DNA from: a virus | IMG/VR virus record: IMGVR_UViG_3300033553_000042 | Location: 1-44,261 of that record | DNA length: 44,261 nt | Reading direction: 5' to 3' (one strand) | Shown: positions 1-44,261 of the stretch, in pieces | How positions within the stretch are numbered: position 1 is the first letter of the stretch | Layout of the letters: every line of letters begins with the position of its first letter | The notes under the pieces: model-generated | The model's input: only the letters and a program-made list of their open reading frames with translations | Told to the model about the DNA's origin: nothing | The model's database searches: none | Program-made: the position numbers and the translations under genes

Positions 1-164
1 AGCTGAACCAACCGCTGCAAAGCATGTGTACTCGTAAGTTACATCATCATATTTAATAATAGTGCTGGGGAGGTATCGTCTGAAATCCTAACCGACTTAG
101 TGAGGTCTGCGTTGGTTACTATAGCCCCGTAGAACCTCTTCATTAAATCTGGTAATGCGAACAT
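1..164 (-). CDS. 5' part of junction-spanning late protein, apparent frameshift
   Basis: The ATG at 164 follows an AGGAAA ribosome site and opens a 41-codon frame beginning MFALPDLMKRFYG that stops at 39. A second frame, one base back, is open from 87 to 1. It reads protein-like (YDDVTYEYTCFAAVGSA) and continues in frame across the window ends into 44261. The start signal is in one frame and the body in the other. A one-base backward shift between 87 and 42, for instance at the CCCC run 67-70, would give one protein of about 165 residues. It lies between tail fibre and terminase genes, so a virion or fibre-associated role is likely, but I do not recognise the family. A missed base in the C run, real decay or unusual frameshifting are all possible. 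Confidence 0.5.
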
Positions 165-259
165 GTTTATTTCCTGTAATTAATTAGTGAGTTCTTACGT
201 CTAATTGGTGGAGTGCGTTTAGTGCACTTTCTAGTGTGGGTTTGTCAGTATTCATTAGT

Positions 260-1441
260 CTAATTTCCCACCCTGACAATTGAGAGTCTAGCTCCGTAGA
301 CTCCGGTAGATAACCCTATTGTCCAGGAGTCTGACCCAGCGTAAACCTTAACTTCATCTAGCGCAGATAATCTGACAATTGAAGAAATACCTAAGTTTCC
401 TAACGGGGCTATGCTCCCTCTAGCTGGTAAGAAGCTTTTTAGTTTTGTAACCCCATTAACGTACAGCATTAACGAGCCTATAGTTGCACCATCAGATGGA
501 GCTTGAAAGTATACGCTTGTATCTATGGCATACAATCCAGCTGTAGGTATAATATATTTTTTAAAGGATGTATCCCATCCAGACGCGCTATCTTCTGAGG
601 GGGTATCAAATTCTACTAGGGTGAATACACTTGTGTTATTCGTTAACTGCTTCTCACTAGTCAACGTTGGTGGTATAGCAGCTAATTTAGTCCCTATCTC
701 CTGAGTGATTGCCTCAAGGTTAGTTCCTTCGAAGCGATTGCCAGCATCTGTAGCGGATACAGCGGCGGCGGAGGTTTCTCCCGTGCCTATGTTTTGCCAG
801 CTAGTGCCATTGAAAGTTCTGTTTAAGCCTAGTGCTGTGTTGAAGTAGATGTCCCCTGCGGTGGAGGCATTACCATTATCATCTAGATTTGTCTCAACAG
901 CTCTAGCTAGGTATATCTGGGATTGAATTGCGGTCTTAACACCGTTCACTGTTATCACATCAGCATTGGTGGCGTCTACGTCTAATCCGGTCAAAGCTAC
1001 ATCATCATGAGTTAAGACTACATCTGCATTTGCTAGTGCTACCTGTGCTGCTGCTAGCGCTACTTGGTCTGCGGCTAGGCTCACCTGTGCTGCCCCGTTA
1101 GTGGTGGCAAGACCCGCCTGTATAGCAGCCTTAGCTGAATAGTGTAGGGCAGAGAATTCTCCAACCCCACCACCAGCAGCTACACTGACAGCAATATTCT
1201 CAGCCTTCTGAGCCCACTCCTCAGCATACCCTACTTGATTAGAGAGTTCTAATGTAGAATAGTTGAGAATGTTAAAATCACCCATATCGAGGTCATTATC
1301 CATGACGTTAGGTTCACCAACAAACCCATCTCTCCAGAGAACATTATTATTGAATGTATCCTCGATAAGCTGGAGCCTAGCATTAATAGCCGTTACACTG
1401 GCATAGGCTCCTGTTATTGGACTTAGTAGTATTTTAGCCAT
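260..1441 (-). CDS. Tail fibre protein with C1q-like C-terminal domain
   Basis: This 393-residue protein is probably the receptor-binding fibre. Residues 1-70 look like a virion-attachment segment (SPITGAYASVTAINARLQLIED). Residues about 75-175 are Ala-rich with the repeated pattern AAQVALA / NADV / THDDVALTGLDV, typical of phage fibre shafts that form trimeric coiled coils. Residues about 260-393 are beta-rich and look like a C1q/TNF-type jelly roll (FTLVEFDTPSED, YIIPTAGLYAIDTSVYFQAP, LYVNGV, VRLSALDEVKVYAG). It is the first gene of the leftward late unit, preceded by AGGAG. The fibre call is firm from composition and position; the C1q-like fold is inferred from pattern. Confidence 0.85.
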   Translation of the reverse strand: MAKILLSPITGAYASVTAINARLQLIEDTFNNNVLWRDGFVGEPNVMDNDLDMGDFNILNYSTLELSNQVGYAEEWAQKAENIAVSVAAGGGVGEFSALHYSAKAAIQAGLATTNGAAQVSLAADQVALAAAQVALANADVVLTHDDVALTGLDVDATNADVITVNGVKTAIQSQIYLARAVETNLDDNGNASTAGDIYFNTALGLNRTFNGTSWQNIGTGETSAAAVSATDAGNRFEGTNLEAITQEIGTKLAAIPPTLTSEKQLTNNTSVFTLVEFDTPSEDSASGWDTSFKKYIIPTAGLYAIDTSVYFQAPSDGATIGSLMLYVNGVTKLKSFLPARGSIAPLGNLGISSIVRLSALDEVKVYAGSDSWTIGLSTGVYGARLSIVRVGN

Positions 1442-1453
1442 AGGCTCCTATCC

Positions 1454-1472
1454 ATCGGGGTTACTAAACCCC
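1454..1472. repeat. 19-base hairpin repeat, copy 1
   Basis: The sequence ATCGGGGTTACTAAACCCC recurs exactly at 1892-1910. It folds as GGGGTT / AACCCC with an ACTA loop. This copy lies 12 bases upstream of the tail fibre start, so it would sit in the fibre mRNA leader on the minus strand. No T-run follows, so it is not a plain terminator. Confidence 0.7.
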
Positions 1473-1481
1473 TTGTTAAAT

Positions 1482-1495
1482 CTCCCTTTCGGGAG
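1482..1495. other. Short GC hairpin in fibre leader
   Basis: CTCCC TTTC GGGAG forms a 5-bp stem with a 4-base loop, 10 bases beyond the first 19-base hairpin repeat. Together they would make a two-stem leader upstream of the tail fibre gene on the minus strand. The role is unknown; mRNA stabilisation or processing is possible. Confidence 0.4.
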
Positions 1496-1655
1496 GGTCT
1501 TAAGAGAGACCAATCTATCTGTACTTGTGGAGAGAAACATTATACTCCACTAAGGCATGTTTGTTTTTAAATAACTCTTTATTCTTTCTTAGTATCTTTA
1601 CTAGCTAATTCGAGCAATTCTATATACTTGCTAGTGAGAACAACAATATACTCTT

Positions 1656-1688
1656 TATATAGTCGATTGGTGAAAAAAACCCTGAAAA
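1656..1688. promoter_or_regulatory. Bipartite repeat element, copy A
   Basis: TATATAGT, then exactly 16 bases, then CCCTGAAAA. The same two blocks with the same 16-base gap occur at 5897-5929 and 34176-34208. Read on the minus strand it is TTTTCAGGG, 16 bases, ACTATATA, which resembles a -35/-10 promoter pair pointing at the tail fibre gene 215 bases away. It could be a phage promoter or a regulator site. Confidence 0.5.
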
Positions 1689-1817
1689 ATAATTTAGTTC
1701 CCTTAAATATCAAGCACTTAGTTTTTAAGTCTTTTATACGTAACCTATTGTTTATTTAGGAAACCTAAGGACAAACGGTAGACCCTCTAACTTTTCTGGA
1801 GAAATTTAGGAGGTGTA

Positions 1818-1919
1818 ATGCATACTCCTCCGAGAAGTCGACCCCCTGCTACCCCCTTAGTATATTTTAGCATATTAGAGGATGCTAATCAATCGGGGTT
1901 ACTAAACCCCCATCTCTGA
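1818..1919 (+). CDS. Possible 33-residue small protein
   Basis: An ATG with an excellent ribosome site (AGGAGGTG) opens a frame beginning MHTPPRSRPPATPLVY that ends at TGA 1917-1919. The ribosome site and start lie inside a hairpin: GGAGG pairs with CCTCC, and GTA with TAC, around the loop ATGCA, so initiation could be gated by structure. The downstream end overlaps the second 19-base hairpin repeat. Composition is not convincing for a folded protein. It may be a leader peptide or chance. Confidence 0.25.
   Translation: MHTPPRSRPPATPLVYFSILEDANQSGLLNPHL
1892..1910. repeat. 19-base hairpin repeat, copy 2
   Basis: Exact second copy of the hairpin at 1454-1472, 438 bases away and in the same orientation. 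Exact conservation in otherwise unrelated flanks suggests selection or a recent duplication. It could act as a protein-binding site or an RNA processing element. Confidence 0.65.
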
Positions 1920-2061
1920 AGGGATAGGAAAAAGTTTCCAGACCACCGAGTCACCCACTAAGTAATATTAATTGTATACATATCAATGCCTTACAACCAC
2001 CCACAATGATTCTCACCTACGTATCAACCTATTTACACTATATATATAAAAGAAATGTTAC

Positions 2062-2080
2062 ATGAGAATGATTCTCGTTT
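2062..2080. promoter_or_regulatory. Fur-box-like palindrome
   Basis: The core TGAGAATGATTCTCG agrees at 12 of 15 positions with the bacterial Fur 7-1-7 consensus TGATAATGATTATCA. A half-site (CAATGATTCTCA) lies at 2004-2015. The palindrome is upstream of the sigma70-like promoter for the first early gene. Host Fur binding is an inference; part of this segment belongs to a motif repeated at 3207-3229. Confidence 0.35.
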
Positions 2081-2088
2081 GCATTCCC
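2066..2088 (+). repeat. 23-base upstream motif, copy 1
   Basis: The segment GAATG-A-TTCT-C-GTTTG-C-ATTCCC matches 3207-3229 at 20 of 23 positions. Both copies are upstream of a rightward gene (106 and 24 bases from the start). They may be operator or activator sites for early transcription. Confidence 0.5.
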
Positions 2089-2131
2089 TTAACGGTTATA
2101 CAATCAATTGTAATTCATTTGATGAAAGCGC

Positions 2132-2160
2132 TTGCTATCTCGAATCACTTCTGATATTGT
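2132..2160 (+). promoter_or_regulatory. Candidate early sigma70 promoter
   Basis: TTGCTA at 2132-2137 and TATTGT at 2155-2160 are separated by 17 bases, with TG one base before the -10 as in extended -10 promoters. It points at the gene starting at 2194. With no phage RNA polymerase, early genes must use the host enzyme, which fits. Confidence 0.4.
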
Positions 2161-2193
2161 CTTATCTCCATTCATCAATAAAGAGATATACAC

Positions 2194-3009
2194 ATGAATA
2201 ACACACAATCTACAGGAACCGTATTAGACCTACCTTATAGAGACGTATCCGGTCATATCCGTGAAGCCCTTATGAGTGATGCTGTCACTGTCAAGGCTAG
2301 CCGTAAGATTAGTAAACAACGTATGCTCGATAGCCTCTTCGATAGTGACACTGGCATAGTACATGAGCAATCAAACGAGTTAATGCAACTGATTAACGAT
2401 GAGTACCAAGTAGACATGGTTGAAGTGTCCTCTGGTAATGGTCAAGCTCGTAATGTATGGAATAATGTGACAGGTAGCTATGATGTATACCTATCTGCCG
2501 ATGGTCGGGAGGGTAACGAGCATGGACATATGGGGTTAGAGTCAGCATTAGTAGATTCTTATGAAGGTATTGATAATAAGAATGAAGCTATCATACCCGC
2601 TTATGAGATAACAGACGATGAAGGCCATGTATTAAGGACGGACGATATGTCTAATATGGTTACAGTGGATAATTCTAACTACTCCATATGGGACACTATA
2701 GCGGAAAAGGGGGCGCTAATCATACGTCACCAAGGACACTGGAAAGGTGCGGGTTGTCGGTTCGATAGTGCTAACTACGTTAAGCGTGAAGCCCTCCGTA
2801 TGATTAAGAAGAATAACCGCTTGTTAGGCTTAACAGGTGAAAGAAGCGGTTCCCATACCACATTAAAGGAAGTGAGTGTTAAACAACTAAATGTAGATAA
2901 GAAAGGCAATAGACACCTGTCTAATCTAGCAAAGCAAGCCAGACGTGGGCAGCAATGGGCAAGGGACGAACTCACCAAGATAGGTTATAACGAGTTTAGT
3001 GCTACATAA
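2194..3009 (+). CDS. Early protein of unknown function
   Basis: This 271-residue acidic-to-neutral protein is the first gene of the rightward unit, with its own promoter candidate upstream and a strong terminator just after. It is therefore probably expressed alone and at once after infection, as host-takeover or anti-defence genes often are. I see no membrane segment or recognised motif. The C-terminal quarter is basic (KQLNVDKKGNRHLSNLAKQA, RRGQQWARDEL) and could bind nucleic acid or protein. The family is not recognised. Confidence 0.75.
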   Translation: MNNTQSTGTVLDLPYRDVSGHIREALMSDAVTVKASRKISKQRMLDSLFDSDTGIVHEQSNELMQLINDEYQVDMVEVSSGNGQARNVWNNVTGSYDVYLSADGREGNEHGHMGLESALVDSYEGIDNKNEAIIPAYEITDDEGHVLRTDDMSNMVTVDNSNYSIWDTIAEKGALIIRHQGHWKGAGCRFDSANYVKREALRMIKKNNRLLGLTGERSGSHTTLKEVSVKQLNVDKKGNRHLSNLAKQARRGQQWARDELTKIGYNEFSAT

Positions 3010-3032
3010 GACTTTTCTAACATACTAATATA

Positions 3033-3054
3033 AGCCCCTTAATTGGGGCTTTTT
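3033..3054 (+). terminator. Rho-independent terminator after first early gene
   Basis: AGCCCC, loop TTAATT, GGGGCT followed by TTTT: a perfect 6-bp stem and T-run 23 bases after the stop of the 2194-3009 gene. Confidence 0.9.
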
Positions 3055-3206
3055 GTGGGTGTGTATAAAGTATGCCCATTCTAGCTATAGAATGCTATCA
3101 TCATCCGCCCTGTATTGACGTATAAGCAACTATCTCCCATAAGATAGGGCATAGGTAGGGCGATTAATAGCCCTCCTTATATCGCCTTACAATCGTTTCT
3201 AAATAC

Positions 3207-3229
3207 GAATGCTTCTTGTTTGTATTCCC
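3207..3229 (+). repeat. 23-base upstream motif, copy 2
   Basis: GAATG-C-TTCT-T-GTTTG-T-ATTCCC, 20 of 23 identical to 2066-2088. It lies 24 bases before the ATG at 3253, between the terminator and a new cluster of small genes, as a promoter or operator element for that cluster would. Confidence 0.45.
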
Positions 3230-3252
3230 ATATTAAGTAAAGGGACAACATT

Positions 3253-3378
3253 ATGACTAATAATAGGTACGAATTTAAACTGCTCCTAATAGGATTTAGA
3301 GCAAGATTGCAAGGTGATGGGCACACTCTCTGGCTAGTGGAGCAAGAGATGAGTCGACTGGAGAAGAAACATGGCTGA
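3253..3378 (+). CDS. Small hypothetical protein (41 aa)
   Basis: The frame begins MTNNRYEFKLLLIGFRARL and ends EKKHG. It has an AAAGGGAC ribosome site. It is the first gene of a cluster of four overlapping small genes and its stop overlaps the next start. Likely a single amphipathic helix with a basic tail. The function is unknown. Confidence 0.6.
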   Translation: MTNNRYEFKLLLIGFRARLQGDGHTLWLVEQEMSRLEKKHG

Positions 3379-3472
3379 GGAAGACGAGGCTATACTGGCA
3401 TACTATGAGCAAGGTGGTAATGCTGAGAATGAATACCTTGCATACTTAGATTATCTGGAGGTGAGGGCATGA
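3371..3472 (+). CDS. Small acidic hypothetical protein (33 aa)
   Basis: MAEEDEAILAYYEQGGNAEN opens a very acidic, tyrosine-rich peptide. It overlaps the previous gene by 8 bases and the next by 4 (ATGA), so it would be translated by coupling. No strong ribosome site of its own is seen. Confidence 0.5.
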   Translation: MAEEDEAILAYYEQGGNAENEYLAYLDYLEVRA

Positions 3473-3618
3473 GCGCTTTAACCACATTCATTGTATTAAC
3501 CCTGTTTTATGGGGGTGGTGCAGTTATTAGTGAGACTTACTACCCGTGTGATAGGGTGGTGAGAGGCCCTGATGTCACATTGGAACAGTGTCTAGCTAAG
3601 GAGAAGGGTTATGAGTAG
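3469..3618 (+). CDS. Small exported or membrane protein (49 aa)
   Basis: The first 22 residues are hydrophobic (MSALTTFIVLTLFYGGGAVI) as in a signal peptide or one membrane helix, followed by a short polar part with two cysteines (YPCDRV, EQCLAKEK) that could form a disulphide outside the cytoplasm. GGAGGTGAGGGC precedes the start. The function is unknown; envelope-directed early proteins include superinfection-exclusion factors, but nothing here proves that. Confidence 0.6.
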   Translation: MSALTTFIVLTLFYGGGAVISETYYPCDRVVRGPDVTLEQCLAKEKGYE

Positions 3619-3739
3619 TGCAATATTAATATTAACTGGTCTGATACTGGTAGTACTAGCCGCAGTAGGTACGATGTGGGAATGCCTGTACAGTGACTTC
3701 AATCACGTAGATTATACGAGAAGGGATAGGAATCGGTAG
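3611..3739 (+). CDS. Small membrane protein (42 aa)
   Basis: MSSAILILTGLILVVLAAVG is a clear transmembrane helix, followed by a charged tail with many Arg and Asp residues. It overlaps the previous gene by 8 bases. Two adjacent tiny membrane proteins suggest a paired role in the envelope. Not recognised. Confidence 0.6.
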   Translation: MSSAILILTGLILVVLAAVGTMWECLYSDFNHVDYTRRDRNR

Positions 3740-3740
3740 G

Positions 3741-3813
3741 GATAATAGCATTAGAGATCAATGGTCTAAGACAATCTAATGATAAGAGACTTCACGAGTC
3801 TAGTGCTATTATC
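3741..3813 (+). ncRNA. Multibranch structured RNA candidate
   Basis: A 10-bp closing stem pairs GATAATAGCA (3741-3750) with TGCTATTATC (3804-3813). It encloses a stem TTAGA (3751-3755) with TCTAA (either 3765-3769 or 3775-3779) and a stem AGACT / AGTCT around loop TCACG (3787-3801). The fold lies in the only gap between the small membrane genes and the next gene (3852). It could be an mRNA leader, processing site or small RNA. Confidence 0.45.
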
Positions 3814-3851
3814 GGTATCAATTCGATGCTACTTTCAACATGAGGTGATTT

Positions 3852-4505
3852 ATGAGTAAATCAGACGGATTCCGCTACCCTGTTATGAATACAGTGGGCG
3901 ATGTAGAAAAAGTTATTGGTGGTGCGATTGATGCCGCTAAGACAATGAAGAAGAAGGTACAGTATGCCGCCATTGGTTGCATGATTCTAGCTGGTAAGCC
4001 GGGTAAGGCCGACGATGGCAAGGAATTTGTGGAGCATGCTATCATCCAAGCTAACTTCTTAGTGGAACAGCTAGGTAATGGCATCAAGGGTGAGGGCTTA
4101 GTCAAGTATCTTGTCCAGATGTGTGGCTTCGTTGTTAGCACCGATGCTAAGGACGGCTTTGTTAATGTGAAGGATGAAGCGTGGATACGTGCCAACCTCG
4201 AGAAGGCTAAGGAAGTTGCTTGGTATAAGTTTGCACCAGCCACCCCGTTCAAGGGGTTTGATATGGCTGTTAAGCTGGGTCAACTGCTCAATGAAGCGGA
4301 TAAGGCGGTCAAGCTTGCTGATACTGATACGGAAAAGGCTAAAGAGATTAAGGTTGACCGGGATATGCTCGACATATTGCACAGTCTAGTCTCAGGCTCT
4401 CCTGTTACCGCTGAGCATGCGCTTCGCTTAGTTGAACGCTTGATACCTGAGCAATCAGAAGATGCGGCTAACGACGTTGTAGAGCCTCTGGTAGCTAACG
4501 GTTAG
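3852..4505 (+). CDS. Hypothetical early protein (217 aa)
   Basis: The start ATG has AGGTGAT upstream. The protein is helical, with Ala/Gly/Lys-rich stretches (VEKVIGGAIDAAKTMKKKVQ, AAIGCMILAGKPGK) and a C-terminal region of helices (ILHSLVSGSPVTAEHALRLV). It has no signal peptide and no recognised catalytic motif. It stands alone between two structured RNA segments. Its GAG, GCT and AAG codons are used regularly, which suggests good expression. The function is unknown. Confidence 0.8.
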   Translation: MSKSDGFRYPVMNTVGDVEKVIGGAIDAAKTMKKKVQYAAIGCMILAGKPGKADDGKEFVEHAIIQANFLVEQLGNGIKGEGLVKYLVQMCGFVVSTDAKDGFVNVKDEAWIRANLEKAKEVAWYKFAPATPFKGFDMAVKLGQLLNEADKAVKLADTDTEKAKEIKVDRDMLDILHSLVSGSPVTAEHALRLVERLIPEQSEDAANDVVEPLVANG

Positions 4506-4526
4506 AGCTAGTCATGCGACGTAGGT

Positions 4527-4598
4527 GCTCAGCCTGTCTAAGGCTGGAGCAATTAACCTGTACCGGCTAAACAGGTACGCTGGATTCTAGTAACCAGC
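4527..4598 (+). ncRNA. Three tandem hairpins
   Basis: Hairpin 1 pairs GCTCAGCC (4527-4534) with GGCT-G-GAGC (4542-4550). Hairpin 2 pairs CCTGT (4557-4561) with ACAGG (4571-4575), or GTACC with GGTAC. Hairpin 3 pairs GCTGG (4579-4583) with CCAGC (4594-4598). They fill the gap between two genes and none has a T-run. A structured leader or RNase-processed spacer is the likely explanation. Confidence 0.4.
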
Positions 4599-4646
4599 AC
4601 TAATTCTTAAGGGTAGCGAATGCTATCATTATCTGGAGTAATTAAA

Positions 4647-5063
4647 ATGTATTATGAAGAACAGTTAGTTGCTAAGGAGTGGCTTTACCGAACAACCCCT
4701 CAAGGGAAGTGGCTTCCACGAGACACCACGTGGTGTTGTAACCACTGTGACCGAAATTTCATGGATGATGATTATGATGTGGTGGCTAAGCATGAGGAAA
4801 TATGTCTAAGAAACCCTGAAGTCCTTGTTAAGAATCGGAAGGAGAGGGTTCTAGATTTGGATATTAAAGACCACACATTAACAGGTGGGTCCATCCTAAA
4901 ATTAGTGGATGAAAAGGATGGCCGTATCTACATTAGCATCTCTCAACCCGGAGTGAATGGCCGTGTTGAGCAGGGGATGTACCTGACAGATGATATGGAG
5001 TTGAGTTTAATAGGTTGGTTAAACTACCGGGACGTCGTGAGGGGTAAAGCAAAGCTATCATGA
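4647..5063 (+). CDS. Small zinc-finger-like protein (138 aa)
   Basis: Two starts are possible. The ATG at 4647 has GGAG eight bases upstream; an in-frame ATG at 4620 behind AAGGG would add nine residues. Near the N-terminus CCNHCDRNF followed by KHEEIC gives a Cys-x2-Cys ... His-x3-Cys arrangement typical of a small zinc finger. The rest is beta-rich (GGSILKLVDEKDGRIYISIS). It overlaps the next gene at ATGA. Possible nucleic-acid or protein adaptor; family not recognised. Confidence 0.7.
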   Translation: MYYEEQLVAKEWLYRTTPQGKWLPRDTTWCCNHCDRNFMDDDYDVVAKHEEICLRNPEVLVKNRKERVLDLDIKDHTLTGGSILKLVDEKDGRIYISISQPGVNGRVEQGMYLTDDMELSLIGWLNYRDVVRGKAKLS

Positions 5064-5257
5064 TCCTCAAAAAGCCAGTCGTACTCTTCCAGTTAAGGGA
5101 GGGGTATTATGCAGAAGTGGGTAAGCCTGCCTTTTGTAACCCTATTAACCACCCTAGTGATGGGGTGAGTAACCGAGCAACAGTAAGGACGTCTCCTGTG
5201 ATCGATAAGAAAGGGGATAGATTCGAGACTCTGAATACCATATATAAAGGGGTGTGA
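5060..5257 (+). CDS. Small hypothetical protein (65 aa)
   Basis: It starts at ATGA overlapping the previous stop, so it is coupled to the zinc-finger gene. It is a basic protein without membrane segments (MILKKPVVLFQLREGYYAEV). The function is unknown. Confidence 0.6.
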   Translation: MILKKPVVLFQLREGYYAEVGKPAFCNPINHPSDGVSNRATVRTSPVIDKKGDRFETLNTIYKGV

Positions 5258-5258
5258 G

Positions 5259-5477
5259 ATGGATAGTACAGTAAATAAGCTCGTATTCTTAAAGAAGAAC
5301 GGGATATCAGTAGCGGAGAAGACGCTAGGTAATGGCCTTAATGTTAAGGTTATCGAGACGCCAGAGGGATATCTAGTTAACACTAACCACCCCCTAACTA
5401 AACAGCAATATTATGAGTATATGTCTCAAGTCCATAGCTATGTCCGAGTAATAGCAAAGCTGGGGCCAGTGGTATGA
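5259..5477 (+). CDS. Small hypothetical protein (72 aa)
   Basis: AAGGGGTGTGAG precedes the ATG. The body GLNVKVIETPEGYLVNTNHP and its C-terminal helix resemble the layout of the next gene product (RVTVIDTGKAFLVSPKSAKF), so the two may be diverged duplicates. It overlaps that gene by four bases. The function is unknown. Confidence 0.65.
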   Translation: MDSTVNKLVFLKKNGISVAEKTLGNGLNVKVIETPEGYLVNTNHPLTKQQYYEYMSQVHSYVRVIAKLGPVV

Positions 5478-5686
5478 TTAACTTTGCTACAAAGGACTTC
5501 AAAGAGGGGTCAGGGATGAACGTTATGACCCTTGTGTTCGATAATTGTATACGAGTTACCGTTATTGACACAGGTAAGGCATTCCTAGTGAGTCCTAAGA
5601 GCGCCAAGTTCCCACAGAAACTCAAACAAACCCTCCGTGAGGTAGATGACTATCTCACCCAAATACGTAATTACCGGAGAAGATAA
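5474..5686 (+). CDS. Small hypothetical protein (70 aa)
   Basis: It starts at ATGA overlapping the previous stop. An internal Met follows AGGGATGAACGTT, so a shorter form is possible. A beta-hairpin region followed by a helix (LKQTLREVDDYLTQIRNYRR) mirrors the upstream gene product, which suggests a duplicated pair. The function is unknown. Confidence 0.6.
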   Translation: MINFATKDFKEGSGMNVMTLVFDNCIRVTVIDTGKAFLVSPKSAKFPQKLKQTLREVDDYLTQIRNYRRR

Positions 5687-5853
5687 TGAACATAGGTAAA
5701 ATGAACCCGATACGGGCGGCGCTATTCGGACGTATTAAACGTTTAGTAGCAGATTGGAAGGCTAATCCAGTTCAGAATCATATGAGCTTAGTCATGGCTC
5801 GTGAACTTAACAACGAGTTTATGTCACGTAGTCGTGGTAAGGGTAGAAATTAA
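5686..5853 (+). CDS. Small basic protein (55 aa)
   Basis: The start overlaps the preceding TAA (TAATG) and GGAGAAG lies upstream. The protein MNIGKMNPIRAALFGRIKRL with tail SRSRGKGRN is strongly basic and probably helical; binding to nucleic acid is plausible. It is the last gene before the palindromic repeat element B. Confidence 0.6.
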   Translation: MNIGKMNPIRAALFGRIKRLVADWKANPVQNHMSLVMARELNNEFMSRSRGKGRN

Positions 5854-5879
5854 GAGATACTTCTAGCCACTCCTAGAAA

Positions 5880-5929
5880 GTCTTATTATACTATAGTATA
5901 TAGTGGATTGACTAAAATAACCCTGAAAA
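5880..5929. promoter_or_regulatory. Bipartite repeat element, copy B
   Basis: Bases 5880-5904 are identical over 25 bases to 34159-34183 and contain the perfect 14-base palindrome TATACTATAGTATA. TATATAGT (5897-5904), a 16-base spacer and CCCTGAAAA (5921-5929) match copies A and C. It sits 11 bases before the gene at 5941, at the head of the block leading into the ubiquitin-like cassette. Promoter or operator. Confidence 0.55.
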
Positions 5930-5940
5930 TGAGGTGATAT

Positions 5941-6090
5941 ATGTATGAATCGATAAAGATTAGACGGTTAATGGATGAAATAGATCGCTTTGAACTCCAC
6001 AAGGTGTGGATAGCCGGTTGTATTAAATACCTCCGGAACGCTATCATTAAAGAAGCAGCTTTAAACCAACCTAATTCCCTACATAAGTAG
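5941..6090 (+). CDS. Small helical protein (49 aa)
   Basis: GAGGTGAT gives a strong ribosome site for the ATG. MYESIKIRRLMDEIDRFELH and the rest read as one or two helices with mixed charge. It is the first gene after repeat element B. Not recognised. Confidence 0.6.
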   Translation: MYESIKIRRLMDEIDRFELHKVWIAGCIKYLRNAIIKEAALNQPNSLHK

Positions 6091-6121
6091 GAAATCCCCG
6101 TCCTTGGGTTAAGGATATTTC
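6091..6121 (+). other. Nested leader hairpin
   Basis: Outer pair GAAAT / ATTTC (6091-6095 with 6117-6121) and inner pair TCCTT / AAGGA (6101-6105 with 6111-6115) around GGGTT. It lies in the leader of the next gene and ends 17 bases before its ATG, so it could tune translation or mark an RNA end. Confidence 0.4.
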
Positions 6122-6138
6122 TTAAGAGAGAAAACCAT

Positions 6139-6345
6139 ATGAAAATCGTAACAACTCACACAATCAATGGCCGTAACATCAAAGACATGTCAAAAGACGA
6201 GCTTATCGGTGTCATCCGTGCATCTGAAGCTGATGTTGCAACCCTTGAATCAATGGAAACTGAATCAGAAGCGGTAACGAAAGAAGTTAAATCAATCCGT
6301 GCCTTCATTGCTGATGTAGTTTCTCACCTAGACAAAAAAGTATAA
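6139..6345 (+). CDS. Small coiled-coil protein ahead of Ubl gene (68 aa)
   Basis: The protein (MKIVTTHTINGRNIKDMSKD, then LIGVIRASEADVATLESMET) is a short N-terminal strand followed by a helical pair, a layout seen in many small phage proteins whose function is not known. Its codons (AAA, GAA, CGT, GGC, ATC) look adapted to high expression and differ from the AGG/ATA-rich neighbours, a property shared with the next gene. A stable hairpin separates it from the Ubl gene. It may be an abundant accessory protein or even a target of the cassette; nothing in sequence proves either. Confidence 0.7.
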   Translation: MKIVTTHTINGRNIKDMSKDELIGVIRASEADVATLESMETESEAVTKEVKSIRAFIADVVSHLDKKV

Positions 6346-6370
6346 GTCTACCTAGTCTGATCGAGATAGT

Positions 6371-6392
6371 GGGGGAGCAATAGTGTTCCCCC
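6371..6392 (+). other. GC hairpin between 68-aa gene and Ubl gene
   Basis: GGGGGA (6371-6376) pairs with TCCCCC (6387-6392) around a 10-base loop. No T-run follows, so it is a weak terminator at best; it could be an attenuator or a 3' end stabiliser for the upstream message, or the 5' boundary of the Ubl message. Confidence 0.5.
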
Positions 6393-6423
6393 TCCAATTA
6401 ATTTTAAATTTGAGGTTTTAAAG

Positions 6424-6654
6424 ATGGAAGTTAAAGTAATTCGTGTACCGGGTCGTACTTCAACAGTTGAAGTTCCTGAAAATTGTACATTAGCAGAAGC
6501 TCTTAACACAGCTGGCGTTGCTCTGGAATCTGGTGAAGCATGTAAATTGAATGGTGCAGCAGCATCTCTTGATGACATACTATCTGATGGCGACAAAGTG
6601 ATCGTTGCTAAGGGGGCTAAGGGAAATTGCCCACTGCACCTCTCAAGAGATTAA
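6424..6654 (+). CDS. Ubiquitin-like beta-grasp protein (MoaD/ThiS type)
   Basis: A 76-residue protein, about the size of ubiquitin. The pattern fits the MoaD/ThiS beta-grasp family: a first hairpin (MEVKVIRVPGRTSTVEVP), a helix with TLAEALNTAG, then KLNGAAASLDDILSDGDKVI, matching the family signature of Asn-Gly, Leu-x-Asp-Gly-Asp and a final strand. It lacks a terminal Gly-Gly. Instead AKGAKG (62-67) is followed by nine residues (NCPLHLSRD), so removal of a tail after Gly67 is plausible and a JAB protease is encoded nearby. GAGG lies nine bases before the ATG. Codon use suggests high expression. It is followed 74 bases later by the E1 gene. The modifier role is inferred from fold pattern and neighbours; a sulphur-carrier role is less likely with an E2-like gene present. 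Confidence 0.8.
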   Translation: MEVKVIRVPGRTSTVEVPENCTLAEALNTAGVALESGEACKLNGAAASLDDILSDGDKVIVAKGAKGNCPLHLSRD

Positions 6655-6670
6655 GTCTGTGCGAGAAAGA

Positions 6671-6690
6671 TATGGACAGGGACGTCCATA
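6671..6690 (+). other. Hairpin between Ubl and E1 genes
   Basis: TATGGAC pairs with GTCCATA over 7 bp around loop AGGGAC, 38 bases before the E1 start and without a T-run. It could lower expression of the enzymes relative to the modifier by RNA processing or partial stopping. Confidence 0.5.
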
Positions 6691-6728
6691 AAACTTGGGA
6701 GTTAGAAAATTTAACATGAGGAAAGTGT

Positions 6729-7406
6729 ATGATTAATACAGCAAGACACGTAGAGGTGTTTAATCCACTCCTCTATCAACACCCAATTCATATCATAGGG
6801 GCTGGAGCTACTGGCTCTCGCTTATTTGCGTCCCTAGTCGAGCTTGGTTTCGACGATATCACCGTATACGATGATGACATCGTAGAAAATCACAACTTAG
6901 CTAATCAGTTGTTTGTAATGGACGACATAGATAAACTTAAGGTTGATGGGCTTGACAGGTGGGTTCAACAAAAACTAGGTGAAGGCTTAAAGAATGGGGT
7001 GTATGTCCCACATCGGCTACCTAATAAAAATTTCCAGTTAGAGGGTACAGTTTTCCTCTTAACTGACACAATGACAAGTCGAAGAGAAATCTTTGACCAC
7101 TGTCTGAAGGATAATTTGATGGTTGAGCGTGTTATTGAGACACGTATGGCCTCATCCTTCGGGAATATCTACTCGTTTGACCCAAATATCGTGGGTGACC
7201 AGTGGCTATCTACATTAATTGATGATGATGAGGCTGAAGTATCTACATGTGGTAGTAGTATCAGCGTTGGGGCTACAGCTTCCATCATAGCTAATCAGGC
7301 GGTGTGGCAGTTTATGCTATCATTAACTGACCCTGAAGCTCATGACGACATTGTCGATATCTTTTTACAACCACTTTGTATGGGGACAAGAAAATGGGAA
7401 TACTAG
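6729..7406 (+). CDS. E1-like ThiF-family adenylating enzyme
   Basis: A 225-residue Rossmann protein of the ThiF/MoeB/E1 family, expected to use ATP to adenylate the C-terminus of the Ubl. Visible motifs: the nucleotide loop GAGATGSR (24-31), the acidic strand end and Asn/Gln motif VYDDDIVENHNLANQ (46-60), the downstream Asp in LLTDTMTSRRE (110-120) and STCGSSISVGATAS (172-185), where Cys174 is at the place of the E1 active-site cysteine. It is short, with no extra E1 domain and no Cys-x2-Cys zinc pairs as in MoeB. GAGGAAA gives the start. Its last 13 bases overlap the next gene. Confidence 0.88.
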   Translation: MINTARHVEVFNPLLYQHPIHIIGAGATGSRLFASLVELGFDDITVYDDDIVENHNLANQLFVMDDIDKLKVDGLDRWVQQKLGEGLKNGVYVPHRLPNKNFQLEGTVFLLTDTMTSRREIFDHCLKDNLMVERVIETRMASSFGNIYSFDPNIVGDQWLSTLIDDDEAEVSTCGSSISVGATASIIANQAVWQFMLSLTDPEAHDDIVDIFLQPLCMGTRKWEY

Positions 7407-7735
7407 CAACACAACTTATAACCCACATAAGTGAGGCTCTCATCTATGAGGGAGTGGGTGCTCAGATTGACTTACTACCTAAGAATACAACCCTTAGTAA
7501 GGTGATTACTGAGGAGGGTGTTTGGGCTTGGTCTTTCCAAGTATATTCAGGCGTCCCCCTTCACATCTTTTTCTATGTGGAAAAAGGCTTGACTCTGACC
7601 CACGTTCAAGTAATGCAGGGGCCTATGGACCATAAGACGACCAAGGCTGAGGTTGCAATCATATCGGAAGCCTTTGAGTGGCTGTTATTAGAGGGGGTAT
7701 TCCATGTCAAGAAAACGAAATCGGAGAGTGAATAA
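7394..7735 (+). CDS. Cassette protein, cysteine-free, alpha/beta (113 aa)
   Basis: It begins MGILATQLITHISEALIYEG at the ATG inside the end of the E1 gene; an in-frame ATG at 7376 is further inside E1 and less likely. Predicted order by eye: helix, four strands (AQIDLLPK, VWAWSFQVYSG, LHIFFYVEKG, THVQVMQG), then a long helix (KAEVAIISEAFEWLLLEGVF). That order resembles a small RWD/UEV-type E2-like fold without an active cysteine, but this is weak inference. Its position between E1 and JAB and the overlaps make it a cassette component, perhaps an adaptor holding Ubl or target. No sequence family is recognised. Confidence 0.7.
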   Translation: MGILATQLITHISEALIYEGVGAQIDLLPKNTTLSKVITEEGVWAWSFQVYSGVPLHIFFYVEKGLTLTHVQVMQGPMDHKTTKAEVAIISEAFEWLLLEGVFHVKKTKSESE

Positions 7736-7736
7736 G

Positions 7737-8489
7737 ATGTCACAGATTATAAAACCAAGATTCAAAATTACAGCTACCAGTATGGTGGCAAAAGCAGAGC
7801 CACTCTTATCCGTCGATCAGAGTAAGAGCCCTTCTGTCTGGTACTCTAACAAGGCTTGGTTGAAGATTAAGAGGGTGGTTGGTATGTGCCCTGAAGAAGT
7901 TGGCTGGTTAGGGACCGTTGACCGAGTTGATGGTGGCTATATAGTTACGGATATCTTTGTCCCCAAGCAAGTTGTTACAGGTACTGAGTGTGATATTGAA
8001 GCTGAAGATCTAGCCCAGCTGGTCCATGATTTAGATTATCCTGAGAACCTGTTCTATTGGGGACATTCCCATGTAAATATGGGTGTGAGCCCTAGTGTTC
8101 AGGATGAAAACCAGACCGGTGAATACCTTGAGCATAATGATGTGTTCATACGGGGTATCTATAACAAGCGAGGTGACTCAAAGGTTGATGTGTTTGACAC
8201 CGTCCAAGGTATGCAGTATCTCGTATGTCCTAATGGGGTTCGTATTGAACCTCTGTCCAGTGAGGAGATGGAAGCATTTGTCACCGGTGTAAAAGCTAAT
8301 GTAAATAAACCACCTGCATATGTCACACCTTATGTTAGTCAACAGGAAAAGATTGCAACTGATAAAAGGTTGGCTGAGTTTAAGGCGAAGAATAAAAGGG
8401 GTACCCCACCTGTCACTACCCGATTTCACAATAGCCCGGTTACTGCACTATATGAAAATCCGTTCATAGTGCTGGAGCGTGATTCATGA
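7737..8489 (+). CDS. JAB/JAMM-family metalloprotease (deubiquitinase-like)
   Basis: A 250-residue protein with a complete JAMM zinc protease motif: EVGWLG carries the catalytic Glu (residue 54), and GHSHVNMGVSPSVQD (109-123) gives His-x-His-x7-Ser-x2-Asp (His110, His112, Ser120, Asp123). Such enzymes cut after the Gly of a ubiquitin-like protein, either to trim its tail or to release it from targets. A C-terminal extension of about 100 residues, Lys- and Pro-containing, has no known motif. The start is ambiguous: ATG 7737 directly follows the previous stop, while an in-frame ATG at 7704 behind GAGGGGG would add 11 basic residues. The stop overlaps the E2-like gene by four bases. Confidence 0.9.
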   Translation: MSQIIKPRFKITATSMVAKAEPLLSVDQSKSPSVWYSNKAWLKIKRVVGMCPEEVGWLGTVDRVDGGYIVTDIFVPKQVVTGTECDIEAEDLAQLVHDLDYPENLFYWGHSHVNMGVSPSVQDENQTGEYLEHNDVFIRGIYNKRGDSKVDVFDTVQGMQYLVCPNGVRIEPLSSEEMEAFVTGVKANVNKPPAYVTPYVSQQEKIATDKRLAEFKAKNKRGTPPVTTRFHNSPVTALYENPFIVLERDS

Positions 8490-9718
8490 AAGTGAACCAA
8501 GTTGAGATCAAGAGTGTGGAACAGAGGAATTGTGAACGAGATATTAGCTCGTATGAAAACAGTCTTTTGGGATTGAAGGATGATGTACTCTTTCATAAGA
8601 GCACGTTGGACAAGTCTGAGAAGTTCTTGGTTACAGCAAACAACCGTTCGATAGATTATTTCTTTAAGAATGAACGGGTTGACAGAAACATTCGCTCTCT
8701 ATTACGGAACTCTTTTAACAATGAAATGGCTGGCAATAGAGCGAGAGTTAGGCGTTCAACGAATGCCATTGCCCACGCTGGTCGGAAGATCGTGGACTAT
8801 CAGAAGTTTCTCACAAGGCGCAAGGCTGAGTTGATTATGATCGTTGGACAACATCCACCTCGTATACTGACACAAGAAGATGTTCGTGATAAGTTAAGGG
8901 ATTTTGAACATGTGGACCTAGAGAACACCTACTTATATCATGATCATGGTGTTCCGGAACTCGTCGTTCGCTTTACTGGGATTAGATGTGAATTGAGGGA
9001 AAAACCTCACGGTAACATCCTTGATTCAAGCTGGATACTACCCGATATGAATGTTAGGATAAACCTTATAACAGGGTTGTCTCGTGTTTGCCGACTTCAG
9101 ACGGAGGAGAGAATGCCCCGAGGTTGGTCAGTGAATAAAGTGCACCCCCATATAATGGATGGGGAGGTCCCCTGTTATGGGGACTTCTTAGGTGCGGCTA
9201 ACGATGCTAAGGACTCTCAGGATATTACCGAAATGGTTACTATCATGCAGATGTTCCTAGAGACAGTAAATTATGACGACTCGGCAGGTAAGAAGTATGC
9301 CAGATACCTAATATATCGGTCTGAAGGTTTCAATTCAAGAGGTGTGGAGGGGGATCTCGTCAATAGTTTAGAGCGTATAGGTGGTGGTCTGGCGAATATA
9401 TATACGACGAAGGTAGACCACCCTACCACAGGTAGGCGGGTATTCTATGTACCCGTTGTTGAAGAGGGTGTCTATTCTTGCCACTATGTCGAGATTAGTA
9501 CGAATCATATTAAAGAGTTTACCGACGACTTAAGACTCCCTAAAGGTGAACGAAAGATAGCCATTTCGGAAGAACAAAAGGCGGCTAATTTAGAGGTTGA
9601 ACAAGCTCGTATTAAAAAGGCTTTGATTGCGAATGGAAATTGGAAGGAACCACCTATAGCCCCACCGCAGGTACCAGCTCCTCATCCTGACCTTAGGGTA
9701 GACCGAGACGGGGATTGA
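8486..9718 (+). CDS. E2-like conjugating protein with coiled-coil N-terminus
   Basis: A 410-residue protein beginning at ATGA over the JAB stop. Residues 1-120 are helical and highly charged, probably a coiled coil. Residues about 125-300 contain VHPHIMDGEVPCYGDFLGA (219-237), which matches the E2 active-site pattern His-Pro-x-Ile ... Gly-x-x-Cys, with Cys230 as the expected thioester cysteine, followed by a helical stretch (VTIMQMFLETVNYDD) as in the E2 helix after the active site. The region before it (WILPDMNVRINLITG) fits the strands of a UBC fold. Residues 300-410 form an extra domain ending in a Pro-rich tail. Expected role: accept the Ubl from E1 and pass it to a target lysine. No RING-type E3 is seen nearby, so this protein may choose targets itself. 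It is the most diverged member and the call rests on one motif plus context. Confidence 0.75.
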   Translation: MKVNQVEIKSVEQRNCERDISSYENSLLGLKDDVLFHKSTLDKSEKFLVTANNRSIDYFFKNERVDRNIRSLLRNSFNNEMAGNRARVRRSTNAIAHAGRKIVDYQKFLTRRKAELIMIVGQHPPRILTQEDVRDKLRDFEHVDLENTYLYHDHGVPELVVRFTGIRCELREKPHGNILDSSWILPDMNVRINLITGLSRVCRLQTEERMPRGWSVNKVHPHIMDGEVPCYGDFLGAANDAKDSQDITEMVTIMQMFLETVNYDDSAGKKYARYLIYRSEGFNSRGVEGDLVNSLERIGGGLANIYTTKVDHPTTGRRVFYVPVVEEGVYSCHYVEISTNHIKEFTDDLRLPKGERKIAISEEQKAANLEVEQARIKKALIANGNWKEPPIAPPQVPAPHPDLRVDRDGD

Positions 9719-9792
9719 CTAGATGAGCCGAGGCCTGTTCTACCTATGGAAGATATAGAATTTTGAGTGTCTGCAAGGCACAGGAGTTTAAG

Positions 9793-9945
9793 ATGGAAAT
9801 ATTAAAACATTTAGAATTACTTGGGCTTAAATGCGAGGATAGGGTGACCGGGTTTAAAGGCGTCATAATATCTATGACATTTGACTTGTATGGTTGTGTA
9901 CAAGCGATAGTAGACCCCGGTATGAATAAAGACGGAGAGCCGTAA
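9793..9945 (+). CDS. Small conserved-looking phage protein, cut by in-frame TAA
   Basis: The ATG at 9793 follows AGGAG. The frame reads MEILKHLELLGLKCEDRVTG and FKGVIISMTFDLYGCVQAIV up to ...DGEP, then TAA at 9943-9945. Beyond the stop the same frame continues with DPGYYDVTRLKITSKKPVMD to a TAG at 10072-10074. The two halves together look like one small beta-barrel protein, with FDLYGC ... YDVTRLK as a single unit, of a kind common in phages of this sort; its function is not known to me. Either the gene is freshly broken, the stop is read through, or it is a sequence error. A TTG at 9763 is a poor alternative start. Confidence 0.65.
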   Translation: MEILKHLELLGLKCEDRVTGFKGVIISMTFDLYGCVQAIVDPGMNKDGEP

Positions 9946-10074
9946 GACCCAGGGTATTATGATGTTACTCGGTTAAAGATAACAAGCAAAAAGCCAGTAA
10001 TGGATAGACCAGATTTTGTAAAAGGATACACCGCAGAAGGAAGGAAAGGTGCAGCAATTAAACCACTGCCTTAG
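9946..10074 (+). pseudogene. Downstream half of the interrupted small gene
   Basis: 42 further codons in the same frame as the preceding gene, free of stops, beginning DPGYYDVTRLKITS and ending in a basic, Pro-containing tail. There is no start codon or ribosome site placed to translate it alone (the only Met is internal, in KPVMDRPDF). It ends 18 bases before the primase-helicase start. The intact coding character argues for very recent interruption or readthrough. Confidence 0.55.
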
Positions 10075-10092
10075 ATACTAACAGGAGACCTT

Positions 10093-11784
10093 ATGGGAAT
10101 ATGTGTAGAGAAGCTCCCACATAATACGGATAATTGTAACAGTAGTTCAGGATTACAGGTCTACGAAGATGAAGATGGGGGTTATAATGGATATTGTTGG
10201 GCTTGTGATACATTTGTCACAGACCCGTACAAGGATAAGCCGAAGGGGTATAAACCGGTTTCAATTAAGAAAGACCCGGCGGTTGTAGCACAAGAAATAT
10301 GGGACATCAGTCAATACCCTATCGTTGATGTTCCTCAGAGAGGTTTAGAAAAGAGAGCTCTTGAATATTTTGGGTATAGAATAGGTGTTAGTGGGGTAGA
10401 TGGTGTGACCCCGGCCATATTGTATAGACCGTATACCAAGGATACTGAGTTCTCTTCGTATAAGTCAAAGATATTAGACGAGAATGTTCCTAAGAAGAAA
10501 CGTCAGTGGTCTATAGGCGACCAGTCAGATGTTGATTTATTTGGGTGGGACATGGCCGTATCTAGTGGGAGCCCTAAGCTCATTATAACGGAAGGCGAAG
10601 AAGATGCAGTAGCCCTGTACCAAATGATTCGCAAAGTTAATGAGACGGCACAAGGGGGTAAGTATGTTGACCTTCTCCCAGCCGTTGTTAGTCTACCTCA
10701 CGGTGCTGCCGCTAGTGTTAGAGACCTCTCCCGACTAGCCTCAAAGATACAGGCTAATTTTAAAGAAATCATATTAGCCTTTGATATGGACGAGGTTGGT
10801 CAAGATTGGGCTCAGAAGGTAGTAGAGAAAGTCTTCGGTCACGCCAAGATTGCTTCCCTCCCTGCACATGATGCTAATGCCTGTCTTACGGAAGGTCGCA
10901 CTAAGGCCTGTGTAAGCGCCGTTCTCTGGAAGGCTAGTATCCCGAAGAACACCCGTATAGTAAAAGGGAGTTCTCTTCGTGAGCTCGCTCTCAAGAAGCC
11001 TGAGTGGGGTTTAGACTACCCCTTCAAGAAGCTTACAAAGATTACCCGTGGAAGACGTAGAGGGGAAACTATTTATGTTGGAGCCGGGGTTAAAATGGGT
11101 AAGTCTGAACTCGTCGATACGTTTGCTAAACAGATTATCGTAGAGGACGATCTACCGTGTTTCCTAGTTAAACCAGAACAGAGTAATGGGAGAACCTATC
11201 AACAGCTTGTAGGTAAGGCCGCTGGTAAAATCTTCCATGACCCAAGCGTCCCATTTGATGAGGAGGCTTTCTGTAGAGCTGAGAAGCTCATAGGGGACAA
11301 AGCTATCATCCTTGACAGTTACCAATTCCTAGATTGGGACGTACTGAAACAGGATATTCGATATGTAGTGTTAGGTGAGGGGGTTCAAGATATAATCATA
11401 GACCCCATTACAGCCTTCACGAATCAAATGAACTCTTCTGAAGCTAATGAATTCCTCATTGGCATGGCAGCCGAACTATCTTCAATGTCGTTAGACTTGA
11501 ACTTTACCTCGTTCCTATTCTGTCACCTAAAAGCACCTCGAGATGGAATGACCCCACATGAAAGAGGGGGGGAAGTCCTCAGTAGTCAGTTTGCTGGCTC
11601 AAGGGCTATGATGCGTTCATGTAACTACATGATGGCGTTACAAGGTAATAAAGACCCGGAATTAGAGGAGAACCAACGCAACATGAGGCAACTTGTTATC
11701 CTTGAGGATAGAGAGTTTGGTCAGGTTGGGAAGGTTGATCTGTTCTGGGATAAAAACACAGGCTTATTTAATGAGGTGAGGTAA
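10093..11784 (+). CDS. T7 gp4-like primase-helicase
   Basis: A 563-residue bifunctional replication protein. The N-terminal zinc-binding part has Cys4, Cys16 and CWAC near residues 36-39. A TOPRIM domain follows with TEGEEDAVALYQ and LAFDMDEVGQDWA, the Glu and Asp-x-Asp metal ligands. The helicase half carries Walker A GAGVKMGKSE, a Walker B-like strand IIIDPITAF and FCHLKAP, as in the DnaB/RecA fold of T7 gp4. It unwinds the fork and lays primers for the polymerase encoded downstream. AGGAGACC precedes the ATG. Its stop overlaps the phosphatase start (TAATG). Length matches T7 gp4 (566 residues). Confidence 0.93.
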   Translation: MGICVEKLPHNTDNCNSSSGLQVYEDEDGGYNGYCWACDTFVTDPYKDKPKGYKPVSIKKDPAVVAQEIWDISQYPIVDVPQRGLEKRALEYFGYRIGVSGVDGVTPAILYRPYTKDTEFSSYKSKILDENVPKKKRQWSIGDQSDVDLFGWDMAVSSGSPKLIITEGEEDAVALYQMIRKVNETAQGGKYVDLLPAVVSLPHGAAASVRDLSRLASKIQANFKEIILAFDMDEVGQDWAQKVVEKVFGHAKIASLPAHDANACLTEGRTKACVSAVLWKASIPKNTRIVKGSSLRELALKKPEWGLDYPFKKLTKITRGRRRGETIYVGAGVKMGKSELVDTFAKQIIVEDDLPCFLVKPEQSNGRTYQQLVGKAAGKIFHDPSVPFDEEAFCRAEKLIGDKAIILDSYQFLDWDVLKQDIRYVVLGEGVQDIIIDPITAFTNQMNSSEANEFLIGMAAELSSMSLDLNFTSFLFCHLKAPRDGMTPHERGGEVLSSQFAGSRAMMRSCNYMMALQGNKDPELEENQRNMRQLVILEDREFGQVGKVDLFWDKNTGLFNEVR

Positions 11785-12506
11785 TGAAGTACATATTCTT
11801 AGGGGATACACACGGTAAACTTGAGCTCGTAGAAGCTCTACTGTCTGACGCTTTTAAGGGATACCACAAGGTATTTGTAGGAGACTACGTCGACAGTTTC
11901 GATAGAAGCTCAGAAGCTCAAATTCAGATAGTTAGATTACTCTTGAATTCAGTGACGAGTAGGGGTGATGTGACAGCCTTAATTGGAAATCACGAACTAT
12001 CTTACCTCCGAGCTGGTATGGAGTGCTCAGGTCGTCGTTCTAACACAGCGTACTCTATGACCCATTTAAAAACAAATATTCTCCGACATTTTAAGAGACA
12101 TCTCTATGTTACTGACGATATACTGGTCACCCATGCTGGTGCAACTTACCAGAACTTTGAGGATAAAACGTTTCTAAAGATGAATCTAGAACAGGATAGC
12201 GATATTCTGTATCGTATCGGACGTTCTCGGGGAGGTTGGTCAACGGCAGGGGGTATATTCTGGTGTGACTACTGGGAGGAGTTTCAACCAATTAAAGGTT
12301 TGACCCAGATTGTTGGCCACACCTCTTATAGACCTTTCGTAAAGAAAGACGGAAAGCATTGTATCGACAAGGGGATAGTCCTGAAGGATGGTTGTTACAA
12401 TATTGACTGTTTAGACAGGGTTACTGAGGCTCTCACTTACGACAGTGAGACTGGGGTATTTATGATTATAGATTTTATGGAGGGAGGATGTCTGACACCT
12501 ACTTAA
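11784..12506 (+). CDS. Calcineurin-like metallophosphatase (PPP type)
   Basis: A 240-residue phosphatase with the classic series GDTHGKLE (7-14), GDYVDSFDRS, IGNHELSY and GHTSYRPF, the Asp, His and Asn ligands of a two-metal centre. It resembles the lambda/PPP protein phosphatase group. It overlaps a second metallophosphatase gene. Possible targets are phosphoproteins or nucleotides or nucleic acid ends; the sequence alone does not decide. Confidence 0.88.
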   Translation: MKYIFLGDTHGKLELVEALLSDAFKGYHKVFVGDYVDSFDRSSEAQIQIVRLLLNSVTSRGDVTALIGNHELSYLRAGMECSGRRSNTAYSMTHLKTNILRHFKRHLYVTDDILVTHAGATYQNFEDKTFLKMNLEQDSDILYRIGRSRGGWSTAGGIFWCDYWEEFQPIKGLTQIVGHTSYRPFVKKDGKHCIDKGIVLKDGCYNIDCLDRVTEALTYDSETGVFMIIDFMEGGCLTPT

Positions 12507-12997
12507 TTAGTGATCTTCACATAGGTCACAGTAATATACACCTCAAGTGGAAGACACAATTTAAGACACAGGAGGAGCATACAGAACATGCTATCGAGTG
12601 CTGGAATAGTGTAGTAGGGGCTAGGGATACGGTTAAAGTCCTAGGTGACTTCATTATAGGTAGGGAGAATCTACACTACCTTAACAGGTTCAACGGGATA
12701 ATCCACTGGATACTGGGTAACCATGACCCAAAGATTACTAAGGATATCCTCGTAGACTATCGACATCTCGCCTATGTTGGTGGAATACTTGCCTATAAAG
12801 GGACTGTCCTCTCTCACGCCCCAATTCATCCACAGGAACTCGAATATCGTAACTGGGCGTTGAACTTACACGGTCACATCCACCACAAAGAGAAGAATAA
12901 CCTAGGTAAAAAATATTTCAACTGTAATGTTGACATAATGGGAGACTACCCGAGGGAGTTTCATTCAATTATCGAAGAAGTGGGAGCGAAGAACTGA
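12488..12997 (+). CDS. Second calcineurin-like phosphoesterase
   Basis: A 169-residue protein with SDLHIGHSN, LGDFIIGR, LGNHDPK, SHAPIHPQE and LHGHIHHK: all five metallophosphoesterase motifs in order. The spacing is that of small YfcE/MJ0936-like phosphodiesterases rather than PPP enzymes, so it is not a simple duplicate of the gene before it, which it overlaps by 19 bases. GGAGGA provides its ribosome site. Substrate unknown; cyclic nucleotides or RNA ends are possible. Confidence 0.88.
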   Translation: MSDTYLISDLHIGHSNIHLKWKTQFKTQEEHTEHAIECWNSVVGARDTVKVLGDFIIGRENLHYLNRFNGIIHWILGNHDPKITKDILVDYRHLAYVGGILAYKGTVLSHAPIHPQELEYRNWALNLHGHIHHKEKNNLGKKYFNCNVDIMGDYPREFHSIIEEVGAKN

Positions 12998-13236
12998 TGG
13001 CAGGACCGAATGAATGGAGAATAGCCGATGTAGAGCGCAAAGCTGAGAGAGTTGTTAGACGACTCTACGAGGTAGACAATCTTAATCGAGAAGTATCCGA
13101 TTTAGAACGCAAGAACGCAAGTCTAAGAGAGACAATATCAGAGTTGTCTAATACTGTCCGAGAGTTACATGATAACCTAGAGCAATTAGGTAGACGTGTG
13201 GAAGAAATAGCTGAACAGGTGGAGGTTTCACTATGA
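12997..13236 (+). CDS. Small coiled-coil protein (79 aa)
   Basis: Almost entirely a charged coiled coil (NREVSDLERKNASLRETISE, LHDNLEQLGRRVEEI). The start overlaps the preceding stop by one base and its own stop overlaps the next start. A multimerising or scaffold role is likely; the partner is unknown. Confidence 0.7.
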   Translation: MAGPNEWRIADVERKAERVVRRLYEVDNLNREVSDLERKNASLRETISELSNTVRELHDNLEQLGRRVEEIAEQVEVSL

Positions 13237-13427
13237 CATTTTATACGGTAAGTAAGGATGTAGGGGATACAATCCCTAATGGTGTTGAATACCTCCTTGA
13301 TGTCGAGAACAACATCATGGGATTGACTGAAAAAGAGATCTGTGATATGTTCGATATGGAATCCTTATCGGAGGCCCCAGATAAGGGTTTGATGATTGGG
13401 GACTATCCCCACCCGGAGTTTAAATGA
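13233..13427 (+). CDS. Small acidic protein (64 aa)
   Basis: It follows GGAGG and overlaps its neighbours by four bases on each side. Acidic (YLLDVENNIMGLTEKEICDM), no membrane segment, not recognised. Acidic small phage proteins often bind and inhibit host enzymes, which here is only a possibility. Confidence 0.6.
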   Translation: MTFYTVSKDVGDTIPNGVEYLLDVENNIMGLTEKEICDMFDMESLSEAPDKGLMIGDYPHPEFK

Positions 13428-13633
13428 ATAAGAAACAGTTTAAAGAAGCCATCCTCGAAGGTGAATGTGATGGACACCAACCTGTAGTGTCTGATGCTGA
13501 ACTCCAGATCATAGTCAATCAATGCCTAGACGTTGTTAAAGAGCAGGTAAAGAGTCTAGATACAGGTTATCGGGATGGGAGTTGGGTCAGAACTCAAATA
13601 ATAGCTAAAATTGAATCTCTTAAGGTGAAGTAA
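13424..13633 (+). CDS. Small hypothetical protein (69 aa)
   Basis: It overlaps the previous gene (ATGA) and touches the sigma-like gene at TAATG. Helical (LQIIVNQCLDVVKEQVKSLD), with a C-terminal basic helix. Tight coupling to the sigma-like gene might make it a partner, but there is no direct support. Confidence 0.6.
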   Translation: MNKKQFKEAILEGECDGHQPVVSDAELQIIVNQCLDVVKEQVKSLDTGYRDGSWVRTQIIAKIESLKVK

Positions 13634-14238
13634 TGACGGAAGAAGAAGAGATAATCCGACAGGAAGCTAAGAAACATTTCCTTGAATACGGGGATAAAGT
13701 AAAAGCTAAGGTTGGGGAAGACCCTCACAGCTCCTATGATGTCCATAGAGGGTACTTAACCAAGTATGCCTACACCAAGCTAGGTCGTAACTGGCAAGAC
13801 GCTGAGGACGCCGTACAGGCCGCCTATGTGAGTGTCCTTGAAACTGCTAAGGTTAACGAGTTCTTCGTCTTCGGTGGGTTATATAAGATATGGCTTGACC
13901 GGGCTATCCGGGATGTCCGTATTGGAAACCGACGGTCAAATGATCTATTCATTGATAATGATGCAGTTGAGGGGGGTGAGGGTCTAACACTCATAGACTT
14001 AGCGGAATCAGAGGAGCCTCCTACTGAATTACTACTGGAAGTTCAGTCTAAGGTCAATTTCTTAATTGAGAGGACTAATGAACTCCGTCCTAAAGCTAAA
14101 GCTATCATTCGCTTGACCGTCCTATTCGGATATTCCTATAAGGAAGTGGCGAGGATGCTTGAGGTGGATGTTAAGCGAGTAGAGAATACTCTCGGTTACT
14201 TTAAGAAAATCTACAGTGAGGAGAACGGAAGTGAGTAG
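13633..14238 (+). CDS. Sigma-70-family (ECF-like) sigma factor
   Basis: A 201-residue protein with two sigma-like domains. Residues about 45-95 resemble region 2: NWQDAEDAVQAAYVSVLETA, then FVFGGLYKIWLDRAIRDV. Residues about 145-195 resemble region 4, with a helix-turn-helix (RLTVLFGYSYKEVARMLEVD followed by VKRVENTLGYFKKIY). ECF factors have just these two domains and this size. It would redirect host RNA polymerase to phage promoters, which suits a phage with no polymerase of its own; the bipartite repeats at 1656, 5880 and 34159 are candidate targets. AGGTGAAG gives the start. Confidence 0.78.
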   Translation: MTEEEEIIRQEAKKHFLEYGDKVKAKVGEDPHSSYDVHRGYLTKYAYTKLGRNWQDAEDAVQAAYVSVLETAKVNEFFVFGGLYKIWLDRAIRDVRIGNRRSNDLFIDNDAVEGGEGLTLIDLAESEEPPTELLLEVQSKVNFLIERTNELRPKAKAIIRLTVLFGYSYKEVARMLEVDVKRVENTLGYFKKIYSEENGSE

Positions 14239-14479
14239 TTGGAAATATAAAAACAGAGAACAATTGGTATCTGCCAAGGCGGCATTCTTCCTGACAATGG
14301 AGAAGCTCAACTATCAGATTGATAACGCGGAAACTCAGTTACACTGGATAAACCACTATCTAGCCATTCTAAATAAGCCTGAGAAGCTGACCGTCAAACA
14401 GATAGAAGAGAAACTTGGATTTAAGGTTCATATTGTATCGGAGGACGGAGAAGTTTTAGGGGGCAAAGGTGGTGAATGA
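14231..14479 (+). CDS. Small hypothetical protein (82 aa), GTG start
   Basis: GAGGAG lies seven bases before GTG at 14231, overlapping the sigma gene end; an earlier GTG at 14216 has no such site. Mostly helical (LVSAKAAFFLTMEKLNYQID) with a short C-terminal basic-acidic region. Possible regulator of the sigma-like factor by position only. Confidence 0.65.
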   Translation: MSSWKYKNREQLVSAKAAFFLTMEKLNYQIDNAETQLHWINHYLAILNKPEKLTVKQIEEKLGFKVHIVSEDGEVLGGKGGE

Positions 14480-14663
14480 TAAGAGGAATCTCATATATGC
14501 ATTCAACACCGTAATAGCTATAGCAAGGCTGTCTGATTGCGGGGATTTACACCATAAAAAGAGTCAGCTCCATGCTCGAGATGAACTCTGCCCCGTTCTG
14601 TACGAGTTAGAGCTGAGTATACACCTCCTAAGTGTGTACCTTCAGAAGGAAGTTGGTTTGTAA
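14469..14663 (+). CDS. Small helical protein (64 aa), GTG start
   Basis: Two adjacent GTG codons (14469, 14472) inside the end of the previous gene; GGGGGCAAAG lies upstream. Helical with three cysteine or histidine patches (LSDCGDLHHKKSQLHARDEL). Not recognised. Confidence 0.55.
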   Translation: MVNDKRNLIYAFNTVIAIARLSDCGDLHHKKSQLHARDELCPVLYELELSIHLLSVYLQKEVGL

Positions 14664-14678
14664 GTGTTATTATTCAGG

Positions 14679-14697
14679 GTATTTTAGCTAAAAATAC
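14679..14697 (+). other. AT-rich hairpin in intergenic gap
   Basis: GTATTTT pairs with AAAATAC around loop AGCTA, in the 62-base gap before the next gene. Weakly stable; a processing site or chance. Confidence 0.25.
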
Positions 14698-14725
14698 TAT
14701 ATTAAGAGTACAGAGGGAGTAAGAT

Positions 14726-14926
14726 GTGGGAGAAGAAGCTGATATACTTATAAACCGTATGATGGGGTTTGGGAGAACACATTTCACCACTAAGCGTAAC
14801 CCTATTACCAGCTATATGTGTAAAGGCTGTGGAAAGGATAGTCTCCATTGGAAACAAATTACAGTAGGTTGGAGATTGTTCGACGACTCAGACACAATGC
14901 ACACATGTTCCGGATTTAAGAGATAA
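14726..14926 (+). CDS. Small zinc-ribbon-like protein (66 aa)
   Basis: A GTG start with GAGGGAG six bases upstream. Cys-x2-Cys (MCKGCGKD) and a later His-x-Cys (MHTCSGF) suggest one zinc site. It lies just ahead of the DNA polymerase gene. Role unknown. Confidence 0.6.
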   Translation: MGEEADILINRMMGFGRTHFTTKRNPITSYMCKGCGKDSLHWKQITVGWRLFDDSDTMHTCSGFKR

Positions 14927-14929
14927 TAC

Positions 14930-14998
14930 ATGAAAGACATTTGGATAGGAGAAGTTTATTATGGAGTTGACACAGGAGCATGCGAGGCACTCTTATGA
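14930..14998 (+). CDS. Possible 22-residue leader peptide before DNA polymerase
   Basis: An ATG frame beginning MKDIWIGEVYYGVDTGACEA ends at a TGA overlapping the polymerase ATG. Its ribosome site is weak. If translated it would couple polymerase synthesis to a leader peptide. It could equally be chance. Confidence 0.25.
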   Translation: MKDIWIGEVYYGVDTGACEALL

Positions 14999-16911
14999 CT
15001 GTTTGGGTCGGTGATTTAGAAGCAGACGGTTTACTTGATACCGCGACAGTGGTACATTGTGGAGTGTTCAAGAATACACACACCCACGAGGTTAGAAAAT
15101 TCTATCCTCCCCCTTTTGAAGGAGGAGACACTTATTTCCTACACAACATGATTGAGTTCTTAAAGACGGTTGATACGTTAGTAATGCATAATGGCTTACA
15201 ATACGACTTACCCCTCCTTGAGAAGTTATACGGATACAAGTACGAAGGAAATAAGATAGATACATTAGTTTGGTCGAGGATGCTTAAGCCTAAGCGTGCA
15301 ACACCATACATGTGCCCCGTTAAGAATAGACCTCATTCTATTCTTGTCTGGGGATATAGAGTTGGGCTAGGAAAGCCTGACCACGATGACTGGTCGCAGT
15401 TTTCTATGGATATGCTTCATAGATGCACACAGGATGTGGAGATTGGTCACCTTGTCTACAATGAGTTACTTGCAGAGATTCAGGGTAACGACTGGCAAAG
15501 CGCCTCATGGCTGAACCACCGTCTCTTTGAGATATTAGGAAAGCAAGAACGACATGGATGGCTAGTAGACAGGGAGTGGATGGACTTTTGCATCCACATG
15601 GCAACACGATGGATAGATAAGATAGATCTTGTATTAGCTCCAAGACTCCCCTTAGTTCTGGTTATAAAAGAAACTAAGACTAAGGGTGAATATAAATATG
15701 TCAAAGAGCCTTTCCTGAAATCAGGAGAGTATAAGTCGAACATTATCGAATGGTGTAATACGGTGGGATGGATTCCTGAAGAACGTATTGTTGGAGGGCC
15801 ATTTTCCCGAGTGTTGTACAGACCTCTTGACCCGGCGTCGAGAGTTGAAGCTATTGCTTATTTATTAGGTGATGGCTGGATTCCGAAGGATTGGAACACA
15901 GATGACGATGGTAAAAGGACGAGTCCAAAATTTACTAAGGACGACCCCTTCGAGGGTCTAACCGGACGAGAAGGGAAACTGCTTGCCAAGCGTGTCCAGA
16001 TTCGACACCGTCGTTCATCTGTGGAGGGACTAATTAAGTTAATAAGGAAAGATGGGAGGATAACATCTCGCGTCACTAACTTAGCAGAGACAGGAAGAGC
16101 CACACATGGAGGTGTGGTCAATATCCCCAACGCTGAGAATTTCTTTGGTTCTTGGATGAGGAAGATATTTACAGTACCAGATGATAAGGTACTAATTGGC
16201 TGTGACGCAGATAGTTGTCAAGCAAGAATGGGAGCCAGTAGAGTTAAAAATGATGCGTACACTCGTACCATCCTCGAAGGTAACAAACAAAACAAAACAA
16301 CAATTCACTTTTTAAACCAGAAGGCTTTACTTGAAGAAGGCTTAGACGTTCCGTATGGGAACTGTAAGAATCTACAATTTGCTTTTATGTTTGGAGCGAC
16401 AGATAATAAACTCGGTGCTATGGTGCTTGGAGACAAGGACACTGGGGCCGCTGTAAGAAGAGCCTTGTTTAAGGCTAACCCCGGTTTGGAGGAAACCATT
16501 GAAGAGCTCACTAAAGAGTGGGAAAGCAATGCACTCGTCCGTAGTAATGATTGGGGTAAGAAAGAATACTACAATGGTTGGATTAGAGGCTTAGATGGAA
16601 GACCTATCTTTATCGACAGTCCACATAAAATCTTTGTGTATATGTTGCAATCAGATGAAGCGATTGTAATGGCGACAGCCTATGTTTTTCTATACGACTG
16701 GTTAATATCAGAAGGTTATATATGGGGAGAAGATTGGGCTTATGTAACATGGTATCACGACGAATACCAGATAGAATGTAAACCGGAACATCAGGAACGT
16801 ATTAAGTTCTTAGCTGAACAGGCTATTAATGCGGCTGGTGAATATTATGACTTATACATCCCTCAAATTGGGGAGGCTGCTATAGGCAGGAACTGGAAGG
16901 AAACCCATTAA
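14995..16911 (+). CDS. Family A DNA polymerase with 3'-5' exonuclease (T7-like)
   Basis: The replicative polymerase, 638 residues. Exonuclease motifs: GDLEADG (Asp-x-Glu), MHNGLQYDLPLL and the Asp in TQDVEIGHLVYNELL. Polymerase motif A is DADSCQARMGA, motif B KNLQFAFMFGATDNKLG, motif C WYHDEYQIE. Compared with T7 gp5, the motif A Glu (Glu480) is Gln, and the motif B Tyr526 and Tyr530 are both Phe. ATG 14995 has GAGG eight bases upstream; an ATG at 14980 in frame has a ribosome site too close. It works with the primase-helicase upstream; thioredoxin use cannot be judged. Confidence 0.95.
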   Translation: MTVWVGDLEADGLLDTATVVHCGVFKNTHTHEVRKFYPPPFEGGDTYFLHNMIEFLKTVDTLVMHNGLQYDLPLLEKLYGYKYEGNKIDTLVWSRMLKPKRATPYMCPVKNRPHSILVWGYRVGLGKPDHDDWSQFSMDMLHRCTQDVEIGHLVYNELLAEIQGNDWQSASWLNHRLFEILGKQERHGWLVDREWMDFCIHMATRWIDKIDLVLAPRLPLVLVIKETKTKGEYKYVKEPFLKSGEYKSNIIEWCNTVGWIPEERIVGGPFSRVLYRPLDPASRVEAIAYLLGDGWIPKDWNTDDDGKRTSPKFTKDDPFEGLTGREGKLLAKRVQIRHRRSSVEGLIKLIRKDGRITSRVTNLAETGRATHGGVVNIPNAENFFGSWMRKIFTVPDDKVLIGCDADSCQARMGASRVKNDAYTRTILEGNKQNKTTIHFLNQKALLEEGLDVPYGNCKNLQFAFMFGATDNKLGAMVLGDKDTGAAVRRALFKANPGLEETIEELTKEWESNALVRSNDWGKKEYYNGWIRGLDGRPIFIDSPHKIFVYMLQSDEAIVMATAYVFLYDWLISEGYIWGEDWAYVTWYHDEYQIECKPEHQERIKFLAEQAINAAGEYYDLYIPQIGEAAIGRNWKETH

Positions 16912-17081
16912 TGATATTAGGAGTAGAAAGAAGAATTGAATTCTATGAATTATCAAAACCACTCATTGAGTTCTTAAACAATAATTGTCATCCACATATG
17001 TCAATTCACATCACATCAACACAGTCTACACTATTAGAGGGTATTGCCGCACTAAATACGGAAGAGCCTATAAAGGACTAA
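16911..17081 (+). CDS. Small phage protein (56 aa)
   Basis: Starts at TAATG overlapping the polymerase stop. It reads MILGVERRIEFYELSKPLIE, then LNNNCHPHMSIHITSTQSTL and a short acidic tail, a compact alpha-beta protein. The Cys-His-Pro-His run might bind metal. Placement after the polymerase suggests a replication-linked job; none is known to me. Confidence 0.65.
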   Translation: MILGVERRIEFYELSKPLIEFLNNNCHPHMSIHITSTQSTLLEGIAALNTEEPIKD

Positions 17082-17083
17082 AC

Positions 17084-17299
17084 ATGGATATACAAAAAGA
17101 GCTAGACAACCTAGCTAAAGACCAACAAAAAGTAAGTAACAAATACGGGAAGCGTTTCAATCGTTTCTATCAAAACACTGTGGCTACTATCGCTAGTAAC
17201 ACACGTATCATTGACCAAGCTAAGCAAGCTAATCAAGTTCAGGATAAGAACTTGGTTGAAGTAGTAGAAGCTCTAGCAATAATTAACTACGAGGTATAG
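17084..17299 (+). CDS. Small helical protein (71 aa)
   Basis: AAGGAC lies five bases before the ATG at 17084; an upstream in-frame start at 16985 would overlap the preceding gene and is unlikely. Polar helices rich in Gln, Asn and Lys (KELDNLAKDQQKVSNKYGKR). It sits directly before SSB. Confidence 0.65.
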   Translation: MDIQKELDNLAKDQQKVSNKYGKRFNRFYQNTVATIASNTRIIDQAKQANQVQDKNLVEVVEALAIINYEV

Positions 17300-17300
17300 T

Positions 17301-18035
17301 ATGGCTTTTAATGCAAATGAACGAAATGGTGGAGGCGGGTATACACCCCCTGAAGCCCTAGCAGCAAAGAACTACCCAGCACGTCTGGTCCAGCTAGTAT
17401 TACTGGGTTTACAACCTCAACGTCCTTTTCAGGGCAATGCTAAACCCCCCGCTGAAGCAATGTATGTAGGCTATGAACTCTCTCATGAGTTTATGACGGA
17501 TGAAGACGGTCAACCTGATGGCTCTAAGCCGCGTTGGGTTGGTGAGGACTTCCCTTTCTATAGCCTTGACGCTGACCGTGCAAAGAGCACGCTACGCTAT
17601 CATGCTTTGGATCCCGAAGGAACTACTGGCGGCGACTGGCTTAAATTAGCCGGAGCTGCCTGTCAAGTGACCCTCACTAAAGAGCCTCGTAAAGGCCATG
17701 AAGGTCAGTTCGTCAACTACATATCAAACGTAACAGGTGCTATGGAAGCTCCCGGCTATACACAGCCCGAGCTTGTAAACCCTATCCGTATCTTTGATAT
17801 TGATGAACCCGACATGGAAGTGTTCGCTAAGCTTCCCAAGTGGATGCAGGATAAGGTTTCTTCTAATCTAAACTTTGAAGGGAGTGCTCTTCAGGCAGCA
17901 TTAGCGGCCTCTGGTAACACTCCAGAAGATAAACCTAAGCCAACCCCAGCACCAACCCCAGCTCCGGCTCCTTCCCAGCCAGCAGCTCCTAAAGCCCCAC
18001 CTAAGCCTCCGGCTCCTAGTGCCCCCAACAGTTAA
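17301..18035 (+). CDS. Single-stranded DNA-binding protein
   Basis: A 244-residue protein. Residues 20-190 look like an OB-type core (YPARLVQLVLLGLQPQRPF, YVGYELSHEFMTDEDG, VTLTKEPRKGHEGQFVNYIS) as in phage SSBs. The C-terminal 45 residues are a Pro/Ala/Lys linker (PTPAPTPAPAPSQPAAP) ending APSAPNS; a typical acidic tip is missing. Placed between polymerase and 5' exonuclease, as expected for coating the lagging strand. It ends in a C-run overlapping the next gene by 17 bases. Confidence 0.8.
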   Translation: MAFNANERNGGGGYTPPEALAAKNYPARLVQLVLLGLQPQRPFQGNAKPPAEAMYVGYELSHEFMTDEDGQPDGSKPRWVGEDFPFYSLDADRAKSTLRYHALDPEGTTGGDWLKLAGAACQVTLTKEPRKGHEGQFVNYISNVTGAMEAPGYTQPELVNPIRIFDIDEPDMEVFAKLPKWMQDKVSSNLNFEGSALQAALAASGNTPEDKPKPTPAPTPAPAPSQPAAPKAPPKPPAPSAPNS

Positions 18036-18906
18036 GGACCTGCTTCCTTTACTCGATGCGGATATTCTAGCTTACGAGAGCTGCTTTTCAGGACAAATCA
18101 AGGAGGAGGATGGTACAATCTCTGTACTACCCTTCTACCTTGTTTCTGATGCTGTTGACCAGAAAGTTGTAGAGTTAATGAAGACCCTAGGCACACGTCT
18201 AGAGCCAATCATGTACCTCTCAGGGGAAACCAACTTTAGGGATGACGTTGCTAAACGTAAAGGATATAAAGCTAATCGAGACCCTTCCAAGAAACCCTAC
18301 CACCTAGCTAATGTACGAGCTTACATTACGTCCCGTTATAACACCTATACCTCTGTTGGCTGTGAAGCTGACGATCTCATGTGTATATCTCAGACTGAGA
18401 ACCTCAAATTACCACGGATTAATTTCAATCCTGAGTTAGCTGAGACGGTTATATGTACGAGGGATAAGGATTTACGTCAATGTATGGGTTGGCATTACGG
18501 GTGGGAAGTTGGGAATCAAGCTGAGTATAAGCTCCGATGGGTGGATGAGTTGGGGACACTTACACCTACCCTCTCGGGGAAAATACTCAAATCCGGGGAA
18601 CCCTCTCAGGCTCTTAAGAAGTTGGAAGGTACTGGCCTTAAGTGGTTCTACGCTCAACTCCTTATCGGAGATAGTACCGACAATATTCCGGGACTTAAGG
18701 GGGCTGGGGCTTCAAAAGCCTATGCACTCTTGGATGGACAGATGGATGAACAGGGTATGTTGCAAGTCTGTATTGACGAATACACTAAAGTCTACGGGGG
18801 TACGTGGAGAGATGAGTTGATGGAACAGGCTCACTTGGTGTATATGCTGAGAGAACGACTACCTGACGGAAGTCTTAAATATTGGGAGATACCTAATGAG
18901 ATATAG
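18019..18906 (+). CDS. 5'-3' exonuclease / flap endonuclease
   Basis: A 295-residue FEN-like nuclease that would remove primers and degrade host DNA. Motifs: LLDADILAYE (metal Asp), YKANRD, GCEADDLMCI (acidic pair), VICTRDKDLRQ and IGDSTDNIPGLKGAGASKAY (metal Asps plus helix-hairpin-helix), as in T5/T7 nucleases. The only usable start is GTG 18019, inside the SSB gene, with no visible ribosome site (CCTCCGGCTCCTA upstream). Coupled start or a +1 frameshift at the CCCCC run, giving an SSB-nuclease fusion, are both possible. Confidence 0.9.
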   Translation: MPPTVKDLLPLLDADILAYESCFSGQIKEEDGTISVLPFYLVSDAVDQKVVELMKTLGTRLEPIMYLSGETNFRDDVAKRKGYKANRDPSKKPYHLANVRAYITSRYNTYTSVGCEADDLMCISQTENLKLPRINFNPELAETVICTRDKDLRQCMGWHYGWEVGNQAEYKLRWVDELGTLTPTLSGKILKSGEPSQALKKLEGTGLKWFYAQLLIGDSTDNIPGLKGAGASKAYALLDGQMDEQGMLQVCIDEYTKVYGGTWRDELMEQAHLVYMLRERLPDGSLKYWEIPNEI

Positions 18907-19048
18907 ACTATACGGAGATGTTTCGGTCGTTAATGAGGATGATTGGGGAGAGATGGATAACAACCTCCCTTACTACGACGACTACGCAGTAGTGGATATT
19001 CCTGATATTATCGTTGAACACATTGAGGCAGAGGTATTAGGAAAATGA
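18896..19048 (+). CDS. Small acidic protein (50 aa)
   Basis: Overlaps the exonuclease end by 11 bases and the next gene by four. Very acidic and tyrosine-rich (DDWGEMDNNLPYYDDYAVVD). Could mimic DNA or bind a basic partner; not recognised. Confidence 0.6.
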   Translation: MRYRLYGDVSVVNEDDWGEMDNNLPYYDDYAVVDIPDIIVEHIEAEVLGK

Positions 19049-19248
19049 CGGAGTATATAACGTTAGACGACCTAATATCCTGTAGGGACGCTATGGATAG
19101 GGAGGACATTCCCTACAGGGGTAGACGTGTGGTTTATCAAGGAAAGGATGGTGGAATGTATGAGTTATCTATGGATGAGGATATGACCCTAGAACAGATC
19201 TTTAACATGCCAGATTGGTTAGTGGGGTTAATGTATAATGCCCGGTAA
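19045..19248 (+). CDS. Small hypothetical protein (67 aa)
   Basis: ATGA overlap with the gene before, TTAGGAAA as ribosome site. Reads MTEYITLDDLISCRDAMDRE with an acidic C-terminal half (SMDEDMTLEQIF). It overlaps the HNH gene by 11 bases. Confidence 0.6.
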   Translation: MTEYITLDDLISCRDAMDREDIPYRGRRVVYQGKDGGMYELSMDEDMTLEQIFNMPDWLVGLMYNAR

Positions 19249-19651
19249 GAAGACACATAACGGTGGGGTATGGACTCCTGCAAGATTTAATTCGTTCATT
19301 ACCTCCACACTCCGGAGGGCTACAGCTCGATGGGGACCAAAAAACGAGGCTAAGAAGTATGCTAGACATGTCTGTAAACTTCCCAATGAGAAGGGTCGAC
19401 TGGTATTTCATAGTGTATGTCAACACTGTGCAAGTATTATCCCTGAGACAACATCAAAGGTAGACCACATAGACCCAGTAGTAGACCCAGCAATAGGTTT
19501 TACTACGTGGGATGATAAAATCGAGAGAATGTTCTGTGAGGTAGAGGGATTTCAAGTGCTATGCCCCTGTTGCCATGATGAAAAGACAGCTTCGGAGAGG
19601 AAAGTCTCTACGGAGAGGAAGAGGAGGGAGCGTAATCAAGACGTGTACTAA
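19238..19651 (+). CDS. HNH endonuclease
   Basis: 137 residues. VCQHCASIIP ... VDHIDPVVD ... FQVLCPCCHDEKTASE shows the HNH core (His-Ile-Asp-Pro) held by two Cys-x2-Cys zinc pairs. The N-terminal basic part (FITSTLRRATARWGPK) would bind DNA. It is a stand-alone gene inside the replication block, so it may be a homing nuclease or help recombination or packaging; no intron or intein disrupts its neighbours. Confidence 0.88.
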   Translation: MPGKKTHNGGVWTPARFNSFITSTLRRATARWGPKNEAKKYARHVCKLPNEKGRLVFHSVCQHCASIIPETTSKVDHIDPVVDPAIGFTTWDDKIERMFCEVEGFQVLCPCCHDEKTASERKVSTERKRRERNQDVY

Positions 19652-19721
19652 GTGCGGGTAACAGGTTAGCTAAAGGGCAATTAGTTATTTAAATACCAAT
19701 AATTGAGGAAGGAGAGATCAA

Positions 19722-20033
19722 TTGGAACAGAACGAAAACGAAGAGAGCGAGGTGTTTTATGCACATAACAATACGAAAACGAATCCGTCATTATTTAACG
19801 ACGTGGAAGAATCAGATTTACGTCATGCTAATCGCGGCGCAATTATGGCTAATATATTTGAGCGATTCACTACGGAGAATGCAGCAGGGGTTAAGCAATT
19901 ACTCCCTAAAGACTTCTCCACTATGACTAGGGACATGGATGCCTACCTAACAAGTATCCCCAGTCCTGAACGTGGAAAGGCCAAGCAGTATATGAGAAAG
20001 CACTTAACGGAAAGAGGTTATTATGCAGCCTAA
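19722..20033 (+). CDS. Hypothetical protein, TTG start (103 aa)
   Basis: AAGGAGAG lies six bases before TTG 19722, an excellent ribosome site that decides this unusual start. Polar and acidic at the N-terminus, with helices later (RGAIMANIFERFTTENAAGV, ERGKAKQYMRKHLTERG). It overlaps the exonuclease gene by 11 bases. Not recognised. Confidence 0.65.
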   Translation: MEQNENEESEVFYAHNNTKTNPSLFNDVEESDLRHANRGAIMANIFERFTTENAAGVKQLLPKDFSTMTRDMDAYLTSIPSPERGKAKQYMRKHLTERGYYAA

Positions 20034-20811
20034 AATATTACATCTGGATATTGAAACGGCCCCTGTATTAGCGTGGGTGTGGTCCCTCTTTAAACCTATG
20101 ATTGCCATAGGGCAGATAGAGAAAGACTGGCACATGCTCTGTTGGGCAGCTAAGTGGCACGGTAAGAAGGGAATCATTAAGGACGCTATCTGGTTTCATA
20201 CAGGTAACGGTAAGTTCTCTAAGAAAGCTGAACTTAAGATGGTTAAACATCTGTGGGATATGCTAGATGAGGCAGATATCGTTGTCGCTCATAATGGAGA
20301 CCGCTTTGATGTAGCTAAGGCTAATGCTAAGTTCTTTGAGTATGGCCTTACACCACCAAGCCCCTTCAAGGTTGTTGATACATTGAAGGTAGCTAGAAGT
20401 CGATTTAAGTTCACCTCTAATAAGTTAGATTATATTATCAAACTGAAAGAGAAAGGTGGAAAGCTTAAAACAGATTTTGACTTATGGCTAGATGTCATGA
20501 AGGGGGACGTTAAACAATGTAAGCGTATGTTGAAGTATAACATTGAGGATGTGATAATCCTTGAAGAGATATACATTGACATGCTTCCTTGGATAAGTAA
20601 TCACCCTAACGTAGGGGCGTACAGTGCCAAAGAAGTCGTACAGTGTTCAGCCTGTGGTTGTGAAGAGGTTCAGTATAGAGGGTTCTCATATACAACTGCT
20701 AGTAAATTCCAGAGGTTCCTTTGTAATGGATGTGGACATTGGGGACAGCTTGGACGAAATTTATTACCCTCATCAAAGAGACAGGAGCTTGGACGAAATG
20801 CAGCAAAATAA
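20023..20811 (+). CDS. RNase H-fold 3'-5' exonuclease with zinc ribbon
   Basis: 262 residues. LHLDIETAP (Asp-x-Glu), VVAHNGDRFDV and KYNIEDVIILEEIY (Tyr-x3-Asp) are the three DEDD exonuclease motifs of the DnaQ/YprB-type RNase H fold. A C-terminal zinc ribbon is visible (CSACGCEE and CNGCGHWG). It may process replication or recombination ends separately from the polymerase proofreading domain. The start overlaps the preceding gene; the end overlaps the DUF3310-like gene. Confidence 0.85.
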   Translation: MQPKILHLDIETAPVLAWVWSLFKPMIAIGQIEKDWHMLCWAAKWHGKKGIIKDAIWFHTGNGKFSKKAELKMVKHLWDMLDEADIVVAHNGDRFDVAKANAKFFEYGLTPPSPFKVVDTLKVARSRFKFTSNKLDYIIKLKEKGGKLKTDFDLWLDVMKGDVKQCKRMLKYNIEDVIILEEIYIDMLPWISNHPNVGAYSAKEVVQCSACGCEEVQYRGFSYTTASKFQRFLCNGCGHWGQLGRNLLPSSKRQELGRNAAK

Positions 20812-21115
20812 AGGACCTTTTATACCCATAAAAGCGCTAAGCGAATCGGAGCTGGCTATGTATCAGGAGAGCTCTAGTATACCAAAACCTACATTAAACA
20901 ACGGACTCACCGCTTCTTACTATGAACTCCCTGAAGGGGCAACCGAGTTGAAGCATCTTATCTTCTATAAGGCCATGAACGGCCAGATAGCTGAGATATT
21001 CCGGAGTACCTATCGGTATGAGGATTGTCCTCACAGTGATAAGAGACGTAATCTGAATAAGATTATAGCTTACGCTCAACAGGAGCTAGAGAGGTTAGAT
21101 CTTTATGAAAAATGA
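20798..21115 (+). CDS. DUF3310-like protein
   Basis: 105 residues from ATG 20798, with GGAG about ten bases upstream; longer in-frame starts lie deep in the exonuclease gene. SYYELPEGATELKHLIFYKA, IFRSTYRYE and LNKIIAYAQQELERL follow the phage DUF3310 layout (sometimes called nucleotide kinase, without proof of activity), though the usual Gly-Asn before the IFK-type segment is replaced here. Its place before RNR fits nucleotide metabolism. Confidence 0.6.
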   Translation: MQQNKGPFIPIKALSESELAMYQESSSIPKPTLNNGLTASYYELPEGATELKHLIFYKAMNGQIAEIFRSTYRYEDCPHSDKRRNLNKIIAYAQQELERLDLYEK

Positions 21116-21314
21116 AGAAGACTTACTAGCTAGTTTGCTATACGCATCTAGCTTCTTAGATGAAGCCCCTACCGCTATCCGATTAGCTGGTGAGTGGTAT
21201 GATGTCACTATCGGTATTGGTAAAGACCATACAGCCCGTATTCTGATTGATGGAGATTCGCTTAGAGCCCTCTATAAAGATCGGGCAGAAGATTATAAGG
21301 AGGTTATTTTATGA
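21105..21314 (+). CDS. Small hypothetical protein (69 aa)
   Basis: Overlaps both neighbours. Alpha-beta (EEDLLASLLYASSFLDEAPT, then EWYDVTIGIGKDHTARILID). Not recognised; linked by position to RNR. Confidence 0.6.
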   Translation: MKNEEDLLASLLYASSFLDEAPTAIRLAGEWYDVTIGIGKDHTARILIDGDSLRALYKDRAEDYKEVIL

Positions 21315-21553
21315 AGAACTATAAGAAAATATCAAAGAAGTGGATTGACCCTAACTCCACAGGGTTCATCTTTTCAAGAGTTGAGAAACAAGATGGGCGT
21401 TCATGGGCAGAACTGAAACTAGGGGATTGCTCCCGTATCGTTTCCTTTGATGTGTACGTGGACAGCGAATTAGATAGAAAGGCTACTCTAAAGAAGGTCG
21501 ACCTGATTATCAAGGAGATGAGTCTGTTCCGAGATCGGGTGGCTGCTTTATGA
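21311..21553 (+). CDS. Small hypothetical protein (80 aa)
   Basis: AAGGAGG precedes the ATG and the stop overlaps the RNR alpha start. The sequence (FSRVEKQDGRSWAELKLGDC, then RIVSFDVYVDSELDRKATLK) is a beta-sheet followed by a helix, similar in plan to the small proteins at 5259-5686. Not recognised. Confidence 0.6.
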   Translation: MKNYKKISKKWIDPNSTGFIFSRVEKQDGRSWAELKLGDCSRIVSFDVYVDSELDRKATLKKVDLIIKEMSLFRDRVAAL

Positions 21554-23370
21554 TAATTAGTCCAGAGAGGGATGACCGACTAACCCTCTTTGCTAAAGAG
21601 ACCCTCAAGGACCGATACCTCTTGGAGGGGGAGACCCCTCAGGATGGCCTCCTGAGAACTTCTATGGCTTTCTCAGACGATGAGGCTATGGCTCAGAGGA
21701 TATACGACTATTCGAGTACTCAATGGTTCTCATTCGCTTCCCCCGTTCTGTCCAACTCACCTGTACGGAAGGTTTTTTATGAAGATTTCAAAGAGAATTT
21801 TTCAAGCTACGCTTTTGACACTTCTCGTGGTTTCCCCGTTTCTTGTTTTCTCAATTATGTTCCCGATAGCCGAGGAGGTTTGGGGGACCATTACACAGAG
21901 AACATCTGGCTCGGAAGCTCAGGTGGTGGTATTGGGGGGTACTGGGGTCATGTTAGAAGTGACGGAACTAAAACTTCCCACGGCTCCAGAAGTACCGGGT
22001 CAATCCCCTTCCTCAAAATCGTTGACCCTCAGATGCTTGCTGTGTCACAAGGTGTCACAAGAAGGGGTAGCTACGCTGCTTGGATGGATGTCTCCCACCC
22101 AGAGATACTCGAGTTCATCGACATCCGCAAACCTTCTGGAGGAGACATCAATAGAAAAACACTAAACCTCCATCATGGTGTTAATCTACCTAATAAGTTT
22201 ATGAGGATTATCGAGGCATGTGAAAACCATCCTGATGCAAGCCATGACTGGGAGCTCATTGACCCCCATAGCAAGAGGGTCGTTGAAGTGGTTGATGCTC
22301 GTAAGATATGGGAGAAACTCTGTGAAACCCGGATGCAAACTGGTGAGCCCTACTTAGCCTATATTGATACAATTAACGAGGGGTTACCTGAAGAGCTAAA
22401 GAACGCCGGTTTAAGGGTTCATCACAGTAACTTATGCAGTGAGATAACCCTACCGACTAATGAGTATAAGACAGCCGTATGCTGTCTTTCCTCGGTCAAC
22501 TTAGAGAAGTGGGATGAGTGGAAGGATAGTGAACTATTTATTCAGGACTGTATACGGTTCCTCGACAATGTTCTGGAATACTTCATACAGAATGCACCTG
22601 CTGAGATGTACAAGGCGGTACACTCCGCTACTGAGGAGAGGAGTTTAGGCTTAGGGGCCTTAGGTTGGCACTACCTTCTTATGAAGAATAACACGCCATT
22701 CGAGGGGGCCATAGCAAGTGGTTTAAATAGAAAAATATTCAGGCATATTAGTGATGAAGCAAAGGCAGCTACGAGGGTCCTCGCAGAAGAAAGGGGGTCT
22801 CCGAAGCTTCTTGAGGGCTCTGGGAAGAGAAATGCCCATCTACTTGCTATCGCCCCTAATGCTAGTAGTGGCATTATCTTGGGGACTAGCCCTAGCATTG
22901 AGTGTATTAGTGCCAATATTTTTACTCATAAAACTCTGTCAGGTTCTTGGACAGTAAAGAATAAGTATTTAGACGATTTATTGCTTGATAAGCTTGGAGA
23001 CGAAGCTAAGGTGGTCGAGACATGGAAGTCAATACTCGGTAATGAGGGGAGTGTTCAGCACCTAGACATCCTAGACGACTGGGAGAAGGACGTGTATAAG
23101 ACAGCCTTTGAGATTAACCAGCGATGGGTGGTCGAACATGCGGCGGATAGACAGCCCTTCATCTGCCAAGCCCAGTCTCTCAACCTCTATATGGAACAGG
23201 ACGTTCCTATTACTTTCGTTCATAGCGTATTACTAAGTGGCTGGAAGAAAGGGTTGAAGACTTTCTATTATCAACGGACTAAAGCTCGGAGGAGGGCAGA
23301 AATGGTGGGAAGTAAAGTTGAACGGGTCTACCTAGGGGGTGATGAGAGGTGTCTAAGTTGCGAAGGTTAA
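21550..23370 (+). CDS. nrdA: Class I ribonucleotide reductase, alpha subunit
   Basis: A 606-residue catalytic subunit that makes dNTPs for phage DNA. FPVSCFLNYVP (Cys99) and AVCCLSSVNL hold the redox cysteines, NLCSEITLP the Asn-Cys-Glu active-site triad, FYYQRTKAR the Tyr pair that passes the radical, and the C-terminus ends DERCLSCEG with the Cys-x2-Cys that reloads the site. The N-terminal ATP-cone (about 90 residues in E. coli NrdA) is missing, so dATP feedback control is probably lost. Between SPVLSNS and FPVSC about 20 extra residues (PVRKVFYEDF ... DTSRG) lie where bacterial enzymes have a short loop. Confidence 0.95.
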   Translation: MIISPERDDRLTLFAKETLKDRYLLEGETPQDGLLRTSMAFSDDEAMAQRIYDYSSTQWFSFASPVLSNSPVRKVFYEDFKENFSSYAFDTSRGFPVSCFLNYVPDSRGGLGDHYTENIWLGSSGGGIGGYWGHVRSDGTKTSHGSRSTGSIPFLKIVDPQMLAVSQGVTRRGSYAAWMDVSHPEILEFIDIRKPSGGDINRKTLNLHHGVNLPNKFMRIIEACENHPDASHDWELIDPHSKRVVEVVDARKIWEKLCETRMQTGEPYLAYIDTINEGLPEELKNAGLRVHHSNLCSEITLPTNEYKTAVCCLSSVNLEKWDEWKDSELFIQDCIRFLDNVLEYFIQNAPAEMYKAVHSATEERSLGLGALGWHYLLMKNNTPFEGAIASGLNRKIFRHISDEAKAATRVLAEERGSPKLLEGSGKRNAHLLAIAPNASSGIILGTSPSIECISANIFTHKTLSGSWTVKNKYLDDLLLDKLGDEAKVVETWKSILGNEGSVQHLDILDDWEKDVYKTAFEINQRWVVEHAADRQPFICQAQSLNLYMEQDVPITFVHSVLLSGWKKGLKTFYYQRTKARRRAEMVGSKVERVYLGGDERCLSCEG

Positions 23371-24392
23371 ACGATAGCCGGGAGTATTACAAGCCTTTTG
23401 ACTACCCCTACGCCTTTGAGTATTACAATGAGCAGAACAAGATGCACTGGACGGCTGAGGATGTTCCTCTCCATGACGATGTAAGGGACTTCAAGAAGGC
23501 TAGTCCCGAGGAGAAGAACCTCCTTCAGCAGTTGTTCAGGTTCTTTGTACAGGGGGATGTAGACGTAGCTAGTGCTTATTACGAGAGATACATCCCATAC
23601 TTCAAAGCCCCCGAGTTGCGAATGATGCTAGGAAGCTTCGCAGCAATGGAAGCTGTGCATCAACATGCGTATAGTCTTCTCTTAGATACTATAGGTATGC
23701 CTGAGACCGAATATAAGGCGTTCTACGGGTATAAAGAGATGGTTGCTAAGCATGAGTATGTCTTTGCTAAGAGCGAGCTTACAGGGGCTCCCGCTATGGC
23801 TAAGGACATTGCTGTATTCTCTGCCTTCACTGAGGGATTACAGTTGTTCAGTAGCTTCATCATCCTCCTAAACTTTCCAAGGAACGGTAAGTTCACAGGG
23901 ATGGGTCAAATCATTACATACTCAATACGGGACGAGACGCTTCATGTGGAAGGTTTGATAAGAACTTTTCATGAGTTGATTAAAGAGAATCCTGAGGTAT
24001 GGACGGATGAGTTTAAGGCTGTTCTCTACCAGATATGTAGAGATATGGTTAAGCTTGAAGATGATTTCGTAGACTTAGTGTTTGCTCTGGGGCCTCAAGA
24101 GGGTTTATCAGCAGAAGAGGTGAAGGGGTATAACAGGTATATTGCCGATAGACGGCTTCTCCAACTAGGTCTTAAACCTAATTACGGGGTTAAGGATAAC
24201 CCCCTACCTTGGGTTGATGAGATACTGAATGGTGTTGAACACATGAACTTTTTCGAAGGGCGTTCTACTGAGTATTCCAAGAACTCCATGACTGGTAGTT
24301 GGAATGATGTATGGGACAATCAACAAAGCCGTATTGACCTCATTGGTCTCAACGGAAATGATGGAGAACACTATGAGAACAGTAGCGATTAA
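23349..24392 (+). CDS. nrdB: Class I ribonucleotide reductase, beta subunit
   Basis: A 347-residue radical-carrying subunit. AMEAVHQHAYSLLLDT has the Glu-x2-His metal ligands and the radical tyrosine four residues after the His, as in E. coli NrdB; RDETLHVEG gives the second Glu-x2-His and WTAEDVPLHDD the first acidic ligand. The start is GTG, overlapping the alpha gene by 22 bases, with AGGGGGT upstream. It pairs with the alpha subunit just before it. Confidence 0.95.
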   Translation: MSKLRRLNDSREYYKPFDYPYAFEYYNEQNKMHWTAEDVPLHDDVRDFKKASPEEKNLLQQLFRFFVQGDVDVASAYYERYIPYFKAPELRMMLGSFAAMEAVHQHAYSLLLDTIGMPETEYKAFYGYKEMVAKHEYVFAKSELTGAPAMAKDIAVFSAFTEGLQLFSSFIILLNFPRNGKFTGMGQIITYSIRDETLHVEGLIRTFHELIKENPEVWTDEFKAVLYQICRDMVKLEDDFVDLVFALGPQEGLSAEEVKGYNRYIADRRLLQLGLKPNYGVKDNPLPWVDEILNGVEHMNFFEGRSTEYSKNSMTGSWNDVWDNQQSRIDLIGLNGNDGEHYENSSD

Positions 24393-24558
24393 GAAAGACC
24401 TAGGTCGTGGAAGATTTGAACGGTTTGCTGTAGAAAAGGATGTCTATTACTACATACGTCAGATTGAAGTGGCTTTAAGTTCGGAGATTGGGAGGGAACG
24501 GTTAAACGAAGACTATCCTGAAAGGTTTCCACCATTGAGAGGGACATGTATCACATAG
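24373..24558 (+). CDS. Small hypothetical protein (61 aa)
   Basis: GGAG lies six bases before ATG 24373 inside the end of the RNR beta gene. Basic N-terminus (MRTVAIKKDLGRGRFERFAV) and a helical middle. Not recognised; a longer frame from 24304 is a shadow. Confidence 0.6.
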   Translation: MRTVAIKKDLGRGRFERFAVEKDVYYYIRQIEVALSSEIGRERLNEDYPERFPPLRGTCIT

Positions 24559-24619
24559 TATACAATAACTCCTGTAATGTCTACTATAAGATACAATTAA
24601 TTATCCGGAGGGTAATGAT

Positions 24620-24802
24620 ATGGACAACCTTGAGTATGAAGCAATGCTGCTAGGACAACAGCTTTGCTGCTTAAAGAGAACAGCTAATGATTTAGGGGTT
24701 AGTTGGGATAAGATACAAGAACATTCCCTATATGAAAATGAACGGTATTTAAACGCAAACTTTGGAGAGATGTTAAATGAGCAACACAGTAACGATACGT
24801 AA
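24620..24802 (+). CDS. Small helical protein (60 aa)
   Basis: GGAGGGTAATGAT gives a strong ribosome site. Two helices (EYEAMLLGQQLCCLKRTAND, EHSLYENERYLNANFGEM). It overlaps the next gene by 26 bases. Confidence 0.6.
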   Translation: MDNLEYEAMLLGQQLCCLKRTANDLGVSWDKIQEHSLYENERYLNANFGEMLNEQHSNDT

Positions 24803-25082
24803 AGGAGATGTGGTTGAAGTGTACGAGGATGTACTAGGCCACCAAGTAGGTAATGGAGCAATCCAGATTCTTATGATGAATGGTAACAACCGTATCATCT
24901 TCTCTCCTGACGATATTGACGTAACCCTTGATGAAGCTGGTAACCAGAAATTCATGGAAGAGTACGCCAGTAAAGTTCGAGAGGCAGAGCTTCAGGCTGC
25001 TGCTGCTGAGAAGATGAATACTAAGGATGCCCGACCTGTTGAAGTACAGGTCAAAGGTACTGGTCCCAAGCTAGTCTCTTAG
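24777..25082 (+). CDS. Hypothetical protein, last rightward gene (101 aa)
   Basis: Begins MSNTVTIRKGDVVEVYEDVL, a beta-rich start like a small SH3-type or KOW barrel, then a helix rich in Ala and Glu (EYASKVREAELQAAAAEK) and a beta tail. GGAGAG precedes the start. It ends 22 bases before the two-way terminator. The function is unknown. Confidence 0.65.
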   Translation: MSNTVTIRKGDVVEVYEDVLGHQVGNGAIQILMMNGNNRIIFSPDDIDVTLDEAGNQKFMEEYASKVREAELQAAAAEKMNTKDARPVEVQVKGTGPKLVS

Positions 25083-25104
25083 AATAAAGGGTTAGACACA
25101 GAAA

Positions 25105-25155
25105 AGGGGAACACTCAACAGGCTTAATAGCTTGCTGGGTGTTCCCCTATTTTTT
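25105..25155. terminator. Two-way rho-independent terminator
   Basis: AGGGGAACAC (25105-25114) pairs with GTGTTCCCCT (25139-25148), extended inward by the CAACAGG / CTTGCTGGG region. ATTTTTT follows on the plus strand and a T-rich run (from AAAA at 25102) on the minus strand. It sits where the two transcription units converge. Confidence 0.92.
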
Positions 25156-25158
25156 CGT

Positions 25159-25458
25159 CTACGATTTAGTAGGCTTACGTTTCTTCTTACGCCCACCTGT
25201 CTTACCGTTATCAGCACGGTTACTAGAGGCCGACTTCACTCTGAGATTACCTTTACCATTACCCCCACCATCCTTCATCTTCTTCTTATGGTCCACGTCC
25301 TTACTATCCCCTTTACTCACAACCCCCTTCTTCTCCATAGCGCTACGAGCCGCATTCCGCTTAGCTCGATTCTTCTTCTGGGTAGGAGAGCTGTTGTACA
25401 CTCTCTGTCGCTTAGAGTCTGCTGTCGCAGTAGCCTTCTTTTTACCATCACCAGACAT
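25159..25458 (-). CDS. Basic HNH-like small protein
   Basis: A 99-residue, Lys-rich protein. QKKNRAKRNAARSAMEKKG, then DSKDVDHKKK and NLRVKSASSNRADNG match the phage small HNH-type pattern Asp-x-Asp-His ... Asn-Leu-Arg-Val ... Asn-Arg, so it may bind and nick DNA. No zinc cysteines. It is the last late gene. A non-catalytic DNA-binding virion protein is the alternative. Confidence 0.65.
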   Translation of the reverse strand: MSGDGKKKATATADSKRQRVYNSSPTQKKNRAKRNAARSAMEKKGVVSKGDSKDVDHKKKMKDGGGNGKGNLRVKSASSNRADNGKTGGRKKKRKPTKS

Positions 25459-25459
25459 G

Positions 25460-25570
25460 TTAGTACCCCTTACTTGAAGTAATACGCTTGGGCTTAACTA
25501 CCTTAGGCGCTGGCATCTTTAACTTAACCTTAGCTTTAGGTGGATTCTTAACACTGACTTTCTTCTTCAT
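25460..25570 (-). CDS. Very basic small peptide (36 aa)
   Basis: MKKKVSVKNPPKAKVKLKMP and a tail KRITSSKGY: about one third Lys/Arg with Pro and Val, no acidic residue. GGGAATAAGAA precedes the ATG, which overlaps the stop of the gene upstream (ATGA). Such peptides bind DNA or RNA; packaging into the head is one possibility. Confidence 0.55.
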   Translation of the reverse strand: MKKKVSVKNPPKAKVKLKMPAPKVVKPKRITSSKGY

Positions 25571-25809
25571 TTCTTATTCCCTTTCTTTTTCTTAGCAATC
25601 TGTTCAGCCACCCTCTTACGGATAGCCTCCCTCTGAGCCTTAGCCTTGGCCGGGGATGTCTTAGGGACAGGGGACTTCTTCGTAGAAGCTTTCTTCTTAG
25701 CAGCCCGCTTCTTAGCCGACACCTCTGACAACTCCTTCTGTGACTTAGCTCCAATATCCTCTCTATGTTTAGCGACCTTCTTCATTGTCATACTCAACAG
25801 TCCTGCCAT
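25567..25809 (-). CDS. Histone H1-like Lys/Ala-rich protein (80 aa)
   Basis: From residue 30 on it is Lys/Ala/Pro/Ser repeats (AKKRAAKKKASTKKSPVPKT, then SPAKAKAQREAIRKRVAEQI) like the tail of histone H1. Probably binds DNA. Overlaps its neighbours by one base upstream and four downstream. The role in the phage is unknown. Confidence 0.6.
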   Translation of the reverse strand: MAGLLSMTMKKVAKHREDIGAKSQKELSEVSAKKRAAKKKASTKKSPVPKTSPAKAKAQREAIRKRVAEQIAKKKKGNKK

Positions 25810-26129
25810 TATCTCTTACTCCAAAGTTCTTTAATTCCAATCCACATCCTAGATGGTGTGGGTAATAGTAAAAATAACATAGCTAATAGGTAGGGGAACC
25901 ACGGATTAGCTTCATTTATGATGTTAGCGGTCTGGGTTAAGGTCTCCGCAGTATTATGCGTTGTCTCCTTACTCCCGACTACCTCCGTAGCTATTTTCTT
26001 ATCCCCAACAACCAACTCTGCATCCAGTGAGGGTCCAGAGCTGGGGGATATCACAGACTTAATTATATCGAGGGGAGAACAAGCAACTAATGATAGCATT
26101 GATACGAGTAATATGATTTTAATTCGCAC
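25809..26129 (-). CDS. Lipoprotein-type membrane protein, lysis-like
   Basis: 106 residues. A signal peptide with a lipobox (MLSLVAC, Cys17), then a polar linker (DAELVVGDKKIATEVVG) and a C-terminal hydrophobic segment (YLLAMLFLLLPTPSRMW). The plan resembles phage envelope proteins near lysis genes. An outer-membrane spanin would have the lipobox but not the second hydrophobic part, so spanin is only one option. Confidence 0.55.
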   Translation of the reverse strand: MRIKIILLVSMLSLVACSPLDIIKSVISPSSGPSLDAELVVGDKKIATEVVGSKETTHNTAETLTQTANIINEANPWFPYLLAMLFLLLPTPSRMWIGIKELWSKR

Positions 26130-26415
26130 GATACCCTCTCATCTCTAAATCAACAACCCTTGTCTCCAACAACTCGTGTCCTCTCTCTAAGTGGTCTAGC
26201 CTAACACCCATCTCTCCAGCAGAGACATTCAAACTATTAACAGACTTAACAACAGAAACTACGCTTGTATCCACCTTCACTAATGTAAGGTTAATCATCG
26301 TAGCAGCGACTCCTCCTAATAGAATCATTAGGGATAGAAGGACATTAGTGATACTTAGTAACCTCTTTTCAGTGTAATTTCGCCTAGCCCTAGCCTGACG
26401 GGCCCTTTGTTTCAT
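26119..26415 (-). CDS. Membrane protein with coiled coil, holin or spanin-like
   Basis: 98 residues. A basic N-terminus (MKQRARQARARRNYTEKR), one membrane helix (ITNVLLSLMILLGGVAATMI) and an external coiled coil (MGVRLDHLERGHELLETRVV). An N-in, C-out anchor with a coiled coil fits an inner-membrane spanin; a single-helix holin is also possible. It overlaps the lipoprotein gene by 11 bases, as spanin pairs often do. Confidence 0.55.
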   Translation of the reverse strand: MKQRARQARARRNYTEKRLLSITNVLLSLMILLGGVAATMINLTLVKVDTSVVSVVKSVNSLNVSAGEMGVRLDHLERGHELLETRVVDLEMRGYRAN

Positions 26416-28892
26416 TCAGAGCCTCTCTTCGATATAAACCCTCGTAAGATTTGCTCCAATACACTGATCGGAGTATCCCTATACATTAGATGGACTGTCT
26501 GCAAAGCTCGTTCAGGAGTCTGTTCAGTAGCCCACTTACTGTCAAGGATATTAGCTTGAGCTGCTAACCAGTCTACCCTTGTATTCGTCTTAATGGCTTT
26601 CTTAATTGAGGTGTTCGCCTCAGGCCACTTAGGAACATTCACACCTTGATACATCATCGCTGTTACAGCAGCCAGAGGACTACCATTTAATTCTGGGTAG
26701 GCTGTCTGGGCTTTAGCCTTATGAGCTTTCAGGTCCTGTTGGAACAACTCCTCTGCCTGCTTATCCGAGATACCCTCTTGATAGTCAACCTTCTCCCCTC
26801 TGATTTCAATCTCCCCAGAACTCGCTTCAGACTTGGTTAGTTTATGGCCATATGCTAAAGTGTCTGTCCCCAACTCTTTACTCTTATGAGGTTTCCAAGT
26901 GCTTCCATCCCAACCTGATGTTTCAGGGGGGAGGTTCTTATTATTCTCAAAGGTTTTCAAGTTCGCTTCAAAGTTACCTGTAAGCGCCTGTACTGGGGTA
27001 TCCGGTAAGGAACCTTGTAAAGGGCTAGTAGCACTAGGGGTAGGAGTCTCCGTGAAGCGTTCGGGCTTAGAGGCGGCCTCAGGGGGTTCATCCTCCATAC
27101 CTACGTTAATCTCAAACTCTCCCCTCATATAACCGTTAAAAGCATCATTCCCATCTACATACTGACTCTTCACATGATTCCATGACCAAGGCTGTTTGCT
27201 AATCATACGATGCATAGCCCTAAGGTCCTGAGAATGCTCTTGCATAGCATCCGGTAGATTCAGGATCCAGTTCGGATTCTTATTAGGACGGAGGCTAACT
27301 CTGGGGTTACCATGAGCAATTCCGTCTACGGCTGGCATAGGTGTCTCAGCTTCAGCGTAGATAACTTCATCTTCAGCACCGACCATCTGCTTAATACGGT
27401 CCATCTTATTCTTAGCAGCAACCATAGCTACGTTAATCTCACTACGTAACACTCCATTCTTAGGGGCGCTAATCTGGGCATCCGTAGTACTGTAAGCTTG
27501 TAGAGACATAGCCGGGGCCAAGTCATAAGCTTTCTTTAGATTGACTTTAAGCGCGGGATTCTCCTGAATTGTTGGAGATGTCACGTAGTCAAGACCAGCA
27601 GTTGTGCCACCAAGAGTTATCGTTGATAAGATTAGGGCGGCTACATCCGTATTCATAGGGGGTTTTCCTTTATGATAATTAGTGACAGCCCTCAGTCTAT
27701 CAGCGGAACTCGTTATCTTAGCACCTGTGCCTTCTCCAAAGAATGCATCAAGGTTCCCTATATTCTGTAATCCACCTTGTCCTATTACGGCCTCTAGGAA
27801 TACAGGGGATGTTGCGTTAGCTACGTGATACTCTGGGAATAGTGCTACGGACTCTTGAAAGATAAGGGATTTTAACTGACTATCCCGACCTTCATTGAGT
27901 TTAGTCATATCCTCAGAAGAGACATACGCTTGCATTCCTTCAAACCACACCTTGAGTTCTTCACGGGCCGACTCTCTCTCAGCTTTACCAAGACCTGTGT
28001 TAGCGTTAATTTCTTCTAACATACCTCGGTTCTGCTGAGACAGGGTTCTGTTAACAGCTTGGAGGTTATCCGCAGTTAATCCTTTTCCACCATTAGCAGA
28101 ACTCAACTGAGCTATCTGGAGGGAGACACCCCGTGCCGCACTGTTTCGGAGTAATCCACCCACCTTAGAGAATTCCTCTCCGTTGAGGGACCTGTCCTGT
28201 TTAATACGATTGAAGTGAGCCAACTCTATCTTAGACTCAGCTTCAGCCTTAACTTCACGTCTAGCAGTGACCTCGGGGATACCTACAGCAACAGCTCCGG
28301 CTATCTGACCTTCATGTTCAGCAACCGCTTTAACTTTTTCAGCATCAATAGCCTGTTGCTTAATCTCATCAGGGGTGAAAGGAAAGGCTTCCTGAACAGC
28401 TCCCTTCCCACCACCTGTAAGACTTGAGGCGGCATCTAGAAATTCTCCTCGATAGAGAGCGTTAATAGGATTGGAAAGCTGTTGTTTCAAATTCAACATC
28501 CGTCTCCCACGAGCCTCAGACGTACTAATCTCTCCTCGGTCTCTAAGTTCTAAGAGAGTTCTGTCGTTCCGTGCGAATTCAGAGAGAGCTCTATCCTTGA
28601 CCTCCTTCTGTGTACGTTCAGGTACCGGACCGCCAGCATTGTCCATTGCAGCGCCTATCTGTTCGTCAAGGCTCCGCTGTGTTGCGTCAGCTTGATTATT
28701 AATGTCAGCCTGAGATAAGCCTTCTCCAGTGACTTGTTCAGCAGAACTCTTAGCGTATGCTTTTCCTCCGGCTGATACCCCACCAACAAGGGTATTTAGC
28801 ATACCCTCCCTAGCGTCTGGGCGTTCTCTAGCCGTAACCTGTTGAAACTGTGTCTGGGGAGCAGAAAGCTTCCCTTTATCAAACTCTGCCAT
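26412..28892 (-). CDS. Internal virion protein with lysozyme-like C-terminus
   Basis: 826 residues. The first 600 are helical and Ala/Gln-rich, typical of ejected core proteins (AEHEGQIAGAVAVGIPEVTA). From about residue 640 a GH24-type lysozyme pattern appears: FENNKNL, then GTDTLAYGHKLTKSE (GTDTLAYGHKLT resembling the IGYGHLLT of T4-type lysozymes), then AVTAMMYQGVNVPKW. It would cut peptidoglycan during DNA entry. No separate endolysin gene is visible, so it might also serve lysis. Confidence 0.78.
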   Translation of the reverse strand: MAEFDKGKLSAPQTQFQQVTARERPDAREGMLNTLVGGVSAGGKAYAKSSAEQVTGEGLSQADINNQADATQRSLDEQIGAAMDNAGGPVPERTQKEVKDRALSEFARNDRTLLELRDRGEISTSEARGRRMLNLKQQLSNPINALYRGEFLDAASSLTGGGKGAVQEAFPFTPDEIKQQAIDAEKVKAVAEHEGQIAGAVAVGIPEVTARREVKAEAESKIELAHFNRIKQDRSLNGEEFSKVGGLLRNSAARGVSLQIAQLSSANGGKGLTADNLQAVNRTLSQQNRGMLEEINANTGLGKAERESAREELKVWFEGMQAYVSSEDMTKLNEGRDSQLKSLIFQESVALFPEYHVANATSPVFLEAVIGQGGLQNIGNLDAFFGEGTGAKITSSADRLRAVTNYHKGKPPMNTDVAALILSTITLGGTTAGLDYVTSPTIQENPALKVNLKKAYDLAPAMSLQAYSTTDAQISAPKNGVLRSEINVAMVAAKNKMDRIKQMVGAEDEVIYAEAETPMPAVDGIAHGNPRVSLRPNKNPNWILNLPDAMQEHSQDLRAMHRMISKQPWSWNHVKSQYVDGNDAFNGYMRGEFEINVGMEDEPPEAASKPERFTETPTPSATSPLQGSLPDTPVQALTGNFEANLKTFENNKNLPPETSGWDGSTWKPHKSKELGTDTLAYGHKLTKSEASSGEIEIRGEKVDYQEGISDKQAEELFQQDLKAHKAKAQTAYPELNGSPLAAVTAMMYQGVNVPKWPEANTSIKKAIKTNTRVDWLAAQANILDSKWATEQTPERALQTVHLMYRDTPISVLEQILRGFISKRGSE

Positions 28893-31800
28893 TACTCTCT
28901 CTCAGCTCGCTTTCTTGCAAGGGTTGCATTAAAAATATCCATATCGTCTTGTAATCTATTCTGGTCTTCAATCATCCACTTATACATAAGATTGTTCTGG
29001 TCGAACTGACGCTTCATAGTCTTATCCCGGATGAGATTGAGGAGTTTAAGCTGTTCAGCTGGTCCGTATTTCTTAAGCATTGAATTAATCATACGAGAAT
29101 ATAAGGAGGTTTCCTGTACATTCTTAGCAGTAAGCATACGTGTGTTCACAATACGTAAGATAACATCTGCATCCGTATCACCGAATGTGGAGAACTCTAC
29201 CGCACTATCCTGAATCTCTTGATTGATCTCATAGATATCAGTCCCCTCTGTAGGCTGAAATCCGAAGGAAGCCATCACAGCTGTCTTCTTATTCATAGTT
29301 TCCCAATCCCACTTATACTTCCCATCAACAATAAAGCTAGGGTTATCAGATAGAATGTGAGAGGAGTACTTCTTAAAGTTCTTTGTGACAGAAGGTATGT
29401 CGGAAGCTGCTTCAAGTAACACAGCCCCCATCGCCTCAATATCCTGAATGGATATGTCTGTATTTATTGGATCAATCAAATCAAAAGCTTCTGCTAAGTA
29501 CTGACCATTTCTCCAGTACTTATCTGCTACATTAGCCGAAGGCCCAAACCATTGCCAAGACGCTTTAGCATGTGACAAGGAATCAAAGCTCTTCTTGAGA
29601 ACATCACCACCTAAGGTCATACGCTCTGAGAAGTTGATGTTCATGTCCATCATACCGTTAGTCATCCAACCCATCACCCCGTGCTTACCGGCTAGAGTCT
29701 CATTCTCAGTAAGGTCTTCTGGATGTATGCCGAAAGTATCTAGTACCGTAGCCAGAACAAACTCACCAGCGGGTACACCTACAACCCCCGTGGCTACGGT
29801 AGGTATAATCCCAATCCTGAGCTTCTCAGCCGAAGTGAGTTCATCAGTACCCCCCATCATTTTGGGAAGAACCTTCTCAAAATACTTAGAGATAATCTGT
29901 TGGAACTGTAAAGGAATCGCTTTAAAGCCCTTGTTCATATCACTTTGATTAGAACGGGACATATTTAAACGGTACTTCTCAGCCCACATACTTACTTCTT
30001 CTAAGGCTTCTACTGAGTTTGGGTCAATCTTTTCAAGGTTGTGTACCTTCTTGTAACGAGACACAGCCGTAGCAAATGCATAGCGAGTGTTAGCTAATTC
30101 CCCCATTTTATAGAATAAGGTGTGATTTGCTACTACTTTACGTAACATTCCAGCATCGTACGGAAGATTCTTAGTGAATACGCTCGTATAATCAGCATTA
30201 CCCTGAACAACCGACTCCCTAAAGCCGCTCTTAGACCAGAGTTCGTAATTATCCACATAGTCTTCAAGACCGTTAGTTCTGAACCACTTCATCATCTTAG
30301 CCTGAGCAATAGGGTCAGAAGCGTATGTATCCATAGCTGTCCAACCGAATTGTCTAGCAAGGTGGCGAGGGGCTCCAATAGGGTCTAGAGCAAAGCCGAC
30401 TAATGCACCTGAGTACTGAACAATTAGTTGGGCCGGGTTATACATACCAAGTAGGTGGTTGAATGTAATCCCACGAATCAAATCCTGTGGCTGTACATTC
30501 TTAGCAGCTTTCTGGTAAAAGAACTTAGGGACTCTATCCCAACCCGGAACCTTCTTCATAATGTCTGCTTCAAAGAAGCTACCAACATTCTTCCAACGGT
30601 TAGCCATATTAGCTTCGTCCGTAGTTGGAACCATGTTAACAAAACTAACTTGGTCGTGAATACCCTTCAGCATCTTGTATTCACGAGAGCTCTCAGCCAT
30701 ACCACCCCCTGAGGCTTCCTGTAAGACGTTCTGCAAGCTTAAACCCTTTTTATTGACCCCTAGGCTCCTAGCGAAAGCTAGTAGTCTCTCCTCAGCTCCT
30801 ATTCGGTATAAAGAGGCTGGGTACTGACGACCAATGTGGTTGATGTAATGTTGCATAGCTTCAAAGCTATCTGCAAACTCAGCATCACCAGCGCCTACAA
30901 AGGGGAGTTCCTCAGACTTACGAGCTCCGGAGTACATACCACCATGTGTGGAAGCTATGTCCGACATACGTTGTTCAGCGGAAAGCTCCCGGTCAAAGTG
31001 AAAAGAGAAGTCCTCAGGGTTATCTTGTTGTCTAATCCATGACTCAGCCCCCTCCTGTGTATCAGAGTAGGCGGCTGTTGTCTTAACTTGGTGACCCGGA
31101 GCGCCGGAAAGACCGATGTTCTTATCTTTCTTGATGAACCAGTAAGCACCAGTACGCTGTTTAGGAATGTATCCCTCTATGCGATGGATAACCTGCTGAC
31201 CTCGAGGGCTCACAATTTTCTTATTCTTTACGAAGGCCCACTGTGTTTTAACCTCACCTTTCTGGAATAAACCAGACTGAGAGTGATTTCGAGCTAAGAC
31301 ATATCCCTTGTCATAGGCTTCCTGTAACATCTCCTTAGTTAGGCCAGAGCGGTTCTTAAGAGCTAACAAGCCACCCTTCATCTCAACACCGGTAAGGGTG
31401 AGACCTCCATCTGGGACGAGGATGTGACGGCTATCTGAATCAACTTGCTTCCATGCGGTATTACCTGCTTGCCAAGAGTGATAATTTCTTACGGGTAGAA
31501 CACCGTCAACTCCGTCATACAAACTAACATTGTTGGCTAATAGGTTGTCTACGATTTGTTTGTTCTTTAATCGGTATAGTTTCTCGACGATATTACGGAC
31601 ACCAATATAAGCCGTAGCTTCTTTAGAGGTGAGGTCACGACCTGTAATACCGTTCTTTAATTCATTGAATGTAAAGGTTTTTCCTTTCTTGGCTCCGTCA
31701 ATAAGGGCGTGGTTTACATTAGCTGCTGATTTCTTAGCGTTAAACCCCGTAAACGTCATAGATTTATCAAGGCCCTTAAAGGCATCAATCATCATTGAGT

Positions 31801-33262
31801 CAAAAGCCTGAGCCGTCATCTCTTGTTTACGAGACATCGACTCAACGTCTGTCACGAACCACTGTCTGATGCTACCACGAGACTTCGCATTCATGTCGAG
31901 GGTAAGCCAGCCTTTGTCGACCCACTCCTCTACAGGCGCTCTCATCTCTCCGAAGTCATTAACAGTGAAGTTAACAGTCTTCTTACCTGATTTTTTACGG
32001 AGTCTGCCTATAGAGTCTTGATATGCCTCAGTCCAATCCATCTTGAATCCAGTCTCATCAAACTGTTGGACATTAACCTCAATCATACCGGGCTTAGCTA
32101 GCTGTTCAATCTCAGCAGCCTTCATAGCATCGTCCATAGCACCCCTATCCAGTATACCATGTCTTGCCATACTATCTGTAACGGCCTTAAATCGCGCCTC
32201 CTGCATTTCTAACATACTTGATACCACTGCCGCATCATCATCGGCTACGCCCGTTAGAAGAGCTCCTACGTCGCCTCGCACTAAGGGATTGACAGCATCG
32301 GCTGTCTGAGCCTGAGTAATACCAATCTTAGCAGCTGCTTCAGGGTGTGCATTAGCTTTAGTAATGACTTCGGCAGCGAGGTCAGGGTCCATACGTCTAA
32401 TTGTGTTAACGACAGAAGCACCTCTAGCCAAACCCTTCCCTAGGTTCACAACAGCCTTACCGACCATCGTTATATCAAAGTTATCTAAATTCTGAAAAAC
32501 ATGACTAACTGATGTATTAAAATCTCCACCGATAATAGATGTGGCAATTTCATTCCGAATAAACTCATTATCAGAAGCATTAGGAAGATGTGTAGAAAGT
32601 AAATCTAGAAACTGCTTCTGTCCATTATCATCTAAGTCCCAAAACATATTACGGAGCTTTACGATACTAGACGTAGGGTCAGCGAATGTTGCCATGTGTT
32701 CATCAGGACCTGAGATGAAGCCCATGTCACTTAAGAGCTTGGTATAACCTGCACCACTTCTCTTAGGGATTAGAAGACCGCCAATGTTAGAAGTAATCTC
32801 CCCGACAGACATCTCATCAAAGCGTGGGGTAAAGTCAGCCATGACCTCCCTCATCTGCATCTGGACAGCCTGTTTTGTGACTTGGTCCTCTGGGAGGCCG
32901 ATACTCTGAGGCATCCCTTTAACCGTTTCTACATAATTACCGTGTATAGGGGTATCAGGAGCTAGGTTTTCATTTAGGCTACTAACTTCCTTCTGGATTT
33001 GTTCCGGCTCTAGGTAACCAAGCTGTTTATCAATAACTGATAGACGCTCATCCGTAGTCGTCTTAGTCCAAGCATTCATCTGAGCTTGACTGTCGTTACT
33101 CTGGATAGCTTGCATATAGGCCGTAGCAGGGTCCTTATCATTAGCAATCGCTGTTAATGACCGGGTAACCGCCTTCTGATGCGTCTCATTACTTGAGACT
33201 TCTTCCGTGATAGGAACCTGAGTCATATTAGGTCTATCTTCTGATATATTGATTTGAGCCAT
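28892..33262 (-). CDS. Large internal virion (DNA ejection) protein
   Basis: 1456 residues, the longest gene. It sits between two other internal virion genes, as T7 gp16 does next to gp14 and gp15. Long helical, polar sequence without signal peptide (e.g. QSNDSQAQMNAWTKTTTDER). A middle hydrophobic stretch (LLGMYNPAQLIVQYSGALVG) and another near residue 1150 (GIIPTVATGVVGVPAGEFVL) could insert in the host membrane on ejection. No enzyme motif recognised, in contrast to the N-terminal transglycosylase of T7 gp16. Confidence 0.82.
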   Translation of the reverse strand: MAQINISEDRPNMTQVPITEEVSSNETHQKAVTRSLTAIANDKDPATAYMQAIQSNDSQAQMNAWTKTTTDERLSVIDKQLGYLEPEQIQKEVSSLNENLAPDTPIHGNYVETVKGMPQSIGLPEDQVTKQAVQMQMREVMADFTPRFDEMSVGEITSNIGGLLIPKRSGAGYTKLLSDMGFISGPDEHMATFADPTSSIVKLRNMFWDLDDNGQKQFLDLLSTHLPNASDNEFIRNEIATSIIGGDFNTSVSHVFQNLDNFDITMVGKAVVNLGKGLARGASVVNTIRRMDPDLAAEVITKANAHPEAAAKIGITQAQTADAVNPLVRGDVGALLTGVADDDAAVVSSMLEMQEARFKAVTDSMARHGILDRGAMDDAMKAAEIEQLAKPGMIEVNVQQFDETGFKMDWTEAYQDSIGRLRKKSGKKTVNFTVNDFGEMRAPVEEWVDKGWLTLDMNAKSRGSIRQWFVTDVESMSRKQEMTAQAFDSMMIDAFKGLDKSMTFTGFNAKKSAANVNHALIDGAKKGKTFTFNELKNGITGRDLTSKEATAYIGVRNIVEKLYRLKNKQIVDNLLANNVSLYDGVDGVLPVRNYHSWQAGNTAWKQVDSDSRHILVPDGGLTLTGVEMKGGLLALKNRSGLTKEMLQEAYDKGYVLARNHSQSGLFQKGEVKTQWAFVKNKKIVSPRGQQVIHRIEGYIPKQRTGAYWFIKKDKNIGLSGAPGHQVKTTAAYSDTQEGAESWIRQQDNPEDFSFHFDRELSAEQRMSDIASTHGGMYSGARKSEELPFVGAGDAEFADSFEAMQHYINHIGRQYPASLYRIGAEERLLAFARSLGVNKKGLSLQNVLQEASGGGMAESSREYKMLKGIHDQVSFVNMVPTTDEANMANRWKNVGSFFEADIMKKVPGWDRVPKFFYQKAAKNVQPQDLIRGITFNHLLGMYNPAQLIVQYSGALVGFALDPIGAPRHLARQFGWTAMDTYASDPIAQAKMMKWFRTNGLEDYVDNYELWSKSGFRESVVQGNADYTSVFTKNLPYDAGMLRKVVANHTLFYKMGELANTRYAFATAVSRYKKVHNLEKIDPNSVEALEEVSMWAEKYRLNMSRSNQSDMNKGFKAIPLQFQQIISKYFEKVLPKMMGGTDELTSAEKLRIGIIPTVATGVVGVPAGEFVLATVLDTFGIHPEDLTENETLAGKHGVMGWMTNGMMDMNINFSERMTLGGDVLKKSFDSLSHAKASWQWFGPSANVADKYWRNGQYLAEAFDLIDPINTDISIQDIEAMGAVLLEAASDIPSVTKNFKKYSSHILSDNPSFIVDGKYKWDWETMNKKTAVMASFGFQPTEGTDIYEINQEIQDSAVEFSTFGDTDADVILRIVNTRMLTAKNVQETSLYSRMINSMLKKYGPAEQLKLLNLIRDKTMKRQFDQNNLMYKWMIEDQNRLQDDMDIFNATLARKRAERE

Positions 33263-33274
33263 TATTATTCCTAT

Positions 33275-33679
33275 TTAAACCCCGGCTAGACGAAGTGCTG
33301 ACCCTGAGAGGATTTCTCCAGAACTCTTTCTATTAGCATCAAGTATACCCTGTTGAGCATTAGTCTGAAAGCTTCCAGAAGCAACCGCGTTATTAATACT
33401 CCCAACATTAGTTCCTAGCTGAGCTTGGAGACTATCCCCAGCGGCTATCGCGGAAGAACTACCTGTTTGACCAGAGCTTGCGGATTCATTCTCCACAGCA
33501 GCCTGTCTTACACGGGCCTCTGCTATCTGAGCCCGTCTAGACTTTCTTGCTTGATTAGTTCTGATGGCGTTCTCAACGTTAGCAGCCTTCTTCTGAGCAT
33601 CCTCAACGCGGGTAGCCCGCTTTTCTTGTTCTTTAATGTTATAAGCCGTTGTACCAACAATTGCTATAGTTAAGGCCAC
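33275..33679 (-). CDS. Internal virion protein, gp14-like
   Basis: 134 residues with GTG start (GGAG six bases upstream). A short hydrophobic N-terminus (MALTIAIVGTTAYNI), an Arg/Lys/Ala helix (EDAQKKAANVENAIRTNQAR) and a Ser/Gly/Ala C-terminus, the usual build of T7 gp14-like proteins. It begins the internal core operon with the two larger genes. Confidence 0.7.
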   Translation of the reverse strand: MALTIAIVGTTAYNIKEQEKRATRVEDAQKKAANVENAIRTNQARKSRRAQIAEARVRQAAVENESASSGQTGSSSAIAAGDSLQAQLGTNVGSINNAVASGSFQTNAQQGILDANRKSSGEILSGSALRLAGV

Positions 33680-33680
33680 T

Positions 33681-34139
33681 TTATTCTCCGATATACTTAG
33701 AATAGATAATTTCTTGTTTATCCATTCCTAATTTTTCACACAGTTTTTCAAAAGGGAAGGTTGTCTTCATATGTAGCAGCATGACAGAACAACCTATATT
33801 CTTTAATTCTTTTTCCACGTATTTAAGCATCCGATAGGCTACTGTCGTCCCCCGGTATTTTGGATGAATAAAGAGTATATCGTTTTGAGCAAACTTATGA
33901 TCTTTATAGTGAGGGTGTGTGATAATAAAAGAGATGAAGTATCCAACTAGCTTCTCCTCATCTCTTACTACTACGATATGTAACTTATCCTCTAAATCCA
34001 TTAGGAAGTATGCTTCATAGTCAGGATTGAAAGCTATTACATCCTTATACATAGCTATCTCTTCCCAGTGCTGTACTAATGTTTCTTGTAATTCTAGTAC
34101 TAGGTTAGTGCTTATCTTTTCTACGTTGTATTTAATCAT
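33681..34139 (-). CDS. GNAT-family N-acetyltransferase
   Basis: 152 residues from ATG 34139 (AAGGAA nine bases upstream; a GTG at 34148 would sit too close to it). KLVGYFISFI, DILFIHPKYRGTTVAYRMLK and CEKLGM match the GNAT strand 4, the acetyl-CoA loop (Arg-Gly-x-x-x-Ala is close to the Q/RxxGxG/A motif) and the C-terminal helix. Transfers an acetyl group to an unknown amine. Placed in the late unit just behind repeat element C. Confidence 0.78.
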   Translation of the reverse strand: MIKYNVEKISTNLVLELQETLVQHWEEIAMYKDVIAFNPDYEAYFLMDLEDKLHIVVVRDEEKLVGYFISFIITHPHYKDHKFAQNDILFIHPKYRGTTVAYRMLKYVEKELKNIGCSVMLLHMKTTFPFEKLCEKLGMDKQEIIYSKYIGE

Positions 34140-34158
34140 CCTTGTCACTTCCTTAATG

Positions 34159-34208
34159 GTCTTATTATACTATAGTATATAGTCGAAAGCTCCAAAATAC
34201 CCTGAAAA
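34159..34208. promoter_or_regulatory. Bipartite repeat element, copy C
   Basis: Bases 34159-34183 equal 5880-5904 over 25 bases, including the palindrome TATACTATAGTATA. TATATAGT (34176-34183), 16 bases, CCCTGAAAA (34200-34208). On the minus strand it reads TTTTCAGGG ... ACTATATA and then TATAAT, right before the acetyltransferase and core genes, so a promoter in mid late operon is likely. Confidence 0.6.
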
Positions 34209-34210
34209 CT

Positions 34211-36439
34211 TTATACGTCATCCGCTAATTCAACTTCCATACCCCAACCGTATAGGTACATATCCTTACCGGGAGAAGAAGAAAATTTAACACTTAAAGC
34301 TTTTCCACTACCCCTAACCTTATTCCGTGTTGTTATAACATCAAAAGAGAATATATGAGAGTTGTCTAATGCAAAGAATCTTGGTAGACGGTACACCTCG
34401 ACTTCTGTAGCCCATTTTCCAGATAAAGGGTCATTAGTCCACTCCCATTGAACTTGCATTTTACAGCTCGATTCTCCGATAAGGGTTACTGCCCCTACAC
34501 CATCTTCAGACCACCCTGTCTCGGTTCTCTTTGATTTAACAGATAGATAAGGAAGACATTTATCTCGGGAACTATCCCCACCTGTTAGGTATCCCGTTAG
34601 GATGTGGGCTTCAGCATCAGTTCCACCAGAGATAGCTGGAAAATCGATAAAGGTCGTATCTCTGTAACTAGCTCCTCTGAAGTTTTCATCTGTACCAACG
34701 GTATGGGCTGTCCAATAATACATTGAAGAGTGTGTCTTCTGTTCAGCGGTTGATGGAACCAGACGTTTTAGAGAGCTTACTGCGGAAGTTATAAAAGGAC
34801 CGGTGGTTATATTCTTTGGGTAAAGAGTTCTTTTAGTAAAGGATGTTTTTAATACATCAAACACCAACTCCCTATCAAAGTAATAGTCACTAGCTTTTGG
34901 TGTTTGAGTATACAGCCAGAGGGCCTTTTTACCAATACGGTCGTAGACCCCCCGTGCAAGTCGTTTCTGAGCATCCGGAATCTCCCCGTAGAAACTCTGA
35001 ATCGTAGTCCCGGTGATATTAGTGGCGATACCCCTTAATGTAGATTCACTTAAACTAATTCCGTAAATACCCTCAGTCGACCAGTAACCTATGAAGTTAC
35101 CCCCTGTTACGATGGAACTAACACCGATAGCCCCTGAATCTGTGATTTTCTGAACGGACTGGGATGTAGCAGAGAAGGTTGTATCTCCACCAAAAATTTC
35201 CCACACCCCATTAGAGGCGAACACAAAAAGAGACGATCCTAGGGGGACTGTTTTGAATATACGACCGGCCTCAGGAATTGATATGAAACCACCATCACTA
35301 GCTAGCGTGTCACTAAAATCCTCAGAAGTTGGATCGTTTCTTGAATGACAAGAACCCCATCGACTCCAGTCCTCAGAAGCTTGGCTATATAAAACCATAT
35401 TCCCAATAGAGGGTGTTCTTGAATCTCCACCGGTGAGGCTACTTTCGTTTAGTGTGTACCAGATACGGCCCGCAAATGCAGCCACAGAGGAGATATACCC
35501 TGAAGACTGATCCGTCGTTAGGGATCCTGTTCCTGCTAGGGGAATAGAACCAAAGTATCTTCCCAGACTTGAGGTATTATTATTCCGGATAAATACGTCA
35601 ATGACTACCCGGCCTTGGGGGGCAGGTGTTGTACCGAAATGGTTTTTACTGAATTCCCAAGGGGAAAAAGCACCTATGTTATCTGTTTGAAAACCCCCCG
35701 GCTCAATCGTAGTAAGCTTGGCTGACCAGACAAGGTCGGCATTAGAAGGGTACACAAGAATACTACTAAAGGTGAAACCAACGGGGTCTCCGTATGTAGA
35801 TGGGGATGACCCCATTTGATCCCCGACGAGTCTCAATGAAGCAGTAAATCCTTGATTACGCAAGTTGTATGCATGGTTTTTTGTGAGGGACGTTGACCGG
35901 GTATCTACCTCTAGGCCATCCTCAATCCCCCATATATCTCGAACTTGTAGGCGATACAATGTCCATGTCACGGTTGTTCCGTCATAGTCAAGAGTAACTA
36001 CATTATCCTTTCCCGCCGCAATGATGAGCCGTCCATAAGCCGCCGTATACTGGAAGACCTTCGTAGAAGAGGCATACGATGATGATAATGTTAGGGTCTG
36101 TTGTAGGACATCTGTAGGGTCCCCATCTTCTAAATTATAGAAGTATAAATCCAGTCCATGCTGATATACCGCTAAGTTCTGTGTTCCGTCATTCCCTGCA
36201 CTTAGCCAAGCGAACGAGGAGGTAGCTTTTCCACTAGCGACTAATGTCTGTGTCTGGGTTAGAGTGTGAGCAGCATCAGTCCACGCCATCCCAAAACGTC
36301 GCTGGCGGGAGCCGTCAATATTAATATTAACATTGTTCTCATCAATAGATGCATTCTCTGGGAACGTTAATGGGTTCGCCTCCGTAATAAAACCCTTAGT
36401 GAAGTTGTTATACTCAACTGATACGTTTTTCCTCGCCAT
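34211..36439 (-). CDS. Tail tubular protein B-like (nozzle)
   Basis: 742 residues, beta-rich throughout, beginning MARKNVSVEYNNFTKGFITE and then a Pro-Glu/Asn-Arg stretch (PENASIDENNVNINIDGSRQ), the opening seen in podovirus tail tubular B proteins. Size fits (T7 gp12 is 794). AAAGG lies upstream of the ATG, which is inside the preceding gene. It forms the tail nozzle after tail tubular A. Confidence 0.82.
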   Translation of the reverse strand: MARKNVSVEYNNFTKGFITEANPLTFPENASIDENNVNINIDGSRQRRFGMAWTDAAHTLTQTQTLVASGKATSSFAWLSAGNDGTQNLAVYQHGLDLYFYNLEDGDPTDVLQQTLTLSSSYASSTKVFQYTAAYGRLIIAAGKDNVVTLDYDGTTVTWTLYRLQVRDIWGIEDGLEVDTRSTSLTKNHAYNLRNQGFTASLRLVGDQMGSSPSTYGDPVGFTFSSILVYPSNADLVWSAKLTTIEPGGFQTDNIGAFSPWEFSKNHFGTTPAPQGRVVIDVFIRNNNTSSLGRYFGSIPLAGTGSLTTDQSSGYISSVAAFAGRIWYTLNESSLTGGDSRTPSIGNMVLYSQASEDWSRWGSCHSRNDPTSEDFSDTLASDGGFISIPEAGRIFKTVPLGSSLFVFASNGVWEIFGGDTTFSATSQSVQKITDSGAIGVSSIVTGGNFIGYWSTEGIYGISLSESTLRGIATNITGTTIQSFYGEIPDAQKRLARGVYDRIGKKALWLYTQTPKASDYYFDRELVFDVLKTSFTKRTLYPKNITTGPFITSAVSSLKRLVPSTAEQKTHSSMYYWTAHTVGTDENFRGASYRDTTFIDFPAISGGTDAEAHILTGYLTGGDSSRDKCLPYLSVKSKRTETGWSEDGVGAVTLIGESSCKMQVQWEWTNDPLSGKWATEVEVYRLPRFFALDNSHIFSFDVITTRNKVRGSGKALSVKFSSSPGKDMYLYGWGMEVELADDV

Positions 36440-36818
36440 CTTTAGCTACCTTTACCTTCTTCTTACTTTGTTTAAGACCCTTACTCGGGGCCGGAGATTC
36501 TTGTAGACTATCTACTTTAACTAAAGCCTCCCCCAGTTCTGCCATTAACGAGGTATCAAGACCCGCTAATGGGTTCCTTTGAGGTATAGGGTCGTTTGTT
36601 GGTGCTCGGGGGTAAATCTTATTACGAGTCTCTCCAGACACCCACCCATCAATAGCCTTCTGAGCCTTCGCCTGACTTCCATAGAGACCGTTTAGGTAAC
36701 CGGGGATGGGACCACCTTCGTTAAACTGGAGCCTTAACATATTCGTAAAGGTCTTATCTGGGACCGCTTGTAAAATCTTTAAGGGGACCCTGCTACTATT
36801 CATTCCATTTGTGCTCAT
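36414..36818 (-). CDS. Hypothetical structural protein between tail tube genes
   Basis: 134 residues with a Pro-rich, glycine-turn middle (LQFNEGGPIPGYLNGLYGSQ) and a Lys-rich tail (SKGLKQSKKKVKVAKDGEEK). It overlaps tail tubular A by four bases and tail tubular B by 26. Probably a tail or connector accessory; not recognised. Confidence 0.65.
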   Translation of the reverse strand: MSTNGMNSSRVPLKILQAVPDKTFTNMLRLQFNEGGPIPGYLNGLYGSQAKAQKAIDGWVSGETRNKIYPRAPTNDPIPQRNPLAGLDTSLMAELGEALVKVDSLQESPAPSKGLKQSKKKVKVAKDGEEKRIS

Positions 36819-37621
36819 GACGAACTCCTTGCTCCGAATATTGAATACCTTCTGTTAGTGCCACCAGATTTTCCACTATTACGTCCATAGTTCTGGTATC
36901 TTATACCCGTCTGGGCAACACCATGTGTCTGGGATAAATGTCTCTGTTGGCGTATTGCTGTTTGCTCTGTCTTCTTGATTAACGCATCCTCCTTTCTGGC
37001 CTGAGAGTATGTTGAAGCCTCAGCGAGTAAGTAAGAGAACATCTCCGACGGTAAATCTGGAACGAAGCTGTCTGAGACAGACCAAGTCGGGATTAAGAAT
37101 AAAGAGATTTGAGTATTATTTCCTTGGAGAGTCGACTCTATAGTTGAATCAAAAGAATCCATAACTATATGTTTATCGTCAAAAGAGGTGAAGAATGTTG
37201 GATGTGAATCATTCTTAATTGTAATTATAGCTCCATCCGTGTCTGTTACTAATTGGTAATTGGCGAGAGTGTTGTCGCGTTGATTAACATAGTGGATAAA
37301 TTCGTCTGGAAACATAAAGGAAACCGGGGTCATATACCTACGGTCACTTCCAGCTTTTTTATTATTGTACATGAGCTGCTCCATTTTAGAAGCATTCTCG
37401 GGGATTATTAGGTGGGTAGGTTTAATTAATTCAGATAGGCTAGTTAGTGTTGTTAATTTTCTAAGAAACTGCCAGTCTTTCCTACTGATAATGTCGTAAT
37501 ATGCAACTTTGATGTCATTAGCTATCTGGAGACTCTCAACTGAATCAGATATACTGTTTACATCCTCACCATCTACGGCGCTCAGGACATCCTGAGTTAA
37601 TTCAAGTAATGTTTGCTTCAA
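36815..37621 (-). CDS. Tail tubular protein A-like (adaptor), TTG start
   Basis: 268 residues. MKQTLLELTQDVLSAVDGED, then IANDIKVAYYDIISRKDWQF: this helix pair and the Trp resemble tail tubular A (gp11-type) adaptors. The TTG start has GGAGG seven bases upstream, so it is the real start. It joins portal and nozzle. Basic C-terminus (GGTNRRYSIFGARSSS). Confidence 0.78.
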   Translation of the reverse strand: MKQTLLELTQDVLSAVDGEDVNSISDSVESLQIANDIKVAYYDIISRKDWQFLRKLTTLTSLSELIKPTHLIIPENASKMEQLMYNNKKAGSDRRYMTPVSFMFPDEFIHYVNQRDNTLANYQLVTDTDGAIITIKNDSHPTFFTSFDDKHIVMDSFDSTIESTLQGNNTQISLFLIPTWSVSDSFVPDLPSEMFSYLLAEASTYSQARKEDALIKKTEQTAIRQQRHLSQTHGVAQTGIRYQNYGRNSGKSGGTNRRYSIFGARSSS

Positions 37622-37635
37622 GGGATACCTCCAAT

Positions 37636-37667
37636 AAAAAAGGGGAGACCGAGCATTCCCAATCCCC
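37636..37667 (-). terminator. Possible terminator between capsid and tail genes
   Basis: On the minus strand GGGGA (37667-37663 region) and TCCCC (37646-37642) flank a loop, followed by TTTTTT. The stem is only about 5 bp, so partial stopping, lowering tail relative to capsid message, is more likely than a full stop. Confidence 0.5.
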
Positions 37668-37675
37668 CTATTCAG

Positions 37676-38113
37676 TTATACCTGCTTGATCTCAACAACA
37701 ATCTTACAAGAACCTAACACTCCACTATCCACAAGGGTGGTATCAAGAGCTATATCTTCAGCTATTGCACCCGTTTGAATATTAGCTGCGGTAGCATGTA
37801 AGGCTGGGTCAAAGATACCAGCAGCACTCACAGGGATTGCAGCGGCAGTAATAGCATTTCCACCTAAGGTAATAGAGAGGGTATCAAGAGCACCGAAAGC
37901 ATCGTCTACTTGAACCCACACTCCAACTACTTCAGAGTAAGCTGGAACTGAGATAGTCTGTGCCGCATCTGAAGAAAGTTCCTCAGTTGTGACAAAGAAT
38001 GTAACCTCATCTGTTCGTCCGAACGTACTCAGTTTACCGATAACACCGCCCAGATTTAAAGGACCGTACCGTTTACCGACACCAAGACCGCCGGGATTTG
38101 ATTCATAACTCAT
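37676..38113 (-). CDS. Hypothetical head-associated protein (145 aa)
   Basis: Follows the capsid gene by 11 bases. It opens MSYESNPGGLGVGKRYGPLN and is beta-rich (EVTFFVTTEELSSDAAQTIS, VPAYSEVVGVWVQVDDAFGA). Position and fold suggest a capsid decoration protein. Not recognised. Confidence 0.65.
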   Translation of the reverse strand: MSYESNPGGLGVGKRYGPLNLGGVIGKLSTFGRTDEVTFFVTTEELSSDAAQTISVPAYSEVVGVWVQVDDAFGALDTLSITLGGNAITAAAIPVSAAGIFDPALHATAANIQTGAIAEDIALDTTLVDSGVLGSCKIVVEIKQV

Positions 38114-38124
38114 ATTTTATCTCC

Positions 38125-39096
38125 TTAAGATATAGCAGTTGCGCTAGTTAAAATTACACCTAGTGTGTCAACACGCTGAACACCAAGACCAAAGCGAGCT
38201 GTCTGAACGAATTCATCACGCTGTTTGTCCTTATTGCGTTCACCCTCTACACGAGGCGGCTGTCTCCAAGCTGACATCAAAGGTTTGCAATGGTCATCTG
38301 CAACACACATGAAGATATTAGCAACACCAGCTACTACACCAGCAGAACCAGAATCCTGAGCAGCAATCGTTTCAGTTATACCAGTAGGTAAACGATTAGA
38401 TGTCATGATGTTCCAACCGTACAGGCTAGTAACAAAACTATGCTCACGAGAGAAACCGTTCTCGAAGATGCTCTGCATTGTTGGATTAGCTGCTAAGTTA
38501 CCAGCTTGTGCTGTGATATTAAACACAACATTGAAGGTGGCTTCAACAACAGGGTCAACAATGCCGATACGACCGGCCATAGGTATTTCAGCTTTATCAA
38601 ATGCTAGGCGCATTTTGATTAAATCACCGAGTGCCATTGTATCGTTAGTACCTGTACCAACACGACGATGAGCGAAGCCATTGATGTTGTTTACAGCACC
38701 AGAGGTCTGAACCGCATTAAGAGTAGAGAGGGCTTTAGTCTCATAGTACTCCTGAATAGCTCGGATAGCTTCCTTACCACGTACCGCTAACAGCTGCTCA
38801 ATCTGAGCACCGTCTTGACGCATTTTGTCGGTTACATACCAACCATCACCAATATACTCAGTGATGCTTAGCGTCACACTACCGGTTTCGATTGGGGTGT
38901 AAGTAATAGCTTGATCTTCAGCTACTTCCTGAATCTGAGCTTCACCGATGGTTTTGATGTGGAGTGTTTCACCACTACCGAAATCAGAGACATCACGGTA
39001 GAACTGCGTAGGCAGTAAACCATCATGCATATTTTCCAAGATGAAGTCAGAGTATTGCTCCGCTTCTACAAAAGCGGTTTGACTTGATAAAATCAT
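38125..39096 (-). CDS. Major capsid protein
   Basis: 323 residues. SQTAFVEAEQYSDFILENMH opens a helix-strand start, then GSVTLSITEYIGDGWYVTDK, the spine helix (LAVRGKEAIRAIQEYYETKA) and the A-domain region (MALGDLIKMRLAFDKAEIPM, GRIGIVDPVVEATF), typical of HK97-fold capsids of T7-like phages (T7 gp10A has 344). It follows the scaffold gene by 14 bases. AGGAAAT precedes the ATG. Expected to be the most abundant protein. Confidence 0.88.
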   Translation of the reverse strand: MILSSQTAFVEAEQYSDFILENMHDGLLPTQFYRDVSDFGSGETLHIKTIGEAQIQEVAEDQAITYTPIETGSVTLSITEYIGDGWYVTDKMRQDGAQIEQLLAVRGKEAIRAIQEYYETKALSTLNAVQTSGAVNNINGFAHRRVGTGTNDTMALGDLIKMRLAFDKAEIPMAGRIGIVDPVVEATFNVVFNITAQAGNLAANPTMQSIFENGFSREHSFVTSLYGWNIMTSNRLPTGITETIAAQDSGSAGVVAGVANIFMCVADDHCKPLMSAWRQPPRVEGERNKDKQRDEFVQTARFGLGVQRVDTLGVILTSATAIS

Positions 39097-39110
39097 TGAG
39101 ATTTCCTATA

Positions 39111-39848
39111 TTATGTCTTAGACAATCCAAGACGTTCTAGAGTACGTTTTTGACTATCCTTAAATGCATTGCTTAACTCCTTATCTGAAGTAATGTCCAT
39201 TACACTTATGGGTTTTTTCTCAGGATGGCCCTGAAAATGAGAGCTATCCACACCACCATTCGTTGAAACGATGTCAGGATTACCCACTTTTTTCATGTCC
39301 ACCCCGAGAACTGTCAAAGCAGCGTTCGGGTTTGTTGCAATCATGCTGTTTATCTCGTTACGAGTAAAACCAAGGTCTTTGGCTTTCCCGTAAAGTTTAT
39401 CACTTGCATCTTTGCCGAATCGGTCCTTAAAGGCTTTTGCCACCATATTGATGTTATTAGCTTTAGATTCCGAAGCTTTCGTGTCATCAAGGTATTCCTT
39501 GACTATACTTAGTACCTCTTCAGGTTTAATCGCAGAGACATTATCGTCCTTCCCGCTACCTTTGGGTTGGTTTTTGACAGCAGCTAGTAGTTCATCTAAT
39601 TTTTCAGAAGGGTCCCCTTTAGCTTTCCATGCTACATTATCCGCTTCAAGCGTCTTAATGTGTTCTTGTGCATGTTGTAAAGCTATGAGGGCTTCCTTAT
39701 CGGATTTGTACTTAGGCGTACCATCGGCGTTAACGATTTTAGCTAACAACTGGTCGGTTGTAATTTCATCGTCTTTAGTAACAGGTGTATTGGTGATATC
39801 ATCTGTTTCTGTGTTATCTTCTTTATCAAAAATGTCTTTGTCAGGCAT
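39111..39848 (-). CDS. Head scaffolding protein
   Basis: 245 residues, acidic and helical (DKEDNTETDDITNTPVTKDD start, then IALQHAQEHIKTLEADNVAW) with a C-terminal helix (KDSQKRTLERLGLSKT) that would touch the capsid. It lies between portal and capsid genes, the standard place of gp9-like scaffolds. Confidence 0.82.
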   Translation of the reverse strand: MPDKDIFDKEDNTETDDITNTPVTKDDEITTDQLLAKIVNADGTPKYKSDKEALIALQHAQEHIKTLEADNVAWKAKGDPSEKLDELLAAVKNQPKGSGKDDNVSAIKPEEVLSIVKEYLDDTKASESKANNINMVAKAFKDRFGKDASDKLYGKAKDLGFTRNEINSMIATNPNAALTVLGVDMKKVGNPDIVSTNGGVDSSHFQGHPEKKPISVMDITSDKELSNAFKDSQKRTLERLGLSKT

Positions 39849-39852
39849 TGTA

Positions 39853-40119
39853 TTATCCGTTAGTAAATTTTAAGAGGTGTCGAATTCTATCGACTGTTCG
39901 TTCAACAGCATTAGCATCAGCTTGAAACTCTGACCATGCTGGCATTTCATAAGAGTCCTTTTTATTGCGAGATTTTTTATTCTCAAGAAGCATCTCTTCT
40001 AAAATTTCATCTAGGATTGAAAAGAGGTCCTTGTTTTCAAGGATACGTTTCTCAATTTCTCTAGCTTTTGTTTTTTCAAATTTGCTGGTCCAAGTCAGAC
40101 TCAGTTGGGGTTGCTGCAT
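39853..40119 (-). CDS. Small helical protein between portal and scaffold (88 aa)
   Basis: ATG 40119 has AAGGAG six to seven bases upstream and overlaps the portal end by 44 bases; a longer frame from 40152 lacks such a site. Charged helices (SKFEKTKAREIEKRILENKD, LDEILEEMLLENKKS). Perhaps assembly factor; not recognised. Confidence 0.65.
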   Translation of the reverse strand: MQQPQLSLTWTSKFEKTKAREIEKRILENKDLFSILDEILEEMLLENKKSRNKKDSYEMPAWSEFQADANAVERTVDRIRHLLKFTNG

Positions 40120-41842
40120 CGTTAGCTCCTTCTTCTTGCATGACATTACCAAGTTCCTGCATTTCCTGCTGCTCTATTAGAGCAATATTTGGTCGTACCA
40201 GTTTATAGCGGCTTAGCTGGAGACTATCCTCAATGAGTTTAGCCATCTGCTTACCAGAGACATGAGGGGCAATCATCTGGCCTAATGGTCCATTGATAAT
40301 TCCACCTAAGTTCTGTAAGAGTTGAGCTTGCTGACCGAAGTGACGAGCTCCAATAGGACGAATCGTACCTGTAGCCATTAAGTCCTGAGTTGAGACAGAT
40401 AAGAAATTCTGAACAGAGAGTTGGTCGTCGAAAGACCGAACTACTTCAGAAATATCCTGTTCAGCTATCGCGGTAGCCAACATACTGTTAAGCTCAGGTT
40501 CTAACAGGTTCATCTCAAAGTTATCAATCTTCTCTTGGAAGATACGGCCTGCTGCATTATCCAGCGTTTGAACCTCGAAGGCTGTCTTCTCACCGGGGGT
40601 CCGTATACCCATAGCCTGTTTAGGAGCACCTGCGAATTCCTCCATACGAGACTCAAGGAGCTGTATCTCGGAATTAGCGGCAGAAACGCCTGAGAGATTA
40701 AAACCTAATTCTTCAACAGCCCCCTCTTCTGAGATTCTTATCTGGGCGTTCGGAGCCCAAGTAAACGGATCCACATCTCCTTTAATGATTAAAGGTGGGT
40801 GTACCATCAAATCTAAAGCATCTGCTTTCAGATTCTCAAGATGATCCATCCGATACTGCATACCTACTAGATTTGCTAGCGGACCCATTGCATATAGGTT
40901 ACCGGGTCTCTTTCTCCAACCAACAGCATTAATTCTTCGTTTACCAAGAGGATGTGGAATCTTCTGTTTTACTACGGTGATGCTCCTATCAATCACAACA
41001 ATCTGCATATCTTCTTCAAGCGTCTGATTGGTACTGTCCCAGATATCACCTTCGTATGTGAGAACCTCTACATACTGACTTCCGTAATACTCTCGTAAAT
41101 CACCAAACCCATCCACTTCAAATCTGACAGCTCGTTTCCAGTCTGATACAGAGTAATTAGAAGAGCTTCTTCTCATCATCTTTGACTTATTAAAAGCCGC
41201 TGTCCAGTCAGTATCTGTCTTAGCCAACTTAGCTACTTCACCCACGCCTAAGATCTTACGGATAATCTTAGGAGCCATATAGAATTCAGGGGCTACAGGG
41301 TTGAATACAATGTCCTTGTGGTCAATACGAGAGACTTTGGGGCCTGTATACCCTTCTATCTCTAAACCTGTCTTAGAATCGTATGTAAGCTCTCTCACAT
41401 AGCTATTCGTACTGAAGGCCATACCTGTGTCTATATAATCGTACAGTAAGGCAGACTCCGTATCCCTAAGGTTAGATTGCTTTGCCTTGGTCTTTATATA
41501 AGACTCAATTGCATTCTTCTTACCTAGAGTCTCATCTGCGAGGGTATCCCCTTCCCATCTTACCCAATTGTCATTAGGAAAGAGAGCGCTAATGTAGTTA
41601 GCGTGGAGGTTATCCCGTATCTGACACAGCTTTGGAATAGTTGTCTTATTTTTCCAACCAAGCTGGTCGGTGGATGTTGTTGTTGTATCCGTAGCGAATA
41701 TATAGTTTTGAGCCTCTAGAATCTCATTTAACCAAGGCTCACGCTTTTGGTTCCACAAATCCCATAAGCCGCCTATCTCTTTAGCTGCATCATCTGCATT
41801 ATCGGAGTATAGGTTTTTTAGTTCCTGAACCTTACCAGCCAT
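40076..41842 (-). CDS. Portal (head-tail connector) protein
   Basis: 588 residues. LWDLWNQKREPWLNEILEAQ, IPKLCQIRDNLHANYISALF and FPNDNWVRWEGD start, and the LESRMEEFAGAPKQAMGIRT segment is common in podovirus portals, followed by EKTAFEVQTLDNAAGRIFQE. It lies between terminase and scaffold as expected. Twelve copies would form the DNA entry ring. The Asp/Glu-rich C-terminus overlaps the small gene. Confidence 0.88.
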   Translation of the reverse strand: MAGKVQELKNLYSDNADDAAKEIGGLWDLWNQKREPWLNEILEAQNYIFATDTTTTSTDQLGWKNKTTIPKLCQIRDNLHANYISALFPNDNWVRWEGDTLADETLGKKNAIESYIKTKAKQSNLRDTESALLYDYIDTGMAFSTNSYVRELTYDSKTGLEIEGYTGPKVSRIDHKDIVFNPVAPEFYMAPKIIRKILGVGEVAKLAKTDTDWTAAFNKSKMMRRSSSNYSVSDWKRAVRFEVDGFGDLREYYGSQYVEVLTYEGDIWDSTNQTLEEDMQIVVIDRSITVVKQKIPHPLGKRRINAVGWRKRPGNLYAMGPLANLVGMQYRMDHLENLKADALDLMVHPPLIIKGDVDPFTWAPNAQIRISEEGAVEELGFNLSGVSAANSEIQLLESRMEEFAGAPKQAMGIRTPGEKTAFEVQTLDNAAGRIFQEKIDNFEMNLLEPELNSMLATAIAEQDISEVVRSFDDQLSVQNFLSVSTQDLMATGTIRPIGARHFGQQAQLLQNLGGIINGPLGQMIAPHVSGKQMAKLIEDSLQLSRYKLVRPNIALIEQQEMQELGNVMQEEGANDAATPTESDLDQQI

Positions 41843-41845
41843 CGA

Positions 41846-43450
41846 TTAACTTCCTCTGAAAGAACATCCGCCAAATCTCTTATTGAATTGGACAATGTTC
41901 GTTTGTTTATCTTCGTATCCAGCAAATCTCCTAGGAGGTTTTGCTATCTCTATTACAGATGCAAGGGCATCCTTCAAGTCATCATGTTTAGGTCTTGCTA
42001 AAAGGACTTCTTCCTCAAGAGCGGGAGTCCAGCCCCCTTTCTTATGCCAGATAGTCTGAGACTCGTATCTGTGCTCTAAAACAGCTTTAATACGTTCTTC
42101 CTTACTACCCTCATGCCTTGAAGGTCTATGGTCCTTAACAGGAAGTGTCATTCCTTCTTTTCTGATTAAGTCTTTTATATCCTCGACGATAATCACCTGA
42201 GCAGCTGACACTTCAGCTCGCAATACCCTGAAAGACCATTTAGCATGGGCCTCTACGATGTTTTCGAAGTACACCGCTATCTTGTCCGTTTTGAATCTGT
42301 AAATATCTAATACGTAAATATAACCTTCCGCATCCATGCCGATAACAACAATTGCGGTATAGTCTGATTTACGTCCCTTAGAGTAGGCGAAGTCAATAGA
42401 AGCATAGAGGTTAAGCGGTCTCTTTCGGACACACCAATGACCGTCTAGATACTCTACATCCTTCTCCTCAAAGTATTGAAACACACTTCGATTTACTCGA
42501 TTACTTCCTACTTCGTTAGGATTGTTGTAATATTGGGCGTAGAACTGAGTCTTATCCTCATACTCCGCGTAAATTCTAGCAAGGACGTTACGATTAAATC
42601 CATATGCCTTCCCATCATCTCGGATGGCTCTAGCCCATAAAAAGATATTATCTTCCTCAACCTTTCTCTCAATCACTTTCCATACTGGAAGTGTGTCTAA
42701 GAGTTCTTGGGTTGTCTCGTCGTATACATCGTATTCCTGAGCAATCCATGTATCGTAGATATCCGAAGGATGATAACGTGTCCCACAGGCCATTGTAAAG
42801 CCTCCGGGGTTTCGAATAGAGGTAAACTGAGAGCTCTTTTTCCTAACAAGGTCTCGTCCATCCTCTGTATATGCATTTTCCGGAACCATAAGGTCGTCCG
42901 GGATAACAATATCAGCGTGCCAGCCAGTTGTATTCGTGGTTAGCCCCGCTGTTGCTACGGTTGGGTCACGAGCCGCTTCATTTAAAACCTTCTCATGGTC
43001 CAATCTAATTTTCTTAGTATTCCAAAGCGCCCTTTTACCAACTGCTGGGTTTATATACTCTGGGAATAACTTCTGATATCGGGAGCATTCAAATATCGCT
43101 TTAATCGCAAAGAGCTGAGTCTCTGCTAGATCCGCAGTAGCGGAGAGATAGAGGATAGTGACTTCCGGGTGATTTGTGATAATCCACGAAGCCCATGTGG
43201 CAACCATATGACTCTTTAGATGAGCCCGTGGTAAGAGTATTAGTTTGTTGGTTGTCTGAGTAATCCCTGCGCCAAATAAGGAGTAATCCATCATCTCCTT
43301 GAAGATTTCCATATGGATGTCACCATACATATAGCCCGGATTCATCGTAGTAGCGTAAACACGTAAATCCTTCAGACAATTTTTACGAAGAAGCCTTATT
43401 TCCTTCGGCATATTTGCTAACTGATATTTGGCGTTCTCTCTCCAATCCAT
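41846..43450 (-). CDS. Terminase large subunit
   Basis: 534 residues. The ATPase part has a P-loop-like LPRAHLKSHMV and an acidic Walker B (DIVIPDDLM). The nuclease domain has LYASIDFAYSKGRKSDYTAI (metal Asp), YIYVLDIYRFK and KHDDLKDALAS, the RNase H-fold acidic residues. It pumps DNA into the head and cuts the concatemer. It starts one base after the small terminase gene stops. Confidence 0.93.
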   Translation of the reverse strand: MDWRENAKYQLANMPKEIRLLRKNCLKDLRVYATTMNPGYMYGDIHMEIFKEMMDYSLFGAGITQTTNKLILLPRAHLKSHMVATWASWIITNHPEVTILYLSATADLAETQLFAIKAIFECSRYQKLFPEYINPAVGKRALWNTKKIRLDHEKVLNEAARDPTVATAGLTTNTTGWHADIVIPDDLMVPENAYTEDGRDLVRKKSSQFTSIRNPGGFTMACGTRYHPSDIYDTWIAQEYDVYDETTQELLDTLPVWKVIERKVEEDNIFLWARAIRDDGKAYGFNRNVLARIYAEYEDKTQFYAQYYNNPNEVGSNRVNRSVFQYFEEKDVEYLDGHWCVRKRPLNLYASIDFAYSKGRKSDYTAIVVIGMDAEGYIYVLDIYRFKTDKIAVYFENIVEAHAKWSFRVLRAEVSAAQVIIVEDIKDLIRKEGMTLPVKDHRPSRHEGSKEERIKAVLEHRYESQTIWHKKGGWTPALEEEVLLARPKHDDLKDALASVIEIAKPPRRFAGYEDKQTNIVQFNKRFGGCSFRGS

Positions 43451-43451
43451 T

Positions 43452-43892
43452 TTACTTCACCAATGATGGTTTAAATTCGTCGTAGATACTTGCCTGTATT
43501 CTACTCTCCCTCTTAATATGCTCCTTTGTAGGGCGACCTGTTGTTTTTTCTTTCCAACCCCCATCTGCTAGGAATTTAGCCGCTTGGTAACCCTTATCCC
43601 CTTTAGAAAGTTGGTATATAGAGTTTAAACCCTCAGCCCGGAGTTTAACTTCCAACTCCTCTTCCCACTTAGCGATGTGGGGACCCGTAGAGGGAGACTC
43701 CTTCAGCGCAACCCAGTGTGTATAACCACCCAGATGAGCTGTAGAAAATAGGTAACCTGTCGGGTCATTTAAGCCTATAAAGAGCTGTCGTGCTTCCTCT
43801 AAAGTGAACAGTATGTACGTATCCTTTTGGGCAATCTCCCTGAATAAACCAGAGATTATCCACCTTTGCATAGAATCTTTGAATTTATTCAT
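43452..43892 (-). CDS. Likely terminase small subunit
   Basis: 146 residues directly before the large terminase. The C-terminal part AAKFLADGGWKEKTTGRPTK with KEHIKRESRI is typical of podovirus small terminases or their accompanying protein. A central region (TGYLFSTAHLGGYTHWVALK) has no clear helix-turn-helix. Function assigned mostly by place. Confidence 0.65.
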   Translation of the reverse strand: MNKFKDSMQRWIISGLFREIAQKDTYILFTLEEARQLFIGLNDPTGYLFSTAHLGGYTHWVALKESPSTGPHIAKWEEELEVKLRAEGLNSIYQLSKGDKGYQAAKFLADGGWKEKTTGRPTKEHIKRESRIQASIYDEFKPSLVK

Positions 43893-43940
43893 AAATATCC
43901 CTAGTCCCCGTGGCTACGCGCCTTAGTTCGAGTGTTTTCA

Positions 43941-44261
43941 TTATGTCACCTGGTTAGTCGTAGACCATGTTCCTGTTGTGCTTGCAGTTCCAGCCGCGAC
44001 ACACACCCAACTCTTAAAGCCAGGTGATGCAGGCGCTTCTGCATCTATAGTGAACCCTACAGGCCAAGCTCCATTATAAGTTGCGCCCCCAAGTTGCGGG
44101 TTGGTATTGTGCCTCCATATAAGCGTTTCCTGATTAGGATTAAAGTAACCTTTCGCCATTGCTGAAACTGTTGCCTCTGACCAATCTACATCATCATCAT
44201 GCATTACTTGCAACTTACAGACTTTTAATACAGGAGCAAGCCCTTCATTATTTGGGTTTGC
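43941..44261 (-). CDS. 3' part of junction-spanning late protein
   Basis: The frame is open from the window edge and joins in phase with the minus-strand frame leaving position 1. Reading across gives AVGSA followed by ANPNNEGLAPVLKVCKLQVM. The body ends with SWVCVAAGTAS and a Thr-rich tail. YTCFAAVGSA before the junction and SWVCVAAGTAS near the end look like two copies of a short beta-rich motif, which suggests a small structural or fibre-tip protein. A TTG at 44213 could be taken as a start, but the continuous frame upstream makes that unlikely. The stop overlaps a short ATG frame leading to the terminase gene. The family is not recognised. Confidence 0.6.
   Translation of the reverse strand, partial: ANPNNEGLAPVLKVCKLQVMHDDDVDWSEATVSAMAKGYFNPNQETLIWRHNTNPQLGGATYNGAWPVGFTIDAEAPASPGFKSWVCVAAGTASTTGTWSTTNQVT

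Follow-up and report, generated by a model that had tools for sequence, protein, structure and literature searches.

Does a virus of bacteria encode a ubiquitin-like (Ubl) conjugation pathway of its own and, if so, at what stage of infection would it act? The window, that is, the whole stretch of DNA that was analysed, comprises 44,261 bases and is the entire IMG/VR virus record. An earlier note had proposed that five consecutive genes on the + strand, at 6424-9718, form a complete attach-and-release set made up of a Ubl modifier, an E1 enzyme, a small partner, a JAB/JAMM protease and an E2-like protein. Bacterial Ubl conjugation has so far been best known as an anti-phage defence. A literature search, in which preprints and most subscription papers were outside the scope, found no published account of a Ubl conjugation pathway carried by a phage, and a prior description remains possible.

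The cassette is carried by a lytic podovirus that infects bacteria. The window encodes a terminase, a head-tail adaptor, the major head protein, a tail appendage, a helicase-primase, a DNA polymerase and both subunits of ribonucleotide reductase, and the terminase shares 58% identity with the terminases of Zobellviridae podoviruses that infect Vibrio. The + strand carries the replication-type genes and the - strand most of the structural genes; the next large gene downstream of the cassette is the helicase-primase. Searches with the relatives' profiles found no cassette genes in two Vibrio phages of the Zobellviridae type (L069 and L070), so that the cassette is optional within this group.

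All five open reading frames were found at the positions given in the earlier note and all are coding, with codon scores of 0.10-0.15 in frame and negative scores in the other five frames. Searched as single sequences, the JAB, E2-like and small proteins matched no Pfam or NCBIfam model, and none of these three genes is named by a curated family. A DNA-level search of phage records gave no matches, and single-sequence scans of viral contigs for relatives of the E2, the E1 and the small protein found none, so profiles were required to detect relatives.

A scan of viral contigs with an alignment of the E1 and three phage relatives yielded 64 loci, while a scan with a JAB-only profile yielded 78. 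Iterated HMM searches of all open reading frames in 151 loci then gave 114 distinct loci, the window counted, and all four parts (Ubl, E1, JAB and E2) were present in 61 of them, again including the window. The roughly sixty other carriers of the full set have very different sequences and nearly all are viral. Twelve arrangements of the cassette parts were seen, indicating that linkage has been kept although the order varies. A cleaner test of linkage is provided by the 50 distinct loci that were seeded by JAB alone, where an E1 (48), an E2 (47) and a Ubl (49) were almost always nearby. At 27 related loci only the E1 and JAB were visible to the profiles, and some of these may therefore lack an E2 or have one that is too diverged to detect. 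When 84,980 genomes were scanned with the E1, only five loci were recovered, three with the wider set, so that the family is mainly viral in the collections searched; both scans were limited by the search pattern, which makes their counts minimum values. The distances of the four families were correlated (r 0.82-0.88; 0 of 999 permutations), as would be expected of a jointly inherited unit, and shared phage ancestry presumably contributes, at least partly. In 17 distinct loci of a gut clade, a retron-type reverse transcriptase is encoded just downstream of the cassette; a diversity-generating element at these loci was ruled against, no adenine-biased repeats having been found.

The first gene (6424..6654) encodes a 76-residue protein whose assignment as a β-grasp modifier is supported by several observations, 1) a profile of 12 relatives matched SAMP2 (E=4.6e-5), 2) members of the family matched Pfam ThiS with E values down to 2.5e-5, and 3) homologues adjoin E1, JAB and E2 genes in other loci. 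The protein alone gave weak matches to ThiS and Ub-Mut7C. Its C-terminus is not Gly-Gly; KGN is followed by eight residues, CPLHLSRD (6619..6651), a predicted maturation site identified from the conserved end and from tandem junctions. A (K/R)G(N/A)-type end was present in 58 of the 61 full sets, followed mostly by 0 or 1 residue and sometimes by 9 to 123, where the search pattern also admitted close variants and the long-tailed match in L017 was probably due to chance. Three Ubls in tandem are encoded in L014 and two each in L152, L114, L113, L143, L125 and L127, joined at KGN or RGA, and L071 is a more diverged case. This head-to-tail layout is that of polyubiquitin. The KGN and RGA junctions imply that the tandem Ubls are cleaved there and released by proteolysis. 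The JAMM protease probably matures the modifier, an inferred cleavage that would leave KG or KGN as the mature end.

The second gene (6729..7406) encodes a minimal, ThiF-type adenylating enzyme of 225 residues. As had been proposed, it matches Pfam ThiF (PF00899, E=1.2e-14) and has both the GAGATGSR motif and Cys174 (7248..7250), the predicted thioester cysteine, which 64 of 68 relatives share. It scores far below what any curated E1 family requires; the ThiF equivalog model gave 44.4 bits against a cut-off of 275.25, and the PRTRC ThiF model 31.4 bits against 144.75. The closest E1, with 53% identity, is that of L016.

The protease gene (7737..8489) begins at ATG 7737 or at 7704, and the profile of its family matched Rpn11 (2.2e-10). 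The product has the full JAMM signature, HxH-x7-S-x2-D in the metal site HSHVNMGVSPSVQD (8064..8105) together with the partner Glu (7896-7898). Across 26 sequences the HSH, Ser and Asp were invariant and the Glu was present in at least 90%; a match to Pfam Prok-JAB was obtained with 11 of 26 JAB relatives.

Between the E1 and JAB genes lies a small open reading frame (7394..7735; ATG 7394, with TTG 7376 also possible) that had been described as a small partner in the pathway. Its coding signal confirms that it is a real gene; its membership in the conserved set was not upheld. It has no relatives in phage records, viral contigs or fetched loci. In L016 the E1 and JAB genes overlap with no gene between them, and the small inserts between JAB and E1 in other cassettes are unrelated to the window protein. 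That it might be a diverged copy of the small open reading frame overlapping the E1 gene in phage PhiXhv-15 was ruled out, there being no similarity. The gene is best regarded as an accessory, an orphan specific to this lineage.

The last gene (8486..9718) encodes an E2-like protein of 410 residues that consists, according to structure models and the alignment of relatives, of an N-terminal coiled coil and a UBC-like domain (residues 122-285; 8849..9340). The domain was modelled separately because the coiled coil of the full-length model swamped the fold search. The AF2 model of the domain, made with 70 sequences (pLDDT 85.6, pTM 0.81), has a helix, a β meander, an active-site loop and helices. 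Its best structural matches are E2s, consistent with the UBC-like fold that the earlier note required of this product. In the VIA structural comparison, UBE2S was the top match (Z 8.1, 124 residues, 3.4 Å), followed by UBE2W and UBC13, and 49 of the 50 matches listed were UBC-type proteins (E2, UEV or UBC), among them Cap2 (Z 6.0) and BubB (Z 5.7). A Z score near 8 is modest support. Foldseek found no significant match of the domain in the PDB (best E 0.23), the E2 profile retrieved only coiled-coil noise from the PDB sequences and the domain profile retrieved nothing. Neither Pfam, with 23 members searched, nor NCBIfam, with 70, gave the family a name.

The proposed active site, HPHIMDGEVPC (9143..9175), was borne out by a 70-domain alignment. 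Cys230 lies ten residues after the first His, the spacing of HPN E2s, and His222 takes the position that is the Asn of HPN in classical E2s. His222 and Gly232 were present in 70/70 domains, Cys230 in 69/70, Asp265 in 66/70 and the Pro in 62/70. The first His of HPH was kept in only 41/70, so the site is better written as PH-x(n)-C-x-G. The placement of Cys230 in the E2 fold rests on the sequence motif alone and should be considered putative. With profile matches, conserved active sites, the E2 fold and linkage in 60 other loci all in agreement, the existence of a complete attach-and-release set is supported; evidence of this kind does not demonstrate covalent conjugation or any target.

The cassette resembles Bil, type II CBASS, PRTRC and the type 6e systems in mode of action, yet at least one checkable defining feature of each is missing. 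Bil (BilABCD) has the same four parts, Ubl, E2, JAB and E1, with a JAB that matures the Ubl ahead of activation. However, BilA has two ISG15-like Ubl domains, the BilD E1 has an inactive and an active adenylation domain plus a Cys domain, and the BilB E2 has a CEHH motif in which the key His follows the Cys (PMC11354881). The phage cassette has one Ubl and an E1 with a single ThiF domain, the invariant His of its E2 precedes Cys230, and no His follows Cys230 at the CEHH distance. Cap2 is an E2-E1 fusion that conjugates a CD-NTase. Type II CBASS (Cap2/Cap3) shares with the cassette an E1, a JAB and a UBC-fold E2, that of Cap2 being a structural neighbour, whereas the phage E1 and E2 are unfused and there are four separate genes, including one for the Ubl.

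Operon type 6d of Iyer 2006, the PRTRC module, encodes the Ubl, JAB, E1 and E2 in separate genes, as the phage does, but in type 6d the His of the E2 is located downstream instead of upstream, and the JAB carries an N-terminal domain of its own (PMC1779556); moreover, in a comparison that covered the cassette and the major phage genes, the phage E1 falls below the PRTRC ThiF cut-off. The tandem Ubl repeats of some relatives are reminiscent of type 6e (polyUbl), where JAB is mostly fused to E1 and the E2-like domain lacks the Cys (PMC1779556), while the phage E2 has the Cys and its JAB and E1 genes are separate. The Citrobacter Bub system has a UBC-fold partner, BubB, and the phage E1 profile matched the Bub E1 chain (7.7e-8), but BubCD is a single 458-residue chain in the PDB and the phage JAB and E1 are separate. 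The archaeal SAMP2/JAMM1 system has a similar Ubl and a JAMM protease; to our knowledge, no E2 has been identified in the SAMP pathways. The cassette is a mostly viral variant, set apart from Bil, type II CBASS and PRTRC by its E1 architecture, by its E2 active site or by scores under the curated cut-offs.

The reading that we favor, with a probability of about 0.7, is that the cassette encodes a self-contained, reversible Ubl conjugation pathway of a lytic podovirus, active during the replication phase of infection. The gene set, the folds or families of its products, the conservation of their active sites and their linkage were observed directly, and each chemical step is inferred from them. 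The JAMM protease would trim the Ubl after Lys-Gly, or after KGN, releasing the CPLHLSRD tail. The ThiF-type E1 would use ATP to adenylate the new C-terminus and load it onto Cys174, from which the Ubl would be transferred to Cys230 of the E2-like protein, with His222 in place of the Asn of HPN. The long N-terminal region of the E2, which varies greatly and is a coiled coil here, is inferred to hold the substrate, so that a separate E3 may be unnecessary. The same JAMM would remove the tag. No biochemistry stands behind this chemistry, though we consider it very probable.

The odds are about even for a role in takeover and replication. The likely substrates would be proteins of the host or the phage at the time of takeover and genome replication, and not virions late in infection, a timing and a target that are inferred because the gene set lies within the replication block. 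Elsewhere, the cassette neighbors a DNA polymerase (L016, L086), SbcC (L135) or another helicase (L144), and a DnaB helicase with primase or SSB is near the cassette in L107, L114, L117, L130 and L141. This pattern is a trend and not a test, since the large flanking open reading frames were picked by hand.

The same chemistry could instead serve superinfection exclusion, as a Bil-like defence that the phage carries against its competitors. Retrons have known roles in defence, and the reverse transcriptase that follows the cassette in the gut clade lends this idea some weight, as does the tagging of phage tail proteins by bacterial Bil, as cited in PMC12135933. However, no retron is seen beside the window cassette, and the clade of the window and several others have the cassette among replication genes, which makes defence possible but unlikely. 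Counter-defence, in which the Ubl and E1 act as decoys and the JAMM and E2 remove or sequester the Ubl conjugates of host Bil or type II CBASS, is doubtful. The JAMM looks active, and known biology makes it plausible that phages inhibit host systems of this kind. A protease would suffice for stripping, however, yet 61 loci conserve every active site jointly with the Ubl C-terminus, and JAB loci without an E1 are rare (2/50). Least probable is a sulfur carrier, in which a thiocarboxylate made on the Ubl by the E1 would feed the synthesis of cofactors, tRNA or amino acids and the JAB would trim the carrier, as in ThiS/ThiF or CysO, for although the E1 is minimal and ThiF-type, the Ubl is SAMP2/ThiS-like and SAMP2 and TtuB do both jobs, the set includes an E2 whose Cys is almost invariant, the cassette has no recognised gene for a rhodanese or for sulfur metabolism and the E1 is far from the ThiF equivalog cut-off.

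Extending the conjugation reading to the whole family is tentative, with the odds slightly against it. The family would then be a mostly viral lineage of complete Ubl pathways, with JAMM-matured polyubiquitin-like precursors, a His for the E2 Asn and E2s with their own substrate-recruiting domains, by which many unrelated phages tag replication-fork or host proteins during takeover. A complete set conserved within phages suggests that bacterial viruses use Ubl conjugation as a tool of their own, which gives a pathway more familiar from human cells a widespread viral counterpart. The E1, E2, JAMM and Ubl proteins form a large and unnamed family with natural poly-Ubl genes, which may also be of use in tracing the origin of ubiquitin systems. 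Two cultured phages, Xanthomonas PhiXhv-15 and Flavobacterium Fpv3, carry partial sets and make the system testable.

A gene encoding a YADD reverse transcriptase was located 0.2-1.2 kb 3' of the E1 gene at 17 distinct loci in the gut-type clade of related cassettes (L004, L018-L020, L023-L031, L033, L034, L044 and L073), as exemplified by L073, where it lay downstream of E1 at positions 6997-8136. The top PDB match of the gut-clade enzyme was the retron Ec83 reverse transcriptase (5e-25). An adenine-biased repeat pair was sought at 12 of these loci and none was found, so that the reverse transcriptase is probably not part of a diversity-generating element.

Two other related loci, L135 and L150, had a second group of Ubl, E2-like and JAB matches (about 11054-14453) located after the first cassette on the same contig and separated from it by an SbcC-like gene. 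The E2-like open reading frames ranged from 144 to 1690 residues, and several of the proteins (L015, L016, L106 and L114) had cysteine-rich, zinc-ribbon-like stretches, with up to 15 CxxC motifs.

Parts of the cassette were also present in two cultured phages, Xanthomonas phage PhiXhv-15 (L001, 3253-6806), which encodes E1 and an 892-residue protein with the motif HPHM...CLG, and Flavobacterium phage Fpv3 (L002, 1607-5618), which encodes JAB and E1.

In the window itself, an inverted repeat, TATGGACAGGGACGTCCATA, occupied positions 6671-6690, within the intergenic stretch that separates the Ubl gene from that of E1. The open reading frame at 13633-14238 resembled, by the appearance of its sequence, a small sigma factor; in Vibrio phage VPMCC5, the helicase gene is adjoined by sigma-70-like genes.

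Follow-up and report, generated by a model that had tools for sequence, protein, structure and literature searches.

Open reading frame 8486–9718 very probably encodes the E2-type enzyme that performs conjugation in a complete ubiquitin-like (Ubl) modification pathway carried by a phage, as judged from its sequence and predicted structure. The window analysed here is a 44,261-bp virus record, in which a cassette encodes, all on the + strand, a Ubl, an E1, a 119-aa ORF, a JAB metallopeptidase and the E2-like protein, in this order. The first-pass annotation had described the last of these as a diverged E2-like protein, and this held. Cys230 is conserved, a UBC fold is predicted, and E1, Ubl and JAB are encoded alongside. 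Of the features of the E2/UBC superfamily in its broad sense, a predicted UBC fold, a conserved loop Cys after the meander, and E1 and Ubl gene partners were present. The four parts, their co-occurrence, their conserved catalytic residues and their folds were traced by sequence comparison and structure prediction.

The E2-like gene (8486..9718, + strand) ends with a TGA stop codon and begins with an ATG that shares bases with the stop codon of JAB (ATGA). Its assignment draws on the ORF, this overlap, a homologue profile, and AlphaFold2 with VIA-align. The 410-aa product contains VHPHIMDGEVPCYGDF, and its active-site stretch reads V-H220-P-H-I-M-D-G-E-V-P-C230-Y-G-D-F; the length and the Cys ten residues after His220 were as first described. 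No Pfam, PHROG, NCBIfam or PADLOC model recognized the protein, and the Pfam E2 models gave no match to it at E ≤ 1. When 40 members of the E2-like family were tested, no E2 model appeared among the 25 most-matched families. Used as a single query, the protein found no relatives in IMG/VR or GenBank phages (tblastn).

Using an iterated HMM search of all ORFs in the JAB- and E1-derived loci, we detected 104 E2-like ORFs in phage contigs, 90 of which were distinct. Cys230 was kept in 88 of the 90 and His222 in 89, as counted in a final profile search without a motif filter, the seed alignment of which had been motif-filtered. Pro221 and Gly232 were also nearly invariant, against a mean column identity of ~17% for the family. 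The presence of Cys230 in 88 of 90 homologues indicates that the motif is not due to chance. Position 220 held His in 39 relatives, Asn in 32 and Gln, Ala or another residue in the rest. Of the two residues initially singled out, Cys230 was therefore confirmed as conserved, whereas the conserved His is His222 and not His220. The family's putative catalytic signature, deduced from the alignment, is [HN]-P-H-x(n)-C-x-G, corresponding in the window to H220-P221-H222 ... C230-x-G232 (9143..9181, + strand). These proteins form a large and apparently undescribed phage family beside DNA-replication genes.

Two E2-like ORFs per phage were observed in five loci (L028:3991-6957, L100:2875-6025, L104:1944-5160, L038 and L080). 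In L028 and L080, the second ORF lacked the Cys, which is reminiscent of an E2/UEV pair; these were the only Cys-less ORFs among the 90. Many E2-like proteins end in AA or AAG (L011, L012, L015, L021), and the L002 Ubl (3257-3490) ends in ...NALAA. Such ends recall ssrA-type degrons, which may be a coincidence.

AlphaFold2 modelled the full-length protein as a hairpin followed by a helix, a beta-meander, the PH..C loop and two helices. With this model, Foldseek and VIA-align against the PDB returned almost only coiled coils, and the viral structure library gave no usable match. A profile search of PDB sequences with the E2-like family likewise yielded only coiled-coil noise. Because coiled coils had swamped the full-length structure search, the core (residues ~123–285; 8852..9340, + strand) was folded alone. 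The resulting model had a pLDDT of 87.7 and a pTM of 0.84, with its elements (helix, beta-meander, PH...C loop, helices) in E2 order. Foldseek of this core against the PDB gave nothing significant (best E 0.27) and listed no clear E2. When Foldseek's candidate structures were re-aligned with VIA-align, E2-superfamily structures filled the top ~36 rows almost completely (Z 4.5–7.4). The best match was UBE2W (Z 7.4, 113 residues aligned, rmsd 3.3 Å), and other top matches included UbcH5c, Ubc12, Cdc34, Cap2, the BubCD-BubB complex, UFC1, UEVs, Atg10 and RWD. A Z of ~7 is modest, and the predicted UBC fold of the core is strongly supported by the uniformity of the top rows, not by the score. This agrees with the UBC-type fold on which the original assignment depended.

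In front of the core, residues 11–122 (8516..8851, + strand) were predicted to form a two-helix coiled-coil hairpin, with helices H11-53 and H67-122 at a pLDDT of mostly 93–98 (AlphaFold2). Charged residues abound in the first ~122 positions, matching the charged helical N-terminus noted at first pass. Averaged over the 88 Cys-bearing relatives, the 100 residues 5' of the core contained 1.4% Pro, compared with 4.1% in the core. This upstream part was also Gly-poor and more charged, as a hairpin predicts. The coiled-coil hairpin is a feature of the E2-like family, and targeting is a plausible, hypothetical role for the modelled arm.

The core is followed by a C-terminal extension (residues ~286–410; 9341..9715, + strand). 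The first-pass annotation had read this as an extra domain of 100 residues. About 100 residues do follow the core, but they are not a conserved domain: their pLDDT is below 50 over much of their length (AlphaFold2), and 53 of the 88 Cys-bearing relatives terminate within 90 residues past the Cys. Five relatives have Cys-rich C-terminal tails with 10–32 cysteines (L031:99-1700, L098:4210-5994, L050:3207-4229, L099:8761-10521 and L003:2253-4931), possibly E2-E3-type fusions. For two of these tails, Pfam gave matches of the RING and FYVE types, all of them sub-threshold. The tails look like zinc-binding modules fused to E2. Zinc-finger-like tails in some relatives fit the idea that extensions confer an E3-like or targeting function.

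The first gene of the cassette encodes a 76-aa Ubl, a beta-grasp modifier (6424..6654, + strand) with weak ThiS/Ub-Mut7C matches (E ~0.002). Its C-terminus, ...VAKGAKGN-CPLHLSRD, consists of a conserved GAKGN and an 8-aa extension, which predicts a maturation step, an obvious task for JAB. Next to the cassettes we found 83 distinct Ubl-family ORFs or fragments, most of which end in KGN, KGA, RGA or K-x-D-N-A. The termini are conserved as ...GAKGN, ...QVKGN, ...IRGA or ...VKADNA, and in five members one or two residues follow ...K-x-[DN]-GG. As most Ubls end in GN, GA or NA, not Gly, the reactive C-terminus is uncertain. Tandem Ubls were observed in L038:8441-8869, L054:8860-9303 and L062:8538-8948, and L010 and L011 each carry several Ubl genes.

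The E1-like protein (6729..7406, + strand; 225 aa) is a ThiF adenylyltransferase (Pfam ThiF, 1.2e-14) with one adenylation domain and no separate catalytic-Cys domain. As a single query, it found no relatives in IMG/VR. Among 114 relatives, its nucleotide-site residues G24, G26, D48, D50, N56, K71, D113 and R118, as well as R139 and C174, were invariant or nearly so. Between E1 and JAB lies the 119-aa ORF (7376..7735, + strand), with an uncertain TTG start; family models gave no match to it, and no relative was present in any fetched locus. The JAB/JAMM metallopeptidase (7704..8489, + strand; 261 aa) carries the JAMM motif E-x(n)-H-S/T-H-x7-S-x2-D. E65, H121, H123, S131 and D134 were invariant in 101 of 101 relatives, although many loci had been drawn with the pattern GHSHVNM, so that H121 and H123, but not E65, S131 and D134, were partly preselected.

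A JAB profile built from the window and MT835544 found 157 relatives in IMG/VR viral contigs, from which 80 loci were kept, and an E1 profile gave 64 loci, some on contigs shared with the JAB set. Of the JAB-selected contigs, 57 had flanks of 2.5 kb or more on either side; 53 of these contained the E2 family and 45 all four parts. The remaining four contigs encoded a diverged E2 version with HFG..H.CGGE, which joined the E2-like family in a profile–profile comparison (p 2.6e-6), motif on motif. Furthermore, a JAB or E1 gene lay within 1.5 kb of 88 of the 90 E2-like hits. The JAB profile yielded only 22 loci, mostly on MAG contigs, across the 84,980 species of genome_contigs. Compared with the 157 in viral contigs, and with somewhat different search patterns in the two scans, this fits a system carried mainly by phages. 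Named Xanthomonas phages also have the E2-E1 pair, and one human-gut phage record contains the whole set.

In crAss001, gp78 (L005:1977-3311) lies next to JAB gp77 and E1 gp76 and might be a very diverged E2-like protein; its profile comparison with the E2-like family was not significant. The motif HSHV...PCTGxGP is common to crAss001 and bajarodcaudo virus, and a similar HSHC...CCLG occurs in Dulem virus 41.

The window also encodes DNA polymerase A, a primase-helicase, a 5'-3' exonuclease, ribonucleotide reductase, terminase, a head-tail adaptor and a major head protein, with the cassette just upstream of the primase-helicase at 10093. Across loci, recurrent neighbours were DNA polymerase A (29 loci) and helicase-like and SSB-like proteins, as named by eye from their sequences. 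These replication-gene neighbours suggest that the targets are proteins of replication or early takeover. A reverse transcriptase was found 3' of the E1 gene in ~40 mainly gut-phage cassettes (e.g. L002:6954-8288 and L074:9921-11072); that of L002 matched RVT_1 at 2.3e-15.

The course that we infer, chemical steps, arm function and targets included, is as follows. JAB would remove CPLHLSRD from the Ubl so that it ends in GAKG(N). The C-terminus of the Ubl would then be adenylated by the ThiF-type E1, which would hand the Ubl to Cys230 as a thioester. His222, at the position of Asn in HPN, may help to activate transfer, and the E2-like protein would pass the Ubl to amines of target proteins without a separate E3. 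The coiled-coil arm may recruit E1 or the substrate, and JAB could later remove the tag, reversing conjugation. As the cassette adjoins replication genes, the targets would most likely be replisome or early takeover proteins, of phage or host.

The same cassette could be read as a sulfur-carrier system, in which E1 thiocarboxylates the Ubl, as for ThiS/MoaD, for use in nucleotide, cofactor or tRNA chemistry. The E2-like protein would then act as a scaffold or relay sulfur, and JAB would do no more than mature the carrier. The likeness of the Ubl to ThiS, Ub-Mut7C and SAMP2 and the single-domain ThiF type of the E1 would suit this. We nevertheless consider it improbable, as nearly every cassette has an E2-fold protein with an invariant Cys, and no rhodanese, ThiG or MoaE look-alike was found among the recurrent neighbour clusters listed, read by eye. 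It is highly improbable that the protein is a dead or structural E2-fold (RWD/UEV-like) protein that merely binds Ubl or E1. RWD and UEV domains were among its structural matches and two relatives lack the Cys, but no residues of the family are better conserved than its Cys and His, and both Cys-less copies share a contig with a Cys-bearing one.

A further reading competes over purpose, not enzyme class: the E1-E2-JAB pathway might modify or strip host immune components (e.g. CD-NTases or Bil/Bub targets), not phage proteins. Such counter-defence would fit the phage location, the use of the same chemistry in bacterial immunity (CBASS Cap2, PMC10097602) and the partial match of PADLOC E1-E2 models to the window E1. 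However, the cassette spans very different phage groups and lies repeatedly beside replication genes, and we regard this purpose as possible but rather unlikely. Returning to conjugation directed at replication or early takeover proteins, we lean, with reserve, towards a broader view. Many unrelated phages may carry a complete reversible Ubl pathway in their replication/early module, in which a new E2 family would pick targets via its coiled-coil arm and exchangeable C-terminal modules, including zinc-finger-like fusions resembling E2-E3.

To our knowledge, bacterial Ubl conjugation has so far been known mainly as host anti-phage immunity. If true, a complete E1-E2-Ubl-JAB pathway common among phages would turn this immunity-centred picture round. 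The known E2s would gain a family whose active site is of the PH...C type and whose targeting parts are built in. It would also offer a tractable four-gene system for E2 action without E3s and for what phages gain from protein tagging. We found no prior report of a complete phage-encoded Ubl pathway in the open literature covered, and novelty is claimed no further than that coverage. Relevant mentions of Ubl-pathway terms were absent from a survey of jumbo phages of 2021 (PMC7824862) and from a paper on crAss-like phages (PMC7886860).

Compared with eukaryotic E2s (UBE2W, UbcH5c, Ubc12, Cdc34), the window protein shares the predicted fold, with the Cys past the beta-meander and a Pro-containing motif before it. 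It differs in its identity of only about 11–16%, in the 110-aa hairpin in front, and in having [HN]PH for HPN. With the Asn of HPN replaced by His and no Pfam E2 match, it falls outside the canonical E2s (UQ_con). The window E1 scored 31 bits against TIGR03736, the model for PRTRC-type E1s, whose cut-off is 144.75; we take the PRTRC system to be the type 6d operon.

Bacterial Ubl operon types 6a–6e, including 6d, were described by Iyer, Burroughs and Aravind 2006 (PMC1779556). They resemble the window cassette in co-encoding Ubl, E1, E2-like protein and JAB, in a small stand-alone Ubl and in a JAB adjoining E1. According to that paper, the type 6d E2 has no His ahead of the Cys but one behind it, whereas the conserved His222 of the window precedes Cys230 (PHx..C), and the coiled-coil arm and phage carriers are further differences. 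As far as that paper was covered here, its phage cases are tail-gene TAPI/TAPK pairs. Lambda-type TAPI/TAPK likewise represent a phage-encoded Ubl and JAB, but the window has E1 and E2 in addition, in a replication-gene setting and not among tail-assembly genes.

The Bil system (BilABCD) shares the four-part Ubl/E2/JAB/E1 logic and the predicted maturation of the Ubl by JAB. In Bil, BilA has two Ubl domains, BilB has CEHH with histidines after the Cys, and BilD is an E1 of two domains that includes a Cys domain (PMC11354881). In the window, by contrast, a single Ubl occurs together with a PH...C motif and a single-domain 225-aa E1. Cap2 (Z 5.6) and the BubCD-BubB complex (Z 5.2) matched the window E2 core in VIA-align, but their systems reside in host genomes and the window cassette in a phage. 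Unlike CBASS type II (Cap2/Cap3), the window has separate E1 and E2 ORFs, and the family matches of the neighbouring proteins tested included no CD-NTase. The window cassette would operate in the manner of bacterial Ubl operons, Bil, Bub and CBASS Cap2, yet lacks the features examined here as defining for PRTRC/6d, Bil and CBASS.
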